From a bacterium (GTDB lineage Bacteria > Bacillota > Clostridia > Lachnospirales > Lachnospiraceae), in assembly GCA_023663725.1 (NCBI GenBank), contig JAMPGX010000019.1, positions 1 to 49,522 on the forward strand: 49,522 nt of DNA, read 5' to 3'. Position numbers and translations under genes: made by a program. Every line of letters starts with the position of its first letter. Positions within the stretch are counted from its first letter, which is position 1. Positions 1 to 49,522 of this stretch are shown here, one piece after another. The notes under the pieces were generated by a model. It ran no database searches, had not been told where the DNA came from, and was given only the letters and a program-made list of their open reading frames with translations.

Positions 1-259
1 AATATACAATTTGCACAATTCGGTACTGGGAAAAGGCAGTTTCGCAATCGGCTATTACCCGATATATTTCACAATTATACTGATTATACTAAGAAAGACT
101 TCTCTTCGTCAATAGCTTTTATGGAGACGAAATCACCAAAAAAATGTGGATAATCCTTCCAAGCTATGATATGATGAATAATAGCAGATAAATAATATAA
201 GAGACCATGCGCTACCGTCGGCAGTACTGCGGTGTGCACGGAGAAAAGAGGTTATCATT
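1..259. other. Leader region upstream of pepF, no gene seen
   Basis: This AT-rich stretch has no coding frame I can support. It must hold the pepF promoter, but I see no clear -35/-10 pair with good spacing. An AGAGG ribosome site lies just before the pepF ATG. Confidence 0.5.
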
Positions 260-2065
260 ATGGCAAAAACACTACCTTCGAGAGATCAGGTTGCGGTAGC
301 GGACACCTGGAACCTGGATCTGATGTATGCCAGCCGCGAGGCCTGGGAGACCGATCTTGTACTGGCTCAGGAGATGGGCAAAAAGCTCTCTGGCAGAGCG
401 GGCCGCGTCTGCGCCAGCGCACAGGACTTATTTGACACCCTGCAGGAGCAGACTGAGCTATATCGCAAGCTGGGACACCTCGGCGTATACGTGAACTGCC
501 TCAGCGACCAGGACACAGCCAACGACACCCACCAGGAGATGAGCCAGCGCTACAGCAGCATCATTGCGGGCATAGGGAGCAGCACCTCCTTCATCACCCC
601 TGAGATTCTGGAGCTGGAGCCCACGCAGCTGGAGAGCTTCTATCAGCAGTGTCCCGATCTGGAAGCCTACCGGATCGACTTGGAGGATACCCTGCGCCTG
701 AAGCCCCATATTCTGTCCAAGGAGATGGAAAAGCTGCTGGCCGACGCATCCGAAATCTGCAATAATCCCGACCAGACCTACTCTATCTTCAGCAATGCCG
801 ACATGAAATTCCCCGAGGTGGAGGACGAGAATGGCGAGATGGTGCAGATCACGCATGGGCGCTTCGTGCCATTGGAGGAGTCTGCGAACCGGCGCGTCCG
901 CAGGGAGACCTTCGAGAAGCTGTACGGCGTGTACAAGCAGTACTCCCGCACGCTGGCCAGCATCTACAGCGGCCAGGTGAAGCAGCTGATCTTTCAGGCT
1001 CAGGCCCGCCACTATGACAGCACCCTGGAGGCGGCCGTGAACGCAGTCAATGTATCTCCCCAGGTATATCGAAATCTGGTGGATACCGTGAACAAGAACC
1101 TGGATAAGATGCACCGTTATGTGCGCCTGCGCAAGCGTCTGCTGGGCGTGGACGAGCTGCACATGTACGATATCTACACACCCATCATCGCCGGCGTATC
1201 CAAAAACATTCCCTTTGCCGAGGCCAAGGAGACCGTGCTGAAGGCTCTGGCGCCTCTGGGGGAGGACTACCTGCAGGTGGTGCGGGAGGGCTTTGAGAAC
1301 CGCTGGATTGACGTGTATGAGAACGAGGGCAAGCGCAGCGGTGCCTACTCCACCGGCTCCTACGACAGCTATCCCTATATCCTGCTGAACTACACGGGCA
1401 ATATGGACAATATGTTTACCCTGATCCACGAGATGGGACACTCCATGCACACCTGGCATTCCAACCATGCCCAGCCTCCCATGTACGCACACTATCGGAT
1501 CTTCGTGGCGGAGGTGGCCTCCACCTGCAACGAGATCCTGCTGATGGAGTATCTGCTGGCGCACACCACGGACAAGAAGGAAAGGGCCTATCTGCTGAAT
1601 CATTATCTGGACAGCTTCAAGGGAACCGTGTACCGTCAGACCATGTTCGCGGAGTATGAGATGATTACCAACCAGATGGCCGAGCAGGGACAAAGTCTGA
1701 CCGCCGAGGCACTGACCAAGGTATACTACGACCTGAACTGCAAGTACTATGGCCCGGACATGGTGTCCGATCCGGAGATAGGTGTGGAATGGGCGAGAAT
1801 CCCCCATTTCTACTATAATTTCTATGTGTATCAGTACGCCACCTCTTTCTCCGCTGCCGTGGCCATCGCCCGCAATATTCTCAAGGAGGGCGCGCCTGCC
1901 GTGGAGCGTTACAAGAAATTCCTCTCCGGCGGCTGCTCCATGCCACCGGTAGAGCTGCTCAAGATCGCGGGCGTGGACTTGACCACTGCACAGCCCATTC
2001 AGGATGCCCTGGACGTGTTCGGCCAGGTGATCGAAGAGTTGGAAGAGCTGACCAAAGAGGACTAG
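260..2065 (+). CDS. pepF: Oligoendopeptidase F (M3 family)
   Basis: Cytoplasmic zinc metallopeptidase of family M3B that degrades short peptides. The zinc motif HEMGH is at residues 390-394, with the expected downstream Glu in EVAS at about residue 418. The 601-residue length is normal for PepF, and the N-terminal helical region and C-terminal catalytic half are both complete. The ATG at 260 follows an AGAGG ribosome site. The gene stands alone and ends at a strong hairpin shared with the convergent gene. A very long minus-strand open frame inside it is a codon-bias shadow. The family call is firm; the exact peptide preference cannot be read from sequence. Confidence 0.95.
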   Translation: MAKTLPSRDQVAVADTWNLDLMYASREAWETDLVLAQEMGKKLSGRAGRVCASAQDLFDTLQEQTELYRKLGHLGVYVNCLSDQDTANDTHQEMSQRYSSIIAGIGSSTSFITPEILELEPTQLESFYQQCPDLEAYRIDLEDTLRLKPHILSKEMEKLLADASEICNNPDQTYSIFSNADMKFPEVEDENGEMVQITHGRFVPLEESANRRVRRETFEKLYGVYKQYSRTLASIYSGQVKQLIFQAQARHYDSTLEAAVNAVNVSPQVYRNLVDTVNKNLDKMHRYVRLRKRLLGVDELHMYDIYTPIIAGVSKNIPFAEAKETVLKALAPLGEDYLQVVREGFENRWIDVYENEGKRSGAYSTGSYDSYPYILLNYTGNMDNMFTLIHEMGHSMHTWHSNHAQPPMYAHYRIFVAEVASTCNEILLMEYLLAHTTDKKERAYLLNHYLDSFKGTVYRQTMFAEYEMITNQMAEQGQSLTAEALTKVYYDLNCKYYGPDMVSDPEIGVEWARIPHFYYNFYVYQYATSFSAAVAIARNILKEGAPAVERYKKFLSGGCSMPPVELLKIAGVDLTTAQPIQDALDVFGQVIEELEELTKED

Positions 2066-2092
2066 AAATTCATTCGCTGTCCTGTAACCATT

Positions 2093-2132
2093 CATGCCGC
2101 CGAGACACTGCTTTTAGTGTCCCGGCGGCATG
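2093..2132. terminator. Bidirectional hairpin between pepF and the ATL gene
   Basis: Near-perfect inverted repeat with arms CATGCCGCCG-a-GACACT and AGTGTC-c-CGGCGGCATG around a gctttt loop. It lies between two convergent genes. The T-tract on the plus side is weak (aaactttt), so it may stop transcription from both directions. Confidence 0.7.
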
Positions 2133-2138
2133 AAACTT

Positions 2139-2618
2139 TTAGATAAGTGAAAATAGAGCCTTTTCATAATCCTTGACATAGTATCTGATGTTCGTTCTGC
2201 CCCTGCTGATGACCGTGTGCCCCTCCTTCTCCAGCAGCTCCTTCTGGGCCAGCACCCCGCCAGGATACTTGGCGTTCAACTCGCCCCCCGCCTTGAGCGT
2301 TCTCCACCAGGGGGTCTTGTCCTCCTGCCTCTGATGGCTTGCCCATGCCGCGATGGACACAAAGACACCCGCGGTGATGGGCTCTGTGAAATCAGCCCCG
2401 CTCTGTCTGGCAAAGTACTCCCTGATCGCTCCGACCGTCAACAGCTTTCCCTCCGGGACCAGCCGCATCACCCTGTCATACTCCATCGGCGGGGCAAAAT
2501 ACATCCTGTCGCCCCCATATTTCTCGATGCTCTTCTGATCTGTGATCGTCTGAATCCTGGGCATGTCCTTGCTATCCCTCAGCATCGCGTTAAAATCCTT
2601 CTTATCCTCGTTCGCCAT
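2139..2618 (-). CDS. Alkyltransferase-like (ATL) protein, MGMT family
   Basis: Small protein with the DNA-binding fold of O6-alkylguanine-DNA alkyltransferases. The reactive Cys of the PCHR motif is replaced: residues 103-106 read PWWR. That Trp substitution is the hallmark of ATL proteins, which bind alkylated guanine and hand it to nucleotide excision repair rather than repairing it themselves. The region VPEGKLLTVGAI (about residues 54-65) is the usual start of the fold, and about 45 residues precede it. The ATG has a GGGAGG ribosome site, and a TATAAT at 2644-2639 on this strand suggests a separate promoter, though its -35 is poor. The DNA-repair role is inferred from the family. Confidence 0.85.
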   Translation of the reverse strand: MANEDKKDFNAMLRDSKDMPRIQTITDQKSIEKYGGDRMYFAPPMEYDRVMRLVPEGKLLTVGAIREYFARQSGADFTEPITAGVFVSIAAWASHQRQEDKTPWWRTLKAGGELNAKYPGGVLAQKELLEKEGHTVISRGRTNIRYYVKDYEKALFSLI

Positions 2619-2707
2619 AATCAGTTCCTCCCTGTCTCATTATATCTTTTTGTAAAAAATACCATATCAGCAGAGACAGAGCAATGAGACTGTTTAAGAT
2701 ATTTCGC

Positions 2708-3208
2708 CTAATGTAAATATAGTCTGCGCAGCAGATTTTCCTCATAGTAAGTCATGGGCGGCGTGTGGGGAAACAGCGTCGCCATCCGATATGCGTACAG
2801 CGCCACCATGCCGATACAGATTGCGGCCAGCAGCCCCACCCAGAGCTTCTGGCGGGTCTCAAACACGTATCTGTCCAGAATAAAAACCCCCGCGAGAACC
2901 AGCCAGGCATATCCAAAGGGCTGCAGCTGCCAGCTCTCGGCGAACCTCCCCTGCAGGATCAGGAGGACGCTCCTGGTCAGACCGCATCCAGGGCACGGCA
3001 GCCCCAACAGCTCCCTGCTCGGGCACAGGCCATGTCCCAGGAGACTAACCAGCGCTACAATGGCGGCCGCCGCGATCAGGCCCGTCCTGTAGCTATTCCA
3101 GTCCTGCCTGATCGCCTCTCCCATCTCTCTGCCGGTCCTGACTCTCATGCCCGCCCCCGCTCTGTCTGCCCCACCTCTCTTTTTTGGCATCTCATCAAAC
3201 CTCTTCAT
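2708..3208 (-). CDS. DUF2752 membrane protein
   Basis: Integral membrane protein with the DUF2752 signature CPGCGLTR at residues 72-79, preceded by one hydrophobic segment (about 42-58) and followed by two (about 100-116 and 122-140). The molecular function of DUF2752 is unknown. Its first ATG overlaps the stop of the upstream gene (ATGA), suggesting translational coupling. However, the ATG at 3190 has a better ribosome site (AGAGG, 9 nt away), so the true protein may begin with MPKKRGG and be six residues shorter. It appears co-transcribed with the two genes upstream of it. Confidence 0.85.
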   Translation of the reverse strand: MKRFDEMPKKRGGADRAGAGMRVRTGREMGEAIRQDWNSYRTGLIAAAAIVALVSLLGHGLCPSRELLGLPCPGCGLTRSVLLILQGRFAESWQLQPFGYAWLVLAGVFILDRYVFETRQKLWVGLLAAICIGMVALYAYRMATLFPHTPPMTYYEENLLRRLYLH

Positions 3209-3900
3209 CTATCCGCATGAGTTCTTCTGTACTGAACCATAAACCCGTCAAAGCCCTCGTAAGAGCCATTGGTGAGAAATATCCTCTTCCCCTCTGCGTC
3301 ATGAAAAATATACAGATAATTGCTCTGCTTATATCCCCCGATCTCACACCATCTGTACTCGGTATCCCTCCTGCCCCTTCTCACTGTCACCCCGCTGGGC
3401 GAGTAATATACTTCGCAGCCAAAAGTATTCAGAAGCCAGACGAACAACACGACAATTCCCGCCACAACTCCCAGCAGGACCGCAAAGCTGCCCACAGTCT
3501 CCGGATCAGTAAACGCGCCGTCCGCCGCAGCCAGAGGTGTAACCACCAGCACCATCGCACAAATCAATACCAGCAGAAACAGGATGATCGCCCGAAGCCC
3601 CGTCGCCATTCTCACTACGCCCTCATCAGTCGTATCGGTGCTGTCGTCCCACTCCGCAGCCTCAGACACATCATTCATCCACTCGTCATCCTGCTGTTCT
3701 TTCTCATGACGCTCCTGCAGATATTTTTTATCCTGCTTCTTCTGGTTCATCTCCTGGATTCCCCCTACGACGGCAATCCCCACGGCAAACACGATATAGA
3801 TGCCCACCTCCCAGGCGATCTCCGCCTCCCCTGAGATCAGCATATATCCTGCAAAAGCCGCCGCTACAACGAATATAACCACACCTATTTTTTTAGACAT
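3205..3900 (-). CDS. Membrane protein of unknown function
   Basis: About 231 residues. Two hydrophobic segments near the N-terminus (about 5-22 and 29-46) are followed by a charged Lys/Gln/Glu-rich stretch, two more hydrophobic segments near 103-122 and 135-157, and a soluble C-terminal part resembling a small PH-like beta domain (VTVRRGRRDTEY, then YLYIFHDAEGKRIFL). I recognise no named family. The longer frame to 3933 overlaps the PHP gene by ATGA, but the ATG at 3900 has GGGGAG seven nucleotides upstream and is the likelier start. It sits in a three-gene operon between the PHP hydrolase and the DUF2752 gene. Confidence 0.8.
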   Translation of the reverse strand: MSKKIGVVIFVVAAAFAGYMLISGEAEIAWEVGIYIVFAVGIAVVGGIQEMNQKKQDKKYLQERHEKEQQDDEWMNDVSEAAEWDDSTDTTDEGVVRMATGLRAIILFLLVLICAMVLVVTPLAAADGAFTDPETVGSFAVLLGVVAGIVVLFVWLLNTFGCEVYYSPSGVTVRRGRRDTEYRWCEIGGYKQSNYLYIFHDAEGKRIFLTNGSYEGFDGFMVQYRRTHADR

Positions 3901-3929
3901 CTCTTTTCTCCCCTCAGCAGTATAAGCGC

Positions 3930-4622
3930 TCATTCCATGATCTGACCGTAACCCAGATATTTGACTTCCCTGGCCCGCACCATCTCCAGATAGTCTGTGG
4001 CCTCTATCACTCTTCGGGGAACCTCCACACCGCTGCCAAAGAGCCCCTGCGCGCGATGAGAATCTGACCCCGCCGTTCCCGGCAAACCATACATCATAGC
4101 ATATATCCTGGCCCGGTCATTCATCTCCGGCTGCCCAAGCTGCGCGCCATTGATCACCTCCACGCCGTCCACATCGCGGGGAAACAGCCGGATATAATCA
4201 ATATAGTCCCGCTCCCGAAAAGGATGTGCGTGGATGATAAATCCCCCGTCCTCATGCATCAGCGCGAACGCTCTCCTGGCGTCCTCGCGGTCGATATCCT
4301 CATGCTCAAGCAGCCACTGCTTATCCAGATTATAGACCAGGAAATCCGCCCCATGCACCCCGTATTCAAAGCCGAAGAAGACATCCAGTCCTATCCTATC
4401 CCCCTCTTGTCTGGCATGCTCATACCCCAGGCAAAACAGTTCGATCCGTTCCCGCCATGGCAGGTCTCTGGGCACTGCCGAATTTCCGTTAAAAAAATGA
4501 TCTGTGACAAATATTCCTGTGTATCCCAACTCCTTATGCGCCTGGGCCATCTCCACTCCCGAAGCGCTGGCACATGCGCTGCCCTCACAGGTGTGCATGT
4601 GCGTCTCATACCGATATCCCAT
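3930..4622 (-). CDS. PHP-domain metal-dependent phosphoesterase
   Basis: Polymerase and histidinol phosphatase (PHP) superfamily enzyme. Metal-ligand motifs appear in the expected order: HMH at 8-10, TDH at 40-42, FGFEYG at about 83-88, HAHP at 131-134 and SDSH at 186-189. All metal positions look intact, so it should be an active phosphoesterase. The substrate is not readable; relatives act on histidinol phosphate, nucleotides or phosphosugars. The ATG has a GGGGA ribosome site. It is the first gene of a three-gene operon with two membrane proteins and has a strong promoter at 4697-4725. Confidence 0.9.
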   Translation of the reverse strand: MGYRYETHMHTCEGSACASASGVEMAQAHKELGYTGIFVTDHFFNGNSAVPRDLPWRERIELFCLGYEHARQEGDRIGLDVFFGFEYGVHGADFLVYNLDKQWLLEHEDIDREDARRAFALMHEDGGFIIHAHPFRERDYIDYIRLFPRDVDGVEVINGAQLGQPEMNDRARIYAMMYGLPGTAGSDSHRAQGLFGSGVEVPRRVIEATDYLEMVRAREVKYLGYGQIME

Positions 4623-4696
4623 ATCAAATCCCCATATCCACCGTAAATTCGCGGCCTGTGCCGCGTGCCGGAGATGCCCTCCGCCTTATCCTCACC

Positions 4697-4725
4697 ATTA
4701 TAGCAGAGAGAAAAACGAATGTAAA
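4697..4725 (-). promoter_or_regulatory. Promoter of the PHP operon
   Basis: On the minus strand the -35 is TTTACA (4725-4720) and the -10 is TATAAT (4702-4697), separated by 17 nt. It lies 75 nt upstream of the PHP gene and points at it. Confidence 0.75.
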
Positions 4726-4747
4726 CCACAACGCAGCACATTAAGCA

Positions 4748-4777
4748 TTGCGCAAACCGGCCAGGCAGTGGTACAAT
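4748..4777 (+). promoter_or_regulatory. Promoter of the CbiE/CbiT-like gene
   Basis: A -35 TTGCGC (4748-4753) and -10 TACAAT (4772-4777) with an 18-nt spacer precede the gene start at 4844. The pair diverges from the PHP promoter 22 bp away. Confidence 0.6.
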
Positions 4778-4843
4778 ATGCGTAAGAGATGGGCCATGTC
4801 CGTCCAACCAAGCGAACGCATCACAGACAAGGGGGAATCACCT

Positions 4844-5755
4844 ATGGAAAAACAGCTTTTTACCAACGACGTAATCTTATCCTGGCTACAGTATTATTCC
4901 CAGAACACAGCCATCGACCTGGAACATGTGAAGATTATTGATATCACCAAGAAAAATAAGAATGTGATTCCCACCGTGGAAGCACATAAGACCACGCTGG
5001 TATTCACCAACGCCGGAATCAACGATATCTTCTACCGGCTGTGGAACGCGGGGTTGGGAGAGTGTGAAGTGTGGTACAATGAGGGCTCGGACCCCTGCGG
5101 ACCAATCCTGCACAAGCAGATCAAGGACATGATCGACAGGGGCATCAACGCCTCCGCCGGAATGCTGATCCTCAATCCCAATGCCCGCAATACCGCCAAG
5201 ATCGGACTGAGCAATGAACTGCTGCAGAGGGGCTCGATTCAGTATGTGGGCAGCGAGATCCGCGCCATCATCCTGAATAAGATGGCAGTGGACCCCCAGG
5301 ATGATCTGGTGGTGATCGGCGGCGAGAGCATTGCCATAGAAGCGGCGCTGATCGCCGCGGAGGGCTCGGTCACCGCCGTAGAGTACAGTCGGGCTGACCG
5401 AACCACTCTGGAGGACAATGTGGCTCATTTCGATCTGCACAATGTAAGGATCATCGACCATGTGGACGCCGAGAGCATGAAGGACAGCCCCGTGCCCTCT
5501 TTGGTATTTCTGGTAGCCTCGGCCAGCACCGACCAGGAGCTGGCATGTCTGACTGCCATCAATCCAAACATCAATGTGGTGATATACACCCTGGATTTCA
5601 AGGCCGCCGCCAGCCTGCCGGCCACCTTGAACGCGCTGGGACTGGATGATGTGGATACGATTCAGGTATCTGTGTCCAAGCTGGGCAGCAACAACACCTT
5701 CAAGACCGCTCCCGCCCCCTGGATCATCACGGCTAGGACCAGAGAGAATGGCTGA
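4844..5755 (+). CDS. Orphan CbiE/CbiT-like methyltransferase homologue
   Basis: 303 residues that read like the C-terminal part of CbiE followed by CbiT, the precorrin-6Y/cobalt-precorrin methyltransferase pair. VGSEIRAIILNKMAV (about 135-149) matches the segment before the CbiT fold, and VSVSKLGSNNTFKTAPAPWIIT matches its C-terminal end. The SAM-binding loop is altered: IGGESIAIEAAL at 158-169 replaces the usual GAGTGSVSIEAA. The start at 4844 has GGGGGAA six nucleotides upstream; a longer frame begins inside the promoter and is not used. No other cobalamin gene is nearby. It may be a diverged protein that no longer methylates corrinoids. Homology is moderately sure; function is open. Confidence 0.7.
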   Translation: MEKQLFTNDVILSWLQYYSQNTAIDLEHVKIIDITKKNKNVIPTVEAHKTTLVFTNAGINDIFYRLWNAGLGECEVWYNEGSDPCGPILHKQIKDMIDRGINASAGMLILNPNARNTAKIGLSNELLQRGSIQYVGSEIRAIILNKMAVDPQDDLVVIGGESIAIEAALIAAEGSVTAVEYSRADRTTLEDNVAHFDLHNVRIIDHVDAESMKDSPVPSLVFLVASASTDQELACLTAINPNINVVIYTLDFKAAASLPATLNALGLDDVDTIQVSVSKLGSNNTFKTAPAPWIITARTRENG

Positions 5756-5777
5756 TCCTGTCTTTTAACATAGCAAA

Positions 5778-5820
5778 ACCCCTCGTTTGCATCCACAGTC
5801 AGGATGTAAACGGGGGATTT
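5778..5820. terminator. Bidirectional terminator
   Basis: Inverted repeat with arms around CCCCTCGTTTGCATCC and GGATGTAAACGGGGG (one G-T wobble). It is followed by ATTTCTT on the plus strand and by TTTTG on the minus strand. It lies between two convergent genes. Confidence 0.8.
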
Positions 5821-5852
5821 CTTAAGCTTCTTCTTTATTTTTCTTCTGACAT

Positions 5853-7394
5853 TTATTCCTCCCGCCGGATAAGGACTGCATACTGGCCATATTGCTGACG
5901 CAGATAGTGATCCGAATCAGATAATCCCATCAGTTCCACGACCTTGTCCGCATAACTGCTGTAACATACCGCGACCTCAGCCTTCCAGTCTGCGGTGTCG
6001 CTGTTTGGCTCTCCCAGATGTATCTCATCCTTCAGCTCCCCTGTGCTCCAGTTGTAGGAGTACATTTTCTTGCGTCCGTGCACCTCCAGCCAACATTCCA
6101 GTGCCAGATTGAACTCCTCATCCACATAAGCGCCTATTATTTGGTCTTCCTCCGATGTATTGTTCAGGATATAGCTCAAGTATTCCTGAATCAACTCCCC
6201 ATCCTCGGCATAGGCGCGCGCCCTCTCCCTGGCATCCGGCAAATGCATGAGTACCAGCGCAGCCAGAACCAGCACATATACCCTTCGCCGCAGCTTGTCC
6301 GACGACAGCATATGGTATCCGACAAATACGAACAACGCGGCATAGCCGATGATGAAGGGGATAATATAGCGCTCCCACATCAGGCTCTTGGAGTGCGCGA
6401 TCAGTTGCGTTCCCATCACATAACAGCTAATGAGACCAAATCCGGCATAGTACTTTAGTTTACCCTTGTCCACTACCTGACAGCATACGATTACCATCAG
6501 GGTCATCATGGCGGCAAACCAAACATAATTGGACATGCATTCAGTCAGGGAATATTTTATGCCCCAGAGATAGGTTCTCAGAGAAATGCCTTTATGGAAG
6601 CCGGCATAACTCACTTTGTCCACGCCCACCCGAAACAGTAGCATATAGAGATTGGCCAAAAAGCCTGTCACTATGATACTATATGTCACGGCGCCGCTCC
6701 CAAGGCATTTCAGCCACAGTCCCTTTCGGCTGTCCCGATCTGGAAGCAGTCTTTCGCGCGCCGTATATTCCAGCCAGTACTTTATCGCTCCAAACGCCGG
6801 TATCATCAGCACAAAGCTCTCCTTCTCCAGACTGCACAGAAGAATGACCGCCGCAATCAGCAGATTGTATCCGACGTGCCGGAACCTTTGACGGTAATAC
6901 TGGCGTGCTGTCAGATAGAGCACGACGGCACACAACAGCAGCCCCGTATTCTCCTGGTTAGCGCTTCTATACCAGGGAGTGATCTGGGGTCCCACCATGA
7001 TCACAGCGGCAAACAGAAAGCTGATGTGCCCCTTCTGCCGCAGATAATAACCCGTCATATAGAGCAGATAAAAGGTGATAACCCCCATGACTGCCTTGTA
7101 TACATTCCAGGCCAATAAGTCGCTCCCCATCACAGCAGTCCCCGCTACCCGCTCCACCCAGTATAGCGGACGGTAACGGATATTCAGATCATTGATGATA
7201 TATGCCCGTACCTGCTCGAACAGATTGGCGCCATGCGTCAGCGAATACTCGATCCGCACCAGCTCGTGATCGTCCGCGAAATGATATCCTGACCATATCG
7301 TCCTGGTCGATATGAGCATTACATAGACAAACAACAAGCCTCCCAACAGAGCTATCGCCCGCTCATAACATGGTTTTCCCACTCTCTTGTGCAT
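5853..7394 (-). CDS. Polytopic membrane protein, GT-C glycosyltransferase-like
   Basis: About 513 residues with an N-terminal membrane helix, then an acidic motif FADDHE in the first external loop, roughly ten further hydrophobic segments, and a soluble C-terminal part of about 120 residues. An acidic pair after the first helix is typical of GT-C enzymes that use polyprenyl-phosphate sugars, but overall similarity is low and the call is tentative. The ATG at 7394 has GGAGG seven nucleotides upstream and is preferred over the ATG at 7418. It follows ddl by 36 nt as the last gene of the envelope run and ends at a bidirectional terminator. Confidence 0.7.
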   Translation of the reverse strand: MHKRVGKPCYERAIALLGGLLFVYVMLISTRTIWSGYHFADDHELVRIEYSLTHGANLFEQVRAYIINDLNIRYRPLYWVERVAGTAVMGSDLLAWNVYKAVMGVITFYLLYMTGYYLRQKGHISFLFAAVIMVGPQITPWYRSANQENTGLLLCAVVLYLTARQYYRQRFRHVGYNLLIAAVILLCSLEKESFVLMIPAFGAIKYWLEYTARERLLPDRDSRKGLWLKCLGSGAVTYSIIVTGFLANLYMLLFRVGVDKVSYAGFHKGISLRTYLWGIKYSLTECMSNYVWFAAMMTLMVIVCCQVVDKGKLKYYAGFGLISCYVMGTQLIAHSKSLMWERYIIPFIIGYAALFVFVGYHMLSSDKLRRRVYVLVLAALVLMHLPDARERARAYAEDGELIQEYLSYILNNTSEEDQIIGAYVDEEFNLALECWLEVHGRKKMYSYNWSTGELKDEIHLGEPNSDTADWKAEVAVCYSSYADKVVELMGLSDSDHYLRQQYGQYAVLIRREE

Positions 7395-7430
7395 CCTGCC
7401 ACCTCCGTACTGCCCCATGGGGGAGCATTC

Positions 7431-8630
7431 TCATGAATTGTGATTGAGCTTGCTCCCCTTGGCTCCCTTGCTTCCGCCCAGCTTCACTCCGGCCAACACA
7501 TTGGTCTCAAAGGAGAAAGTCAGCTTCTCATTCTCCCGATGGCGCTTCAGAGCCAACTGTATCATGCGCTCCAACAGCTGAGGATACTTCAGGCCCAGCG
7601 GCTCCCAGAGGTAAAAGGCCAGAGAGCCGGGGATCGTATTGATCTCGTTCAGATATACGCGGTCCGTCTCCTTGTCGATCATAAAGTCAATGCGGGCCAC
7701 GCCGCTGCAGCCCAGGCACTGGAATGCCTTCACCGCCATCTGGCGGATCTCCTCCCTGCGCTCCGGAGAGATATTCGCCGGTATAGCGCGGCTCAGGCTG
7801 GCCATACCCTTGGAGCCGCCCTTGCCCCCTCCCACATATTTGTCCTCATAGGTCAGGATATCCTCCGCGTTCAGAGGTTCCTCACACTCGGAGGCCTCCG
7901 CCTCCAGTTCATCCCCCAGCACGGCGCAGTTGATCTCCTTAAGCTGCTGAATCGCAGGCTCCACCAGCACCTTCTGGGCAAAGGTGAAGGCCAGGCTGAG
8001 CGCCTCCTCCAGAGCTGCCCTGTCGGAAGCCTTGCTGATGCCCACGCTGGAGCCGAGATTGATGGGCTTGACGATGACAGGATAGGGGAATTTCGCCTCG
8101 ATCCGCTCCAGCAGCCGCTCCACATCCGCGAAATCCGTCAGATTACAGCACAGGCAATCCAGCACCGGTATATCGTTGTCCTTGAACACGGTCTTCATCA
8201 CATATTTGTTCATACCCACCGCCGAGGAGAGCACATCGCAGCCCACATAGGGCAGTCCCAGAGTCTGTAGATAACCCTGCAGGGTGCCGTCCTCCACATT
8301 GGTCCCATGCACAATCGGAAAGACCACATCAACGCTGCTAAGGACATTGCTGCCGAACTTTTTCATGGGATAGCGCACGAGATTGACTCTTCCATCCTCC
8401 CGAAGCAGCAGTACCCGCGTGCTTTCCTTAAGCAGCGCCGGAATATCTCTGTAGCGCTCGATGTCGCCCATCTGCTCCCCCGTGTAGAATTCGCCCTCCT
8501 TGGTCATATACAGAGGAATCACCTCATATTTGTCCCTGTCGATATACTCGCAGGCCTGCAGCGCTGAGATAATGGATATCTCATGCTCCACGCTCCTGCC
8601 CCCGAATAACACTGCCAACTTAATCTTCAT
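7431..8630 (-). CDS. ddl: D-alanine--D-alanine ligase
   Basis: ATP-grasp ligase that joins two D-alanines for peptidoglycan. GGRSVEHEISI (10-20) is the Ddl N-terminal signature, KPINLGSSVG (188-197) belongs to the nucleotide-binding core, and NEINTIPGS (328-336) carries metal ligands. The EDKY segment at 262-265 has the Lys-Tyr expected of dipeptide-forming Ddl and not the His of VanA-type depsipeptide ligases. At 399 residues it is longer than the usual 310-360, owing to an insertion near 240-258 and a Lys-rich tail. It follows the MurF-type gene by 30 nt, placing product and consumer of D-Ala-D-Ala in one transcript. Confidence 0.92.
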   Translation of the reverse strand: MKIKLAVLFGGRSVEHEISIISALQACEYIDRDKYEVIPLYMTKEGEFYTGEQMGDIERYRDIPALLKESTRVLLLREDGRVNLVRYPMKKFGSNVLSSVDVVFPIVHGTNVEDGTLQGYLQTLGLPYVGCDVLSSAVGMNKYVMKTVFKDNDIPVLDCLCCNLTDFADVERLLERIEAKFPYPVIVKPINLGSSVGISKASDRAALEEALSLAFTFAQKVLVEPAIQQLKEINCAVLGDELEAEASECEEPLNAEDILTYEDKYVGGGKGGSKGMASLSRAIPANISPERREEIRQMAVKAFQCLGCSGVARIDFMIDKETDRVYLNEINTIPGSLAFYLWEPLGLKYPQLLERMIQLALKRHRENEKLTFSFETNVLAGVKLGGSKGAKGSKLNHNS

Positions 8631-8660
8631 GATCTATTCATTCCTTTCCTACTGCAAAGC

Positions 8661-10250
8661 TCAATAATTATCCGGCAAATCGTTCTCCAGCAGCACGATC
8701 AATTTCTGATCTGTGGCGATGCCGTACACATATTTCATCGCATCCTGCAGATCGGACGCCACATAGAGGCGGCTCCGGTCGAAGTCGGTGTCCGCCACGC
8801 CCCTGGCGATGCTCTCCGTCTGCCGTTGGCCCACCAGCACGATATAGTCACAGTGGCGCGTCGCTTCCTGGCCAAACTCATAGTTGTAGCGGTCCTCCTG
8901 ATCCCCCAGCTCCACCATGCCCGGCGTCACCAGCACGCGCGTCCCCCTGAACATCCCCAATGTCTTCAACGCCATATGCGCACCATTGGGGTTGGAATTG
9001 TAGGCGTCGTCTATGATGACGGTGTTGCCCTTGGCGATGGGCTGCAACCGGTGCGGCGCTCCCTCCAGCCTGCGCACTGGGAGCCTGAGCTTATCCAGCG
9101 ATATCCCCAGCTCATGCGCCACCGCTATGGCTCCGGTGATATTGACCACATTGTGCTCGCCCAGCAGCCTGGTGGAGAATTCCTCCCTGCTGCCATCCGG
9201 CGCCTGCACCCAAAAATGTGTTCCCTTTTCGCTGTACTCCAGATCATAGGCTCGATAGGTATTGTCCTCCCCCAGACCATAGGTGACAGCGCCCTGATCC
9301 ACCCCGTACTGGCGCACGATCTCATTGTCTCCGTTTACAAAGCGGGGAGCGCCCGCAGGCAGCGCGTCAAACAGCTCCCGCTTGGTGCCCACGATATTCT
9401 CCAGGGACTTGAAGGTCTCCAGATGCTGATAGCCCAGAGAGGTGATGACACCGATCTGCGGCTCCACGATATCACAGATCTCCCGGATATCTCCCACATG
9501 CCTGGCTCCCATCTCGCACAGGAATATCTCATGTGTGGCGCGCAGCCCCCCCCTGATGGTCTTCACGATACCCATCGGCGTATTGAAGCTCTCCGGAGTC
9601 ATCAGCACATCATACCCTGCGCCAAGCAGCGTATGCAGATAGTATTTCACACTGGTCTTGCCGTAGCTGCCAGTGATGCCGATGATCTTCAGGCCCGGAC
9701 AGGCCTTCAGCATCCGGCGGGCGTCGTTGATATAATGTCTGTTGATGCCCTTCTCAATCGGCATATTGACCAGGTTGGCAAGCAGCACCAGATAGGGGCT
9801 GAGCATAGCGCCCAGCACCGCGAATGTCAGCAGAGGCCACCAGAATATCCCCGCAAGCGCAAATACTACCGCGGCCGCCAACACATACAGTACAGCTGTG
9901 GCAACGATCAGGCGCCTCACCCTCGCAGTGATCACTAACTTCTTTTTCGCCGTCCGAGGCCAGTACAGCCCGATCAGCATGACGAGATATAGCAGATAAA
10001 GTACCAGCAGTACGACCACCAAGAGTACGACGGCTATACCCAACTGCAAATATCCCACCAGCCCTCCTATCAGCATGGGCAACAGCACGGTCAGAGGCAG
10101 CAGCGTCCTCTCCAGATGCGTCCTCATATACCGCCAATACGAGCGGTACTGGTATGAGCTCTCCTGAAACATATGCAGCGTATGGCGCACTCCCAGCACG
10201 GTAGCCGCAAGCGCCGCCGCAAACATTACCACAAAAAAAGCATTGATCAT
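8661..10250 (-). CDS. murF: Membrane-anchored MurF-type ligase
   Basis: Mur ligase that adds D-Ala-D-Ala to the UDP-MurNAc-tripeptide. The P-loop GITGSYGKTS is at 191-200, followed by the central and C-terminal Mur domains (ETFKSLENIVGTKRELF, then DDAYNSNPNG near the middle). Unlike classical MurF, the first 165 residues hold about five hydrophobic segments, so the enzyme is probably tethered to the membrane. The ATG has GGAGG eight nucleotides upstream, so the membrane part belongs to the protein. It lies directly before ddl. A different role, such as ligating another substrate at the membrane, remains possible because a second soluble murF may exist elsewhere. Confidence 0.82.
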   Translation of the reverse strand: MINAFFVVMFAAALAATVLGVRHTLHMFQESSYQYRSYWRYMRTHLERTLLPLTVLLPMLIGGLVGYLQLGIAVVLLVVVLLVLYLLYLVMLIGLYWPRTAKKKLVITARVRRLIVATAVLYVLAAAVVFALAGIFWWPLLTFAVLGAMLSPYLVLLANLVNMPIEKGINRHYINDARRMLKACPGLKIIGITGSYGKTSVKYYLHTLLGAGYDVLMTPESFNTPMGIVKTIRGGLRATHEIFLCEMGARHVGDIREICDIVEPQIGVITSLGYQHLETFKSLENIVGTKRELFDALPAGAPRFVNGDNEIVRQYGVDQGAVTYGLGEDNTYRAYDLEYSEKGTHFWVQAPDGSREEFSTRLLGEHNVVNITGAIAVAHELGISLDKLRLPVRRLEGAPHRLQPIAKGNTVIIDDAYNSNPNGAHMALKTLGMFRGTRVLVTPGMVELGDQEDRYNYEFGQEATRHCDYIVLVGQRQTESIARGVADTDFDRSRLYVASDLQDAMKYVYGIATDQKLIVLLENDLPDNY

Positions 10251-10275
10251 CTATTGCACCTCCGCATATCGCAGT

Positions 10276-11061
10276 CTATGACGGTATCCCCAGAAAGGAC
10301 CGCATCACCGCCAGAAATTGATACTGCCGGTCGATAAAGCAAAAATGCCCCGCCCCCTCCAGCACCGCCAGCCCAGAGCCGGGGATCATCTGCTCCATCA
10401 GCCTTCCATCTGCGAGCGGCGTATCCTGATCCTGATTTCCCCATATCAGCAGGGTCTCCGCCTCTATCCGCGGCAGATACTCCCGCACATCCTCGTTGAC
10501 CACCTGCACCATGCTCCGGCGCATGACAGGCGACGCCGCCCGATAATCTGCGGAACCGGACCGGCTCTGCAGCCTCTCCAACGCGTTGGGAAAGAGAGCC
10601 TTCATCGGCGGCAAGCTCAGGAATTTCTTCCCTCTTTGATAGCGCTTGATCCGGCGCAGCTGCTCCGGCGTCTTCTCGTGTACAATCCCCGCGCTGTCAA
10701 TCAGGATCAGCTTTCTCACCGCCTTGCGATGCATCATGCCGCTTCCCACCAGCCTGATCAGGGTGCGCCCGCCGTGGGAGTGCCCCGCCAGGATCACCTC
10801 TGTGTCCTCTGGTCCCGACACATGCTCAATAAAGCTCCGGCAGAACTCACAGTAGTCCGCCAGACTCCAGGGCTCCGCCGGTTCCTCGCTCCGCCCGAAC
10901 CCCGGAGTGTCCGGCGCCGCCACCCGATACTGCACGGCCAGAGTGTCAATGAGTGGCCCGAACAGCTCCTTGTTGGCGCCCCAGCCGTGGAACAACACCA
11001 CCAGCGGTCCCTGCCCCTTCTCTATGTACTGGACCTTCAGGCCCTGATATATCATCTCCAT
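10276..11061 (-). CDS. Alpha/beta-fold hydrolase
   Basis: Complete alpha/beta hydrolase of 261 residues. The nucleophile elbow GHSHGG puts Ser at 95, HGWG near 25-28 forms the oxyanion region, the acid is in GNQDQDTP at about 218, and the catalytic His is in GAGHFCF near 244. No signal peptide is present, so it is cytoplasmic. The substrate is unknown. The ribosome site is GGGAGG. It lies 25 nt upstream of the MurF-type gene in the envelope run, which hints at a lipid or cell-wall precursor substrate but does not prove one. Confidence 0.88.
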   Translation of the reverse strand: MEMIYQGLKVQYIEKGQGPLVVLFHGWGANKELFGPLIDTLAVQYRVAAPDTPGFGRSEEPAEPWSLADYCEFCRSFIEHVSGPEDTEVILAGHSHGGRTLIRLVGSGMMHRKAVRKLILIDSAGIVHEKTPEQLRRIKRYQRGKKFLSLPPMKALFPNALERLQSRSGSADYRAASPVMRRSMVQVVNEDVREYLPRIEAETLLIWGNQDQDTPLADGRLMEQMIPGSGLAVLEGAGHFCFIDRQYQFLAVMRSFLGIPS

Positions 11062-11107
11062 ATTGCATCCTCCCGCGCGAAATCATATACCGCTCTTGTC
11101 TGCCATC

Positions 11108-12493
11108 TTATCCGTTCGTCATCATCTCACTGAGCATCATCAGATAGCATGCCACGCGGACCGGACTATTGCAGATGTCGTGCTCCCAGTAGCAATGTGC
11201 CCTGGCATTGCGCCCCCACAGGAAATAATACTGATCTTCTATCACGCCCGCATACTCGTAGTTGGTAATCACATATTCCACCACGGACAGCACCACCATA
11301 TTCCACAGAATTTCGTCTATGTCCATCCCGTCCATATCCGACTCCTGATAATCCAGCCGGGGAATCCCGCCCGCTATTTCCTCCGCCCGATTCATCAACA
11401 CTCTGATCAGCCGGCTGCACAGCTCCAGCTCCACACGCTGTTTGGTGGAAATATACGTGATGGCCGCCAGATAATCATACCTGTCAAAATCCCCCTGCTC
11501 GTACTTTCCAACCAACCCGCCGTTGGATGCTTGCACCACTTGCGCATATTTTCTCTGTCCGGTGGCGCGATAAAGCTCCGCCGCCGCCAGGAGCCTGGCA
11601 CGGTTCTCCGTCACTGCATCCCCTGCCCTCTCCGCCTGCTGCCATAGCCCCGCCGCCAGCTGGATCGTCTCAGTCGCATATTTTGCATCATATTTCTGAT
11701 ACAGATAACTGTATTTCGCCAAAGCCGCCGCCAGCTCGTAGGTCAGCTCATCCGGCTCCGCAGACTGCTGAAGCCTGACAATGCCGCGAACCGTCTCCGT
11801 CATATATTCCAGAATATCCGGAATCTGATTGCCGTCGCCGTCCTCATACACATCTGAATAAAACTCATAGGAGAGAAGCGTCACCAACACCTGCTGCAGC
11901 ATCTCTCTGATCTCCTGGTCTTCCGCCCCTGTCAGAGACTCCCTGCTCTGCTGCCGGATCAATAGCGCAGCCTGTTCAAACCGCTTGCCCAGCTGCTCCT
12001 CCTGTAGCACGAAAGGATAAGATCTGCCGATGATATCGCATTCTATGTAGTACTCGCCCACATCTGTAAAGTCAGTGAACTCCCCATAACTATTATATTC
12101 ATCCGAGACGTCATCGTACCTCTTCTCCCCAATACTGCCCGTGTATACACACTGTCCTGTGGATGCGTCCATAACCCGAAAGGTATCCGGCAGCCTGCGC
12201 CCGCGGAAGAATACTTCCTTGATGCCCTTGCTGTCATATCCCCCCAGACTGACCCATACTCCCGGATATTGCAGCGGCAACGGATAGTCCAATTCGGCCT
12301 CAGATAACAGGCGAAAGGCGTCCTGCCCAGCGGCTCCCTCCGCCTGAAGCGCCTGCGCATCTCCTGTCCCCGCGTTTCTATCCAGATAGCGGTCTGAGTC
12401 TTCCACCCATCCGCAACCGCAGTGTCCTGCCGCCAGACAGAAGCAGAGCAGATACAATATTATTCTCTTATATGCTCCTGTCTGTCCCAACAT
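11108..12493 (-). CDS. GH9-like lipoprotein, probably not catalytic
   Basis: About 461 residues. A Lys/Arg-hydrophobic signal peptide ends in a Cys cluster (AAGHCGC), suggesting an imperfect lipobox. Next comes a domain like the N-terminal Ig domain of family 9 glycosidases (VWVSLGGYDSKGIKEVFF), then a helical domain with GDGNQIPDILEYM and YFLWGRNARAHCYWEHDI, matching landmarks of the GH9 toroid. The usual catalytic segment (GWxDAGD) is absent: that position reads SRESLTGAEDQE. It is therefore likely a binding or scaffolding relative of cellulases. The start at 12493 has GGAAGG upstream; the longer frame to 12553 has no ribosome site. Confidence 0.65.
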   Translation of the reverse strand: MLGQTGAYKRIILYLLCFCLAAGHCGCGWVEDSDRYLDRNAGTGDAQALQAEGAAGQDAFRLLSEAELDYPLPLQYPGVWVSLGGYDSKGIKEVFFRGRRLPDTFRVMDASTGQCVYTGSIGEKRYDDVSDEYNSYGEFTDFTDVGEYYIECDIIGRSYPFVLQEEQLGKRFEQAALLIRQQSRESLTGAEDQEIREMLQQVLVTLLSYEFYSDVYEDGDGNQIPDILEYMTETVRGIVRLQQSAEPDELTYELAAALAKYSYLYQKYDAKYATETIQLAAGLWQQAERAGDAVTENRARLLAAAELYRATGQRKYAQVVQASNGGLVGKYEQGDFDRYDYLAAITYISTKQRVELELCSRLIRVLMNRAEEIAGGIPRLDYQESDMDGMDIDEILWNMVVLSVVEYVITNYEYAGVIEDQYYFLWGRNARAHCYWEHDICNSPVRVACYLMMLSEMMTNG

Positions 12494-12584
12494 CCGTCTC
12501 CTTCCTGCAACCTGTCCCAGCCTCTTCTCCATAGTATAGCAAAATAACTCCATATGGTAAAGCCCTTCTTTTCAGGTTCGCTTT

Positions 12585-13796
12585 TCAGGATCTGTCTTTT
12601 TTTCTGCCGTCATATATGACCTGGCCCTCTATGATCGTGTACAGGGTCTGCGTGAATACTTCCATGGGATTTCCCGTGAAGATCGCAATGTCCGCATCTT
12701 TGCCTGGCTCCAGCGAGCCCATTCTTTGGGAGACGCCGCAGATATCCGCCGCATTGATTGTGATTGCCCGCAGCCCCTCCTCCAGAGGCAGTCCTGACTT
12801 GACCGCCAGCCCCGCGCACAGCGGCAGGGACTGAATCTGTGAGACAGGGTGGTCCGTGGTGACCGCTATCTTGAGGCCGGCGTTAGCCAATACCCCCGCA
12901 GTCTTGAACGCGACATTCTGCACCTCGATCTTGTTGCGGCTGGTGAGATCCGGTCCCACAATGGCGGGAAAACCCTCCCTGGCAAGCTCCCCTGCAATCA
13001 AATGGCCCTCGCTGCAGTGATCAAGCGTCATATTCAAGCCAAACTCGCGGGCGATCCGAATAGCGGTAAATATATCATCTACCCGATGAACATGCGCTTT
13101 CAGGGGAATCTCTCCACGCAGTACCGGAAGCCAGCACTCCTTGACAAAATCCTCCTGAAAGTCCTCTCCGCGGGCAATAGACTGCTCTTTCTGGCGCTGA
13201 TAATTTCTGGCCTCAAACAGTTCTCTTCGCAGCATTCCCGCGATGGCCATGCGCGTGGAGGGACTCTTCCCCTGGCCGGAATAATTCACCTTGGGGTTCT
13301 CCCCAAAAGCCACTTTCATGGCGGCAGGGGCCTTTACCACAATATCGTCGATTCTCCTGCCACAAGTCTTGACCAGGGCGAACTGTCCGCCCACCACATT
13401 GGAGCTCCCCGGTCCGATCATGGCTGCTGTGATACCGGCCCGCACTGCGTCATTGAAGGCGGCGTCCATGCTGTTGATGGCGTCAATGGCCCGCAGCCAG
13501 GGCGTGACGGGGTCGACTGTCTCATTGCAGTCGTCCCCCTCCATGCCCTTTTTTTCCTCGGTGATACCCATATGGCAGTGAGCTTCAATGATACCCGGCA
13601 GCACCCAGCCGCCGCAGGCATCCAGCACCTGATCCGCGCCGTCCAGTTCCCTGCCCGCCATATCCCGACGGCGCCTCTCCTGCCACTCGCCCATGGTTCC
13701 CACCCATGCGATTCTGTGATCCTCCACATGGACTGCTCCATGTGGGATGACTCCCTGTTCTCCCATGGTGTAAACCGTGCCGTTAATGATGTCCAT
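12585..13796 (-). CDS. Amidohydrolase family protein
   Basis: Metal-dependent hydrolase of the amidohydrolase superfamily, imidazolonepropionase-like branch. The HxH metal motif is AHCHMG at 72-77, followed by KAHVHRVDD, LDHCSEGH and TTDHP, which supply the remaining His and Asp ligands. The 403-residue length is normal and all ligands appear present. The substrate is unknown; relatives cleave cyclic amides or amidines. The gene lies 36 nt after the M23-like gene and 91 nt before the GH9-like gene. A weak AGGA ribosome site lies 13 nt before the ATG. Confidence 0.88.
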   Translation of the reverse strand: MDIINGTVYTMGEQGVIPHGAVHVEDHRIAWVGTMGEWQERRRRDMAGRELDGADQVLDACGGWVLPGIIEAHCHMGITEEKKGMEGDDCNETVDPVTPWLRAIDAINSMDAAFNDAVRAGITAAMIGPGSSNVVGGQFALVKTCGRRIDDIVVKAPAAMKVAFGENPKVNYSGQGKSPSTRMAIAGMLRRELFEARNYQRQKEQSIARGEDFQEDFVKECWLPVLRGEIPLKAHVHRVDDIFTAIRIAREFGLNMTLDHCSEGHLIAGELAREGFPAIVGPDLTSRNKIEVQNVAFKTAGVLANAGLKIAVTTDHPVSQIQSLPLCAGLAVKSGLPLEEGLRAITINAADICGVSQRMGSLEPGKDADIAIFTGNPMEVFTQTLYTIIEGQVIYDGRKKDRS

Positions 13797-13832
13797 AGCT
13801 ATACAATATCCTTTCTGGCATCACTGCTTCCA

Positions 13833-14819
13833 TCAGTGATACATGCTCTGGGGATCCAGCGCAGCGCCATCCTGCTCCAGCAGGAAATACAGGTTACTTC
13901 CCTCGAGACTGTAATAAATCGTGGGAGCCGCAACCGTTCCGATGATCTGTCCGGGCATCACATAGTCTCCCTCCGCCACACTTAATCCCTGCAGCTGACC
14001 GTAAACCACCTGATAACCATTGCCCAGATCCAGCGTCACCGCCTGTCCAATCTCCCTGTCGTTAAAGACAGCTGCGACCTGTGCCTCCGCGCAGGCGACT
14101 ACCTGAGTACCCTCCGCCACCTGGTAGATAGTTGCCGGATTATATTTGTAATGATCCAGCGTCGTGAAATATACCGTGTGGTCCATGCTGTAGGGAATCA
14201 GCACCTCACCGGCCACGGGACGTATCAACCCCTGCTCGGAGGAGAATCCCAGCTTCCTGCCCACGGGCTGTTCCTCGGGAGCCGGCTCCTGAGGCTGCTC
14301 GGGCACTGTCTCCGGAATTGCCTCCTGCTCTCCGGCGGTTTCCTCCTGTGCGGGACTCGCAGTGGGGGCGCTGCCTTTCTGCTCGTCAGTCTGTGTCTTT
14401 TCCTGCTGTACCCTCTGCTGCTCCATCATCGCCAACTGTTCATCGCTGGACACGTCCGCTTCTCTGCTGATACCGTCTGTCAGACCCGGAATCTCTATCA
14501 GGTTGGAACCTGCTTCCTCCATGGGCAGATAGTCCAGATCGTCATCAGGGATATCCTGCACCGTTGTTCCTCCCTGGGGAGCCGTAACAGATGGCTGAGG
14601 GAGCTGACTTTGCCCTGCGTCGCGAATCTCCTGGTACTTGTCATTGGCCTGGTTCTCCATCTCGGTAAAGTCAATGCTGTACCCATTGTCCTGATTCTGG
14701 ACGCTGTTCTCCTTCATATAGACTCCCGTCATGGTCAGAGCCGCCATCACAAAAGCTGAGGATGCGATCATAATGATCCGTTCCTTCTTAATATTCTGTT
14801 TTCTGTCACTTTTTCTCAT
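13833..14819 (-). CDS. M23/LytM-like membrane protein without catalytic residues
   Basis: About 328 residues: a basic N-terminus, one membrane helix (about 16-35), a long Gln/Glu/Pro-rich linker, then a C-terminal beta domain resembling M23 peptidases. Landmarks are GNGYQVVYGQL where active enzymes have a THYAHL-type motif, and NLYFLLEQDG where they have HLHFE. Both metal-binding His sites are therefore missing and hydrolysis is unlikely. SpoIIQ-type proteins are membrane-anchored degenerate M23 proteins, so an adaptor role is plausible but unproven. AGGAGG lies five nucleotides before the ATG at 14819; a GTG two codons earlier is too close to it. Confidence 0.8.
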   Translation of the reverse strand: MRKSDRKQNIKKERIIMIASSAFVMAALTMTGVYMKENSVQNQDNGYSIDFTEMENQANDKYQEIRDAGQSQLPQPSVTAPQGGTTVQDIPDDDLDYLPMEEAGSNLIEIPGLTDGISREADVSSDEQLAMMEQQRVQQEKTQTDEQKGSAPTASPAQEETAGEQEAIPETVPEQPQEPAPEEQPVGRKLGFSSEQGLIRPVAGEVLIPYSMDHTVYFTTLDHYKYNPATIYQVAEGTQVVACAEAQVAAVFNDREIGQAVTLDLGNGYQVVYGQLQGLSVAEGDYVMPGQIIGTVAAPTIYYSLEGSNLYFLLEQDGAALDPQSMYH

Positions 14820-14849
14820 GAACACCTCCTGTCCGCTGTTGCGGACTCT

Positions 14850-14878
14850 TCTATACTAAATTGCATAACAAAGTTTAA
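14850..14878 (-). promoter_or_regulatory. Candidate promoter of the envelope run
   Basis: On the minus strand, -35 TTAAAC (14878-14873) and -10 TATAGA (14855-14850) are 17 nt apart. A short hairpin, GTCCGC with GCGGAC (14831-14846), lies between it and the ribosome site of the M23-like gene. Confidence 0.45.
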
Positions 14879-14990
14879 CGTATTCCCGCTTGACACAGGC
14901 AGTGGGAATCCTCATTTCTTGCTTGCTCAATGTATATTCTTACCCTGTTAAATGTAAATTATACGAAAGTATTCCATAACAAAATGCGCA

Positions 14991-15024
14991 CAAAAAAAGC
15001 ACCTGAACCGTCTGGTTCAGATGC
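14991..15024 (-). terminator. Intrinsic terminator of the glgP operon
   Basis: Hairpin with arms CTGAACC and GGTTCAG around a 4-nt loop, extended by further pairs with one mismatch. On the minus strand a run of seven T follows, and it lies about 30 nt past the receiver gene. Confidence 0.88.
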
Positions 15025-15055
15025 CGTCTTACAGGCCTTTTTCCAATATGTCCTC

Positions 15056-15847
15056 CTATCCTAAGACACCCTTGATGGTGGAGGAGACCTTCTCCATATC
15101 AATTGGCTTCATGAGGTACCCCTGTATCTTCAGCGACAGTAACTCCTGTATCCTATCCGGCTCCGTCACGCCGGTCAGAAAGATCACCGGAAGCTTTTGG
15201 GTCCTGGCACGCTCCCGTATCCTGTCAAGAATAACCGCCCCATTCTCCTCGGGCATCTCATAGTCAAGCAGCACTACATCCGTATCCTTGTTCTCCAGGA
15301 ACCTCAGCGCTACCTTGCCGCTGATCGCTGTCGCCACGTCATAGCGCTGCGCAAGATATCCCTTCAGCAGCTTCAAGACGCTGCTGTCGTCATCCACAAT
15401 CAGGATATGCTTTCTCCTCGCAGGCGGCTCCACGGTCTGGGGGAATAACTCTCCCCCATCTGCTCCCGTCCTTACCGTTCTCGCCTCCAGCATCTCCACG
15501 AGATCGCACTCCAGCTGTGAAGCGGAGAGCGAACGCTGGAAAAAGACTGCCCCTGTCTGTGGGAGAATCCTCCTGAACTGTTCACATTCTGCCGAGTCGC
15601 CAATGATCACAATGGGCACATTCCGCTCTGACAGCATCTGCTCTACGCTGCCCAGACGCTTGATATCGTCCGGCGTCTCTCCAAGCAGGCAATATACGAA
15701 TACATCGGGAATCACATATTTCAGGTGATTCACAATGTCGTCATATCGGTTTGAGGTACTCATACACTCAAAATTCATATCCGCGTAGGTGAATAGTTCA
15801 TTGATCACCATTCTGTTGTTTCCAGTCAACAACATCACATATTTCAT
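15056..15847 (-). CDS. Two-part response regulator receiver protein
   Basis: 263 residues. The C-terminal half (about 147-263) is a complete receiver: acidic pocket VDDD at 151-154, phosphoacceptor Asp195 in LLDYEMP, Thr225 in FLTG and Lys247 in LMKP. The N-terminal 125 residues look like a degenerate receiver-type fold without an obvious acidic pocket. There is no DNA-binding or enzymatic output domain, so it probably works by protein contact. It is the last gene of the run after the SseB-family gene and ends at a clear terminator. The ribosome site is AGAGG. No partner kinase is visible in the window. Confidence 0.85.
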   Translation of the reverse strand: MKYVMLLTGNNRMVINELFTYADMNFECMSTSNRYDDIVNHLKYVIPDVFVYCLLGETPDDIKRLGSVEQMLSERNVPIVIIGDSAECEQFRRILPQTGAVFFQRSLSASQLECDLVEMLEARTVRTGADGGELFPQTVEPPARRKHILIVDDDSSVLKLLKGYLAQRYDVATAISGKVALRFLENKDTDVVLLDYEMPEENGAVILDRIRERARTQKLPVIFLTGVTEPDRIQELLSLKIQGYLMKPIDMEKVSSTIKGVLG

Positions 15848-15904
15848 GTCTGCCTCTGCTTTCCTATTGGGGCCACTCCCTTATCTTTTGTTATCTGCGG
15901 CTGG

Positions 15905-16372
15905 TTATTCCTGCGGGGTTTTTCCGGTGGAGAGAGCCGCCTGGATTGTATCAATCATGTTGCGGGTCACCTTGATATTGGCTCCGCCTGGATTGATGGC
16001 AAAACCGTCGCACTGACTGTCCGCCCTCTTCACCATGCTCGCATAATCCCGAAAGCCAAACACAAAGAGATGCTGGTTCTCCTTCGAGCTTTTTACCCAT
16101 TTCTTCAACTCCGCTATATCGGTAAAAGCCATGAAGTAGCGCACGCCCTCCCGGGTGCTGAGCATGGGAAACTGTATCTGACTATCGGGCAGCATATGCA
16201 CCGCCCCGTCCTCGCCCTTCTCCGGCGGAGGGGTAACGGTAGCCGGAGTCAGCAGATGGGCCTTCAACAGCTCCTGCAAAAAGAAGTCCCGATGTTTGGC
16301 GGAATTATCCGCTTTCAACAATTCTATTGCCCCCACCAGCATGGGGTTATTAATCGCTCTGGGTTGTTCCAT
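15905..16372 (-). CDS. SseB-family protein
   Basis: 155 residues with the SseB N-terminal-domain pattern: an early segment on storage and length (MLVGAIELLKAD), MAFTDIAELKKW in the middle, and GFAINPGGANIKVT near the C-terminus. The name comes from enhanced serine sensitivity in E. coli; the molecular function is not established. AAGGAGG lies 14 nt before the ATG, an unusually long spacing, and no nearer in-frame start exists. It sits 19 nt after the hydratase gene and is surely co-transcribed with it. Confidence 0.82.
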   Translation of the reverse strand: MEQPRAINNPMLVGAIELLKADNSAKHRDFFLQELLKAHLLTPATVTPPPEKGEDGAVHMLPDSQIQFPMLSTREGVRYFMAFTDIAELKKWVKSSKENQHLFVFGFRDYASMVKRADSQCDGFAINPGGANIKVTRNMIDTIQAALSTGKTPQE

Positions 16373-16391
16373 AACAGGCTTTGATGCCTCC

Positions 16392-18680
16392 TTATACTCG
16401 ATTATAGTTAATCAGGCAGCCCTTGAGAATGATCTGCCTCTCCTCATCGGTCAAATCGCCCAGACGCAGCTTAAACTCCCGCAGTCCCTCGGACTTAACC
16501 ACATAGGCGCTGATGTCCTCCGCCCTGTTCTCCACAGCCTCTCTGATGCCGGGGATAAAGAGATAGTCCAGGTTGCGGAAGGGCAGTTCTCCCTCCTCAA
16601 TCAGGAAAGGCAACATACCCCAGTTGATGAGATTGGAACGGTAGCGCTTGGTAGCGTACTCGTTGGCGATATTGGCCCATCCGCCCAACACCTTCTGGCA
16701 GCTGGCAGCCTGCTCTCTGGCGGAGCCGTCGCCGGGCTTCACCGCAAAGATCGTGGAGCCAAAGCCGGTATTGGTATGGTTTGCATCCGGAAATTGCCGC
16801 TTGATCACGCCCATAGTCGGCTTGACGTCCGGGTGCGCCTGACAGGGATGTTCTCCCGCCATGCGAGCCTTCTCCGCCTTCTGGATATCCTTGGCCCGCC
16901 CCACATATTCGGGGTCCTTGCGGGACAGCGTAAACTCGGCCAGCCCCAGAGGATTGGAGCGGTAGCTGGAGGTCTCCCCAGAGGGAATCAGCTCATCGGT
17001 AGTGGTGACGGGATCGTGAATCTCGCTGACCACCCGCAGCACCAGATTCTCAGGCAGCTCTCCCATCTCGGGCCAATCCTTGATATTGGGACCCAGCACA
17101 ATCTCAGTCTGCGGGTCAGGCACGCCGTGAGAGTCAAAGACGCGGTTGGCGTATATATTACTGTCAAAATGATACTTGTATCTGCCGATCTCACCGTCGA
17201 ACTCCGTGGCCGGTGTCAGTATACCCTGGTTGGCAGCGGTGGCCGCAATAGAACGGGCATCCATCAGCGCCACGGAGGATATCTGGCCATTTTGCAGCTT
17301 GGAGCCCTCCCTGTTGGGGAAGTTCCTGGTCGAGTGCCGGATGCTGAAAGCATTGTTGGCCGGAGTGTCGCCCGCGCCGAAGCAGGGGCCACAGAAAGCT
17401 GTCTTCATCACCGCGCCGGTCTCCAGGATCGCGGCGGCGCAGCCGTTCTTAATCAGCTCCATGTACACGGGCATGGAGGCGGGATATACGCTCAGCGTAA
17501 AGCCGTCATTGCCAATAAATCTTCCCCGCAGGATATCAGCCGCGGCGCAGATATTCTCGAAACCGCCGCCCGCGCAGCCCGCGATAATGCCCTGATCCAC
17601 CTGGAAGCGGCCATCCTTCACCTTGTCCTTCAAGCGCAGACTCGCCGCGCCACCCAGACTCACCTGAGCGCGCTTCTCCGTCTCCTCCAGGATGTCCATC
17701 AGATTCGCATTCAGCTCCTCGATAGTATAGACATTGCTGGGATGGAAGGGCATGGCGATCATGGGACGCACCCTGGACAGATCCACCGTGATCATGCCGT
17801 CATAATAAGCCACCTCGCCGGGAGCCAGTTCTGCATAGTCCTCACTCCTGCCATGAATCTCATAGAATTCTCTGATCTTGTCATCTGTCTGCCAGATGGA
17901 GGACAGACAGGTGGTCTCCGTAGTCATCACGTCCACGCCGATTCGGAAGTCCGCGCTCAGGGCGGCCACGCCCGGACCTACGAACTCCATCACCTTATTT
18001 TTCACATATCCGTTAGCAAACACTGCGCCGATGATGGCCAACGCCACATCCTGGGGCCCCACGCCGGATACCGGCTCACCCGTCAGATATACGCCCACTA
18101 CACCGGGCATATTGATGTCATAGGTCTGGTTCAACAGCTGCTTGACCAGCTCCGGACCGCCCTCGCCCACGGCCATCGTTCCCAGCGCGCCATAGCGGGT
18201 GTGGGAGTCCGAGCCCAGGATCATGCCCCCGCCGCAGGCCAGCATCTCTCTGGCATACTGGTGGATGACCGCCTGATGCGGAGGCACATAGACGCCGCCG
18301 TACTTTTTGGCGCAGGACAACCCAAACATATGATCATCCTCATTGATGGTCCCCCCCACCGCGCACAGGGAATTGTGGCAGTTCGTCAACACATAGGGCA
18401 TGGGAAAACGAGTCAGTCCCGAAGCCCTGGCAGTCTGTATGATACCCACAAAGGTGATATCATGGCTGGTGAGCTTGTCAAATCGGATCTTTAGCTTATC
18501 CATGCTGCCGGAGGTATTGTGGCTCTCCAGGATACCGTAGGCAATGGTATTGCGGGCCGCCTCCTCCTGATTGATTGCCTTTCCCGTCCTGCTCTTAACG
18601 GCCTCTCCCGCATCCGGCGTGTCGGCAATCAGCTCCCTGCCGTTCACGAGATATGCGCCGCCCTGCATCAATTCGATCAT
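16392..18680 (-). CDS. Aconitase-family hydratase
   Basis: 762-residue iron-sulfur hydratase. Iron-sulfur Cys candidates are in TNCHNSLC (about 100-106) and CGPC (about 429-432). [12 protein letters not shown] (156-167) and [16 protein letters not shown] are family signatures. The layout matches single-chain aconitases and the clostridial hydratase group, so citrate/isocitrate interconversion is likely but another hydroxy-acid substrate cannot be excluded. AAGGAGGAG precedes the ATG at 18680, which is preferred over the start eight codons upstream. It is the third gene after glgP and the metallophosphoesterase. Confidence 0.88.
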
Positions 18681-18708
18681 AAATCTCCTCCTTATACGCC
18701 GCATTCCC

Positions 18709-19644
18709 TCACTTTGTTCCCGTCAGGCGAATCAGCCAGGCCTCTCCCTGATATCCGGCCCCGCCTACCAGTTGCGGCACTTCTTTGTCTCCTTCAATCA
18801 TATCTTCGTCTGAAAAATGAACATGCCCCGCCAAAACCAGCTCCACAGGACTGTCCGCGGCAGTAGTCAGCGCCACAAACCGCTGTGAATGCTCATCAGG
18901 CCAGATTCCTCCATAGTTGCCCCCGCCGATGACTACAGGACTGCTCCAGACCTCTTTCGCCCTGCTGAGCACAGACTGGGTCAGAAAAGGGACATGCGCC
19001 ATGACAATCAGCGGTTTTCCCTCCGCCAGAATCTCCTCATAGTCCGGCAGCGCTTCCGCCCTCACCTGATCGGGACTGTCATCTATGCCCACCACGGCAA
19101 ATTCCCCCATATCCAGCTTCTGTATGGCGGTATTGCCCTGCATTAGAGGCGCGAGCAAGGGCAGACAGCTCTCCCTGGCCGTGTCCGTCATATATTCCCA
19201 CGGCCAGGTCCAGTCATGGTTTCCAGGCACATACAGCCACGGCATATCCAGCGCGGCCAGCTGTTCCTCCAGCCAGTCAAGATTGACCTGGGACGGCGTA
19301 TCAATGATATCGCCGCCCAGGAGCACCGCATCCACCTGATTGTCATTGGCATAGCGCAGCCATCCCGCAAATTGATCCTCAGAGGAAACGCCCTCCTGAT
19401 CGACAAATATGGACGAGCGCTCCGCCTGGTTCTCCGCCTGCTGGCCCTGAGCCTCAGGGTCCATGACCACGACATGCGTATCGGTCAGAAACAGCAGCGC
19501 ATAGTCCTGCCGCAAACCCTCCACATAGAATGTCCTCTCCTCTACATGCACGGTCTGCACTTCCTGGCCAGCGCATCCAGAGGCAATGCCTGCCAGCAGG
19601 ATTACCAAGCACGGCAGGCATATCACTCTCCTCAAATTTCTCAT
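18709..19644 (-). CDS. Lipoprotein metallophosphoesterase
   Basis: 311 residues with a signal peptide ending in the lipobox IASGC, so it is anchored outside the cytoplasmic membrane. The calcineurin-like metal motifs are all present in order: TDTHV (residues 55-59), GGDIID, GNHDW, MAHVP and GHVHF. It should therefore be an active dinuclear-metal phosphoesterase; the substrate is unknown. The start overlaps the glgP stop (ATGA), so translation is coupled, and the hydratase follows after 28 nt. Confidence 0.9.
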
Positions 19645-22127
19645 ATAACTCTAACCTTATCCAGATGCCATATCTCATCGACATACTGCTGAATGGTCCG
19701 GTCGGAGGTGAACTTGCCGGAGCACGCTACATTCAGAATAGCGCTCTTAGCCCAGGCCGCCTCATCCCTGTAAGCAGCCTCCACTCTCCTCTGCGCCTCC
19801 GCATACGCTTTGAAATCCTTCAGGATAAAGTACGTGTCCGCCCTGGAGGTGCTCTGCGTGTTCAGCAGCGAATTGTACAGATGTCGGAACATCTCCGTGT
19901 CGCTGGAATAGGTGCCGTTGATCAGCTGCATCAGCACCTTGCGGATATCCTGATCGTTGTTGAAGATCTCCATGGGGTTATAACCACCATGGTTCTCGTA
20001 ATTGATAACCTCATCAGATGACAGGCCGAAGATAAAGGCGTTCTCCTCCCCTACCTCCTCCACGATCTCCACATTGGCGCCGTCCATCGTACCCAGAGTC
20101 AACGCGCCGTTTAACATGAACTTCATGTTGCCCGTACCGGAAGCCTCCTTGCTGGCCGTGGAGATCTGCTCGGACACATCCGCCGCGGCAAAGATGATCT
20201 CCGCGTTGGACACATTGTAGTTCTCGATAAATACCACCTTGATCTTATTGTTGATGGAAGCGTCGTTGTTAATCACATCCGCCACGGAAGTGATCAGCTT
20301 GATCGTCAGCTTGGCGTTGCGGTAGCCCGCCGCAGCCTTGGCGCCGAAGATGAATGTCCTGGGGAAGAACTCCATGTCCGGATGCTCCTTGATCTCATTG
20401 TAGAGATACATCACATGCAGGATGTTCAGGAGCTGTCTCTTGTACTCGTGCAGACGTTTTACCTGCACGTCAAAGATGGAGCGAGGGTCCACCTCCACGC
20501 CGTTGTGCTCCAGGATATATTTTGCCAGACGCACTTTGTTCTGATACTTGATATTCATAAATTCCTGCTGAGCCTTGGAGTCGTCCGCATAGATCTTCAG
20601 ACGACTGATCTGGGGCAGATCGGTAATCCACTCGTTGCCGATATGGTCGGTGACCCAGTCCGCAAGCAGCGGATTGCCGTGGAGCAGGAAACGCCGTTGC
20701 GTAATGCCGTTGGTCTTGTTGTTGAAACGCTCCGGGAACATCTCGTAGAAATCCTTCAGCTCCTGATTCTTCAGGATTTCCGTGTGCAGTCTCGCCACGC
20801 CGTTCACCGAATATCCGGACACGATAGCCAGGTGAGCCATCTTCACCTGTCCGTCGTAGATGATCGCCATCTTGCGAATCTTATCCTGCACGTTGACGCC
20901 GGGCACATTGCTATATTTCTTCTCGATCTCGATAATAAATCTGCGGTTGATCTCCTCCACGATCTGATAGATGCGGGGCAGCAGGCGGGAAAACAGCTCG
21001 ATGGGCCATTTCTCCAGAGCCTCGGCCATGATGGTATGGTTGGTGTACGCGCAGGTCTTGGTGGTCACTGTCCACGCCTCGTCCCAGGTCAGATAGTACT
21101 CATCCATCAGGATGCGCATCAGCTCGGCGATCGCCACCGTGGGATGGGTGTCGTTGAGCTGGAATGTCACCTTCTCGTAGAACTTGCGGATATCGTCGTG
21201 GGTGCGCATGTATTTGGCCACAGCCTCCTGCACGGAGGCGGAGATGAAGAAATACTGCTGCTTTAAGCGCAGCTCCTTGCCCGCGTAGTGGTTGTCGTTG
21301 GGGTAGAGCACCTCCACGATATTCCTGGCCAGATTCTCCTGCTCCACCGCCTTCTGATAGTCGCCCTTGTCAAAGGAATCCAGCTGGAAGCAGACCACTG
21401 GCTCCGCGTCCCAGATGCGCAGCGTATTCACGATATGATTGCCATAGCCCAGGATCGGCAGATCAAAGGGAATGGCGTTGACAGACTGGTAGCCCGCCTG
21501 GGAGAAATGCTCCCTGCCGTTCTCATCGCGGGTCACGGTCACATAGCCGCCGAATTTGACTTCCTTTTTATACTCGGGTCTGCGCAGCTCAAAGGGGTTG
21601 CCGTCCGCCAGCCAGTTGTCCGGCACCTCCACCTGGTAGCCGTCTCGAATCTGCTGCTTGAACATGCCATAGCGGTAACGGATGCCACAGCCGTAGGCGG
21701 GATACCCCAGCGTGGCCAGAGAGTCCAGAAAGCATGCGGCCAGACGGCCCAGACCGCCGTTGCCCAGAGCCGCATCCGGCTCCTGGTCCTCCACGACATT
21801 CAGATCCAGTCCCAGCTCCTCCAAAGCTTCCTTGGCCTCCTTGTAGGCCATCATATTGATCAGATTGTTACCCAGAGCACGGCCCATCAAAAACTCCATG
21901 GACAGATAATATACCATCTTGGCATCCTGCTTCTCGTACGCCTTCTGGGTATCCATCCAGTCGTCCACGATCTGATCTTTAATGGCATATGAAACCGCCT
22001 GGAAGATCTGCTGAGGAGTGGCCTCATCCAGATTCTTGCGGTACAGAGTCTTTATATTATACTGCACACTTCTCTTGAAAAGCTCCTTGTCGAATTTCAG
22101 CTTCTTGGTTGTCGTAGTACTCTTCAT
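19641..22127 (-). CDS. glgP: Glycogen phosphorylase
   Basis: 828-residue family GT35 enzyme that releases glucose-1-phosphate from glycogen or maltodextrin. The pyridoxal-phosphate Lys is in GTGNMKF at about residue 668, within the conserved block EASGTGNMKFMLNGALT. The N-terminal catalytic block VEDQEPDAALGNGGLGRLAA is also intact. The ATG at 22127 has GGAG seven nucleotides upstream; starts further out are too close to or beyond it. It is the first gene of a five-gene run and is served by two tandem promoters. Whether it favours glycogen or short maltodextrins cannot be read from sequence. Confidence 0.95.
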   Translation of the reverse strand: MKSTTTTKKLKFDKELFKRSVQYNIKTLYRKNLDEATPQQIFQAVSYAIKDQIVDDWMDTQKAYEKQDAKMVYYLSMEFLMGRALGNNLINMMAYKEAKEALEELGLDLNVVEDQEPDAALGNGGLGRLAACFLDSLATLGYPAYGCGIRYRYGMFKQQIRDGYQVEVPDNWLADGNPFELRRPEYKKEVKFGGYVTVTRDENGREHFSQAGYQSVNAIPFDLPILGYGNHIVNTLRIWDAEPVVCFQLDSFDKGDYQKAVEQENLARNIVEVLYPNDNHYAGKELRLKQQYFFISASVQEAVAKYMRTHDDIRKFYEKVTFQLNDTHPTVAIAELMRILMDEYYLTWDEAWTVTTKTCAYTNHTIMAEALEKWPIELFSRLLPRIYQIVEEINRRFIIEIEKKYSNVPGVNVQDKIRKMAIIYDGQVKMAHLAIVSGYSVNGVARLHTEILKNQELKDFYEMFPERFNNKTNGITQRRFLLHGNPLLADWVTDHIGNEWITDLPQISRLKIYADDSKAQQEFMNIKYQNKVRLAKYILEHNGVEVDPRSIFDVQVKRLHEYKRQLLNILHVMYLYNEIKEHPDMEFFPRTFIFGAKAAAGYRNAKLTIKLITSVADVINNDASINNKIKVVFIENYNVSNAEIIFAAADVSEQISTASKEASGTGNMKFMLNGALTLGTMDGANVEIVEEVGEENAFIFGLSSDEVINYENHGGYNPMEIFNNDQDIRKVLMQLINGTYSSDTEMFRHLYNSLLNTQSTSRADTYFILKDFKAYAEAQRRVEAAYRDEAAWAKSAILNVACSGKFTSDRTIQQYVDEIWHLDKVRVI

Positions 22128-22237
22128 CGTCATTCTCCTTTTCTGCTTACCTCCCACTGGCAGAGCGGTCGCCGTTTTGCCCTATGGGATTGTTTACATA
22201 TTCGTCAGATGCGTTTATAATTGATATGCAGGTATAT

Positions 22238-22266
22238 ATTATACCAAATATTTCCGGCAATGCCAA
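22238..22266 (-). promoter_or_regulatory. Proximal promoter of glgP
   Basis: Minus-strand -35 TTGGCA (22266-22261), 17-nt spacer, -10 TATAAT (22243-22238). It lies about 110 nt before the glgP ATG. Confidence 0.8.
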
Positions 22267-22296
22267 CTACTTTTGTGTTTCCACGAATAATTATAT

Positions 22297-22325
22297 ATTA
22301 TAACAAATATCGCCACCCCTGCCAA
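22297..22325 (-). promoter_or_regulatory. Distal promoter of glgP, same layout
   Basis: Minus-strand -35 TTGGCA (22325-22320), 17-nt spacer, -10 TATAAT (22302-22297). Hexamers and spacing are identical to the proximal promoter 59 bp away, and flanking bases are partly shared, suggesting a local duplication. The rest of 22128-22429 holds no gene. Confidence 0.75.
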
Positions 22326-22429
22326 CTGTTTTCCCGATGCTTCACATTTTCTTTTTCAGGCATTTTTTTCCTATAATTTCACACGACGCTCTGATATGCG
22401 GATCTCTTTAGATGCTACTCTTGCACCTC

Positions 22430-23314
22430 CTACTTTTTCAAGAATTGATAAAATGTTTCCGCAGCGAGGCTTTTACCCCGCCCTTTATCCGAGACAATCT
22501 GTATAGATCGTCTCGGGATATCGCAGTTAAGGCGTATTTGAACCAGCTTCTTTTCCTCCAGCAAAGGGCGCGCCAACTGCTCCGGCACAAAACCAATCCC
22601 CAGATTATTTTCGATCATCGGCAGCATGAGATCAGACGTGGCGACTTCCATATCCGGCTCCAGATCTATCCCCTGCTCAATAAAGAAATTCTTGTAGAGA
22701 TGATAAGTCACGCTCTCTCTGCCCAAGCCTATCCATGAATATTTTTTGATGTCATCCAGTCTCATGATCGTTTTGCCAAGGCTCGAATATTGTGTTCCGC
22801 CTACCAGAATTTCCTCAAAGTCCAGCACTTTTACGGAAGAACATGTCCTGGGCACGTCAAAAGGCGTTGTGATCACCGCAAGCTCCAGCTTACCACTTAT
22901 CAAATGTTTCATTATTTCCGGCGTCGTATGGTTGTGTATTCGAATTCGGATTCGAGGATATTCCTCCTTAAAATCACGCAGCGCTTTTAACAGGAAGAGA
23001 TGCAGCGCCGTCTCGGTCGCGCCTATCTCCACTGTGCCGTTTCTCTGTGAATCCCGCTTATATATCTCTTCCTGCGCGTTCAGCAAATGCCTGTACGCGA
23101 CTTCCACATGGGAATAGAGGATCTCCCCCTCTTTTGTTAAGCTAATCCCCCTCGCCTCACGGACAAACAGCCTGCAATTCAACTGCGATTCCAGCATTTT
23201 CATGATCCGCGTCACATTCGGCTGGTTACTGCCTATGGCGGTGGCGGCTTTCGTGATATTCCCGTATTTCGCCACAAAGTAAAAAATCTTATAATATTCA
23301 AAGTTTATATCCAT
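22430..23314 (-). CDS. LysR-family transcriptional regulator
   Basis: 294-residue regulator. The N-terminal winged helix-turn-helix (about 1-60) has the LysR pattern FYFVAKYGNITKAATAIGSNQ, followed by the periplasmic-binding-like effector domain from about 90 (VEIGATETALHLFLL). The start is set by family alignment (MDINFEYY); the longer frame adds 14 residues with no ribosome site. It diverges from the MATE transporter gene and shares its control region, so it probably regulates that gene and itself. The effector is unknown. Confidence 0.9.
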   Translation of the reverse strand: MDINFEYYKIFYFVAKYGNITKAATAIGSNQPNVTRIMKMLESQLNCRLFVREARGISLTKEGEILYSHVEVAYRHLLNAQEEIYKRDSQRNGTVEIGATETALHLFLLKALRDFKEEYPRIRIRIHNHTTPEIMKHLISGKLELAVITTPFDVPRTCSSVKVLDFEEILVGGTQYSSLGKTIMRLDDIKKYSWIGLGRESVTYHLYKNFFIEQGIDLEPDMEVATSDLMLPMIENNLGIGFVPEQLARPLLEEKKLVQIRLNCDIPRRSIQIVSDKGRGKSLAAETFYQFLKK

Positions 23315-23349
23315 ATGATTTTTACATCCCTTAGATATATAATATATAT

Positions 23350-23399
23350 TTTTCATATCTCACGAGACGTATTATAATACACTTCTGAAAAGATGTAAA
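23350..23399. promoter_or_regulatory. Overlapping divergent promoters of LysR and MATE genes
   Basis: Plus strand: TTTTCA (23350-23355), 17 nt, TATAAT (23373-23378) for the MATE gene. Minus strand: TTTACA (23399-23394), 17 nt, TATAAT (23376-23371) for the LysR gene. Both -10 boxes lie in one palindrome, GTATTATAATAC (23369-23380), so the two promoters should exclude each other. Confidence 0.7.
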
Positions 23400-23424
23400 T
23401 ATATTGGGGAAAGGAAGCAAACAA

Positions 23425-24750
23425 ATGAACAGGGATCTGACAGTGGGAAAACCGGAGACAGTTTTATGGAGATTTTGCCTGCCGCTGTTCGGCAGTATCA
23501 TTTTCCAGCAGCTATACAATATCGCCGACAGTCTGGTGGCCGGTAAATTTATCGGGGAAAACGCGCTGGCCGCAGTCGGAAACAGCTATGAGATCACACT
23601 GATTTTTATTGCGTTTGCCTTTGGATGTAATATGGGATGTTCCGTCATCGTATCCCAGCTGTTTGGCGCAAAAAAATACGGCAGATTAAAAACAGCGGTA
23701 TCCACAGCCTGCATTTTCAGCGCTTTTCTCTGCGCCGCGCTGATGCTTGTCGGGATGATCGGATGCGGCCCGCTGTTGCGCTTGATCCAGACGCCGCCGG
23801 AAGTATTTGACGACTCAAGACTGTATCTGGACATTTACATCTGGGGACTGCCGTTCGTATTTTATTATAATATTGCCACCGGAATTTTCTCCGCTCTGGG
23901 CGATTCCAAAACCCCTTTCTATTTTCTGGCGGTTTCTTCCACGTCAAATATTGCCGTAGATATTCTGTTTGTAAAGGCATTCGATATGGGAGTGGCAGGC
24001 GTCGCGTGGGCCACCTTTTTATGCCAGGGGGTAAGCTGCGCGCTGGCAGTGCTCACAGTTTGGAAGAGACTTAAAGGGATCCGAACCCAGGAACCCTCGC
24101 CGCTGTTTGATCGGATACTCTTAAAAAAGATCGCGGCAGTGGCCATACCCAGTATCCTGCAACAGAGCTTTATATCCGTGGGAAATATCCTGATCCAGGG
24201 CGTTATCAACGGATTCGGTACTTCGGTCATGGCGGGCTATTCGGCGGCGGTGAAACTCAATAACATGGTCATCACCTCCTTGACCACAATAGGCAACGGA
24301 GTATCCAATTTCGCGGCGCAGAATCTCGGGGCCGGCAAGTACGAACGGATCAGAGAATGCTTTCACGCGGGAATCAGGATAGTGTGGTGTCTGTGCGTCC
24401 CGTTCTGTATCGTTTACATATTCTTGGGAAAATATCTGCTGATGCTGTTTATGAAAAATGACTCCGCCGCGGCGATGCTGACAGGCAGACAGTTTCTGTG
24501 GATACTGTCCCCCTTCTATTTTGCCGTATCGACTAAATTGGCGGCGGACGGCATACTCAGAGGAATCGGCGCCATGCGACAGTTTGTCGTCGCCACTTTT
24601 ACTGATCTGATCCTGCGCGTGGTTTTGGCCTTTGTTCTGGCGCTGTGGACAAAGGCCGCTGTGGGCATATGGTGCGCCTGGCCCGTCGGCTGGGTGATCG
24701 GTATGATTCTCTCTGTCTTCTTTTACAAAAGAGTGTCCCGATTCCAATAG
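23425..24750 (+). CDS. MATE-family efflux transporter
   Basis: 441-residue membrane protein with about twelve hydrophobic segments and the MATE pattern at the N-terminus of each half (PLFGSIIFQQLYNIADSLV and PSILQQSFISVGNILIQ). MATE proteins exchange cations for drugs or metabolites. The ATG at 23425 has AAAGGAAG seven nucleotides before it; the longer frame begins at a TTG without a ribosome site. It is transcribed away from the LysR gene, the usual layout for a regulator and its transporter. The substrate is unknown. Confidence 0.92.
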   Translation: MNRDLTVGKPETVLWRFCLPLFGSIIFQQLYNIADSLVAGKFIGENALAAVGNSYEITLIFIAFAFGCNMGCSVIVSQLFGAKKYGRLKTAVSTACIFSAFLCAALMLVGMIGCGPLLRLIQTPPEVFDDSRLYLDIYIWGLPFVFYYNIATGIFSALGDSKTPFYFLAVSSTSNIAVDILFVKAFDMGVAGVAWATFLCQGVSCALAVLTVWKRLKGIRTQEPSPLFDRILLKKIAAVAIPSILQQSFISVGNILIQGVINGFGTSVMAGYSAAVKLNNMVITSLTTIGNGVSNFAAQNLGAGKYERIRECFHAGIRIVWCLCVPFCIVYIFLGKYLLMLFMKNDSAAAMLTGRQFLWILSPFYFAVSTKLAADGILRGIGAMRQFVVATFTDLILRVVLAFVLALWTKAAVGIWCAWPVGWVIGMILSVFFYKRVSRFQ

Positions 24751-24820
24751 AAATTTTTCAACCTGTTGGGCGAGTGCCTGTTCAAGATTACATTCTACCA
24801 ACACAGGCATACTCACATTC

Positions 24821-24847
24821 CGGATGCGTCCGGAAAGGACGCATCCG
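24821..24847. other. Perfect hairpin between convergent MATE and ileS genes
   Basis: Eleven-bp arms CGGATGCGTCC and GGACGCATCCG around a 5-nt loop, 7 nt past the ileS stop. No T-run follows on either strand, so a terminator role is possible but not of the simple intrinsic kind. Confidence 0.6.
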
Positions 24848-24853
24848 CCACGA

Positions 24854-27800
24854 TTACATTTTCTCCAGGCTGATCGTCACGTTCTCGCCGTTGACATTCC
24901 ACTCTTTAGATACCGCGTAAGTGGCGTCCTCACGAAGCTCCTCCGCTAGCACTTTACCGCAGATGGCCTCTCGGTTGTTCTCTGCGATGGCAAAAATCCG
25001 ATCGTTGCCGCTTAAGGATACCCTGATGTGGTCCATGACCTCAAAACCCGCATCCTTGCGCATGGTCTGAATCTTGCTGATGATCTCGTAGACAAAGCCC
25101 TCCTCCACCAGCTCCTGGGTCAAATTGGTGTCCAGCACTACGGTCATCTGATTGTCCTCCTGGGACACATAGCCCTCTTTCTGGGCCATGCTGATCAGCA
25201 GATCGTCCTCGGTGAGTTCCACCGCCACGCCGTCCACGTCAAAACTCAGTTTCCCGTTCGTCTTCAGTTCATCCATGGCCGCGTTGCCGTTCAGGGAGCC
25301 CAGCGCCTTCTGGATGCCGCCCAGCTGTTTGCCGTATTTCGGGCCCACCGTGCGCAGCTGGGGTTTGAACGTATAGGAAGTAAAGTCGCGCACATCGTCT
25401 GTGAAGACCACTTCCTTCACATTCAGTTCATCCCGAATGATATCCATATAGAAATCATCCAGACGGAAATCCGCCTTGATATACATCTTGCCGATGGGCT
25501 GGCGGTTCTTGATGGCGGCGTCGTTGCGGCAGGCTCTGCCCATCACCACGACGGCCAGCACGTCCTTCATGGACTCCTCCAGAGCCTTGTCGATCCACTC
25601 GGCCTGCGCCTGGGGGAAGTCGCACAGATGAATGCTCTCCGGCGCGTCCTTATCCACGCTGCGCACCATGTTCTGATAGATATCCTCAGTCATGAATGGG
25701 ATCATGGGAGCGGCGGCCTTGCTGATAGTCACCAGCGCCGTATACAGGGTCATATAGGCGTTTATCTTGTCCTGCTCCATGCCCTTGGCCCAGAAACGCT
25801 CGCGGCTGCGGCGCACATACCAGTTGCTCATCTCGTCCACGAAGTCCTCCAGCGCCTTGCCCGCCTCGGGAATCCGGTATTTGTCCAGATGGTCGTCCAC
25901 CTCGCCCACCACGGTATTTAATCTGGACAAAAGCCAGCGATCCATGACCGGCAGCTTGTCGTACTCCAGCGTATATTTCGTAGGGTCAAAGTTGTCAATA
26001 TCCGCGTACAGGATATAAAAAGCGTAGGTGTTCCACAGGGTGCCCATGAACTTTCTCTGGCCCTCCTGCACGATCTTGCCCGCGAAACGCTTGGGCAGCC
26101 AGGGGGAACAGCTGGTGTAGAAATACCACCGGATCGCGTCCGCGCCGTACTGGGCCAGCGCCTCGAAGGGATCCACCGCGTTGCCCTTGCTCTTACTCAT
26201 CTTCTGGCCGTTCTCGTCCTGCACATGGCCCAGCACGATCACATTCTCATAGGGGGCCTTGTTGAACAGCAGCGTGGACTCCGCCATCAGGGAGTGGAAC
26301 CACCCTCTGGTCTGGTCCACGGCCTCGGAGATAAACTGGGCCGGAAACTGCTGTTCAAACACTTCCTTATTTTCAAAGGGATAATGGTGCTGGGCGAAAG
26401 GCATGGCGCCGGAGTCAAACCAGCAATCCAGCACTTCGGGTACCCGGTGCATCTGCCCGCCGCACTTCGGGCAGGGATAGGTCACTTCGTCGATATAGGG
26501 CCTGTGCAGCTCCACCTTGACGGCGTCGGGCCTGCCTGCCTTGTCCGCCAGCTCCTGGCGGCTGCCGATACATTCCTGATATCCGCAGGAACACTCCCAG
26601 ATATTGAGCGGCGTACCCCAGTAGCGGTTGCGGGAGATCGCCCAATCCTGAATGTTCTCCAGCCAGTTGCCGAAACGTCCGGTGCCGATGGACTCGGGAA
26701 TCCAGTTTACCGTATTGTTGTTGCGGATCAGATCGTCCCGCACAGCGGTCTCCCGAATATACCAGGATTCTCTGGCGTAATAGATCAGGGGGGTGTCGCA
26801 CCTCCAGCAGTGAGGATAATCATGCTCAAACTTGGGGGCGTCAAAAAGCTTGCCCTCGCCGTCCAAATCTTTCAGGATCTGAGGATCCGCTTTTTTCACA
26901 AAGATACCGCTGTAAGGAGTCTCCTGCGTGAGCTGGCCCTTGCCGTCCACGAACTGTACAAAGGGCAGATCGTACTTGCGGCCCACATTGGCGTCGTCCT
27001 CACCGAAAGCGGGGGCGATGTGTACGATGCCGGTACCGTCGGACATGGTGACATAGTTGTCACAGGTCACAAAGAATCCCTTCTTGCCCTGTCTCGCGGC
27101 CGCTTCTCCGGCGCAGGCAAACAGCGGCTCATACTCCTTGTACTCCAAATCTTTGCCCAGATAAGTCTCCAGCACCTCATAGGCGGGGGTATCCTCCCCT
27201 GCCAGCCTGCCCAGCACAGTGTCCAGCAGGGCCTGAGCCATATAATAGGTATAACCGTCTGCGGCCTTGACCTTGCAGTAAGTCTCGTCCGGGTTCATGC
27301 ACAGCGCCACATTGGAGGGCAAGGTCCAGGGCGTAGTCGTCCAGGCCAGGAAATAGGCGTCCTCTCCGACTACTTTAAAGCGAACTACGGCGGAGCGCTC
27401 TTTCACCAGCTTATAGCCCTGGGCCACCTCCTGGGTGGACAGGGGCGTGCCGCAGCGTGGGCAGTAGGGAACGATCTTAAAGCCCTTGTACAGCAGGCCC
27501 TTATTCCAGATCTCTTTCAGAGCCCACCACTCGGACTCGATAAAATCATCATGATAGGTCACGTAAGGGTCGTCCATATCCGCCCAGAATCCTACGGTGC
27601 CGGAGAAGTCCTCCCACATGCCCTTGTATTTCCAGACGCTCTCCTTGCATTTGTCAATAAAAGGCTCCAGGCCGTAGGCCTCGATCTGATCCTTGCCATC
27701 CAGTCCCAGCAGCTTTTCCACCTCGATCTCCACAGGCAGTCCGTGGGTGTCCCAGCCCGCCTTGCGGGGCACCATATAGCCCTTCATCGTGCGGTAGCGG

Positions 27801-28006
27801 GGAATCATGTCCTTGATGACACGGGTCTCCACATGGCCGATATGGGGTTTGCCGTTGGCAGTAGGCGGCCCGTCGTAGAAGGTGTAGACCTCCCCGTCCT
27901 TATTTTTCTCCAGGCTCTTTTTGAAGATATCATGATCCTTCCAAAACTTTTCCACCTGTTTCTCTCTGTCCACAAAGTTGAGATCTGTCGATACTTTCTG
28001 ATACAT
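24854..28006 (-). CDS. ileS: Isoleucyl-tRNA synthetase, IleS2 type
   Basis: 1050-residue class I synthetase that charges tRNA-Ile. HIGH is at 55-58 and KMSKS at about 600-604, with the CP1 editing domain between and a long C-terminal anticodon-binding part. Length and the N-terminal pattern (YDGPPTANGKPHIGH) fit the IleS2 branch, related to eukaryotic enzymes; members of this branch are often less sensitive to mupirocin, which is family knowledge and not shown here. Expression is controlled by a T-box leader with an Ile specifier and a strong promoter. Confidence 0.95.
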   Translation of the reverse strand: MYQKVSTDLNFVDREKQVEKFWKDHDIFKKSLEKNKDGEVYTFYDGPPTANGKPHIGHVETRVIKDMIPRYRTMKGYMVPRKAGWDTHGLPVEIEVEKLLGLDGKDQIEAYGLEPFIDKCKESVWKYKGMWEDFSGTVGFWADMDDPYVTYHDDFIESEWWALKEIWNKGLLYKGFKIVPYCPRCGTPLSTQEVAQGYKLVKERSAVVRFKVVGEDAYFLAWTTTPWTLPSNVALCMNPDETYCKVKAADGYTYYMAQALLDTVLGRLAGEDTPAYEVLETYLGKDLEYKEYEPLFACAGEAAARQGKKGFFVTCDNYVTMSDGTGIVHIAPAFGEDDANVGRKYDLPFVQFVDGKGQLTQETPYSGIFVKKADPQILKDLDGEGKLFDAPKFEHDYPHCWRCDTPLIYYARESWYIRETAVRDDLIRNNNTVNWIPESIGTGRFGNWLENIQDWAISRNRYWGTPLNIWECSCGYQECIGSRQELADKAGRPDAVKVELHRPYIDEVTYPCPKCGGQMHRVPEVLDCWFDSGAMPFAQHHYPFENKEVFEQQFPAQFISEAVDQTRGWFHSLMAESTLLFNKAPYENVIVLGHVQDENGQKMSKSKGNAVDPFEALAQYGADAIRWYFYTSCSPWLPKRFAGKIVQEGQRKFMGTLWNTYAFYILYADIDNFDPTKYTLEYDKLPVMDRWLLSRLNTVVGEVDDHLDKYRIPEAGKALEDFVDEMSNWYVRRSRERFWAKGMEQDKINAYMTLYTALVTISKAAAPMIPFMTEDIYQNMVRSVDKDAPESIHLCDFPQAQAEWIDKALEESMKDVLAVVVMGRACRNDAAIKNRQPIGKMYIKADFRLDDFYMDIIRDELNVKEVVFTDDVRDFTSYTFKPQLRTVGPKYGKQLGGIQKALGSLNGNAAMDELKTNGKLSFDVDGVAVELTEDDLLISMAQKEGYVSQEDNQMTVVLDTNLTQELVEEGFVYEIISKIQTMRKDAGFEVMDHIRVSLSGNDRIFAIAENNREAICGKVLAEELREDATYAVSKEWNVNGENVTISLEKM

Positions 28007-28057
28007 TCTGCTCTCCTCCTGCTATTTTAAGTTCCGTATGTTTCCTCACGGTACACG

Positions 28058-28285
28058 CAAAAAACCCCGTCCGTAAAAGGACGAGGCCGCACTGCCCGTA
28101 TCACCACCCGTTACGCATACGCACCGCCCAAAGACGGATTAATATGTTCCCCGCTAACGCCAGGGATGCGGCAATGCCTACTGTCCTTCAGCACTGCAGC
28201 TCGAAAGTGATCTTCGACGACAGCCTACTTACACCGATCTCACACCCTCATCGGCTCGCTGGGGCTTTTGTGCCGCGTGTACTCT
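28058..28285 (-). promoter_or_regulatory. T-box leader (Ile) of ileS
   Basis: Reading the minus strand: AGCGAGCC and GGTGTGAG are Stem I landmarks near 28270-28240, and the specifier ATC (Ile) at 28211-28209 is followed by A, as usual. The T-box itself reads GGGTGGTGATACGGG (28109-28095); its TGGT (28106-28103) can pair with the ACCA end of tRNA-Ile. The terminator has arms CCTCGTCC and GGACGGGG followed by six or more T at 28058-28064. The T-box is longer than the common GGGTGGTACCGCG form. Confidence 0.88.
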
Positions 28286-28322
28286 CTTTGTCTGCGCTTT
28301 TCCGTTCATGCTGTTTGTTCCG

Positions 28323-28352
28323 ATTATAAAGCCTGCCGCCCATTTCTGTCAA
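28323..28352 (-). promoter_or_regulatory. Promoter of ileS
   Basis: Minus-strand -35 TTGACA (28352-28347), 18-nt spacer, -10 TATAAT (28328-28323), placed just before the T-box leader. Confidence 0.85.
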
Positions 28353-28369
28353 GGAAAAAAAGTTTATCA

Positions 28370-28398
28370 TTGCAATTTTCCCTTGTTCCGTTTATACT
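28370..28398 (+). promoter_or_regulatory. Promoter of the diguanylate cyclase gene
   Basis: -35 TTGCAA (28370-28375), 17-nt spacer, -10 TATACT (28393-28398). It is back to back with the ileS promoter. Confidence 0.7.
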
Positions 28399-28469
28399 GG
28401 TTTTAGTACTTTGTCACTATCAAGTATGAAACCTAAAAATCAATAGATAAGAATCAGGAACTCTCTATC

Positions 28470-29783
28470 ATGAACAGGAAAAATGAGTCAGAAAAAAACA
28501 AACATGGAAAACTGTATTACTCATTTCCAGCCATCAGTATGGTCCCGCTGCTGCTTTACGGTATCGTAGTCATAATCTTCAGCAGCACCTCTTTTAAACA
28601 CAGTATGCAGGAGCAGGTGTATGAGGAGCTGAAGAATGCGGCTTGCCTGGCGGACATGTTGCTTGACACGACATATCCGGGCGACTACTCGCTGGTGAAT
28701 GGTACGACTCCGTCGCTCTATAAGGGCGATGTCAATATCACTGAGGATTACATGCTCATTGATGGCATCAGGGAGCGAACCGATATGGATGTGACCCTGT
28801 TTTATCAGGACACGCGGATCCTGACTACCATCAGGAACTGGGAGGGAGAGCGAATTGTCGGCACACTGGCTCCTGAGCAGGTATTGACCGATGTGCTGCG
28901 GGATGGCAAATCCTGTTTTTATGACGACGTCATTATCAGAGATACTACATATTTTGCCTACTATGCCCCACTGCGCAACGATGACGGCCAGATTGCAGGA
29001 ATCCTGTTTGTAGGCAAGCCCGCGATGGAGGTAAACGGCCTGGTCAGTCGGGCGTTATCCCCGATCGTGATTGTGGGAGTTGTGGCCCTCGTTTTGGCCT
29101 GTCTATTCTCCCTCTATTATGCAGGTACATTTTTAAAGGCCCTCTATGGCCTGAAATCCTTTTTTGCTCAGGTAGCCACGGGCAATCTCAACAAGCAGCT
29201 TGATCCCGCAGTGCTGAAGCGGGAAGACGAGTTGTCCGAGCTGGCGAGTTCCGCCTTGTCCATGCAGCATTCTCTGCGCAATCTTGTGGAGCGTGACACT
29301 TTGACCGAGCTTTACAACCGACGTAGTGGAGGACACCATCTGGCCGCCTCCGCGGAGAGAGCCAGGACCTCCAACACTCCCTTCACTCTGGTGATTGGCG
29401 ACATTGATTTATTCAAAAGGGTCAACGACACTTACGGTCACCAGTGCGGAGATCTGGTACTGCAAAACGTGTCCCGCATTCTGCGCAGGCATATACAGGA
29501 CAAGGGTTACGCCATACGCTGGGGTGGCGAGGAATTCCTGTTGGTCTACGAAAACAGCACTTTGGAGGAAGCCCGCCGCTCCCTGGAGGCGCTGTTGGAC
29601 GAAATTCGCGGCGCCAGCATAGCCTCAGAGGGCAATCAGGTGTATGTCACCATGACCTTCGGCATGGCCTGCGACCCGTCCAAGGAACTCAAAGAGCTGC
29701 TGCGGGAGGCGGATGACCGACTGTATTATGGTAAAAATAATGGCAGAAATCAAATTGTTGCCGACATTCCGGCAGAAAACTGA
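28470..29783 (+). CDS. Diguanylate cyclase with extracellular sensor
   Basis: 437 residues: cytoplasmic tip, membrane helix (about 19-40), an extracellular Cache-like sensor (about 45-190), a second helix (about 195-217), a HAMP-like linker and a GGDEF domain. The active site GGEEF is intact at about 353-357, so it should make cyclic di-GMP. The inhibitory RxxD motif expected five residues before it is absent (that stretch reads QDKGYAIRW), suggesting no product inhibition at that site. A membrane protein gene follows after 50 nt and may be its partner. The ligand of the sensor is unknown. Confidence 0.9.
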   Translation: MNRKNESEKNKHGKLYYSFPAISMVPLLLYGIVVIIFSSTSFKHSMQEQVYEELKNAACLADMLLDTTYPGDYSLVNGTTPSLYKGDVNITEDYMLIDGIRERTDMDVTLFYQDTRILTTIRNWEGERIVGTLAPEQVLTDVLRDGKSCFYDDVIIRDTTYFAYYAPLRNDDGQIAGILFVGKPAMEVNGLVSRALSPIVIVGVVALVLACLFSLYYAGTFLKALYGLKSFFAQVATGNLNKQLDPAVLKREDELSELASSALSMQHSLRNLVERDTLTELYNRRSGGHHLAASAERARTSNTPFTLVIGDIDLFKRVNDTYGHQCGDLVLQNVSRILRRHIQDKGYAIRWGGEEFLLVYENSTLEEARRSLEALLDEIRGASIASEGNQVYVTMTFGMACDPSKELKELLREADDRLYYGKNNGRNQIVADIPAEN

Positions 29784-29833
29784 GCCACATGCCCACGCAA
29801 ATCCCACTTTATATTTAAGGAGGTAACATTGCA

Positions 29834-30481
29834 ATGAACAGAAAGCTGCTGCCCTATATCATATTGTTTCTGGGAGTAATCCTGCTGGTGATTGATATTC
29901 CTGTGTCGGTCTCCGCATATCCAACCTTTGAGCCCTTTCATACCGAAGCTCCTCAGACCGTAGATCTGTTGATCAATCATGTAATCGGACACTGGCTGCG
30001 CCTGGATCTGCTGTCCGATGTGCTGGGTTATGCGCTGGTGGGAGCGGCCTGCGTCATGCTGGGGCCGGACAACAAGCAATTTTTCAAGCTGCTTCCCTGG
30101 ATTGCCGCCGGTATTGTGTTCTATCTGTGTTTCCATCTGATGCCCTTCTCCCTAAACGGAGGACTGCGGTATCGGGCCGGTTATCTGTTGTACTTTGTCT
30201 CTGGCGCGATCCAGATACTGGTGCTGCTTCGCTCCATGCTTCGAGTCTGCGACAATCTGGAGACCACAGAGAGCCATGGCTACAACAACCTGTCCACCAT
30301 CCTGATGATTATCAGTTGTTTCGCGGGAACGATCTCAATGGTGGTCTGGTTCTACGACCTGTTCAAGCTGTCCATGGTCTATCTGGGCATACAGTTGATC
30401 TTTCTTGGTATATTCTGGTATCGCGTATGGCATGGCCGGAAGGTACTTCTTGACAAAACAGCAGCACCTTCCGCGAAATAG
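29834..30481 (+). CDS. Polytopic membrane protein, unknown
   Basis: 215 residues with about six hydrophobic segments and short loops. I recognise no family. AAGGAGG precedes the ATG by 10 nt, so it is a real gene. It follows the diguanylate cyclase by 50 nt in the same direction and is probably co-transcribed, which hints at a role tied to signalling or the envelope. Confidence 0.75.
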   Translation: MNRKLLPYIILFLGVILLVIDIPVSVSAYPTFEPFHTEAPQTVDLLINHVIGHWLRLDLLSDVLGYALVGAACVMLGPDNKQFFKLLPWIAAGIVFYLCFHLMPFSLNGGLRYRAGYLLYFVSGAIQILVLLRSMLRVCDNLETTESHGYNNLSTILMIISCFAGTISMVVWFYDLFKLSMVYLGIQLIFLGIFWYRVWHGRKVLLDKTAAPSAK

Positions 30482-30532
30482 ATGTCGGTGCATATCTTGT
30501 CAGAAAAACCGGCAAAGACCCGTTGCTGGCAC

Positions 30533-30561
30533 TTGCATTCACAGGCCAAATAGAGTATACT
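30533..30561 (+). promoter_or_regulatory. Promoter of the DHH gene
   Basis: -35 TTGCAT (30533-30538), 17-nt spacer, -10 TATACT (30556-30561), 36 nt before the start codon. Confidence 0.7.
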
Positions 30562-30597
30562 GATATGTATATACTTGCATAGAAAGGATCAATATCC

Positions 30598-31518
30598 ATG
30601 AGACTGATTACACGTTCTGATTTTGATGGACTGGCCTGCGGCGCTCTGCTGAAGGAGGCCGGTATTATTGACAGCTGGAAATTTGCCCATCCCAAGGATC
30701 TGCAGGACGGTCTGGTAGAGGTGAACGAGAACGACTGCCTGGCCAATGTGCCTTTTGTGGAAGGATGTGGTTTATGGTTTGACCATCACTCCAGCGAGCA
30801 TGAGAGAAACCAGCTAAAGGGCAAATACAAGGGTGAGAGCCGCATCACTCCCTCCTGCGCCCGCATCATCTATGAATATTACGGAGGACGGGAGCGTTTC
30901 CCCCAGTTTGACGATATGATGGAGGCCGTGGACAAAGTGGATTCCGGCCATCTGACCATCGACGAGGTCATGAATCCTCAGGGGTGGATTCTGGTGGGCT
31001 TTCTGATGGACCCCCGCACCGGTCTGGGACGATGGAGACAATTTACCATCTCCAACTACCAGTTGATGGAAAAGCTGATGGATGCCTGCCGTACCATGAC
31101 CACTGCCGAGATACTGGCTTTGCCGGACGTGCAGGAGCGCATTGAGGTATATAACGAACAGACGGAAAAGTTCAAGGAGATGGTTACCAGGTATACCCGA
31201 ACGGAAGGCAATGTGATCATCACCGATCTGCGGGGCGTGGACCCGATCTATACCGGCAACCGCTTTATGATCTACAGCATGTATCCCGAACAGAACATCT
31301 CCGCCTGGATTGTCAGCGGTCGGGGCGGTCTGGGATGCTCTGCCGCCGTAGGTTACAGTATCTTGAACCGCACGAGCGACGTCAATGTAGGGAGCCTTAT
31401 GTTGAAATACAACGGCGGCGGCCACAAGGCGGTAGGCACCTGTCAGTTTACAGACGAAAACATGGAGACTGAATTGCCAAAGATGTTGGCGGAGCTGTGC
31501 GAAATGGCAAATGCCTAA
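30598..31518 (+). CDS. DHH-family phosphoesterase
   Basis: 306 residues. TRSDFDGLACG (5-15) and the DHHS motif near 61-64 are the metal-binding motifs of DHH phosphoesterases, and the C-terminal DHHA1 part ends in the GGGHKAVGTC motif. These enzymes cleave short RNAs, cyclic dinucleotides or polyphosphate; this member resembles those annotated as exopolyphosphatase-related, and its substrate is not certain. It has its own promoter and AAAGGA ribosome site. The neighbouring diguanylate cyclase makes a dinucleotide-related substrate conceivable, but the genes have separate promoters. Confidence 0.85.
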   Translation: MRLITRSDFDGLACGALLKEAGIIDSWKFAHPKDLQDGLVEVNENDCLANVPFVEGCGLWFDHHSSEHERNQLKGKYKGESRITPSCARIIYEYYGGRERFPQFDDMMEAVDKVDSGHLTIDEVMNPQGWILVGFLMDPRTGLGRWRQFTISNYQLMEKLMDACRTMTTAEILALPDVQERIEVYNEQTEKFKEMVTRYTRTEGNVIITDLRGVDPIYTGNRFMIYSMYPEQNISAWIVSGRGGLGCSAAVGYSILNRTSDVNVGSLMLKYNGGGHKAVGTCQFTDENMETELPKMLAELCEMANA

Positions 31519-31548
31519 TGTGCGGCACACCATATGGGATATATTAAA

Positions 31549-31596
31549 GAGGGCTGTGAAAGTCAGAGTTTTCAACTCCTATTTTTCACAGCCCTC
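31549..31596. terminator. Bidirectional terminator between DHH and spoVT
   Basis: Thirteen-bp perfect arms GAGGGCTGTGAAA (31549-31561) and TTTCACAGCCCTC (31584-31596). It lies between convergent genes; T-runs are short. Confidence 0.75.
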
Positions 31597-31604
31597 CATT
31601 TCAT

Positions 31605-32060
31605 CTATTGTTCCATCTGCCTGCCCAGAAAGCCTGCCGCCGACATGATCAGCTTGTACTCCACCTCTCCCATCTTTCCCTTGGGGTCGCTCTCCAGCAG
31701 GATGACTGAGCCAATTACATCTCCCTCGCAGATGATCGGCGTGAATGCCAGATGCTGGTAATCGCTCTCCATCTCGTCACAGATCCGAAAGAATATCCGA
31801 TCACCCTGAGAGCATATTCCTGTCTCTCTCTCGTTCATCTTTTCCTCCAGCTGTTTGCTTACCTCCTTACTCAGATAGGCTTTACCGCCTCCGGCGGTGG
31901 CGATGAACTGATCCCTGTCGCTGATCAGGGCCACATGGCCGGATACCTGAGCCAGAGATTCCGCGTACTGTTTCGCGAACGTGGTCATCTCCCCGATGGG
32001 AGAATATTTTTTCAGAATGACCTGTCCCTCCCTGTCTGTGTATATCTCAAGAGGGTCACC
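31605..32060 (-). pseudogene. spoVT: spoVT 3' part, cut off from its start by the element
   Basis: The last 151 codons of this frame match SpoVT, a regulator of late sporulation genes and germination. The match starts at GDPLEIY, about residue 31 of the 178-residue protein, continues through VILKKYSPIGE and HVALISDRD, and ends with the typical AAGFLGRQMEQ. The first 30 residues, half of the AbrB-type DNA-binding domain, are missing. They should lie beyond the far end of the element, outside the window. The GAF-like ligand domain is complete. Here it is translated only as the tail of the recombinase. Confidence 0.9.
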
Positions 32061-33881
32061 ACTACTGATAACATTGACAGTAAAGAGTTTTTCGCTCTGA
32101 TTGCGAGTTTTCAGGCGAAACTTTGTAGTGTTTGGACAGTTTTCTCTTTCCATGCGCAACGTGGATTGAAAACCGTCTGCGTTTAATATAACTTTACTGT
32201 CATTGTCAAAATTTACGGGTATGCTTTCCTCCCGCAAGCGTTCGGCGTGTAAAATAGCATCTACGTCTGCCTTCAGCTTTACATCTATGTGATCCTCATA
32301 CACAGTAATGCGGTCAATGATGAGCTGTAAGTCAATCCTGTCCAGTTTGGGCTTATCTATAATCTCATTAAATACATCAATTACTGTCCTTGCCAGACGG
32401 TTAATCCTGATAATCTCATTGCGCTTGCCTGCGGTTAGATTTACCTGTGTCTGTAACCCACCTATCCGCATGATTGTTTCTTCTTCCAGCTCTGTGTAGG
32501 TTTCTTCTACAATTTCTATCTGACTGGCAATCGCTGGATTTGCCTCTGCCTGCGCTTCAAGTTTGGCAATCTCTTTGATTTTCCTCTTTTTGATTGCTTT
32601 CAATTCCTCTTTTGCGGCTTGCAGATGTTTTTCCAAAATGGAAAGCGTATTTTCGTTTTCCTCTATCTCTGTCGCTTCGTTCTTTATCGAAGCTTCCAGT
32701 TTTTTCATCATATCGCCGGAGTTATCCCTGACTTTCATCACATACTGCTTCAATATGGCGTCCAGTACGTCCACTCTTGTATGATGTGAGGAACACCCCT
32801 TTAATCCCCGCTTGTGATAAGTCCCACAAGTATATGCAGCAGCTATATCGCCCCGGCTCATAGAAAACATTGGCGAGCCGCAATCTCCGCAATACAAAAA
32901 CCCGGAATACACATTATCATACTTCTTAACGCCACGGTAATTTGTTGTAGAACGCTGCTTCAACAAATCTTGTGTAATTATCCATGTACGATTATCAATG
33001 ATTGGCTCGTGATGATTTTCAAATACATAATTTTCATCCGGGCTTATCTTCACATCGGCTCCGTTAATCTTCTTTCGTTTATATTTATGCTGCCTTAGTG
33101 TGCCGATATAAAAGTCATTTGATAAAATACCCTGCACTGTTACTATACTCCATGCTGTGTAGGTCTGCTTCCTTTTATATTCATCGCCCCGTGCTTCTAT
33201 TCTTTCCTTTTCTTTGGCTCTAGGTGTCGGGATATTATGCTCTGTGAGATAATTAGATATCCTTTTATATCCCCACCCCTCATTATACAATGAAAAGATT
33301 TTCCTGACAATTTCCGCTTCGTCCGGTTCAACTGCAATCTCCTGTTTCTTCATATTGGTAATAACGTAACCATAGGGGACTACATTGATCCATTTTCCAT
33401 CTTCCTGCCGTCTGCGTATTACAGTCCTAACTTTTTTACTTGCATCCGTTACAGGCATTTCGTTAATCAAAAACCGAAACTGTATCGCCATCCAATCATC
33501 AAAGGTAGGATAGTCAATCGAATCGCCAATACTGATGATACGCACTCCGGCGTCTCTTAAATCTTCCAGTTCTACAAGCCCTTTGCTGTTTCTTCTGGAA
33601 AAGCGGCTGAAATCTTTAACGATTAAAACTTTCACTTCGCCAGACAAAAGACGTTTTCGCAGCTTCTGATAATCCTCTCTCTGTTCAAACGTATACCCTG
33701 AGCGATCTCTATCTACATAGAAACTCAGTTTACATTTTGGAAACTTTTTTCTAACAAATTCCTCTATGATATTTTTCTGATTTTCTATAGAGGTATTGTC
33801 CTTGTCAAGTTCCTCGTCAACAGAGATACGACAGTATCCGCTTATTTCTTCTTCCAGAAAGGCGTCTGCTATCTTCTCCAT
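31605..33881 (-). CDS. Large serine recombinase fused in frame to SpoVT C-terminus
   Basis: 758 residues. The first 607 are a TndX-like large serine recombinase: resolvase domain with catalytic Ser at 20 (YCRIS), the SRFSRRN motif, a recombinase domain, a zinc ribbon (LYCGDCGSP, later Cys pairs), then a long coiled coil at about 385-490. The last 151 residues are SpoVT from codon 31 on. The switch at about 32060 marks the attachment junction: the recombinase lost its own stop and reads into the target gene. AAGGAGG lies five nucleotides before the ATG at 33881; the frame to 33929 has no such site. Whether the tail impairs the recombinase is unknown. Confidence 0.92.
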   Translation of the reverse strand: MEKIADAFLEEEISGYCRISVDEELDKDNTSIENQKNIIEEFVRKKFPKCKLSFYVDRDRSGYTFEQREDYQKLRKRLLSGEVKVLIVKDFSRFSRRNSKGLVELEDLRDAGVRIISIGDSIDYPTFDDWMAIQFRFLINEMPVTDASKKVRTVIRRRQEDGKWINVVPYGYVITNMKKQEIAVEPDEAEIVRKIFSLYNEGWGYKRISNYLTEHNIPTPRAKEKERIEARGDEYKRKQTYTAWSIVTVQGILSNDFYIGTLRQHKYKRKKINGADVKISPDENYVFENHHEPIIDNRTWIITQDLLKQRSTTNYRGVKKYDNVYSGFLYCGDCGSPMFSMSRGDIAAAYTCGTYHKRGLKGCSSHHTRVDVLDAILKQYVMKVRDNSGDMMKKLEASIKNEATEIEENENTLSILEKHLQAAKEELKAIKKRKIKEIAKLEAQAEANPAIASQIEIVEETYTELEEETIMRIGGLQTQVNLTAGKRNEIIRINRLARTVIDVFNEIIDKPKLDRIDLQLIIDRITVYEDHIDVKLKADVDAILHAERLREESIPVNFDNDSKVILNADGFQSTLRMERENCPNTTKFRLKTRNQSEKLFTVNVISSGDPLEIYTDREGQVILKKYSPIGEMTTFAKQYAESLAQVSGHVALISDRDQFIATAGGGKAYLSKEVSKQLEEKMNERETGICSQGDRIFFRICDEMESDYQHLAFTPIICEGDVIGSVILLESDPKGKMGEVEYKLIMSAAGFLGRQMEQ

Positions 33882-33927
33882 AACTTCCTCCTTATTATCT
33901 ATTTTGTTTTTATCTATTTCAGATAAC

Positions 33928-33956
33928 ATTGTAACTCATAAACAGAAAAAAAGCAA
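33928..33956 (-). promoter_or_regulatory. Promoter of the recombinase
   Basis: Minus-strand -35 TTGCTT (33956-33951), 17-nt spacer, -10 TACAAT (33933-33928), between the small gene and the recombinase. Confidence 0.6.
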
Positions 33957-33962
33957 GCGAAA

Positions 33963-34184
33963 TTATATCTCGATTGCCCTTAAATTTTTATTATGGCTCA
34001 ACAAGCCCTTTGTCTGCTCTAACAAATCCCTGCTACCTGATTCGTATATTACAAATTTATATTTTTTCGCCTTATATTCAGCCATAAGCGGCAGCAATTT
34101 TTCTCTAATCTGCGGATCATCTTTTTCCTCATTCGTAAGCCATACCCCGGCAAATCTAAATCGGTCATTCACTTCAACCTTCAT
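33963..34184 (-). CDS. Small protein of the element, unknown
   Basis: 73 residues, charged, with a likely alpha/beta fold (VNDRFRFAGVWLTNEEK, then YKFVIYESG). I do not recognise the family. GGAGGG lies six nucleotides before the ATG at 34184, which is preferred over the frame from 34250 that begins inside an inverted repeat. It lies directly upstream of the recombinase and may serve it, but this is guesswork. Confidence 0.7.
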   Translation of the reverse strand: MKVEVNDRFRFAGVWLTNEEKDDPQIREKLLPLMAEYKAKKYKFVIYESGSRDLLEQTKGLLSHNKNLRAIEI

Positions 34185-34243
34185 TGCAACCCTCCTAACA
34201 TCTATATCATTGCCTTTTTTGGGAAAAATCATTCTTCTTTTTA

Positions 34244-34289
34244 TCTGCAAATCAAAAAATATTTACAGAAACACTCTTTGATTTGCAGA
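34244..34289. terminator. Inverted repeat upstream of the small gene
   Basis: Thirteen-bp arms TCTGCAAATCAAA (34244-34256) and TTTGATTTGCAGA (34277-34289), followed by AAAAAA on the plus strand, which is a T-run for minus-strand transcripts if they came from the right. Confidence 0.5.
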
Positions 34290-34721
34290 CAAAAAATATC
34301 CTGCAAGCAGCCACTTGATAATGGCTCGCATTGGTATCGCACCAGCTTTTCTATCAGCCCATATGGAAGTATCATTATTACAAAGCAGCCTCATCGCACC
34401 GAAGAACCAACCTCCGGTTTTGGCACAGATTTTTTCGCTCATACCTTTGCTTCAATGCTGTATAAACATTTCCTCGCTTTTCATCCAGACAGGACAGGTA
34501 ATCATGGCGTATCCGCCGACCAGCTCCACTGCTTCTCACGTCTTGCAGAATACTAATATGAAATTTTCAAGGTACATACACCAACTCACGTTGACGGGCA
34601 AAATCTCTCTGCCATTTTGGATAAAATCTTCTCTGGACTTGTCAGCCCAAAAAGCACATAAGCACTCCCGTCTGCTATGAACGGTTCTGTAAAATTTATG
34701 TGCTTTATAGGAATGACAAGT
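34290..34721. other. Stretch without a supported gene
   Basis: Two overlapping plus-strand frames of 92 and 121 codons cross this stretch, but neither has a ribosome site or any similarity I can name. A decayed gene fragment is possible. Confidence 0.4.
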
Positions 34722-35051
34722 TTATAATTCCAGCTTATCGGGTCCGTATTTACCTAAAATCTGTAACAAGATTTTCTTATGTATGCCCTCTGCCTGTCTG
34801 TATATTTCACACAAAGTTTCTAACTCGTCAGAAGAAAGAGTATTTATGTACGGCTTGTAATCCTCCCCGATAAAAATCCCTCCAGCCCCGCCCTGCTGTG
34901 TGTAGATAGGATATCCTGGGGATAAAGCCTGAATATCATTTCGTATCGTGCGGGTAGTAACTCCAAATTCTTCTGCCAGCTCCCTTGCTGTTGTGTGCCG
35001 CCGGACAACCAGAATGTTGATGATCTCCATCCTGCGGTCAGTGGTATTCAT
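34722..35051 (-). CDS. HTH-type regulator of the element (DeoR/YafY-like HTH)
   Basis: 109 residues with an N-terminal winged helix-turn-helix: TTARELAEEFGVTTRTIRND at 20-39. This is the HTH_11 pattern seen in DeoR- and YafY-type regulators, but the usual ligand-binding WYL or sugar domain is missing; only about 50 residues follow. GGGGG precedes the ATG. A palindrome sits exactly between the -35 and -10 of its own promoter, so it is very likely autoregulated. It may also control mobilization, since the mob genes begin on the other side. Confidence 0.8.
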   Translation of the reverse strand: MNTTDRRMEIINILVVRRHTTARELAEEFGVTTRTIRNDIQALSPGYPIYTQQGGAGGIFIGEDYKPYINTLSSDELETLCEIYRQAEGIHKKILLQILGKYGPDKLEL

Positions 35052-35096
35052 GCTTCACCCCCTTCCATGAAACACTCTCAATCATAGTCTACAAAA

Positions 35097-35126
35097 TGTA
35101 TAGGAACGTACCTTTCCTATACGCAA
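35097..35126 (-). promoter_or_regulatory. Promoter and operator of the HTH regulator
   Basis: Minus-strand -35 TTGCGT (35126-35121), 18-nt spacer, -10 TATACA (35102-35097). The arms GTATAGGAA (35098-35106) and TTCCTATAC (35114-35122) form a palindrome with a 7-nt centre covering both boxes, a typical repressor site. Confidence 0.7.
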
Positions 35127-35218
35127 AATTATTTCAGAAAAATTTTCTAACCGTTTTCAGCCTGCTTGCCATGCCAAAAACACTGCTTTCCTTTTCTGCT
35201 TTTCGTTTGTATCTTTGA

Positions 35219-35247
35219 TTGACTTTTCCTCTGCCGCTTGATAAAAT
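35219..35247 (+). promoter_or_regulatory. Candidate promoter towards the mob genes
   Basis: -35 TTGACT (35219-35224), 17-nt spacer, -10 TAAAAT (35242-35247). A hairpin followed by six T (35288-35344) lies just downstream and could act as an attenuator. Confidence 0.4.
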
Positions 35248-35287
35248 CATTAGTGGATAAAATCAAAACTTCATCAACAGACACTCA

Positions 35288-35344
35288 AACTGCTATGAAC
35301 TGGAACAGGGTAATTCTGCCCTGCCCCGGTTATGGCAGTTTTTT
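35288..35344 (+). terminator. Hairpin with T-run in the mob leader
   Basis: Outer arms AACTGC (35288-35293) and GCAGTT (35335-35340), with an inner stem CAGGG/CCCTG, then a run of T. Possible attenuator or terminator ahead of mobC. Confidence 0.5.
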
Positions 35345-35397
35345 ATTTGCCCAGGCAATCTCCCACAGCCCGAATATCTCACAGGCTTTACGAAAGA

Positions 35398-35640
35398 CGG
35401 GCGGTAACGCCCTTATGTGTTGTAAAACACTCGCCTAAGCTCGTACAACACGCAAACTCCCTGTGGGAAGTTTGCAGAAGAATAGCAAGCACTGCCTATG
35501 TCATGACATAGGCACCATTTCCGCAAGTTTCTCCCAAGAGGAAACTTGCAGAAATTGGCTTGCAGAGGGCATATCCCCCTGACCCCCTAAAACAGCAAAA
35601 GCCGCTGTGTCCTGCTACACATAGCTGACAGCTTTTGCTC
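35398..35640. other. Candidate oriT region with stacked hairpins
   Basis: No gene. Four inverted repeats follow one another: GCAAACTCCC with GGGAAGTTTGC (35452-35475, one bulge); the perfect 22-bp palindrome at 35493-35514; GCAAGTTTC with GAAACTTGC (35523-35549); and AGCAAAAGC with GCTTTTGCT (35594-35639). A C-rich strand (CCCCCTGACCCCC, 35576-35587) lies between them. The location just before mobC and the relaxase is where an oriT is expected; the nick site is not identified. Confidence 0.5.
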
Positions 35641-35713
35641 AAAAAATCAAATGCCGGATACGGCATATTCAACTGCATTTTCGATGATTCCAATGCAGGG
35701 AAAGGAGCCTCAA

Positions 35714-36055
35714 ATGCCAAAAAGAGAACGAAAAATACCAATACAGGTTTATCTAAGTGAGGACGAGGACTATATCCTCACGCAAAAGCAGAAAGCGTCC
35801 GGATTAAAAAGCAAATCCTCCTTCCTGCGCCAACTTATTTTGTACGGTTACGTCTATGACATTGACTATTCAGAGCTTCAGGAATACAATGCTGCGCTTG
35901 CCAGAATCGGGAACAGCTTAAACCAGATCGCAAAGCGCATGAACGCCACAGGCAACGTATATAAAGCCGATGTAAACGAAGTAAAGGAGCTGATGCAAAA
36001 GGTATGGCATACACAAAAATCCATGCTGTCACGGCAACCGTTAATAAAGCAGTAG
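35714..36055 (+). CDS. mobC: Mobilization accessory protein MobC
   Basis: 113 residues with the MobC relaxosome pattern: a ribbon-helix-helix-like N-terminus (IPIQVYLSEDEDYILTQKQ) and the conserved RIGNSLNQIAKRMN segment near 75-88. It should bind oriT and assist the relaxase. AAAGGAG lies six nucleotides before the ATG at 35714; the longer frame has no ribosome site. Its end overlaps the relaxase start by 52 nt, showing tight coupling. Confidence 0.88.
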   Translation: MPKRERKIPIQVYLSEDEDYILTQKQKASGLKSKSSFLRQLILYGYVYDIDYSELQEYNAALARIGNSLNQIAKRMNATGNVYKADVNEVKELMQKVWHTQKSMLSRQPLIKQ

Positions 36056-37401
36056 CCTATATCTGCAACCCTGCTAAGACCGATGAGGGCATACTGATTT
36101 CTTCATATGGGTGCAGCCCCGAAACTGCCGCCTATGATTTCAAATTTGCGCTGTCAAAGACCAGCCAGTCAGATAAAAACAAAGCCTATCATCTGATACA
36201 ATCCTTTTTCCCCGGCGAGGTTTCCTATGCGGAAGCCCACCGGATCGGCGTGGAGCTTGCCGACAGACTTTTAGAGGGAAGATACTCTTACGTTGTCAGC
36301 ACCCATATAGACAGGGGACACGTTCACAACCACATCATTTTCTGCGCCGCCGATAACATCAATCATGAGAAGTATCACGACTGTAAAAAGACCTACTACA
36401 ACATCCGCAGTCTGAGCGATGACCTCTGCCGGGAGCATGAGCTTTCCGTCATCACACCGGGAGAAAAGCGGGGCAAAACCTATAAGGAATGGCAGGCTGG
36501 CAAAAGCGGTTCTGCGTGGAAAGAACAGTTAAAAGCCGATATTGACGAAGCCATAAAAAACGCCGCTACTTACGAGGATTGCATTGAGCTGATCCGGGCA
36601 AAAGGCTACGAAGTCAAGGGCGAAACCTTCGGGGAAAACGCCCATAAATTTATATCCTTCCGCCCTCTGGACAGGGAGCGTTTTGTCCGTGGCAGCGCAA
36701 AGTCTTTGGGAACTGAATACACCAAAGAACGGATCAGGGAGCGCATTGCGGAAAAGGAACTTGCAAAGGATAAAAAGCGTGTGCCGTTCCCCATTCGGAA
36801 GAAACCCATTGTCAGAGATTATTCCAAGAAAAATCTCATTGACACCACCGAAGATAAGTTTTCCGAAAGCCCCGGTCTGAAACATTGGGCTGACATTCAA
36901 AACCTTAAAATCGCCGCCGCAAGCTACAGTCAGGCAGGCTCTATCGCAGAGCTTGAAAAGCAGATTGCCGCCAAGTCTGCGCTTGCAAAAACCGCACGGG
37001 AAAGCCTCGTGGAAACAGAGCATCAGCTAAAGGATTTCGGGCAGGTTCTAAAGTATGCCGAGCAGTATAAAGCCAACCGTATCTACCATATCCGCTACCA
37101 GAAGTCAAAGGATAAGGACAGATACCTGCGCCAGCACGAGACGGAGCTTCTGCTCCATGACGGCGCTGAAAATATGTTAAAGCGCCTCGGAATCGACACC
37201 GGAAACCTCGATGTGGAAAAGCTGCGCAGCGATTACAATGCGCTGTATTCCAAAAAGGAAACCCTGCAAAAAACATATAAGTCTGCAGCAAAAGAACACG
37301 ATGCGCTGGTGCGGAAACTGGATAACCTGAACCAATACCTTGGCGCTCCCCAAGCGTCTGTTGCCAACAAAAATATGGATAAAAATACCAAAACTCTCTA
37401 A
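36004..37401 (+). CDS. mobA: Relaxase of the MOBP (MobA/VirD2-like) type
   Basis: 465 residues. The N-terminal relaxase domain has a conserved Tyr (Y19) in NKAVAYI and the metal triad region STHIDRGHVHNH (99-110, His at 101, 106, 108, 110). The sequence resembles the relaxases of Tn1549-like elements (pattern YICNPAKTDEG). The C-terminal part is coiled-coil. It should nick oriT and lead the strand into a recipient. A hairpin terminator follows at 37415-37460. It appears intact. Confidence 0.9.
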   Translation: MAYTKIHAVTATVNKAVAYICNPAKTDEGILISSYGCSPETAAYDFKFALSKTSQSDKNKAYHLIQSFFPGEVSYAEAHRIGVELADRLLEGRYSYVVSTHIDRGHVHNHIIFCAADNINHEKYHDCKKTYYNIRSLSDDLCREHELSVITPGEKRGKTYKEWQAGKSGSAWKEQLKADIDEAIKNAATYEDCIELIRAKGYEVKGETFGENAHKFISFRPLDRERFVRGSAKSLGTEYTKERIRERIAEKELAKDKKRVPFPIRKKPIVRDYSKKNLIDTTEDKFSESPGLKHWADIQNLKIAAASYSQAGSIAELEKQIAAKSALAKTARESLVETEHQLKDFGQVLKYAEQYKANRIYHIRYQKSKDKDRYLRQHETELLLHDGAENMLKRLGIDTGNLDVEKLRSDYNALYSKKETLQKTYKSAAKEHDALVRKLDNLNQYLGAPQASVANKNMDKNTKTL

Positions 37402-37414
37402 ATTCGACATTAAA

Positions 37415-37460
37415 AAAAGTGTATCGCTCTGAAGCTGTTGCTCCATCACGATACACTTTT
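37415..37460. terminator. Bidirectional terminator after the relaxase
   Basis: Twelve-bp arms AAAAGTGTATCG (37415-37426) and CGATACACTTTT (37449-37460) with T-runs on both sides, between the relaxase and the convergent surface-protein gene. The rest of 37402-37638 holds no gene. Confidence 0.8.
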
Positions 37461-37638
37461 AATTTTGGCAGTTTTTGGACACCGTTTCTGTTACGCTTTC
37501 GTGCCTCTATATATCTTTTTATCACTGTGTTGTTTTCCCCTTAACTTATCCTGCTTTCCCCTACTTACATATCAGGGCATATCCGGCAGGAAACCAATAG
37601 CAGTAAAGCTATTGATTTTCCCACCTATATCTGCATAT

Positions 37639-40600
37639 TTATTGCCCTGCGTCCTCAGTCTCCTGTTCCTCTTTCCTCTTTCGCAATAATATAATCGCAG
37701 CAATCATGATAAGTATGATAATCGCCAGCCACACAAAGTAGCATATTCCTAAGAATGTTGGGCAGATATGGCAAAGTCCGCATTTATGTCCTGTCCTTTC
37801 CGTCTGCACATAGGCAATCGCATAGCTTGAAAACAGATCCGTGCTGACTGTGATCGTGCTTGGCTCATCATCCATATCATTCATAAAGGCAGATACGCCG
37901 TCATGCGCACGAATGATATAATATGTCCTGCCTTTTTCCTGCAACTTTTCAGGAATCCCGATGATGATTTCTATCGGTTCCCTCGTTGCGGTAATAGCGT
38001 TCCAATCGCTCTCTCCAATCCTGATAAACATGGAGATGTCAACATACATTCCGAGCGTCAGCCCCGGCACTTCTTTCTGATATTCCTCAATGCCGCTTTC
38101 TATCACTTCCTTGTCCTGCTCCGGCACCTGATCGGAAATATCTTTTACATCAATCCGAATTTCTATGGTTTCGCCATGATTTACAAGCTGTATCTGCTCC
38201 GGTGTCAGAACCGCATTGGCTACGGCAAGGGTATCTGCCACGCCTGCGGTGTATTCCTGTCCCGCACATACTACCGTCACGATTACTGCACCGTTTCCTA
38301 ATTTCAAGACGGTCTTTGTATCAGCCATTCCTTCCACATTGCCCGTTGCAACAGGTTCGCCGGATATGACAATCTTTCCGTTATCCACGGCTGCGGAAAC
38401 AGTCTGCTCTCCGTCTCCCTCCGGCTGCTTCTCCGTTTCGGACGGTTTCTCTGTCGGCTCCGGTGTTTCAGTCGGTTGCGGCTGTTCCGACGGATCGGTC
38501 GGGCTTGGCGGCTGTGGCGTTGGTGTATCTGTCGGTTGTGGCGGAACCGGAGGCTCCGGTGTCGGAGTAGGTGTCGGCTGTCCGTCCTGCTCGTCATCGC
38601 CATCCGAAATCGTTCTTACCCAGCCACAGTCATTACACTTGGTATCTCTGTCATTGTCATAATTGTGACGCTGTTTCGCACTAACTGTTCCGCAGCGGGA
38701 GCATACCTTCCAATGCCCACTTGCATCATAATGATAATTTCCGCTGTAATCATGTCCTAGCGCTACCGTGACGGTCTGCGCTTTTATCACATGACCGCAT
38801 ACAGAACAGTGACTCCCCTCTGAAAGCCCCGTTTCCGTACAGGTTGCTGCCTTTGCCGGGTCCGCAACTGCTGTGTGTCCTTTTGCCGGGATTGTCACAT
38901 CCTGCGCCGTGACCTCTTTCGTGCAGGAGCTGTCCAAGAACCATTTACCACAGGAACATCTATAATATGCCTTGTTTCCCGCCGTGGTACAGGTCGGCTC
39001 TGTTGCCGCTACCAATGTTCCGCTATGGGTATGCGTCCCTATCGTCCTTTGATAATTACATTTATTACAGGTGGCGTCGTTATCATTATCGAACACATGA
39101 CTTTCCGGTGTCTGCGCTGCATTACAGCGGGAGCATAATCTCCAATGCCCGTTTGTATCAAACAAATACTCTCCAACAAAGTTATGCCCAAGTTTTCCAA
39201 CCACCACGCTTGTATGGTCTGTAATCTCATTTGCGCAGGCGCTGTCAGTAAACCATTTGCCACAATCACAGGTATAATATGCCTCATGCCCATCTTTCGT
39301 ACAGGTAGCCGTTTCTGCCTCAACCAATGTTCCGCTGTGGGTATGCCCCGGAAGCGTTCTCACATAACCGCATACATTACATTTCGTGTCTGTATCATTG
39401 TCATATACATGAGGCTCTCCCTGCTGCTTCTCCGTACAGCGGGAACACTTCTTCCAGTGTTCGTCCTGATTGCGATCAGTTACGTTGAAATTATGTCCCA
39501 ACGCATCCAGCTTTGTTTCCTGTTCTGTAATCTCAGCCGTGCATCCGCTGTCTGAGAACAGCTTCCCGCAGGAAGAACAGCTATAATATGCGATGTTGCC
39601 TGGCAGGGTGCAGGTCGGGTCCGTTGCCCTTACCAATGTTCCGCTATGGGTATGTCCCGGATCAACCGCCCTTGAGTACCCGCATACCGTACACTTATTG
39701 TCAGCATCAAAGCTATGATCCGCTTCCTGCTCTGTTATGCTGCAACGGGAACATTTCCTCCAGTGCTTTGTGGTACTGACAATATAAGGCTCGCCTTCAA
39801 AATAATGCCCCAATGCGTTAAGTACCACTGTTGACTGATTCACAATCTCATTCGTACAGCCGCTGTCTGAAAACAGTTTCCCACAGGTACAGGTATAATG
39901 TTCCTTATTTCCTGCCGTGGTACAGGTCGGGTCTACTGCCGGAACCAATGTTCCGCTATGGGTATGTACTTTGACTGTATATGTTTCCATAGCGCTGTTT
40001 CCTGCGTTGTCGGTGGCTGTCACGGAAATAACCACTCCGTCTGCCGAAATCCCGCTTGCCGGAATCTCATTTGCCTGAATCGTAAAGCTGTCACTCTCTA
40101 CCATGCTTGCCGTATAGTTATGCGGTACTGTCTTTACACTTCCGCCGTTAATCTGATAGCTGACAGAAGCAATTCCTCCGGAAATCACATTGTCCTTGTC
40201 ATCTGCTACGGTCACGACAATTTGGGGAGCTGTCTTATACTCTCCCGATGGCAGAAGCTCGGCATTTTCTGCCTTAAATGCAATCTTCGGTGCATTGTCC
40301 TCAATAATGATACCTGTTGCACCTAAGTCCGCTCCCACGGTCACGCCTGCCGATGTGTTACCCGCCTGATCGGTACAGGTAATCGAAATCGTTCCCTTGA
40401 AATTCTTAGAAACGGTAATCTTTGCCTCGCCATTCTGAATCGTGGCTGTTTCCACCTTTGCCGTACCGCCGTCCGGCGTCTCGGTATAGGTTATTTTATC
40501 TGCCCCGCTGCCTTCTTCCGTTACAGGCACGGTAATAATCAGGCTTTTCTTTCCAATCAGCCACTGCCAGAAGTTTTTCGGCTGATAATCGTAGGAAAGC

Positions 40601-43600
40601 GTACCGATTACCGGAGCAATGTTGTCCGTCCATTTTGCCCAATACTCCTTATTCCCGGTATCAGAAACCGAAATACTTGAAACCGCTGTTCCGGTGCAGC
40701 TCTCGTTGTCATACCAGCCGTCAAAGACATATCCTGTTTTCGTCCAGTTTGTCGGTAAGACTGCCCCGGTTCCATAATCATAGGAAGTTAGGTCTGTGCC
40801 TCCGGTTCCTCCGTTTGTATGCAGGGTAACCGTATAACCTTTTACCTCCCAATGTGCAGTATAAGTGCGGTTTCCGGTACTTCCTGACGCAATGGTAACG
40901 CTCATATGATTGTTACCTGTTAAATCTGTTCCGCCCCAGCCTGTAAAGGTATATCCCTCTCTGGTCGGGTTATTTAAGGTTATGGCGCTATCCTCAATCG
41001 TATAGCTTGCCGGATTGCCCGTCACAGTTCCTCCATCCAGCACATATGTAATGGAATAGCTGATCGGCGTCCACTTTGCCCAATATTCCTTATTTCCAGT
41101 CGCTGTGGCAAGAATCTCCGTTACTTCCGTTCCAGCGGTGCAGTCCTCATTGTCATACCAGCCTGCAAAGCTATATCCTGCCCTCGTCCAGTCTGTCGGC
41201 AGGGTTGCTCCCGTTCCATGCGCATAGGAAATCAGAGATGTACCGCCTTTCCCTCCGTTTCCGTTCAGCGTAACCGTATAATCAGCGGCAGTCCAGTGTG
41301 CCTTATACTCACGATCCCCTGTACTTCCCGCCGAAATGGTAACGCTCATGTTATTGCTGCCTGTCAAATCAGTGCCGCTCCAGCCGCCAAAGCTGTAACC
41401 TGTCTTTGTCGGATTGACTAAGGTTATGGCACTGCTCTCAATCGTGTATTCTGTCGGATTGCCCGTCACAGTACCGCCGTCCAAATCATATGAAATGTTA
41501 TAGTCGGTTGGCGTCCATTTCGCCCAGAATGACTTATCTCCGGTAGCTGTGGCGTCAATCTCTGTTACTGCTGTTTTGGTGCAATCTTTATTAGCGTACC
41601 AACCTGCAAAGTCATAGCCTGTTTTTGTCCAGTCTGTCGGCAGAGTTGTTACCGTTCCACAGGTATAGGAAGTGAGGTCTGTGCCTCCGGTTCCTCCGTT
41701 TGTATGCAGGGTAACATCATAGCTTTTCGGTGCCCATTTCGCATAAAGCGTTATCATATCCCCAGCCGGCGTGTAGGTTCCGTCACTATCCGCCCGCAAA
41801 CCGGTACAAGATGCTTCTGCATACCAGCCCGCAAAGGTATAGCCCGCTCTCGTGGGCGTATAGGTTACCGATGTCGGTGTCCACTGGGCGTATAGGGTAA
41901 CCGTTCTGTTATTTGTCTCCGTCAGGTTCTCTACAGATGCTTTGTCGTCATAGGAAGTGCCGCTCCCATCCGCTTCCGTATTCCAGCCTGCAAATGTATA
42001 GGCAACGGTCTTATCCGTACTGCTGCTTCCCATATAATTAGGATTAAAGGTAACCGTACACGACCTTGTGAAGCCATTGGCAGTCAGAGCCTTTGCCGTA
42101 CCGTATGTATGGGAGCTGTTCGCTGTGCTGCCGCCTGTGCTGCCGTTTCCGTCATATGATACGGTATATCCAATCGGCGTCCATTTCGCCCAATATTCCT
42201 TGTCCCCGGTATCTTGGGTAGAAATTTCCGTTACCGGATCTCCGCTGCAATCTTTATTGTCATACCAGCCGCCGAACGTGTACCCTGTCCTCGTCCAGCC
42301 TGCTGGCAGTTTCGCTCCCGTTCCATAAGTATATGTTGTAAGACCATCTCCAGTTCCACCATTGCTGTTCAGAGTAACCTTATAATTTGTCGGAACCTCC
42401 TGCACTTCCCTTGTAATCTTAATGGTATATGTTTTCGACATTCCACCAGAAGTCACGGTAATTACAATCGTATTCTCGCCCTCAGCAAGATTAACTGTTT
42501 TCGGCTTCCCGTTTTCCATATCTGCTGCCGCACCATCGCCAATTTTGATTGTAATGTCTGCTCCCGATGCCGTAGTCGCTGTAATATCAATGGAGTTCAC
42601 ATCATTGCCTACGGTTGCCTCATAGTTCGTTATATCAGCTTGGAAATTCGGTTCCAGTTTCGCTCCTTCTGCGGTCAAATCAAGTCCCGAAAGGTCGCAA
42701 GTTCCCGGCAGAGCTAGGAACAGTTCATTTCCGTCTTTAACAATTTTATACTCCTTTTTATCACTGAAAAAGCAACTCCAGTCAGCAGAAGTAATCGGAT
42801 ATGATTTTCCGCTCACGGGATTGGTTCCACCACCTGCAACTGGTACAGGAGTAGGTTTTGCAGGTGTCGGTGGAGTTTGTGCAGTAACTCCAATAGACGA
42901 ACCTTTCAAATTATCGGTAACATCAAAAAACATTCCCCCTCTAAAGAAAATATTACTTGCTGTACCATCCTTACCCGTGTTGCCAACAATATTTACCACA
43001 CCAGATATAGAAAACGTTGCATTCGCCGAAGAAAATATACCACCCCCCAAATTAGTATTCGCTACTCTATTATTGATAATAGATGCATTCGATATTGTTA
43101 TATCTCCATCCACATATATTCCTCCAGCTTGAGTGCCGGCAGTGTTTTCCTCAATACTACCTCCCAGTATTCTCATATGTGTAAATGCGCCATATATCCC
43201 CCCTCCCTGTGCAATACCAGCAGAATTATTTATAATTTTCCCACCATATATATTAATTGTAGAATACTTATCACTCCCACCAGAACTATAAATCGCACCA
43301 CCACCATTAGTAGCGACATTATCCTTAATAGTTCCGCCAAACATATTAAATGTAGTTCCGTTATACATATATATAGCTCCACCACGAATCATTGGTTTTT
43401 GCTCGGTTCCTACATTATGTCCCTTTCCCCCCGTAATACAACCTGTATCATTTTTACAATCACAAAGGGTAAAGGTAGCACCCTCGCTCACTACAATCAC
43501 ACTTCCTGTACCACCGGAATGTGTCAATGTCTGACCGTTCAAGCATAAAGTCACTTCGCCATCAATGGTAATTGTTCCCATTGTTATGTTTTCATCGTCA

Positions 43601-44655
43601 TCGTTGTCAGATAAATAATACTTTCCTCCTGATAATGTAATCTCCTCGGCAGTATCAGCAGAAAGCGCTGTCCAATCATCTTCCCCATGATGTTCACTAA
43701 CATCCGCCAGCATGACCGCATGATCTGAAAGTGTTTTCGCAAGTTCCACCCATGCCATCAGTTTTGCCAGTTCTTCCTCCGGCATCTGCGCCTGCTGTTC
43801 CACTGTCAGCGCCTCGTATTCCTCCCAAATGGCAAGCTCTTTCTCCGCATACTCGTACAGCTTTTTCTCCCATTCTATATAAGCATCCTCATCTTCTTCC
43901 ATATCCGGCTCTAAGGCAAGATATTCCTCCTCATCCGGCAGTGACGCTATCCGGTCAAGCAAAGTCTGTATCGCAAAGTCGGTGCCACTTTCACTTTCTT
44001 TTACTGTTACCGTAATTTGCGGCAGACTGACCTCCTCTGCCAGTGTATAGCCGTCTGGCAGAACTACGGTAAAAGTATATGTTCCCTCCGCACTCCCGTC
44101 ATACTCAGGCTCAGACTTCCATGTAATGCCGCTTATCGTAACGGTTTCTTCCTGCCTATCGGTCTGTGTGTTTTCTAAGGTCTGTTCATCTTCGGTATCA
44201 GCTATGTCCTCGCTGTCCGTAACTGCTGTTTCATCTATAGATTCGCAGAGAGTTTCCTCTGAAACATTGCCTTCTTCAGACTGTGTGTCCTGTTCCTTCT
44301 TGGTTTCTGTAAACTCAGGATTTTCTATGTTATCGGTTTCCCCGGTATTTTCCTGTTCTGTGCTTCCCTGTTCACTATCTTCCACTTTCAGTTCGGAAGA
44401 TTCCCGCAACAAATAGACTGCTAATTCTTCAGGCAAATCTAACTCATCCATGTTCGTTCCCGTGAATACAGTCTGTTCTTTAACTTCCTCTGATAAAGGA
44501 TCAAATGCTGTAATAATACTTTCTTGTAGGAAACCTTCCTCCTGTCCTGCCGCAGTTACCGGGAATACATTTTGTATTCCCGGCATCGTAAACAGCACGC
44601 AAAGACAGAGTAAAGTGGCAAAAAAACGGTGTTTTTTTCTTTGCCTTCTTGACAT
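37639..44655 (-). CDS. Giant membrane-anchored surface protein
   Basis: 2338 residues. Signal peptide (1-36), Glu/Thr-rich stretch, Ig-like and helical parts to about 330, a parallel beta-helix of GGxI repeats (about 338-572), a cadherin-like sandwich (about 655-752), eight InlB-type B repeats (about 755-1347), an Ig-like pair, four Cys-rich repeats starting HTHSGTL (about 1565-2017), a Pro/Thr stalk, a C-terminal domain, and a membrane helix (about 2302-2324) followed by RKRK. No LPxTG motif is seen, so it is held by the helix. It looks like an adhesin. AAGGAG precedes the ATG. It ends the four-gene cargo operon; the gap to the gene before it is 15 nt. Confidence 0.88.
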   Translation of the reverse strand: MSRRQRKKHRFFATLLCLCVLFTMPGIQNVFPVTAAGQEEGFLQESIITAFDPLSEEVKEQTVFTGTNMDELDLPEELAVYLLRESSELKVEDSEQGSTEQENTGETDNIENPEFTETKKEQDTQSEEGNVSEETLCESIDETAVTDSEDIADTEDEQTLENTQTDRQEETVTISGITWKSEPEYDGSAEGTYTFTVVLPDGYTLAEEVSLPQITVTVKESESGTDFAIQTLLDRIASLPDEEEYLALEPDMEEDEDAYIEWEKKLYEYAEKELAIWEEYEALTVEQQAQMPEEELAKLMAWVELAKTLSDHAVMLADVSEHHGEDDWTALSADTAEEITLSGGKYYLSDNDDDENITMGTITIDGEVTLCLNGQTLTHSGGTGSVIVVSEGATFTLCDCKNDTGCITGGKGHNVGTEQKPMIRGGAIYMYNGTTFNMFGGTIKDNVATNGGGAIYSSGGSDKYSTINIYGGKIINNSAGIAQGGGIYGAFTHMRILGGSIEENTAGTQAGGIYVDGDITISNASIINNRVANTNLGGGIFSSANATFSISGVVNIVGNTGKDGTASNIFFRGGMFFDVTDNLKGSSIGVTAQTPPTPAKPTPVPVAGGGTNPVSGKSYPITSADWSCFFSDKKEYKIVKDGNELFLALPGTCDLSGLDLTAEGAKLEPNFQADITNYEATVGNDVNSIDITATTASGADITIKIGDGAAADMENGKPKTVNLAEGENTIVITVTSGGMSKTYTIKITREVQEVPTNYKVTLNSNGGTGDGLTTYTYGTGAKLPAGWTRTGYTFGGWYDNKDCSGDPVTEISTQDTGDKEYWAKWTPIGYTVSYDGNGSTGGSTANSSHTYGTAKALTANGFTRSCTVTFNPNYMGSSSTDKTVAYTFAGWNTEADGSGTSYDDKASVENLTETNNRTVTLYAQWTPTSVTYTPTRAGYTFAGWYAEASCTGLRADSDGTYTPAGDMITLYAKWAPKSYDVTLHTNGGTGGTDLTSYTCGTVTTLPTDWTKTGYDFAGWYANKDCTKTAVTEIDATATGDKSFWAKWTPTDYNISYDLDGGTVTGNPTEYTIESSAITLVNPTKTGYSFGGWSGTDLTGSNNMSVTISAGSTGDREYKAHWTAADYTVTLNGNGGKGGTSLISYAHGTGATLPTDWTRAGYSFAGWYDNEDCTAGTEVTEILATATGNKEYWAKWTPISYSITYVLDGGTVTGNPASYTIEDSAITLNNPTREGYTFTGWGGTDLTGNNHMSVTIASGSTGNRTYTAHWEVKGYTVTLHTNGGTGGTDLTSYDYGTGAVLPTNWTKTGYVFDGWYDNESCTGTAVSSISVSDTGNKEYWAKWTDNIAPVIGTLSYDYQPKNFWQWLIGKKSLIITVPVTEEGSGADKITYTETPDGGTAKVETATIQNGEAKITVSKNFKGTISITCTDQAGNTSAGVTVGADLGATGIIIEDNAPKIAFKAENAELLPSGEYKTAPQIVVTVADDKDNVISGGIASVSYQINGGSVKTVPHNYTASMVESDSFTIQANEIPASGISADGVVISVTATDNAGNSAMETYTVKVHTHSGTLVPAVDPTCTTAGNKEHYTCTCGKLFSDSGCTNEIVNQSTVVLNALGHYFEGEPYIVSTTKHWRKCSRCSITEQEADHSFDADNKCTVCGYSRAVDPGHTHSGTLVRATDPTCTLPGNIAYYSCSSCGKLFSDSGCTAEITEQETKLDALGHNFNVTDRNQDEHWKKCSRCTEKQQGEPHVYDNDTDTKCNVCGYVRTLPGHTHSGTLVEAETATCTKDGHEAYYTCDCGKWFTDSACANEITDHTSVVVGKLGHNFVGEYLFDTNGHWRLCSRCNAAQTPESHVFDNDNDATCNKCNYQRTIGTHTHSGTLVAATEPTCTTAGNKAYYRCSCGKWFLDSSCTKEVTAQDVTIPAKGHTAVADPAKAATCTETGLSEGSHCSVCGHVIKAQTVTVALGHDYSGNYHYDASGHWKVCSRCGTVSAKQRHNYDNDRDTKCNDCGWVRTISDGDDEQDGQPTPTPTPEPPVPPQPTDTPTPQPPSPTDPSEQPQPTETPEPTEKPSETEKQPEGDGEQTVSAAVDNGKIVISGEPVATGNVEGMADTKTVLKLGNGAVIVTVVCAGQEYTAGVADTLAVANAVLTPEQIQLVNHGETIEIRIDVKDISDQVPEQDKEVIESGIEEYQKEVPGLTLGMYVDISMFIRIGESDWNAITATREPIEIIIGIPEKLQEKGRTYYIIRAHDGVSAFMNDMDDEPSTITVSTDLFSSYAIAYVQTERTGHKCGLCHICPTFLGICYFVWLAIIILIMIAAIILLRKRKEEQETEDAGQ
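38605..39968. repeat. Four Cys-rich HTHSGTL repeats
   Basis: Units of about 100 codons starting HTHSGTLV, each with paired Cys in TCxCGK, CSRC and CxxCGY positions; the fourth is longer, with an extra CxxCG segment. Spacing suggests small zinc-binding or disulfide modules. Confidence 0.8.
40620..42390. repeat. InlB-type B repeats of alternating two kinds
   Basis: Eight units of about 70-75 codons. Units 4, 6 and 8 (NGGxGGTxLxSY, ending AKWT) alternate with units 5 and 7 (LDGGTVTGNP, GGTDLTG). Copies near 40790 and 41670 are almost identical in DNA over about 45 bases. Confidence 0.85.
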
Positions 44656-44670
44656 AAATCCATCTCCTTA

Positions 44671-47163
44671 CTAAAAAACGATTGAACTCGTCAGCTTATC
44701 ATATTGTGGAGTGTATATAGTTTCTTTGCTACTATACGCCAACACTTGATAAGCCATAGGTAAAAACGCTATATTGTAAACTGCACTCAAATCTATGCTT
44801 TCCTCTGAGTTTCCACTGGTATATACACGAATACAATGTTCTCCATATAAGTCCATCACTTCCTCTAATGGTTCAAAGCTGCAAGTTTCATCAAGCGGAT
44901 TCTCGTCTTCATCGACTATCCACAACAAATAATAATCTGCCCCTTCAACACTGTCCCATACCGCAGTATACGGCTCTTGCCAGCCCAAATTCTCCGGTCT
45001 TGCAAGCGTTGTAACAGTATTGCTTACAGTTCCCCCTATGCTTCCCTCCGGGATATTCTCGAATACCGGTGTCACACTAAAGTTAAAGGTTCCGCCCGCT
45101 GTAAACCGCTTTAATGCTTCTGTGAAATCCAGTTCAGTTCCAATAACTTCTATCGCACCGGCATTGACATAGGTTATATTATCCCCCTTAAAATCTTCTG
45201 CATAGAGCGGGTAATTCACTCTCTTAGCCTCACTCTCTAGTCCAACACGATAAGCTTTCGCACCTTCTACAGCTTTCCATGTAGCCCAGATTGGACGCTC
45301 ATAGACATACTCCGCTGATCTTATATCCCATTCTGCATTTTCCACTTTCGTGCAGATCAGTTTTCCGTACAGGGTAACATCTCCAGTCGGAGTATATTCA
45401 CTGCCCGCTTTCCCTGCACTTTCCGTACACCCTTCATCCAGATACCACGCATCCAGATAATAGCCATCACGGGTAAATTGCGGCAGCCGGACGCTGGCTG
45501 ATTCCCACACCGCATAGAGCGATACTCTGCCTTCTTCTACGTCTGTCAGATTACGGACAATTTCCTCGTCATTATATACCTTTGCACCATGATTCTCTGT
45601 TGCCCAACCTACAAAGATGCAGTTTGCCTCCTGATTAAAACCAAACTTTTCGCCTGTCCCGGTAACTATCTCAAAATTTATCGTATACTTATTTGTATAT
45701 TCATTTTTATAAAGTCTTTGTTCCTCATCATAGTAAAATGTCTGCATAGGCATCCATCTCTGTTGCTCCAGATGATCTGTCATGAAATTCACATTATACC
45801 GGTTTGATTCCCACATAGCGCAGGTTAATACAGAATGATTCGGTACTAAACCGGGAAGACTTCCCCACTTGATAAAAGTATATCCCCGTCTGCTTACATC
45901 ATGCTTCTCGTTAGGAATACTATGATTGTAGGGCAACCATTCCTCAATAAAATCCGTCTCACCAAATGTTCCGCCGTTGGCACTATATTGTACTGCATAC
46001 TTGGCAGGGTAATAACAGTATTCAATTACGGTAGAGCCGTCTGCCTGAACTGTCGCCGTGATTGGAGCCGGTCTTTCAAAACCACTTTTTTCATGCGGAC
46101 ATGGCGTAACCTGTGCGCCCGCCATATTGTATAATGTTTCTTCCTCGCAATAATCATCTTCTACATAGTTATGCCTGACCGTATATTTTACAGACTCCGG
46201 CACATATTGACCACGCAGATACATCCCCCGCCTTTCATTGAAAAATCCATTCCCCGGATAAAGCATTCCATTATCGGTATCCAGCCAGCCTTGAAGTATA
46301 TATCCCTCAGCAGAATCCTCTGACAGAGTAACGCCATTCAAATCTATAGAAGTACCAAAACTATTATGTCTCTCATAATATTCATATTTTTTATCTACCA
46401 CACTAACTTTGCCTACTAATCTTATTCCAGAAGTATACTGACACACTATTTGAATCGGTCCAACGGTCGATCGGATATCCATAACACCCAAATAAGTAGT
46501 GTACGACTTGGGACGCTCTATCATGGAAAAATGATACAAAGGAACTATATTTGCATACCTTGCACTTTTGCTTTCATTTTTATCTTCAGATTTTATGTGG
46601 GTAAAAGTGACGTCATATAAATCGTAATATGCTTCATTAGTTTCATCGCTATCATATCTCTCATCTTGAGGAATCCCCGACCATTCCGAACTACAGTTAT
46701 TTTTACCTATTGTTTTACAACTGTCCCTATCGGAAAGGACATAACCAACATAGGTGCTGGAACTGGAGCTGTCGCTTCTTTTACAAACAGGAATCATAAT
46801 ATCCTGACTAATGGATACCTTCGTATAGGCAGGAAGCATCACTTCGTGTGATATTTTAATCATGACTGCTTTGAACAGCTTGTTCCCGTTGGATGGTATA
46901 TCGTAAAGCCCATCGTAGTCTGTCAAAAAAAAGCCCGCCTGATCTGGTGTATTAAATCTTTCCGCTGAACAGAGAAGTACTCCTTTTCGTCTCCATAAAT
47001 CCAGTACATAGCCTTCATCCGCATTAAAATTCACAACATCCCCTACACTGCTCCATGCAAGAACATCAGGCTGGTTGTTACTCTGTAATGCCTTTACTAT
47101 ATATTTACATTTTATATACGATTCTGATTTCGCACTCTGAACCGCAGTTTCCTTATTTCCCAT
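44671..47163 (-). CDS. Leaderless repeat protein, larger paralogue
   Basis: 830 residues with no signal peptide (MGNKETAVQSAKS) and no membrane helix. The N-terminal domain (about 15-240) shares FKAVM, LPAYTKV and CKR with the next gene's product. The middle has several B-repeat-like beta units (SANGGTFGETDF, then ERRGMYLRGQYVPE), and the C-terminus has fibronectin-like units (EKGAKAYRVGLE-type, DSVEGADYYLLW). I recognise no family for the N-domain. It has AAGGAG before the ATG and sits 15 nt from the giant surface protein gene. Either it is cytoplasmic or it leaves by an unknown route. Confidence 0.8.
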   Translation of the reverse strand: MGNKETAVQSAKSESYIKCKYIVKALQSNNQPDVLAWSSVGDVVNFNADEGYVLDLWRRKGVLLCSAERFNTPDQAGFFLTDYDGLYDIPSNGNKLFKAVMIKISHEVMLPAYTKVSISQDIMIPVCKRSDSSSSSTYVGYVLSDRDSCKTIGKNNCSSEWSGIPQDERYDSDETNEAYYDLYDVTFTHIKSEDKNESKSARYANIVPLYHFSMIERPKSYTTYLGVMDIRSTVGPIQIVCQYTSGIRLVGKVSVVDKKYEYYERHNSFGTSIDLNGVTLSEDSAEGYILQGWLDTDNGMLYPGNGFFNERRGMYLRGQYVPESVKYTVRHNYVEDDYCEEETLYNMAGAQVTPCPHEKSGFERPAPITATVQADGSTVIEYCYYPAKYAVQYSANGGTFGETDFIEEWLPYNHSIPNEKHDVSRRGYTFIKWGSLPGLVPNHSVLTCAMWESNRYNVNFMTDHLEQQRWMPMQTFYYDEEQRLYKNEYTNKYTINFEIVTGTGEKFGFNQEANCIFVGWATENHGAKVYNDEEIVRNLTDVEEGRVSLYAVWESASVRLPQFTRDGYYLDAWYLDEGCTESAGKAGSEYTPTGDVTLYGKLICTKVENAEWDIRSAEYVYERPIWATWKAVEGAKAYRVGLESEAKRVNYPLYAEDFKGDNITYVNAGAIEVIGTELDFTEALKRFTAGGTFNFSVTPVFENIPEGSIGGTVSNTVTTLARPENLGWQEPYTAVWDSVEGADYYLLWIVDEDENPLDETCSFEPLEEVMDLYGEHCIRVYTSGNSEESIDLSAVYNIAFLPMAYQVLAYSSKETIYTPQYDKLTSSIVF

Positions 47164-47184
47164 CGCTTTTCTCCTTCCGCTCCT

Positions 47185-48750
47185 TCAAATATCCGCTTCC
47201 CATTCCGCTTTGATAGTCAGATCATGTGCCGGCATGTTTTGGTTGCTTACCGACCATTTACTAAAAATATATCCCGGTCTTTTCTCTACTTGCGGATATT
47301 CTATTTTATCGCCATACATAACCTCATTTTCAATATAGTCCTGAACAGACGGCTCGTTTTTGAATCTGCCTCCATTCGGCAAAAATCTTAGTATATACTT
47401 TTTCCTTCTATATTTGTATGTTACTACCGTGGAGCCGTATCCACTGATTACTACTAATTGAGCTGACGGTGCCCCAAATCCTTCATAGCACTTTACATCA
47501 GGTGCAACCTTCTGCCCTGCTGTTCCTGTCAAGATTTCATATTCCGTCGGTTCGTCAGGAAAAGTCCCATCTATATTTTGCAAAATATGTTCTACACGAT
47601 ACTCTACAGTTTCCGGCACCCACTGAGCGGTCAGATGCATTCCTCGCCTTTCCCTGAAAAGCCCGCCTGCCGGATAAATACGTTCTGACACTCGATCCTT
47701 CCAACCGCTCAATATGTATCCTTTCTTCTTTGCTTTACATAGATAAACTTCCTCTTGTTTACGGGAATCAAAACAAATCTTTTGTGTATATCTTTCATGG
47801 TCAGTTATTCCATCAATAGTACCTCCAGCGGCATCATAATCAATATAATATTCTCCACTGATTCTGGCACTGAACGTATCCTCAATCCGGTCAAACACCA
47901 GCAAACGGTGGTTGATTGAGGACGCCTTATCAATACTGCCCATTATGTATAGAGTGAATGTCTTAACTCTTGCTTCGCAAGTATCATTCTCTTCTGTACC
48001 GCATTCATAGTCTGTAAGGCTCAGGCGCAGATTTTCCTTTTTGCCGTTGCCTTGAGCAAGCGTACAGTCCGTCGGATTATTCGACTTAATGACTCCATTG
48101 TTATCTGCCCAGTGACTATTGCCGGAAATAAGCGGTGTCCATGTATCTTTGTCTGAGATGATTGCGCCGATCCATGAAGCAGATGTTTCCCCGCCACGCT
48201 TAAATACATGGAGGTTCATCGTCACATTCAATGTGACTTTCGAATAGGCGGGCACAACAACCGTATAATCTGCCTTGCCCATGACAGCCTTAAAATTCTT
48301 ATTTCCATGTGTATCGCTTGAGTCCAGAATGTGTTCTGAGTATGACAGCACAAACCCCGGTGTGAATGTCGTTCCTGACGCACAACAGCTCACACCCATC
48401 CGATCCCATAAATTTGCCACCGTTTGCGCACTCTTATCGGCGTTGCTGTTCCAGCTTAGAGGTGAAATATTTTTGCTGTTTTGCAGGGCTTTCATCGTAA
48501 AATCTGTATAAAGCTCTGCGCTTTCATAAGCTGACAGCTCTTTCTCTAATGCTTCTGTCTCCATCTGCACATTTGGATTACATAGCCGCACATAATAGTT
48601 ACCACTGGAAATCAGCTTGTAATATTCCTCCGACTGTTTCAGTGCTTCCTCCCTGCGGGCTATTACTTCCTCCGTATCCTCCGGCTCGCCTCCATTGGGA
48701 AGCTGCGCTTCCAAATTTTCTGTGTTTTCCAAGTTTTCTGCGTTCCCCAT
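47185..48750 (-). CDS. Leaderless repeat protein, smaller paralogue
   Basis: 521 residues, no signal peptide (MGNAENLENTENLEAQ), an acidic N-terminal helix to about 75, then the N-domain shared with the 830-residue paralogue: NFKAVMGK, VVPAYSKVTLNV, HVFKRGG and IGAIISDKDTW. Two or three B-repeat-like beta units follow (YDAAGGTIDGI, ERRGMHLTAQWVPE, LPNGGRF). The shared domain plus repeats shows descent by duplication. AAGGAGG precedes the ATG; the gaps are 19 nt to the receiver gene and 21 nt to its paralogue. Function unknown. Confidence 0.8.
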   Translation of the reverse strand: MGNAENLENTENLEAQLPNGGEPEDTEEVIARREEALKQSEEYYKLISSGNYYVRLCNPNVQMETEALEKELSAYESAELYTDFTMKALQNSKNISPLSWNSNADKSAQTVANLWDRMGVSCCASGTTFTPGFVLSYSEHILDSSDTHGNKNFKAVMGKADYTVVVPAYSKVTLNVTMNLHVFKRGGETSASWIGAIISDKDTWTPLISGNSHWADNNGVIKSNNPTDCTLAQGNGKKENLRLSLTDYECGTEENDTCEARVKTFTLYIMGSIDKASSINHRLLVFDRIEDTFSARISGEYYIDYDAAGGTIDGITDHERYTQKICFDSRKQEEVYLCKAKKKGYILSGWKDRVSERIYPAGGLFRERRGMHLTAQWVPETVEYRVEHILQNIDGTFPDEPTEYEILTGTAGQKVAPDVKCYEGFGAPSAQLVVISGYGSTVVTYKYRRKKYILRFLPNGGRFKNEPSVQDYIENEVMYGDKIEYPQVEKRPGYIFSKWSVSNQNMPAHDLTIKAEWEADI

Positions 48751-48769
48751 TTGTTTCCTCCTTTTTGAT

Positions 48770-49303
48770 TTATGAATCTTTGTGAAACCATCTTTTCAGA
48801 AACTCCTTAATAGATTTTCTGCGTTTTTCCTCTTTTGCCTGTATTGATATGTCGGAATCGTCAGGATATATTGGAGATTCCGTCGCAATTCGTTCTATTT
48901 CCATAACTCTTTTTATGGCTTCGTTTAATGTTTCAAACAGCTTTTCTTCGCTTACGGGTTTTAGAAGATACTGCATTGCGTCCACCGCAAAGGCATCCAG
49001 ACAGTTATCTGATGTTGAGGATTTATAAATGATAACGCCCGTAAAGCCTTTATCCCGCAGTATCCTGCCGCATTTAATGCCATTACCGTCTGGTAGGTAA
49101 ATATCCATGAGCAGTATGTCATACGCCCATTCCGTATCTGCCCCAGTACACATTGCCTCCATAAAAGTTTTGACTTCCGTATGGCAGGCTACAATATATT
49201 CGTGTTCCGGGTGCATTTCCTCATAGGCAGAAATCATTTGTTCCATTTTGTGTATCTCTTTTACATCATCGTCAAGCACCGCTATCCTTATCTGATTTTT
49301 CAT
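48770..49303 (-). CDS. Receiver-only response regulator (LytR/AgrA-like receiver)
   Basis: 177 residues. Receiver features are complete: LDDD at 10-13, phosphoacceptor Asp67 in LLMDIYLPDGNG, Ser95/Ser96 in the YKSS position and Lys115 in YLLKP. The VDAMQYLLKPVSEEKL segment is typical of LytR/AgrA-type receivers, yet no LytTR DNA-binding domain follows, only about 45 residues with a basic tail (KEEKRRKSIKEFLKR). It is the first gene of the cargo operon; GGAGG lies eight nucleotides before the ATG. A partner kinase may lie beyond the window. Confidence 0.85.
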   Translation of the reverse strand: MKNQIRIAVLDDDVKEIHKMEQMISAYEEMHPEHEYIVACHTEVKTFMEAMCTGADTEWAYDILLMDIYLPDGNGIKCGRILRDKGFTGVIIYKSSTSDNCLDAFAVDAMQYLLKPVSEEKLFETLNEAIKRVMEIERIATESPIYPDDSDISIQAKEEKRRKSIKEFLKRWFHKDS

Positions 49304-49391
49304 CGCCTCAGCCTCCCACTACATCTGCCCAGCAGGAAGTAAAAAAGCCGCCTTCTTACAGCAAATCCAATAAATCCAATTTGCGCAAGAA

Positions 49392-49438
49392 TTGACAGCT
49401 TTGTATTTGTATAATATAAATAACCGCTGAATTGACAA
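49392..49438. promoter_or_regulatory. Overlapping divergent promoters at the cargo operon
   Basis: Minus strand: TTGTCA (49438-49433), 16 nt, TATTAT (49416-49411) for the cargo operon. Plus strand: TTGACA (49392-49397), 17 nt, TATAAA (49415-49420) pointing out of the window. Two direct copies of GAATTGACA (49389, 49429) lie 40 bp apart. Confidence 0.5.
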
Positions 49439-49463
49439 TGAAAAAAGGGCGCAGTTTACCCAA

Positions 49464-49522
<59 letters not shown>

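Follow-up and report, generated by a model that had tools for sequence, protein, structure and literature searches.

The locus raises the question of how a large serine recombinase (LSR) comes to end in SpoVT, and what this says about the element that encodes it. The window, i.e. the whole stretch of DNA analysed (49,522 nt), corresponds to positions 1-49522 of contig C10 in a draft assembly of 49 contigs (G000); C10 itself extends to 61478. An initial annotation of this DNA had proposed that a mobile element split spoVT and that its recombinase became a SpoVT chimera. The answer favored here, with a probability of about 0.87, is a family of integrative elements whose LSR would have its attachment site at codon 32 of spoVT, the corresponding site of the element lying inside the LSR gene, so that integration would be a reversible trade of C-termini.

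A recombinase fused in frame to SpoVT

The open reading frame at 31605-33929 on the minus strand is confirmed as an in-frame fusion of an LSR with SpoVT, the latter starting at codon 31/32 and complete to its end. The features of the window are as follows.

31605..33929 (-): LSR-SpoVT chimera, 774 aa (758 aa from the ATG at 33881), by domain and structure matches
31605..32055 (-): host spoVT, from the third base of codon 32 to the stop
32056..32057 (-): crossover dinucleotide GA, placed by comparison with relatives in which both ends are known
32058..32081 (-): attR arm of the element (ACTGTCAATGTTATCAGTAGTGGT), which also codes for the last LSR residues, by arm-pattern scan and inverted match in the other arm
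32250..33881 (-): LSR core, by domain matches and the LSR survey
33963..34184 (-): small conserved ORF (73 aa) preceding the LSR, which may encode a directionality factor
34328..34378 (-): pemK RNA motif (RF02913, 37.2 bits, gathering threshold 34.8)
35651..36055 (+): NikA/MobC-like mobilisation protein
36004..37401 (+): relaxase (MobA/VirD2-like)
37639..48750 (-): cargo, three large proteins with Listeria-Bacteroides repeats, the third below the curated cut-off
48770..49303 (-): response regulator

The recombinase core is uninterrupted, with all three serine-recombinase domains (Resolvase, Recombinase and Zn_ribbon_recom) at residues 31-397 of the chimera (774-aa numbering). In the same numbering, SpoVT_C (PF15714) covers residues 647-773 (E 3.9e-43), residues 621-773 correspond to positions 27-180 of TIGR02851 (E 2.5e-48, below the whole-protein cut-off of that model) and residues 621-774 align with residues 28-178 of the SpoVT structure 2w1t (PDB). 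These three matches bear out the annotation of residues 608-758 (758-aa numbering) as SpoVT in frame from about codon 31 to its natural end, where G608-D609-P610 are G31-D32-P33 of SpoVT. The join cuts the 55-residue N-terminal piece of SpoVT (2ro5) and leaves the C-terminal piece (2w1r) entire. Chance is excluded because of the domain E-values and of 21 further joins at the same codon.

Upstream of the chimera, the presence of both a relaxase and a mobilisation gene is a feature of integrative conjugative or mobilisable elements. C10 goes on for 12 kb beyond the window and encodes there a polyvalent protein of 1708 aa; the element appears to extend as far as the contig end at 61478; its second end was not seen on C10 up to that position. 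The pemK RNA motif (Rfam) recurs on contigs L041 (4196-4252) and L043 (2370-2424), and lies upstream of the small ORF and the LSR in all three elements. The small ORF itself precedes the LSR in 16 of 20 loci (some of which duplicate one genome) and in all three loci of a further set; in G304, G308 and L091, other genes stand between its position and the LSR. No match passed the threshold when a 95-aa frame was searched in Pfam and a 76-aa frame in PHROGs and NCBIfam, and no informative fold was obtained for the protein. Its size is like that of known or proposed directionality factors, which in the accessible parts of the literature measure 58 aa (SprB), 53 aa (CD1234) and 72 aa (the yin candidate), and on this ground it may be a directionality factor.

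Distribution of the join

In total, 22 in-frame LSR-SpoVT joins were found. All share one codon, and they are spread over five or more families within a single phylum. A 23-base pattern for the LSR-side arm, scanned against genome_contigs, matched 13 contigs, and 13 of 13 lead in frame into SpoVT at the identical codon. To these are added the window, four genomes in other families of the class (G372, G339, G493 and G416), the contig L090, which is of faecal origin and classified with phages, and G882, G1017 and G1074, three genomes whose family does not belong to the class. A complete LSR is visible in 16 of the 22, the other six being cut by contig ends. Most of the records named here are metagenome-assembled genomes (MAGs).

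Within the family of the window, 188 of 299 genomes have a SpoVT match (E<=1e-10). Among the matches listed, most ORFs are 180-265 aa long and, besides the window, at least four reach 430-786 aa. Surveys with the LSR gave matches in 4/299 genomes of the family (E<=1e-120), 9/391 of the class (E<=1e-70) and 4/398 of the phylum (E<=1e-90), with overlap between these sets (G000 is counted in all three, G060 in two). Occurrence is patchy, with 5/299 family genomes when G064, with an LSR truncated at the end of its contig, is included. All survey matches with at least 45% identity sit in spoVT, and every one is fused except that of G681; LSR cores of fused members go down to 52% identity with that of the window. 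In G681 (LSR 45% identity), the element is likewise in spoVT and its unfused LSR ends 140 nt before SpoVT codon 31; the join is therefore not essential for insertion at spoVT. For the more distant LSRs of G506 and G614 (33-36% identity), no SpoVT was present within the fetched flanks. A related LSR (57%) on L091 (MT839487.1) is accompanied by the small ORF and a mobilisation-like gene, on a contig that ends before any join is visible.

The other end, the crossover and the attachment site

If an element split spoVT, the 5' part of the gene should lie at its far end, as the initial annotation had supposed. In the draft assembly of the window, this part is absent: neither another SpoVT nor a spoVT 5' part was detected in the 49 contigs, where only weak AbrB-type matches occur (E 0.01 or worse), and the attL arm was not found either. 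In relatives, however, it is present and joined to the other arm of the element, namely in nine of the 13 genomes that the arm pattern had brought together. Among the 14 fusion genomes searched, nine have spoVT codons 1-33 followed by element sequence (ten junctions, two of them in G306), two have an uninterrupted spoVT on a second contig (G311, and G303 where the contig ends at codon 89) and three (G000, G302 and G310) have neither. In the other families, the 5' part with foreign sequence is found in four of eight genomes searched (G372, G882, G1074 and the unfused G681). The splitting of spoVT by a mobile element whose LSR is joined to the 3' part is thus upheld, both by the domains of the chimera and by the 5' part with its arm in relatives.

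Both ends stand on one contig in two cases, a 12.9 kb element in G304 (L025, a MAG) and an element of about 17.9 kb in G308 (Eubacterium sp. MSJ-21, a record not labelled MAG); in all other genomes, the two ends are on separate contigs and we infer their pairing. Outside the G308 element, past its SpoVT end, lie what we take to be hup, S4-domain, yabQ-like, divIC-like and spoIIE-like genes. In G306, the spoVT 5' part occurs twice (L076:8969 and L076:11376), 2.4 kb apart and each time with the element tail and then a ParA-like ORF, perhaps representing tandem or remnant elements. Nine junctions have a contig break within ~180 bases of the attachment site (L031, L032, L034, L037 and L043, and attL of G299, G300, G305 and G309), as expected where junctions vary within one sample.

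With both ends at hand, attR reads as element arm, GA and host, and attL as host, GA and element arm. In G299, host and element differ in the base on each side of GA, and the crossover is therefore confined to GA, which occupies positions one and two of codon 32. The short core anticipated at both ends does exist in relatives and lies within GGTGACCC. Around GA, one arm is the inverted copy of the other at 18-20 of 24 positions in the nine genomes with both arms known, an inverted symmetry usual in attP sites of serine integrases (PMC5595907, accessible part). The ends found in relatives permit an exact rebuilding of spoVT. As to a free circle or an intact attP, a pattern spanning the core had 0 matches in viral_contigs.

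Reading frames across the junctions

The same reading frame is preserved at both junctions. At attL, SpoVT(1-34) continues, on contigs that are long enough, into 23-56 element-encoded residues before a stop, and a 16-residue motif near the end of this tail is common to the nine complete tails tested. The motif was assessed with blocks chosen by eye and then a leave-one-out profile compared with shuffles; left out were a tenth complete tail (the second copy in G306, a near copy) and three further tails cut by contig ends. None of 2000 shuffles was as good in eight tails, and 4/2000 were in G882. With a profile made solely from the six tails of the window clade, 0/5000 shuffles were as good for G1074, 13/5000 for G372 and 164/5000 for G882, the last being weak. 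The corresponding frame of the unfused G681 lacks the motif (878/1000 shuffles as good). On the LSR side, the 11 fused elements tested all have an open frame through linker and arm, despite a highly variable linker; the probability of an open frame in shuffles is 0.001-0.13 per element (n=11, all known beforehand to be fused and sharing ancestry). Because the frames are open and the tail motif is conserved, the native C-terminus of the LSR most likely spans the attachment site and would be swapped for that of SpoVT on integration.

The favored mechanism can be outlined on this basis. The window would hold one end of an integrative mobile element, as its relaxase, MobC and large polyvalent protein suggest. 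The LSR of the family would use spoVT codon 32 as bacterial attachment site, cutting at GA between the inverted arms, and the attachment site of the element would be an in-frame segment of the LSR gene, in its 3' part. The LSR of the presumed free circle would carry the conserved motif in a short terminal tail. Upon integration, it would gain the last ~150 residues of SpoVT, and SpoVT(1-34) would gain the LSR tail. Recombination of attL with attR would reverse both swaps and restore spoVT to the base. Excision is presumably carried out by the LSR of the family, and SpoVT function is probably lost while the element is inserted.

It is tempting to propose that the swap is also a control device. 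An LSR with its native tail would integrate, and the GAF-like domain of SpoVT in the inserted LSR would act in cis, either changing the direction of recombination or making excision conditional on a signal that the sporulating host provides. In the accessible part of one study, a directionality factor attached to the C-terminus of a serine integrase stimulates attL x attR recombination and reduces that of attP x attB (PMC5737554). Such a role for the SpoVT domain is nevertheless speculative and quite unlikely.

History and cargo of the elements

Sequence identities in the two halves of the join are uncoupled. Between the window and L041, the LSRs are 82% identical and the SpoVT parts 43%, and between L041 and L042 the values are 84% and 47%. 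In genus g664, the reverse is seen, with G1074 and two sister genomes sharing 89-90% identity in the SpoVT part and only 58-59% in the LSR. At the level of sequence comparison, this shows separate histories of the LSR and SpoVT parts, with repeated separate insertion. As the attachment site is inside the LSR gene, the join would be remade from each host's own spoVT at every insertion. The view that the recombinase became a SpoVT chimera is correct in that the fusion is real, but needs amending in that it would be rebuilt each time instead of arising in a one-time event.

Contigs with and without the element share 99/99 nt in G311 and 173/174 nt in G303. The presence of both alleles in these two MAGs is consistent with excision or with empty strains in the sample, and the second alleles could stem from never-occupied strains of the same sample.

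Cargo varies among elements. That of the window includes a relaxase, that of G308 a type I restriction-modification system and Fic, and that of G304, by inspection, transporter, two-component and Fic-like genes. In the type I restriction module of the G308 element (L074:12302-18258), an ORF resembling a tyrosine recombinase is surrounded by several HsdS-like ORFs that face both ways, an arrangement like that of phase-variable systems (HsdM by Pfam, the remainder by inspection).

Sporulation context and alternative explanations

The position of the element in spoVT calls to mind a programmed switch of the skin type, in which the element is excised during sporulation and spoVT is rebuilt on time. 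The initial annotation had put forward such a switch or else a strain that lost spore maturation, and either would for now be hypothetical. The layout is the same as for skin, vfbin, gin, SPbeta and yin, as far as the accessible descriptions of these elements go. According to the available parts of the papers, spoVT mutants of C. difficile give no heat-resistant spores (PMC3789822), mature spores of this species need SpoVT, and B. cereus also requires the protein (PMC5061766). The hosts have kept sporulation genes: SpoIVA is above cut-off in 13 of 14 fusion genomes (absent in G307) and in G022, i.e. in 14 of 15, the top match in 15/15 is to a sigma factor of the sigG type (E 1e-119 or better, none at the curated sigG cut-off) and, by inspection, the genome of the window has an intact sigF-like gene adjoining spoIIAA/AB-like genes. 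Further, the SpoVT parts of the sister species G372 and G339 differ by eight synonymous changes and one nonsynonymous change, a weak signal which, had the element inserted before the two species separated, would reflect selection on the split SpoVT. This timing is, however, not settled by identities of 94.3% in the host flank and 97.8% in the element. An objection comes from the cell compartment. In C. difficile, spoVT is a forespore gene dependent on sigmaF and sigmaG (PMC3789822, accessible part), whereas excision of skinCd and SPbeta is confined to the mother cell (PMC5025042, PMC4191935) and excision in the forespore or in vegetative cells would eliminate skin permanently (PMC5025042), in the portions of these papers available. 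Since excision in the forespore would be heritable, spoVT is an awkward place for a simple skin-like switch. Given also the varied cargo and the patchy occurrence (5/299 family genomes), a programmed switch is considered unlikely.

Another possibility, which comes close to an even chance, is an ordinary selfish element residing in a gene dispensable for growth, with SpoVT lost in the meantime and the SpoVT part of the chimera a mere passenger. The diverse cargo genes described above, the transfer between unlike hosts and the G681 element, unfused and still within spoVT, all agree with it. What it leaves unexplained is the frame that stays open across the site in the 11 fused elements tested, together with the conserved tail; reading through the site is thus probably of importance in one state or more. 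A fusion gene that is stably passed on as a unit and endowed with a new regulatory function could be suspected from the join at the same codon in 22 sequences, but is very improbable and already contradicted by the separate histories of its halves (82% versus 43% identity between the window and L041) and by the finding of the missing spoVT 5' part joined to the other arm of the element. Likewise, an assembly or binning artefact, which the several contigs ending near attachment sites might evoke, is hardly credible in view of the single contigs with both ends in G308 (not labelled MAG) and G304 (MAG), and of a one-codon join that recurs in five families.

Comparison with known systems

An integrative element family with its attachment site at spoVT codon 32 and inside its own LSR gene can be placed among several known systems. 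LSRs of the TnpX/TndX type from conjugative transposons belong to the same LSR family, with matches to TnpX in the PDB (2mhc) and to tndX on plasmids. For tndX, identity is about 31%, and no plasmid record covers 80% of the chimera. With the archaeal 'suicidal' integrases (SSV1, pTN3 and pT26-2), the common point is an attachment site in the gene of the integrase itself (PMC8371274), the free form being in our case one that we infer. These archaeal enzymes are tyrosine recombinases that become split in two, whereas here the LSR core remains whole and the tail alone changes. Self-disrupting recombinases are called exclusively archaeal in the accessible part of that review (PMC8371274), on which these comparisons draw. 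Integration-dependent immunity of mycobacteriophage BPs also relies on an attachment site within a gene, where integration alters the C-terminus of a protein and hence its activity; in BPs, the gene is that of the repressor, which is shortened, whereas here it is that of the integrase, which gains a host domain (PMC4557955, accessible part). A bacterial serine integrase with a C-terminus dependent on the integration state would make testable how the C-terminal region sets the direction of such enzymes, and the family supplies natural pairs of LSR and attachment site with a conserved genomic target.

The nearest relatives in layout are skin (sigK), SPbeta (spsM), vfbin (spoVFB), gin (gerE) and yin (yabG), which share, in the available accounts, a recombinase-encoding element in a sporulation gene that precise excision can restore. 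The present family differs by its target, spoVT, a forespore gene in C. difficile, by the attachment site inside the LSR gene and by the C-terminal swap; it spans several families and cargos and is known from sequence, regulated excision being a property of the known systems. In the literature surveyed (titles and openings of abstracts, with subscription papers mostly outside), no recognisable spoVT element or tail-swapping serine integrase was met. With it, spoVT joins the short list of sporulation genes split by recombinase-encoding elements, at a site that recurs across families and is not restricted to one strain; these are mobile elements of gut bacteria with one exact insertion spot in spoVT. 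A problem for spore biology follows, as excision in the forespore, unlike that in the mother cell, would be inherited. Collectively, elements of this kind were already known, and what is new is the spoVT target together with the design of the attachment site.
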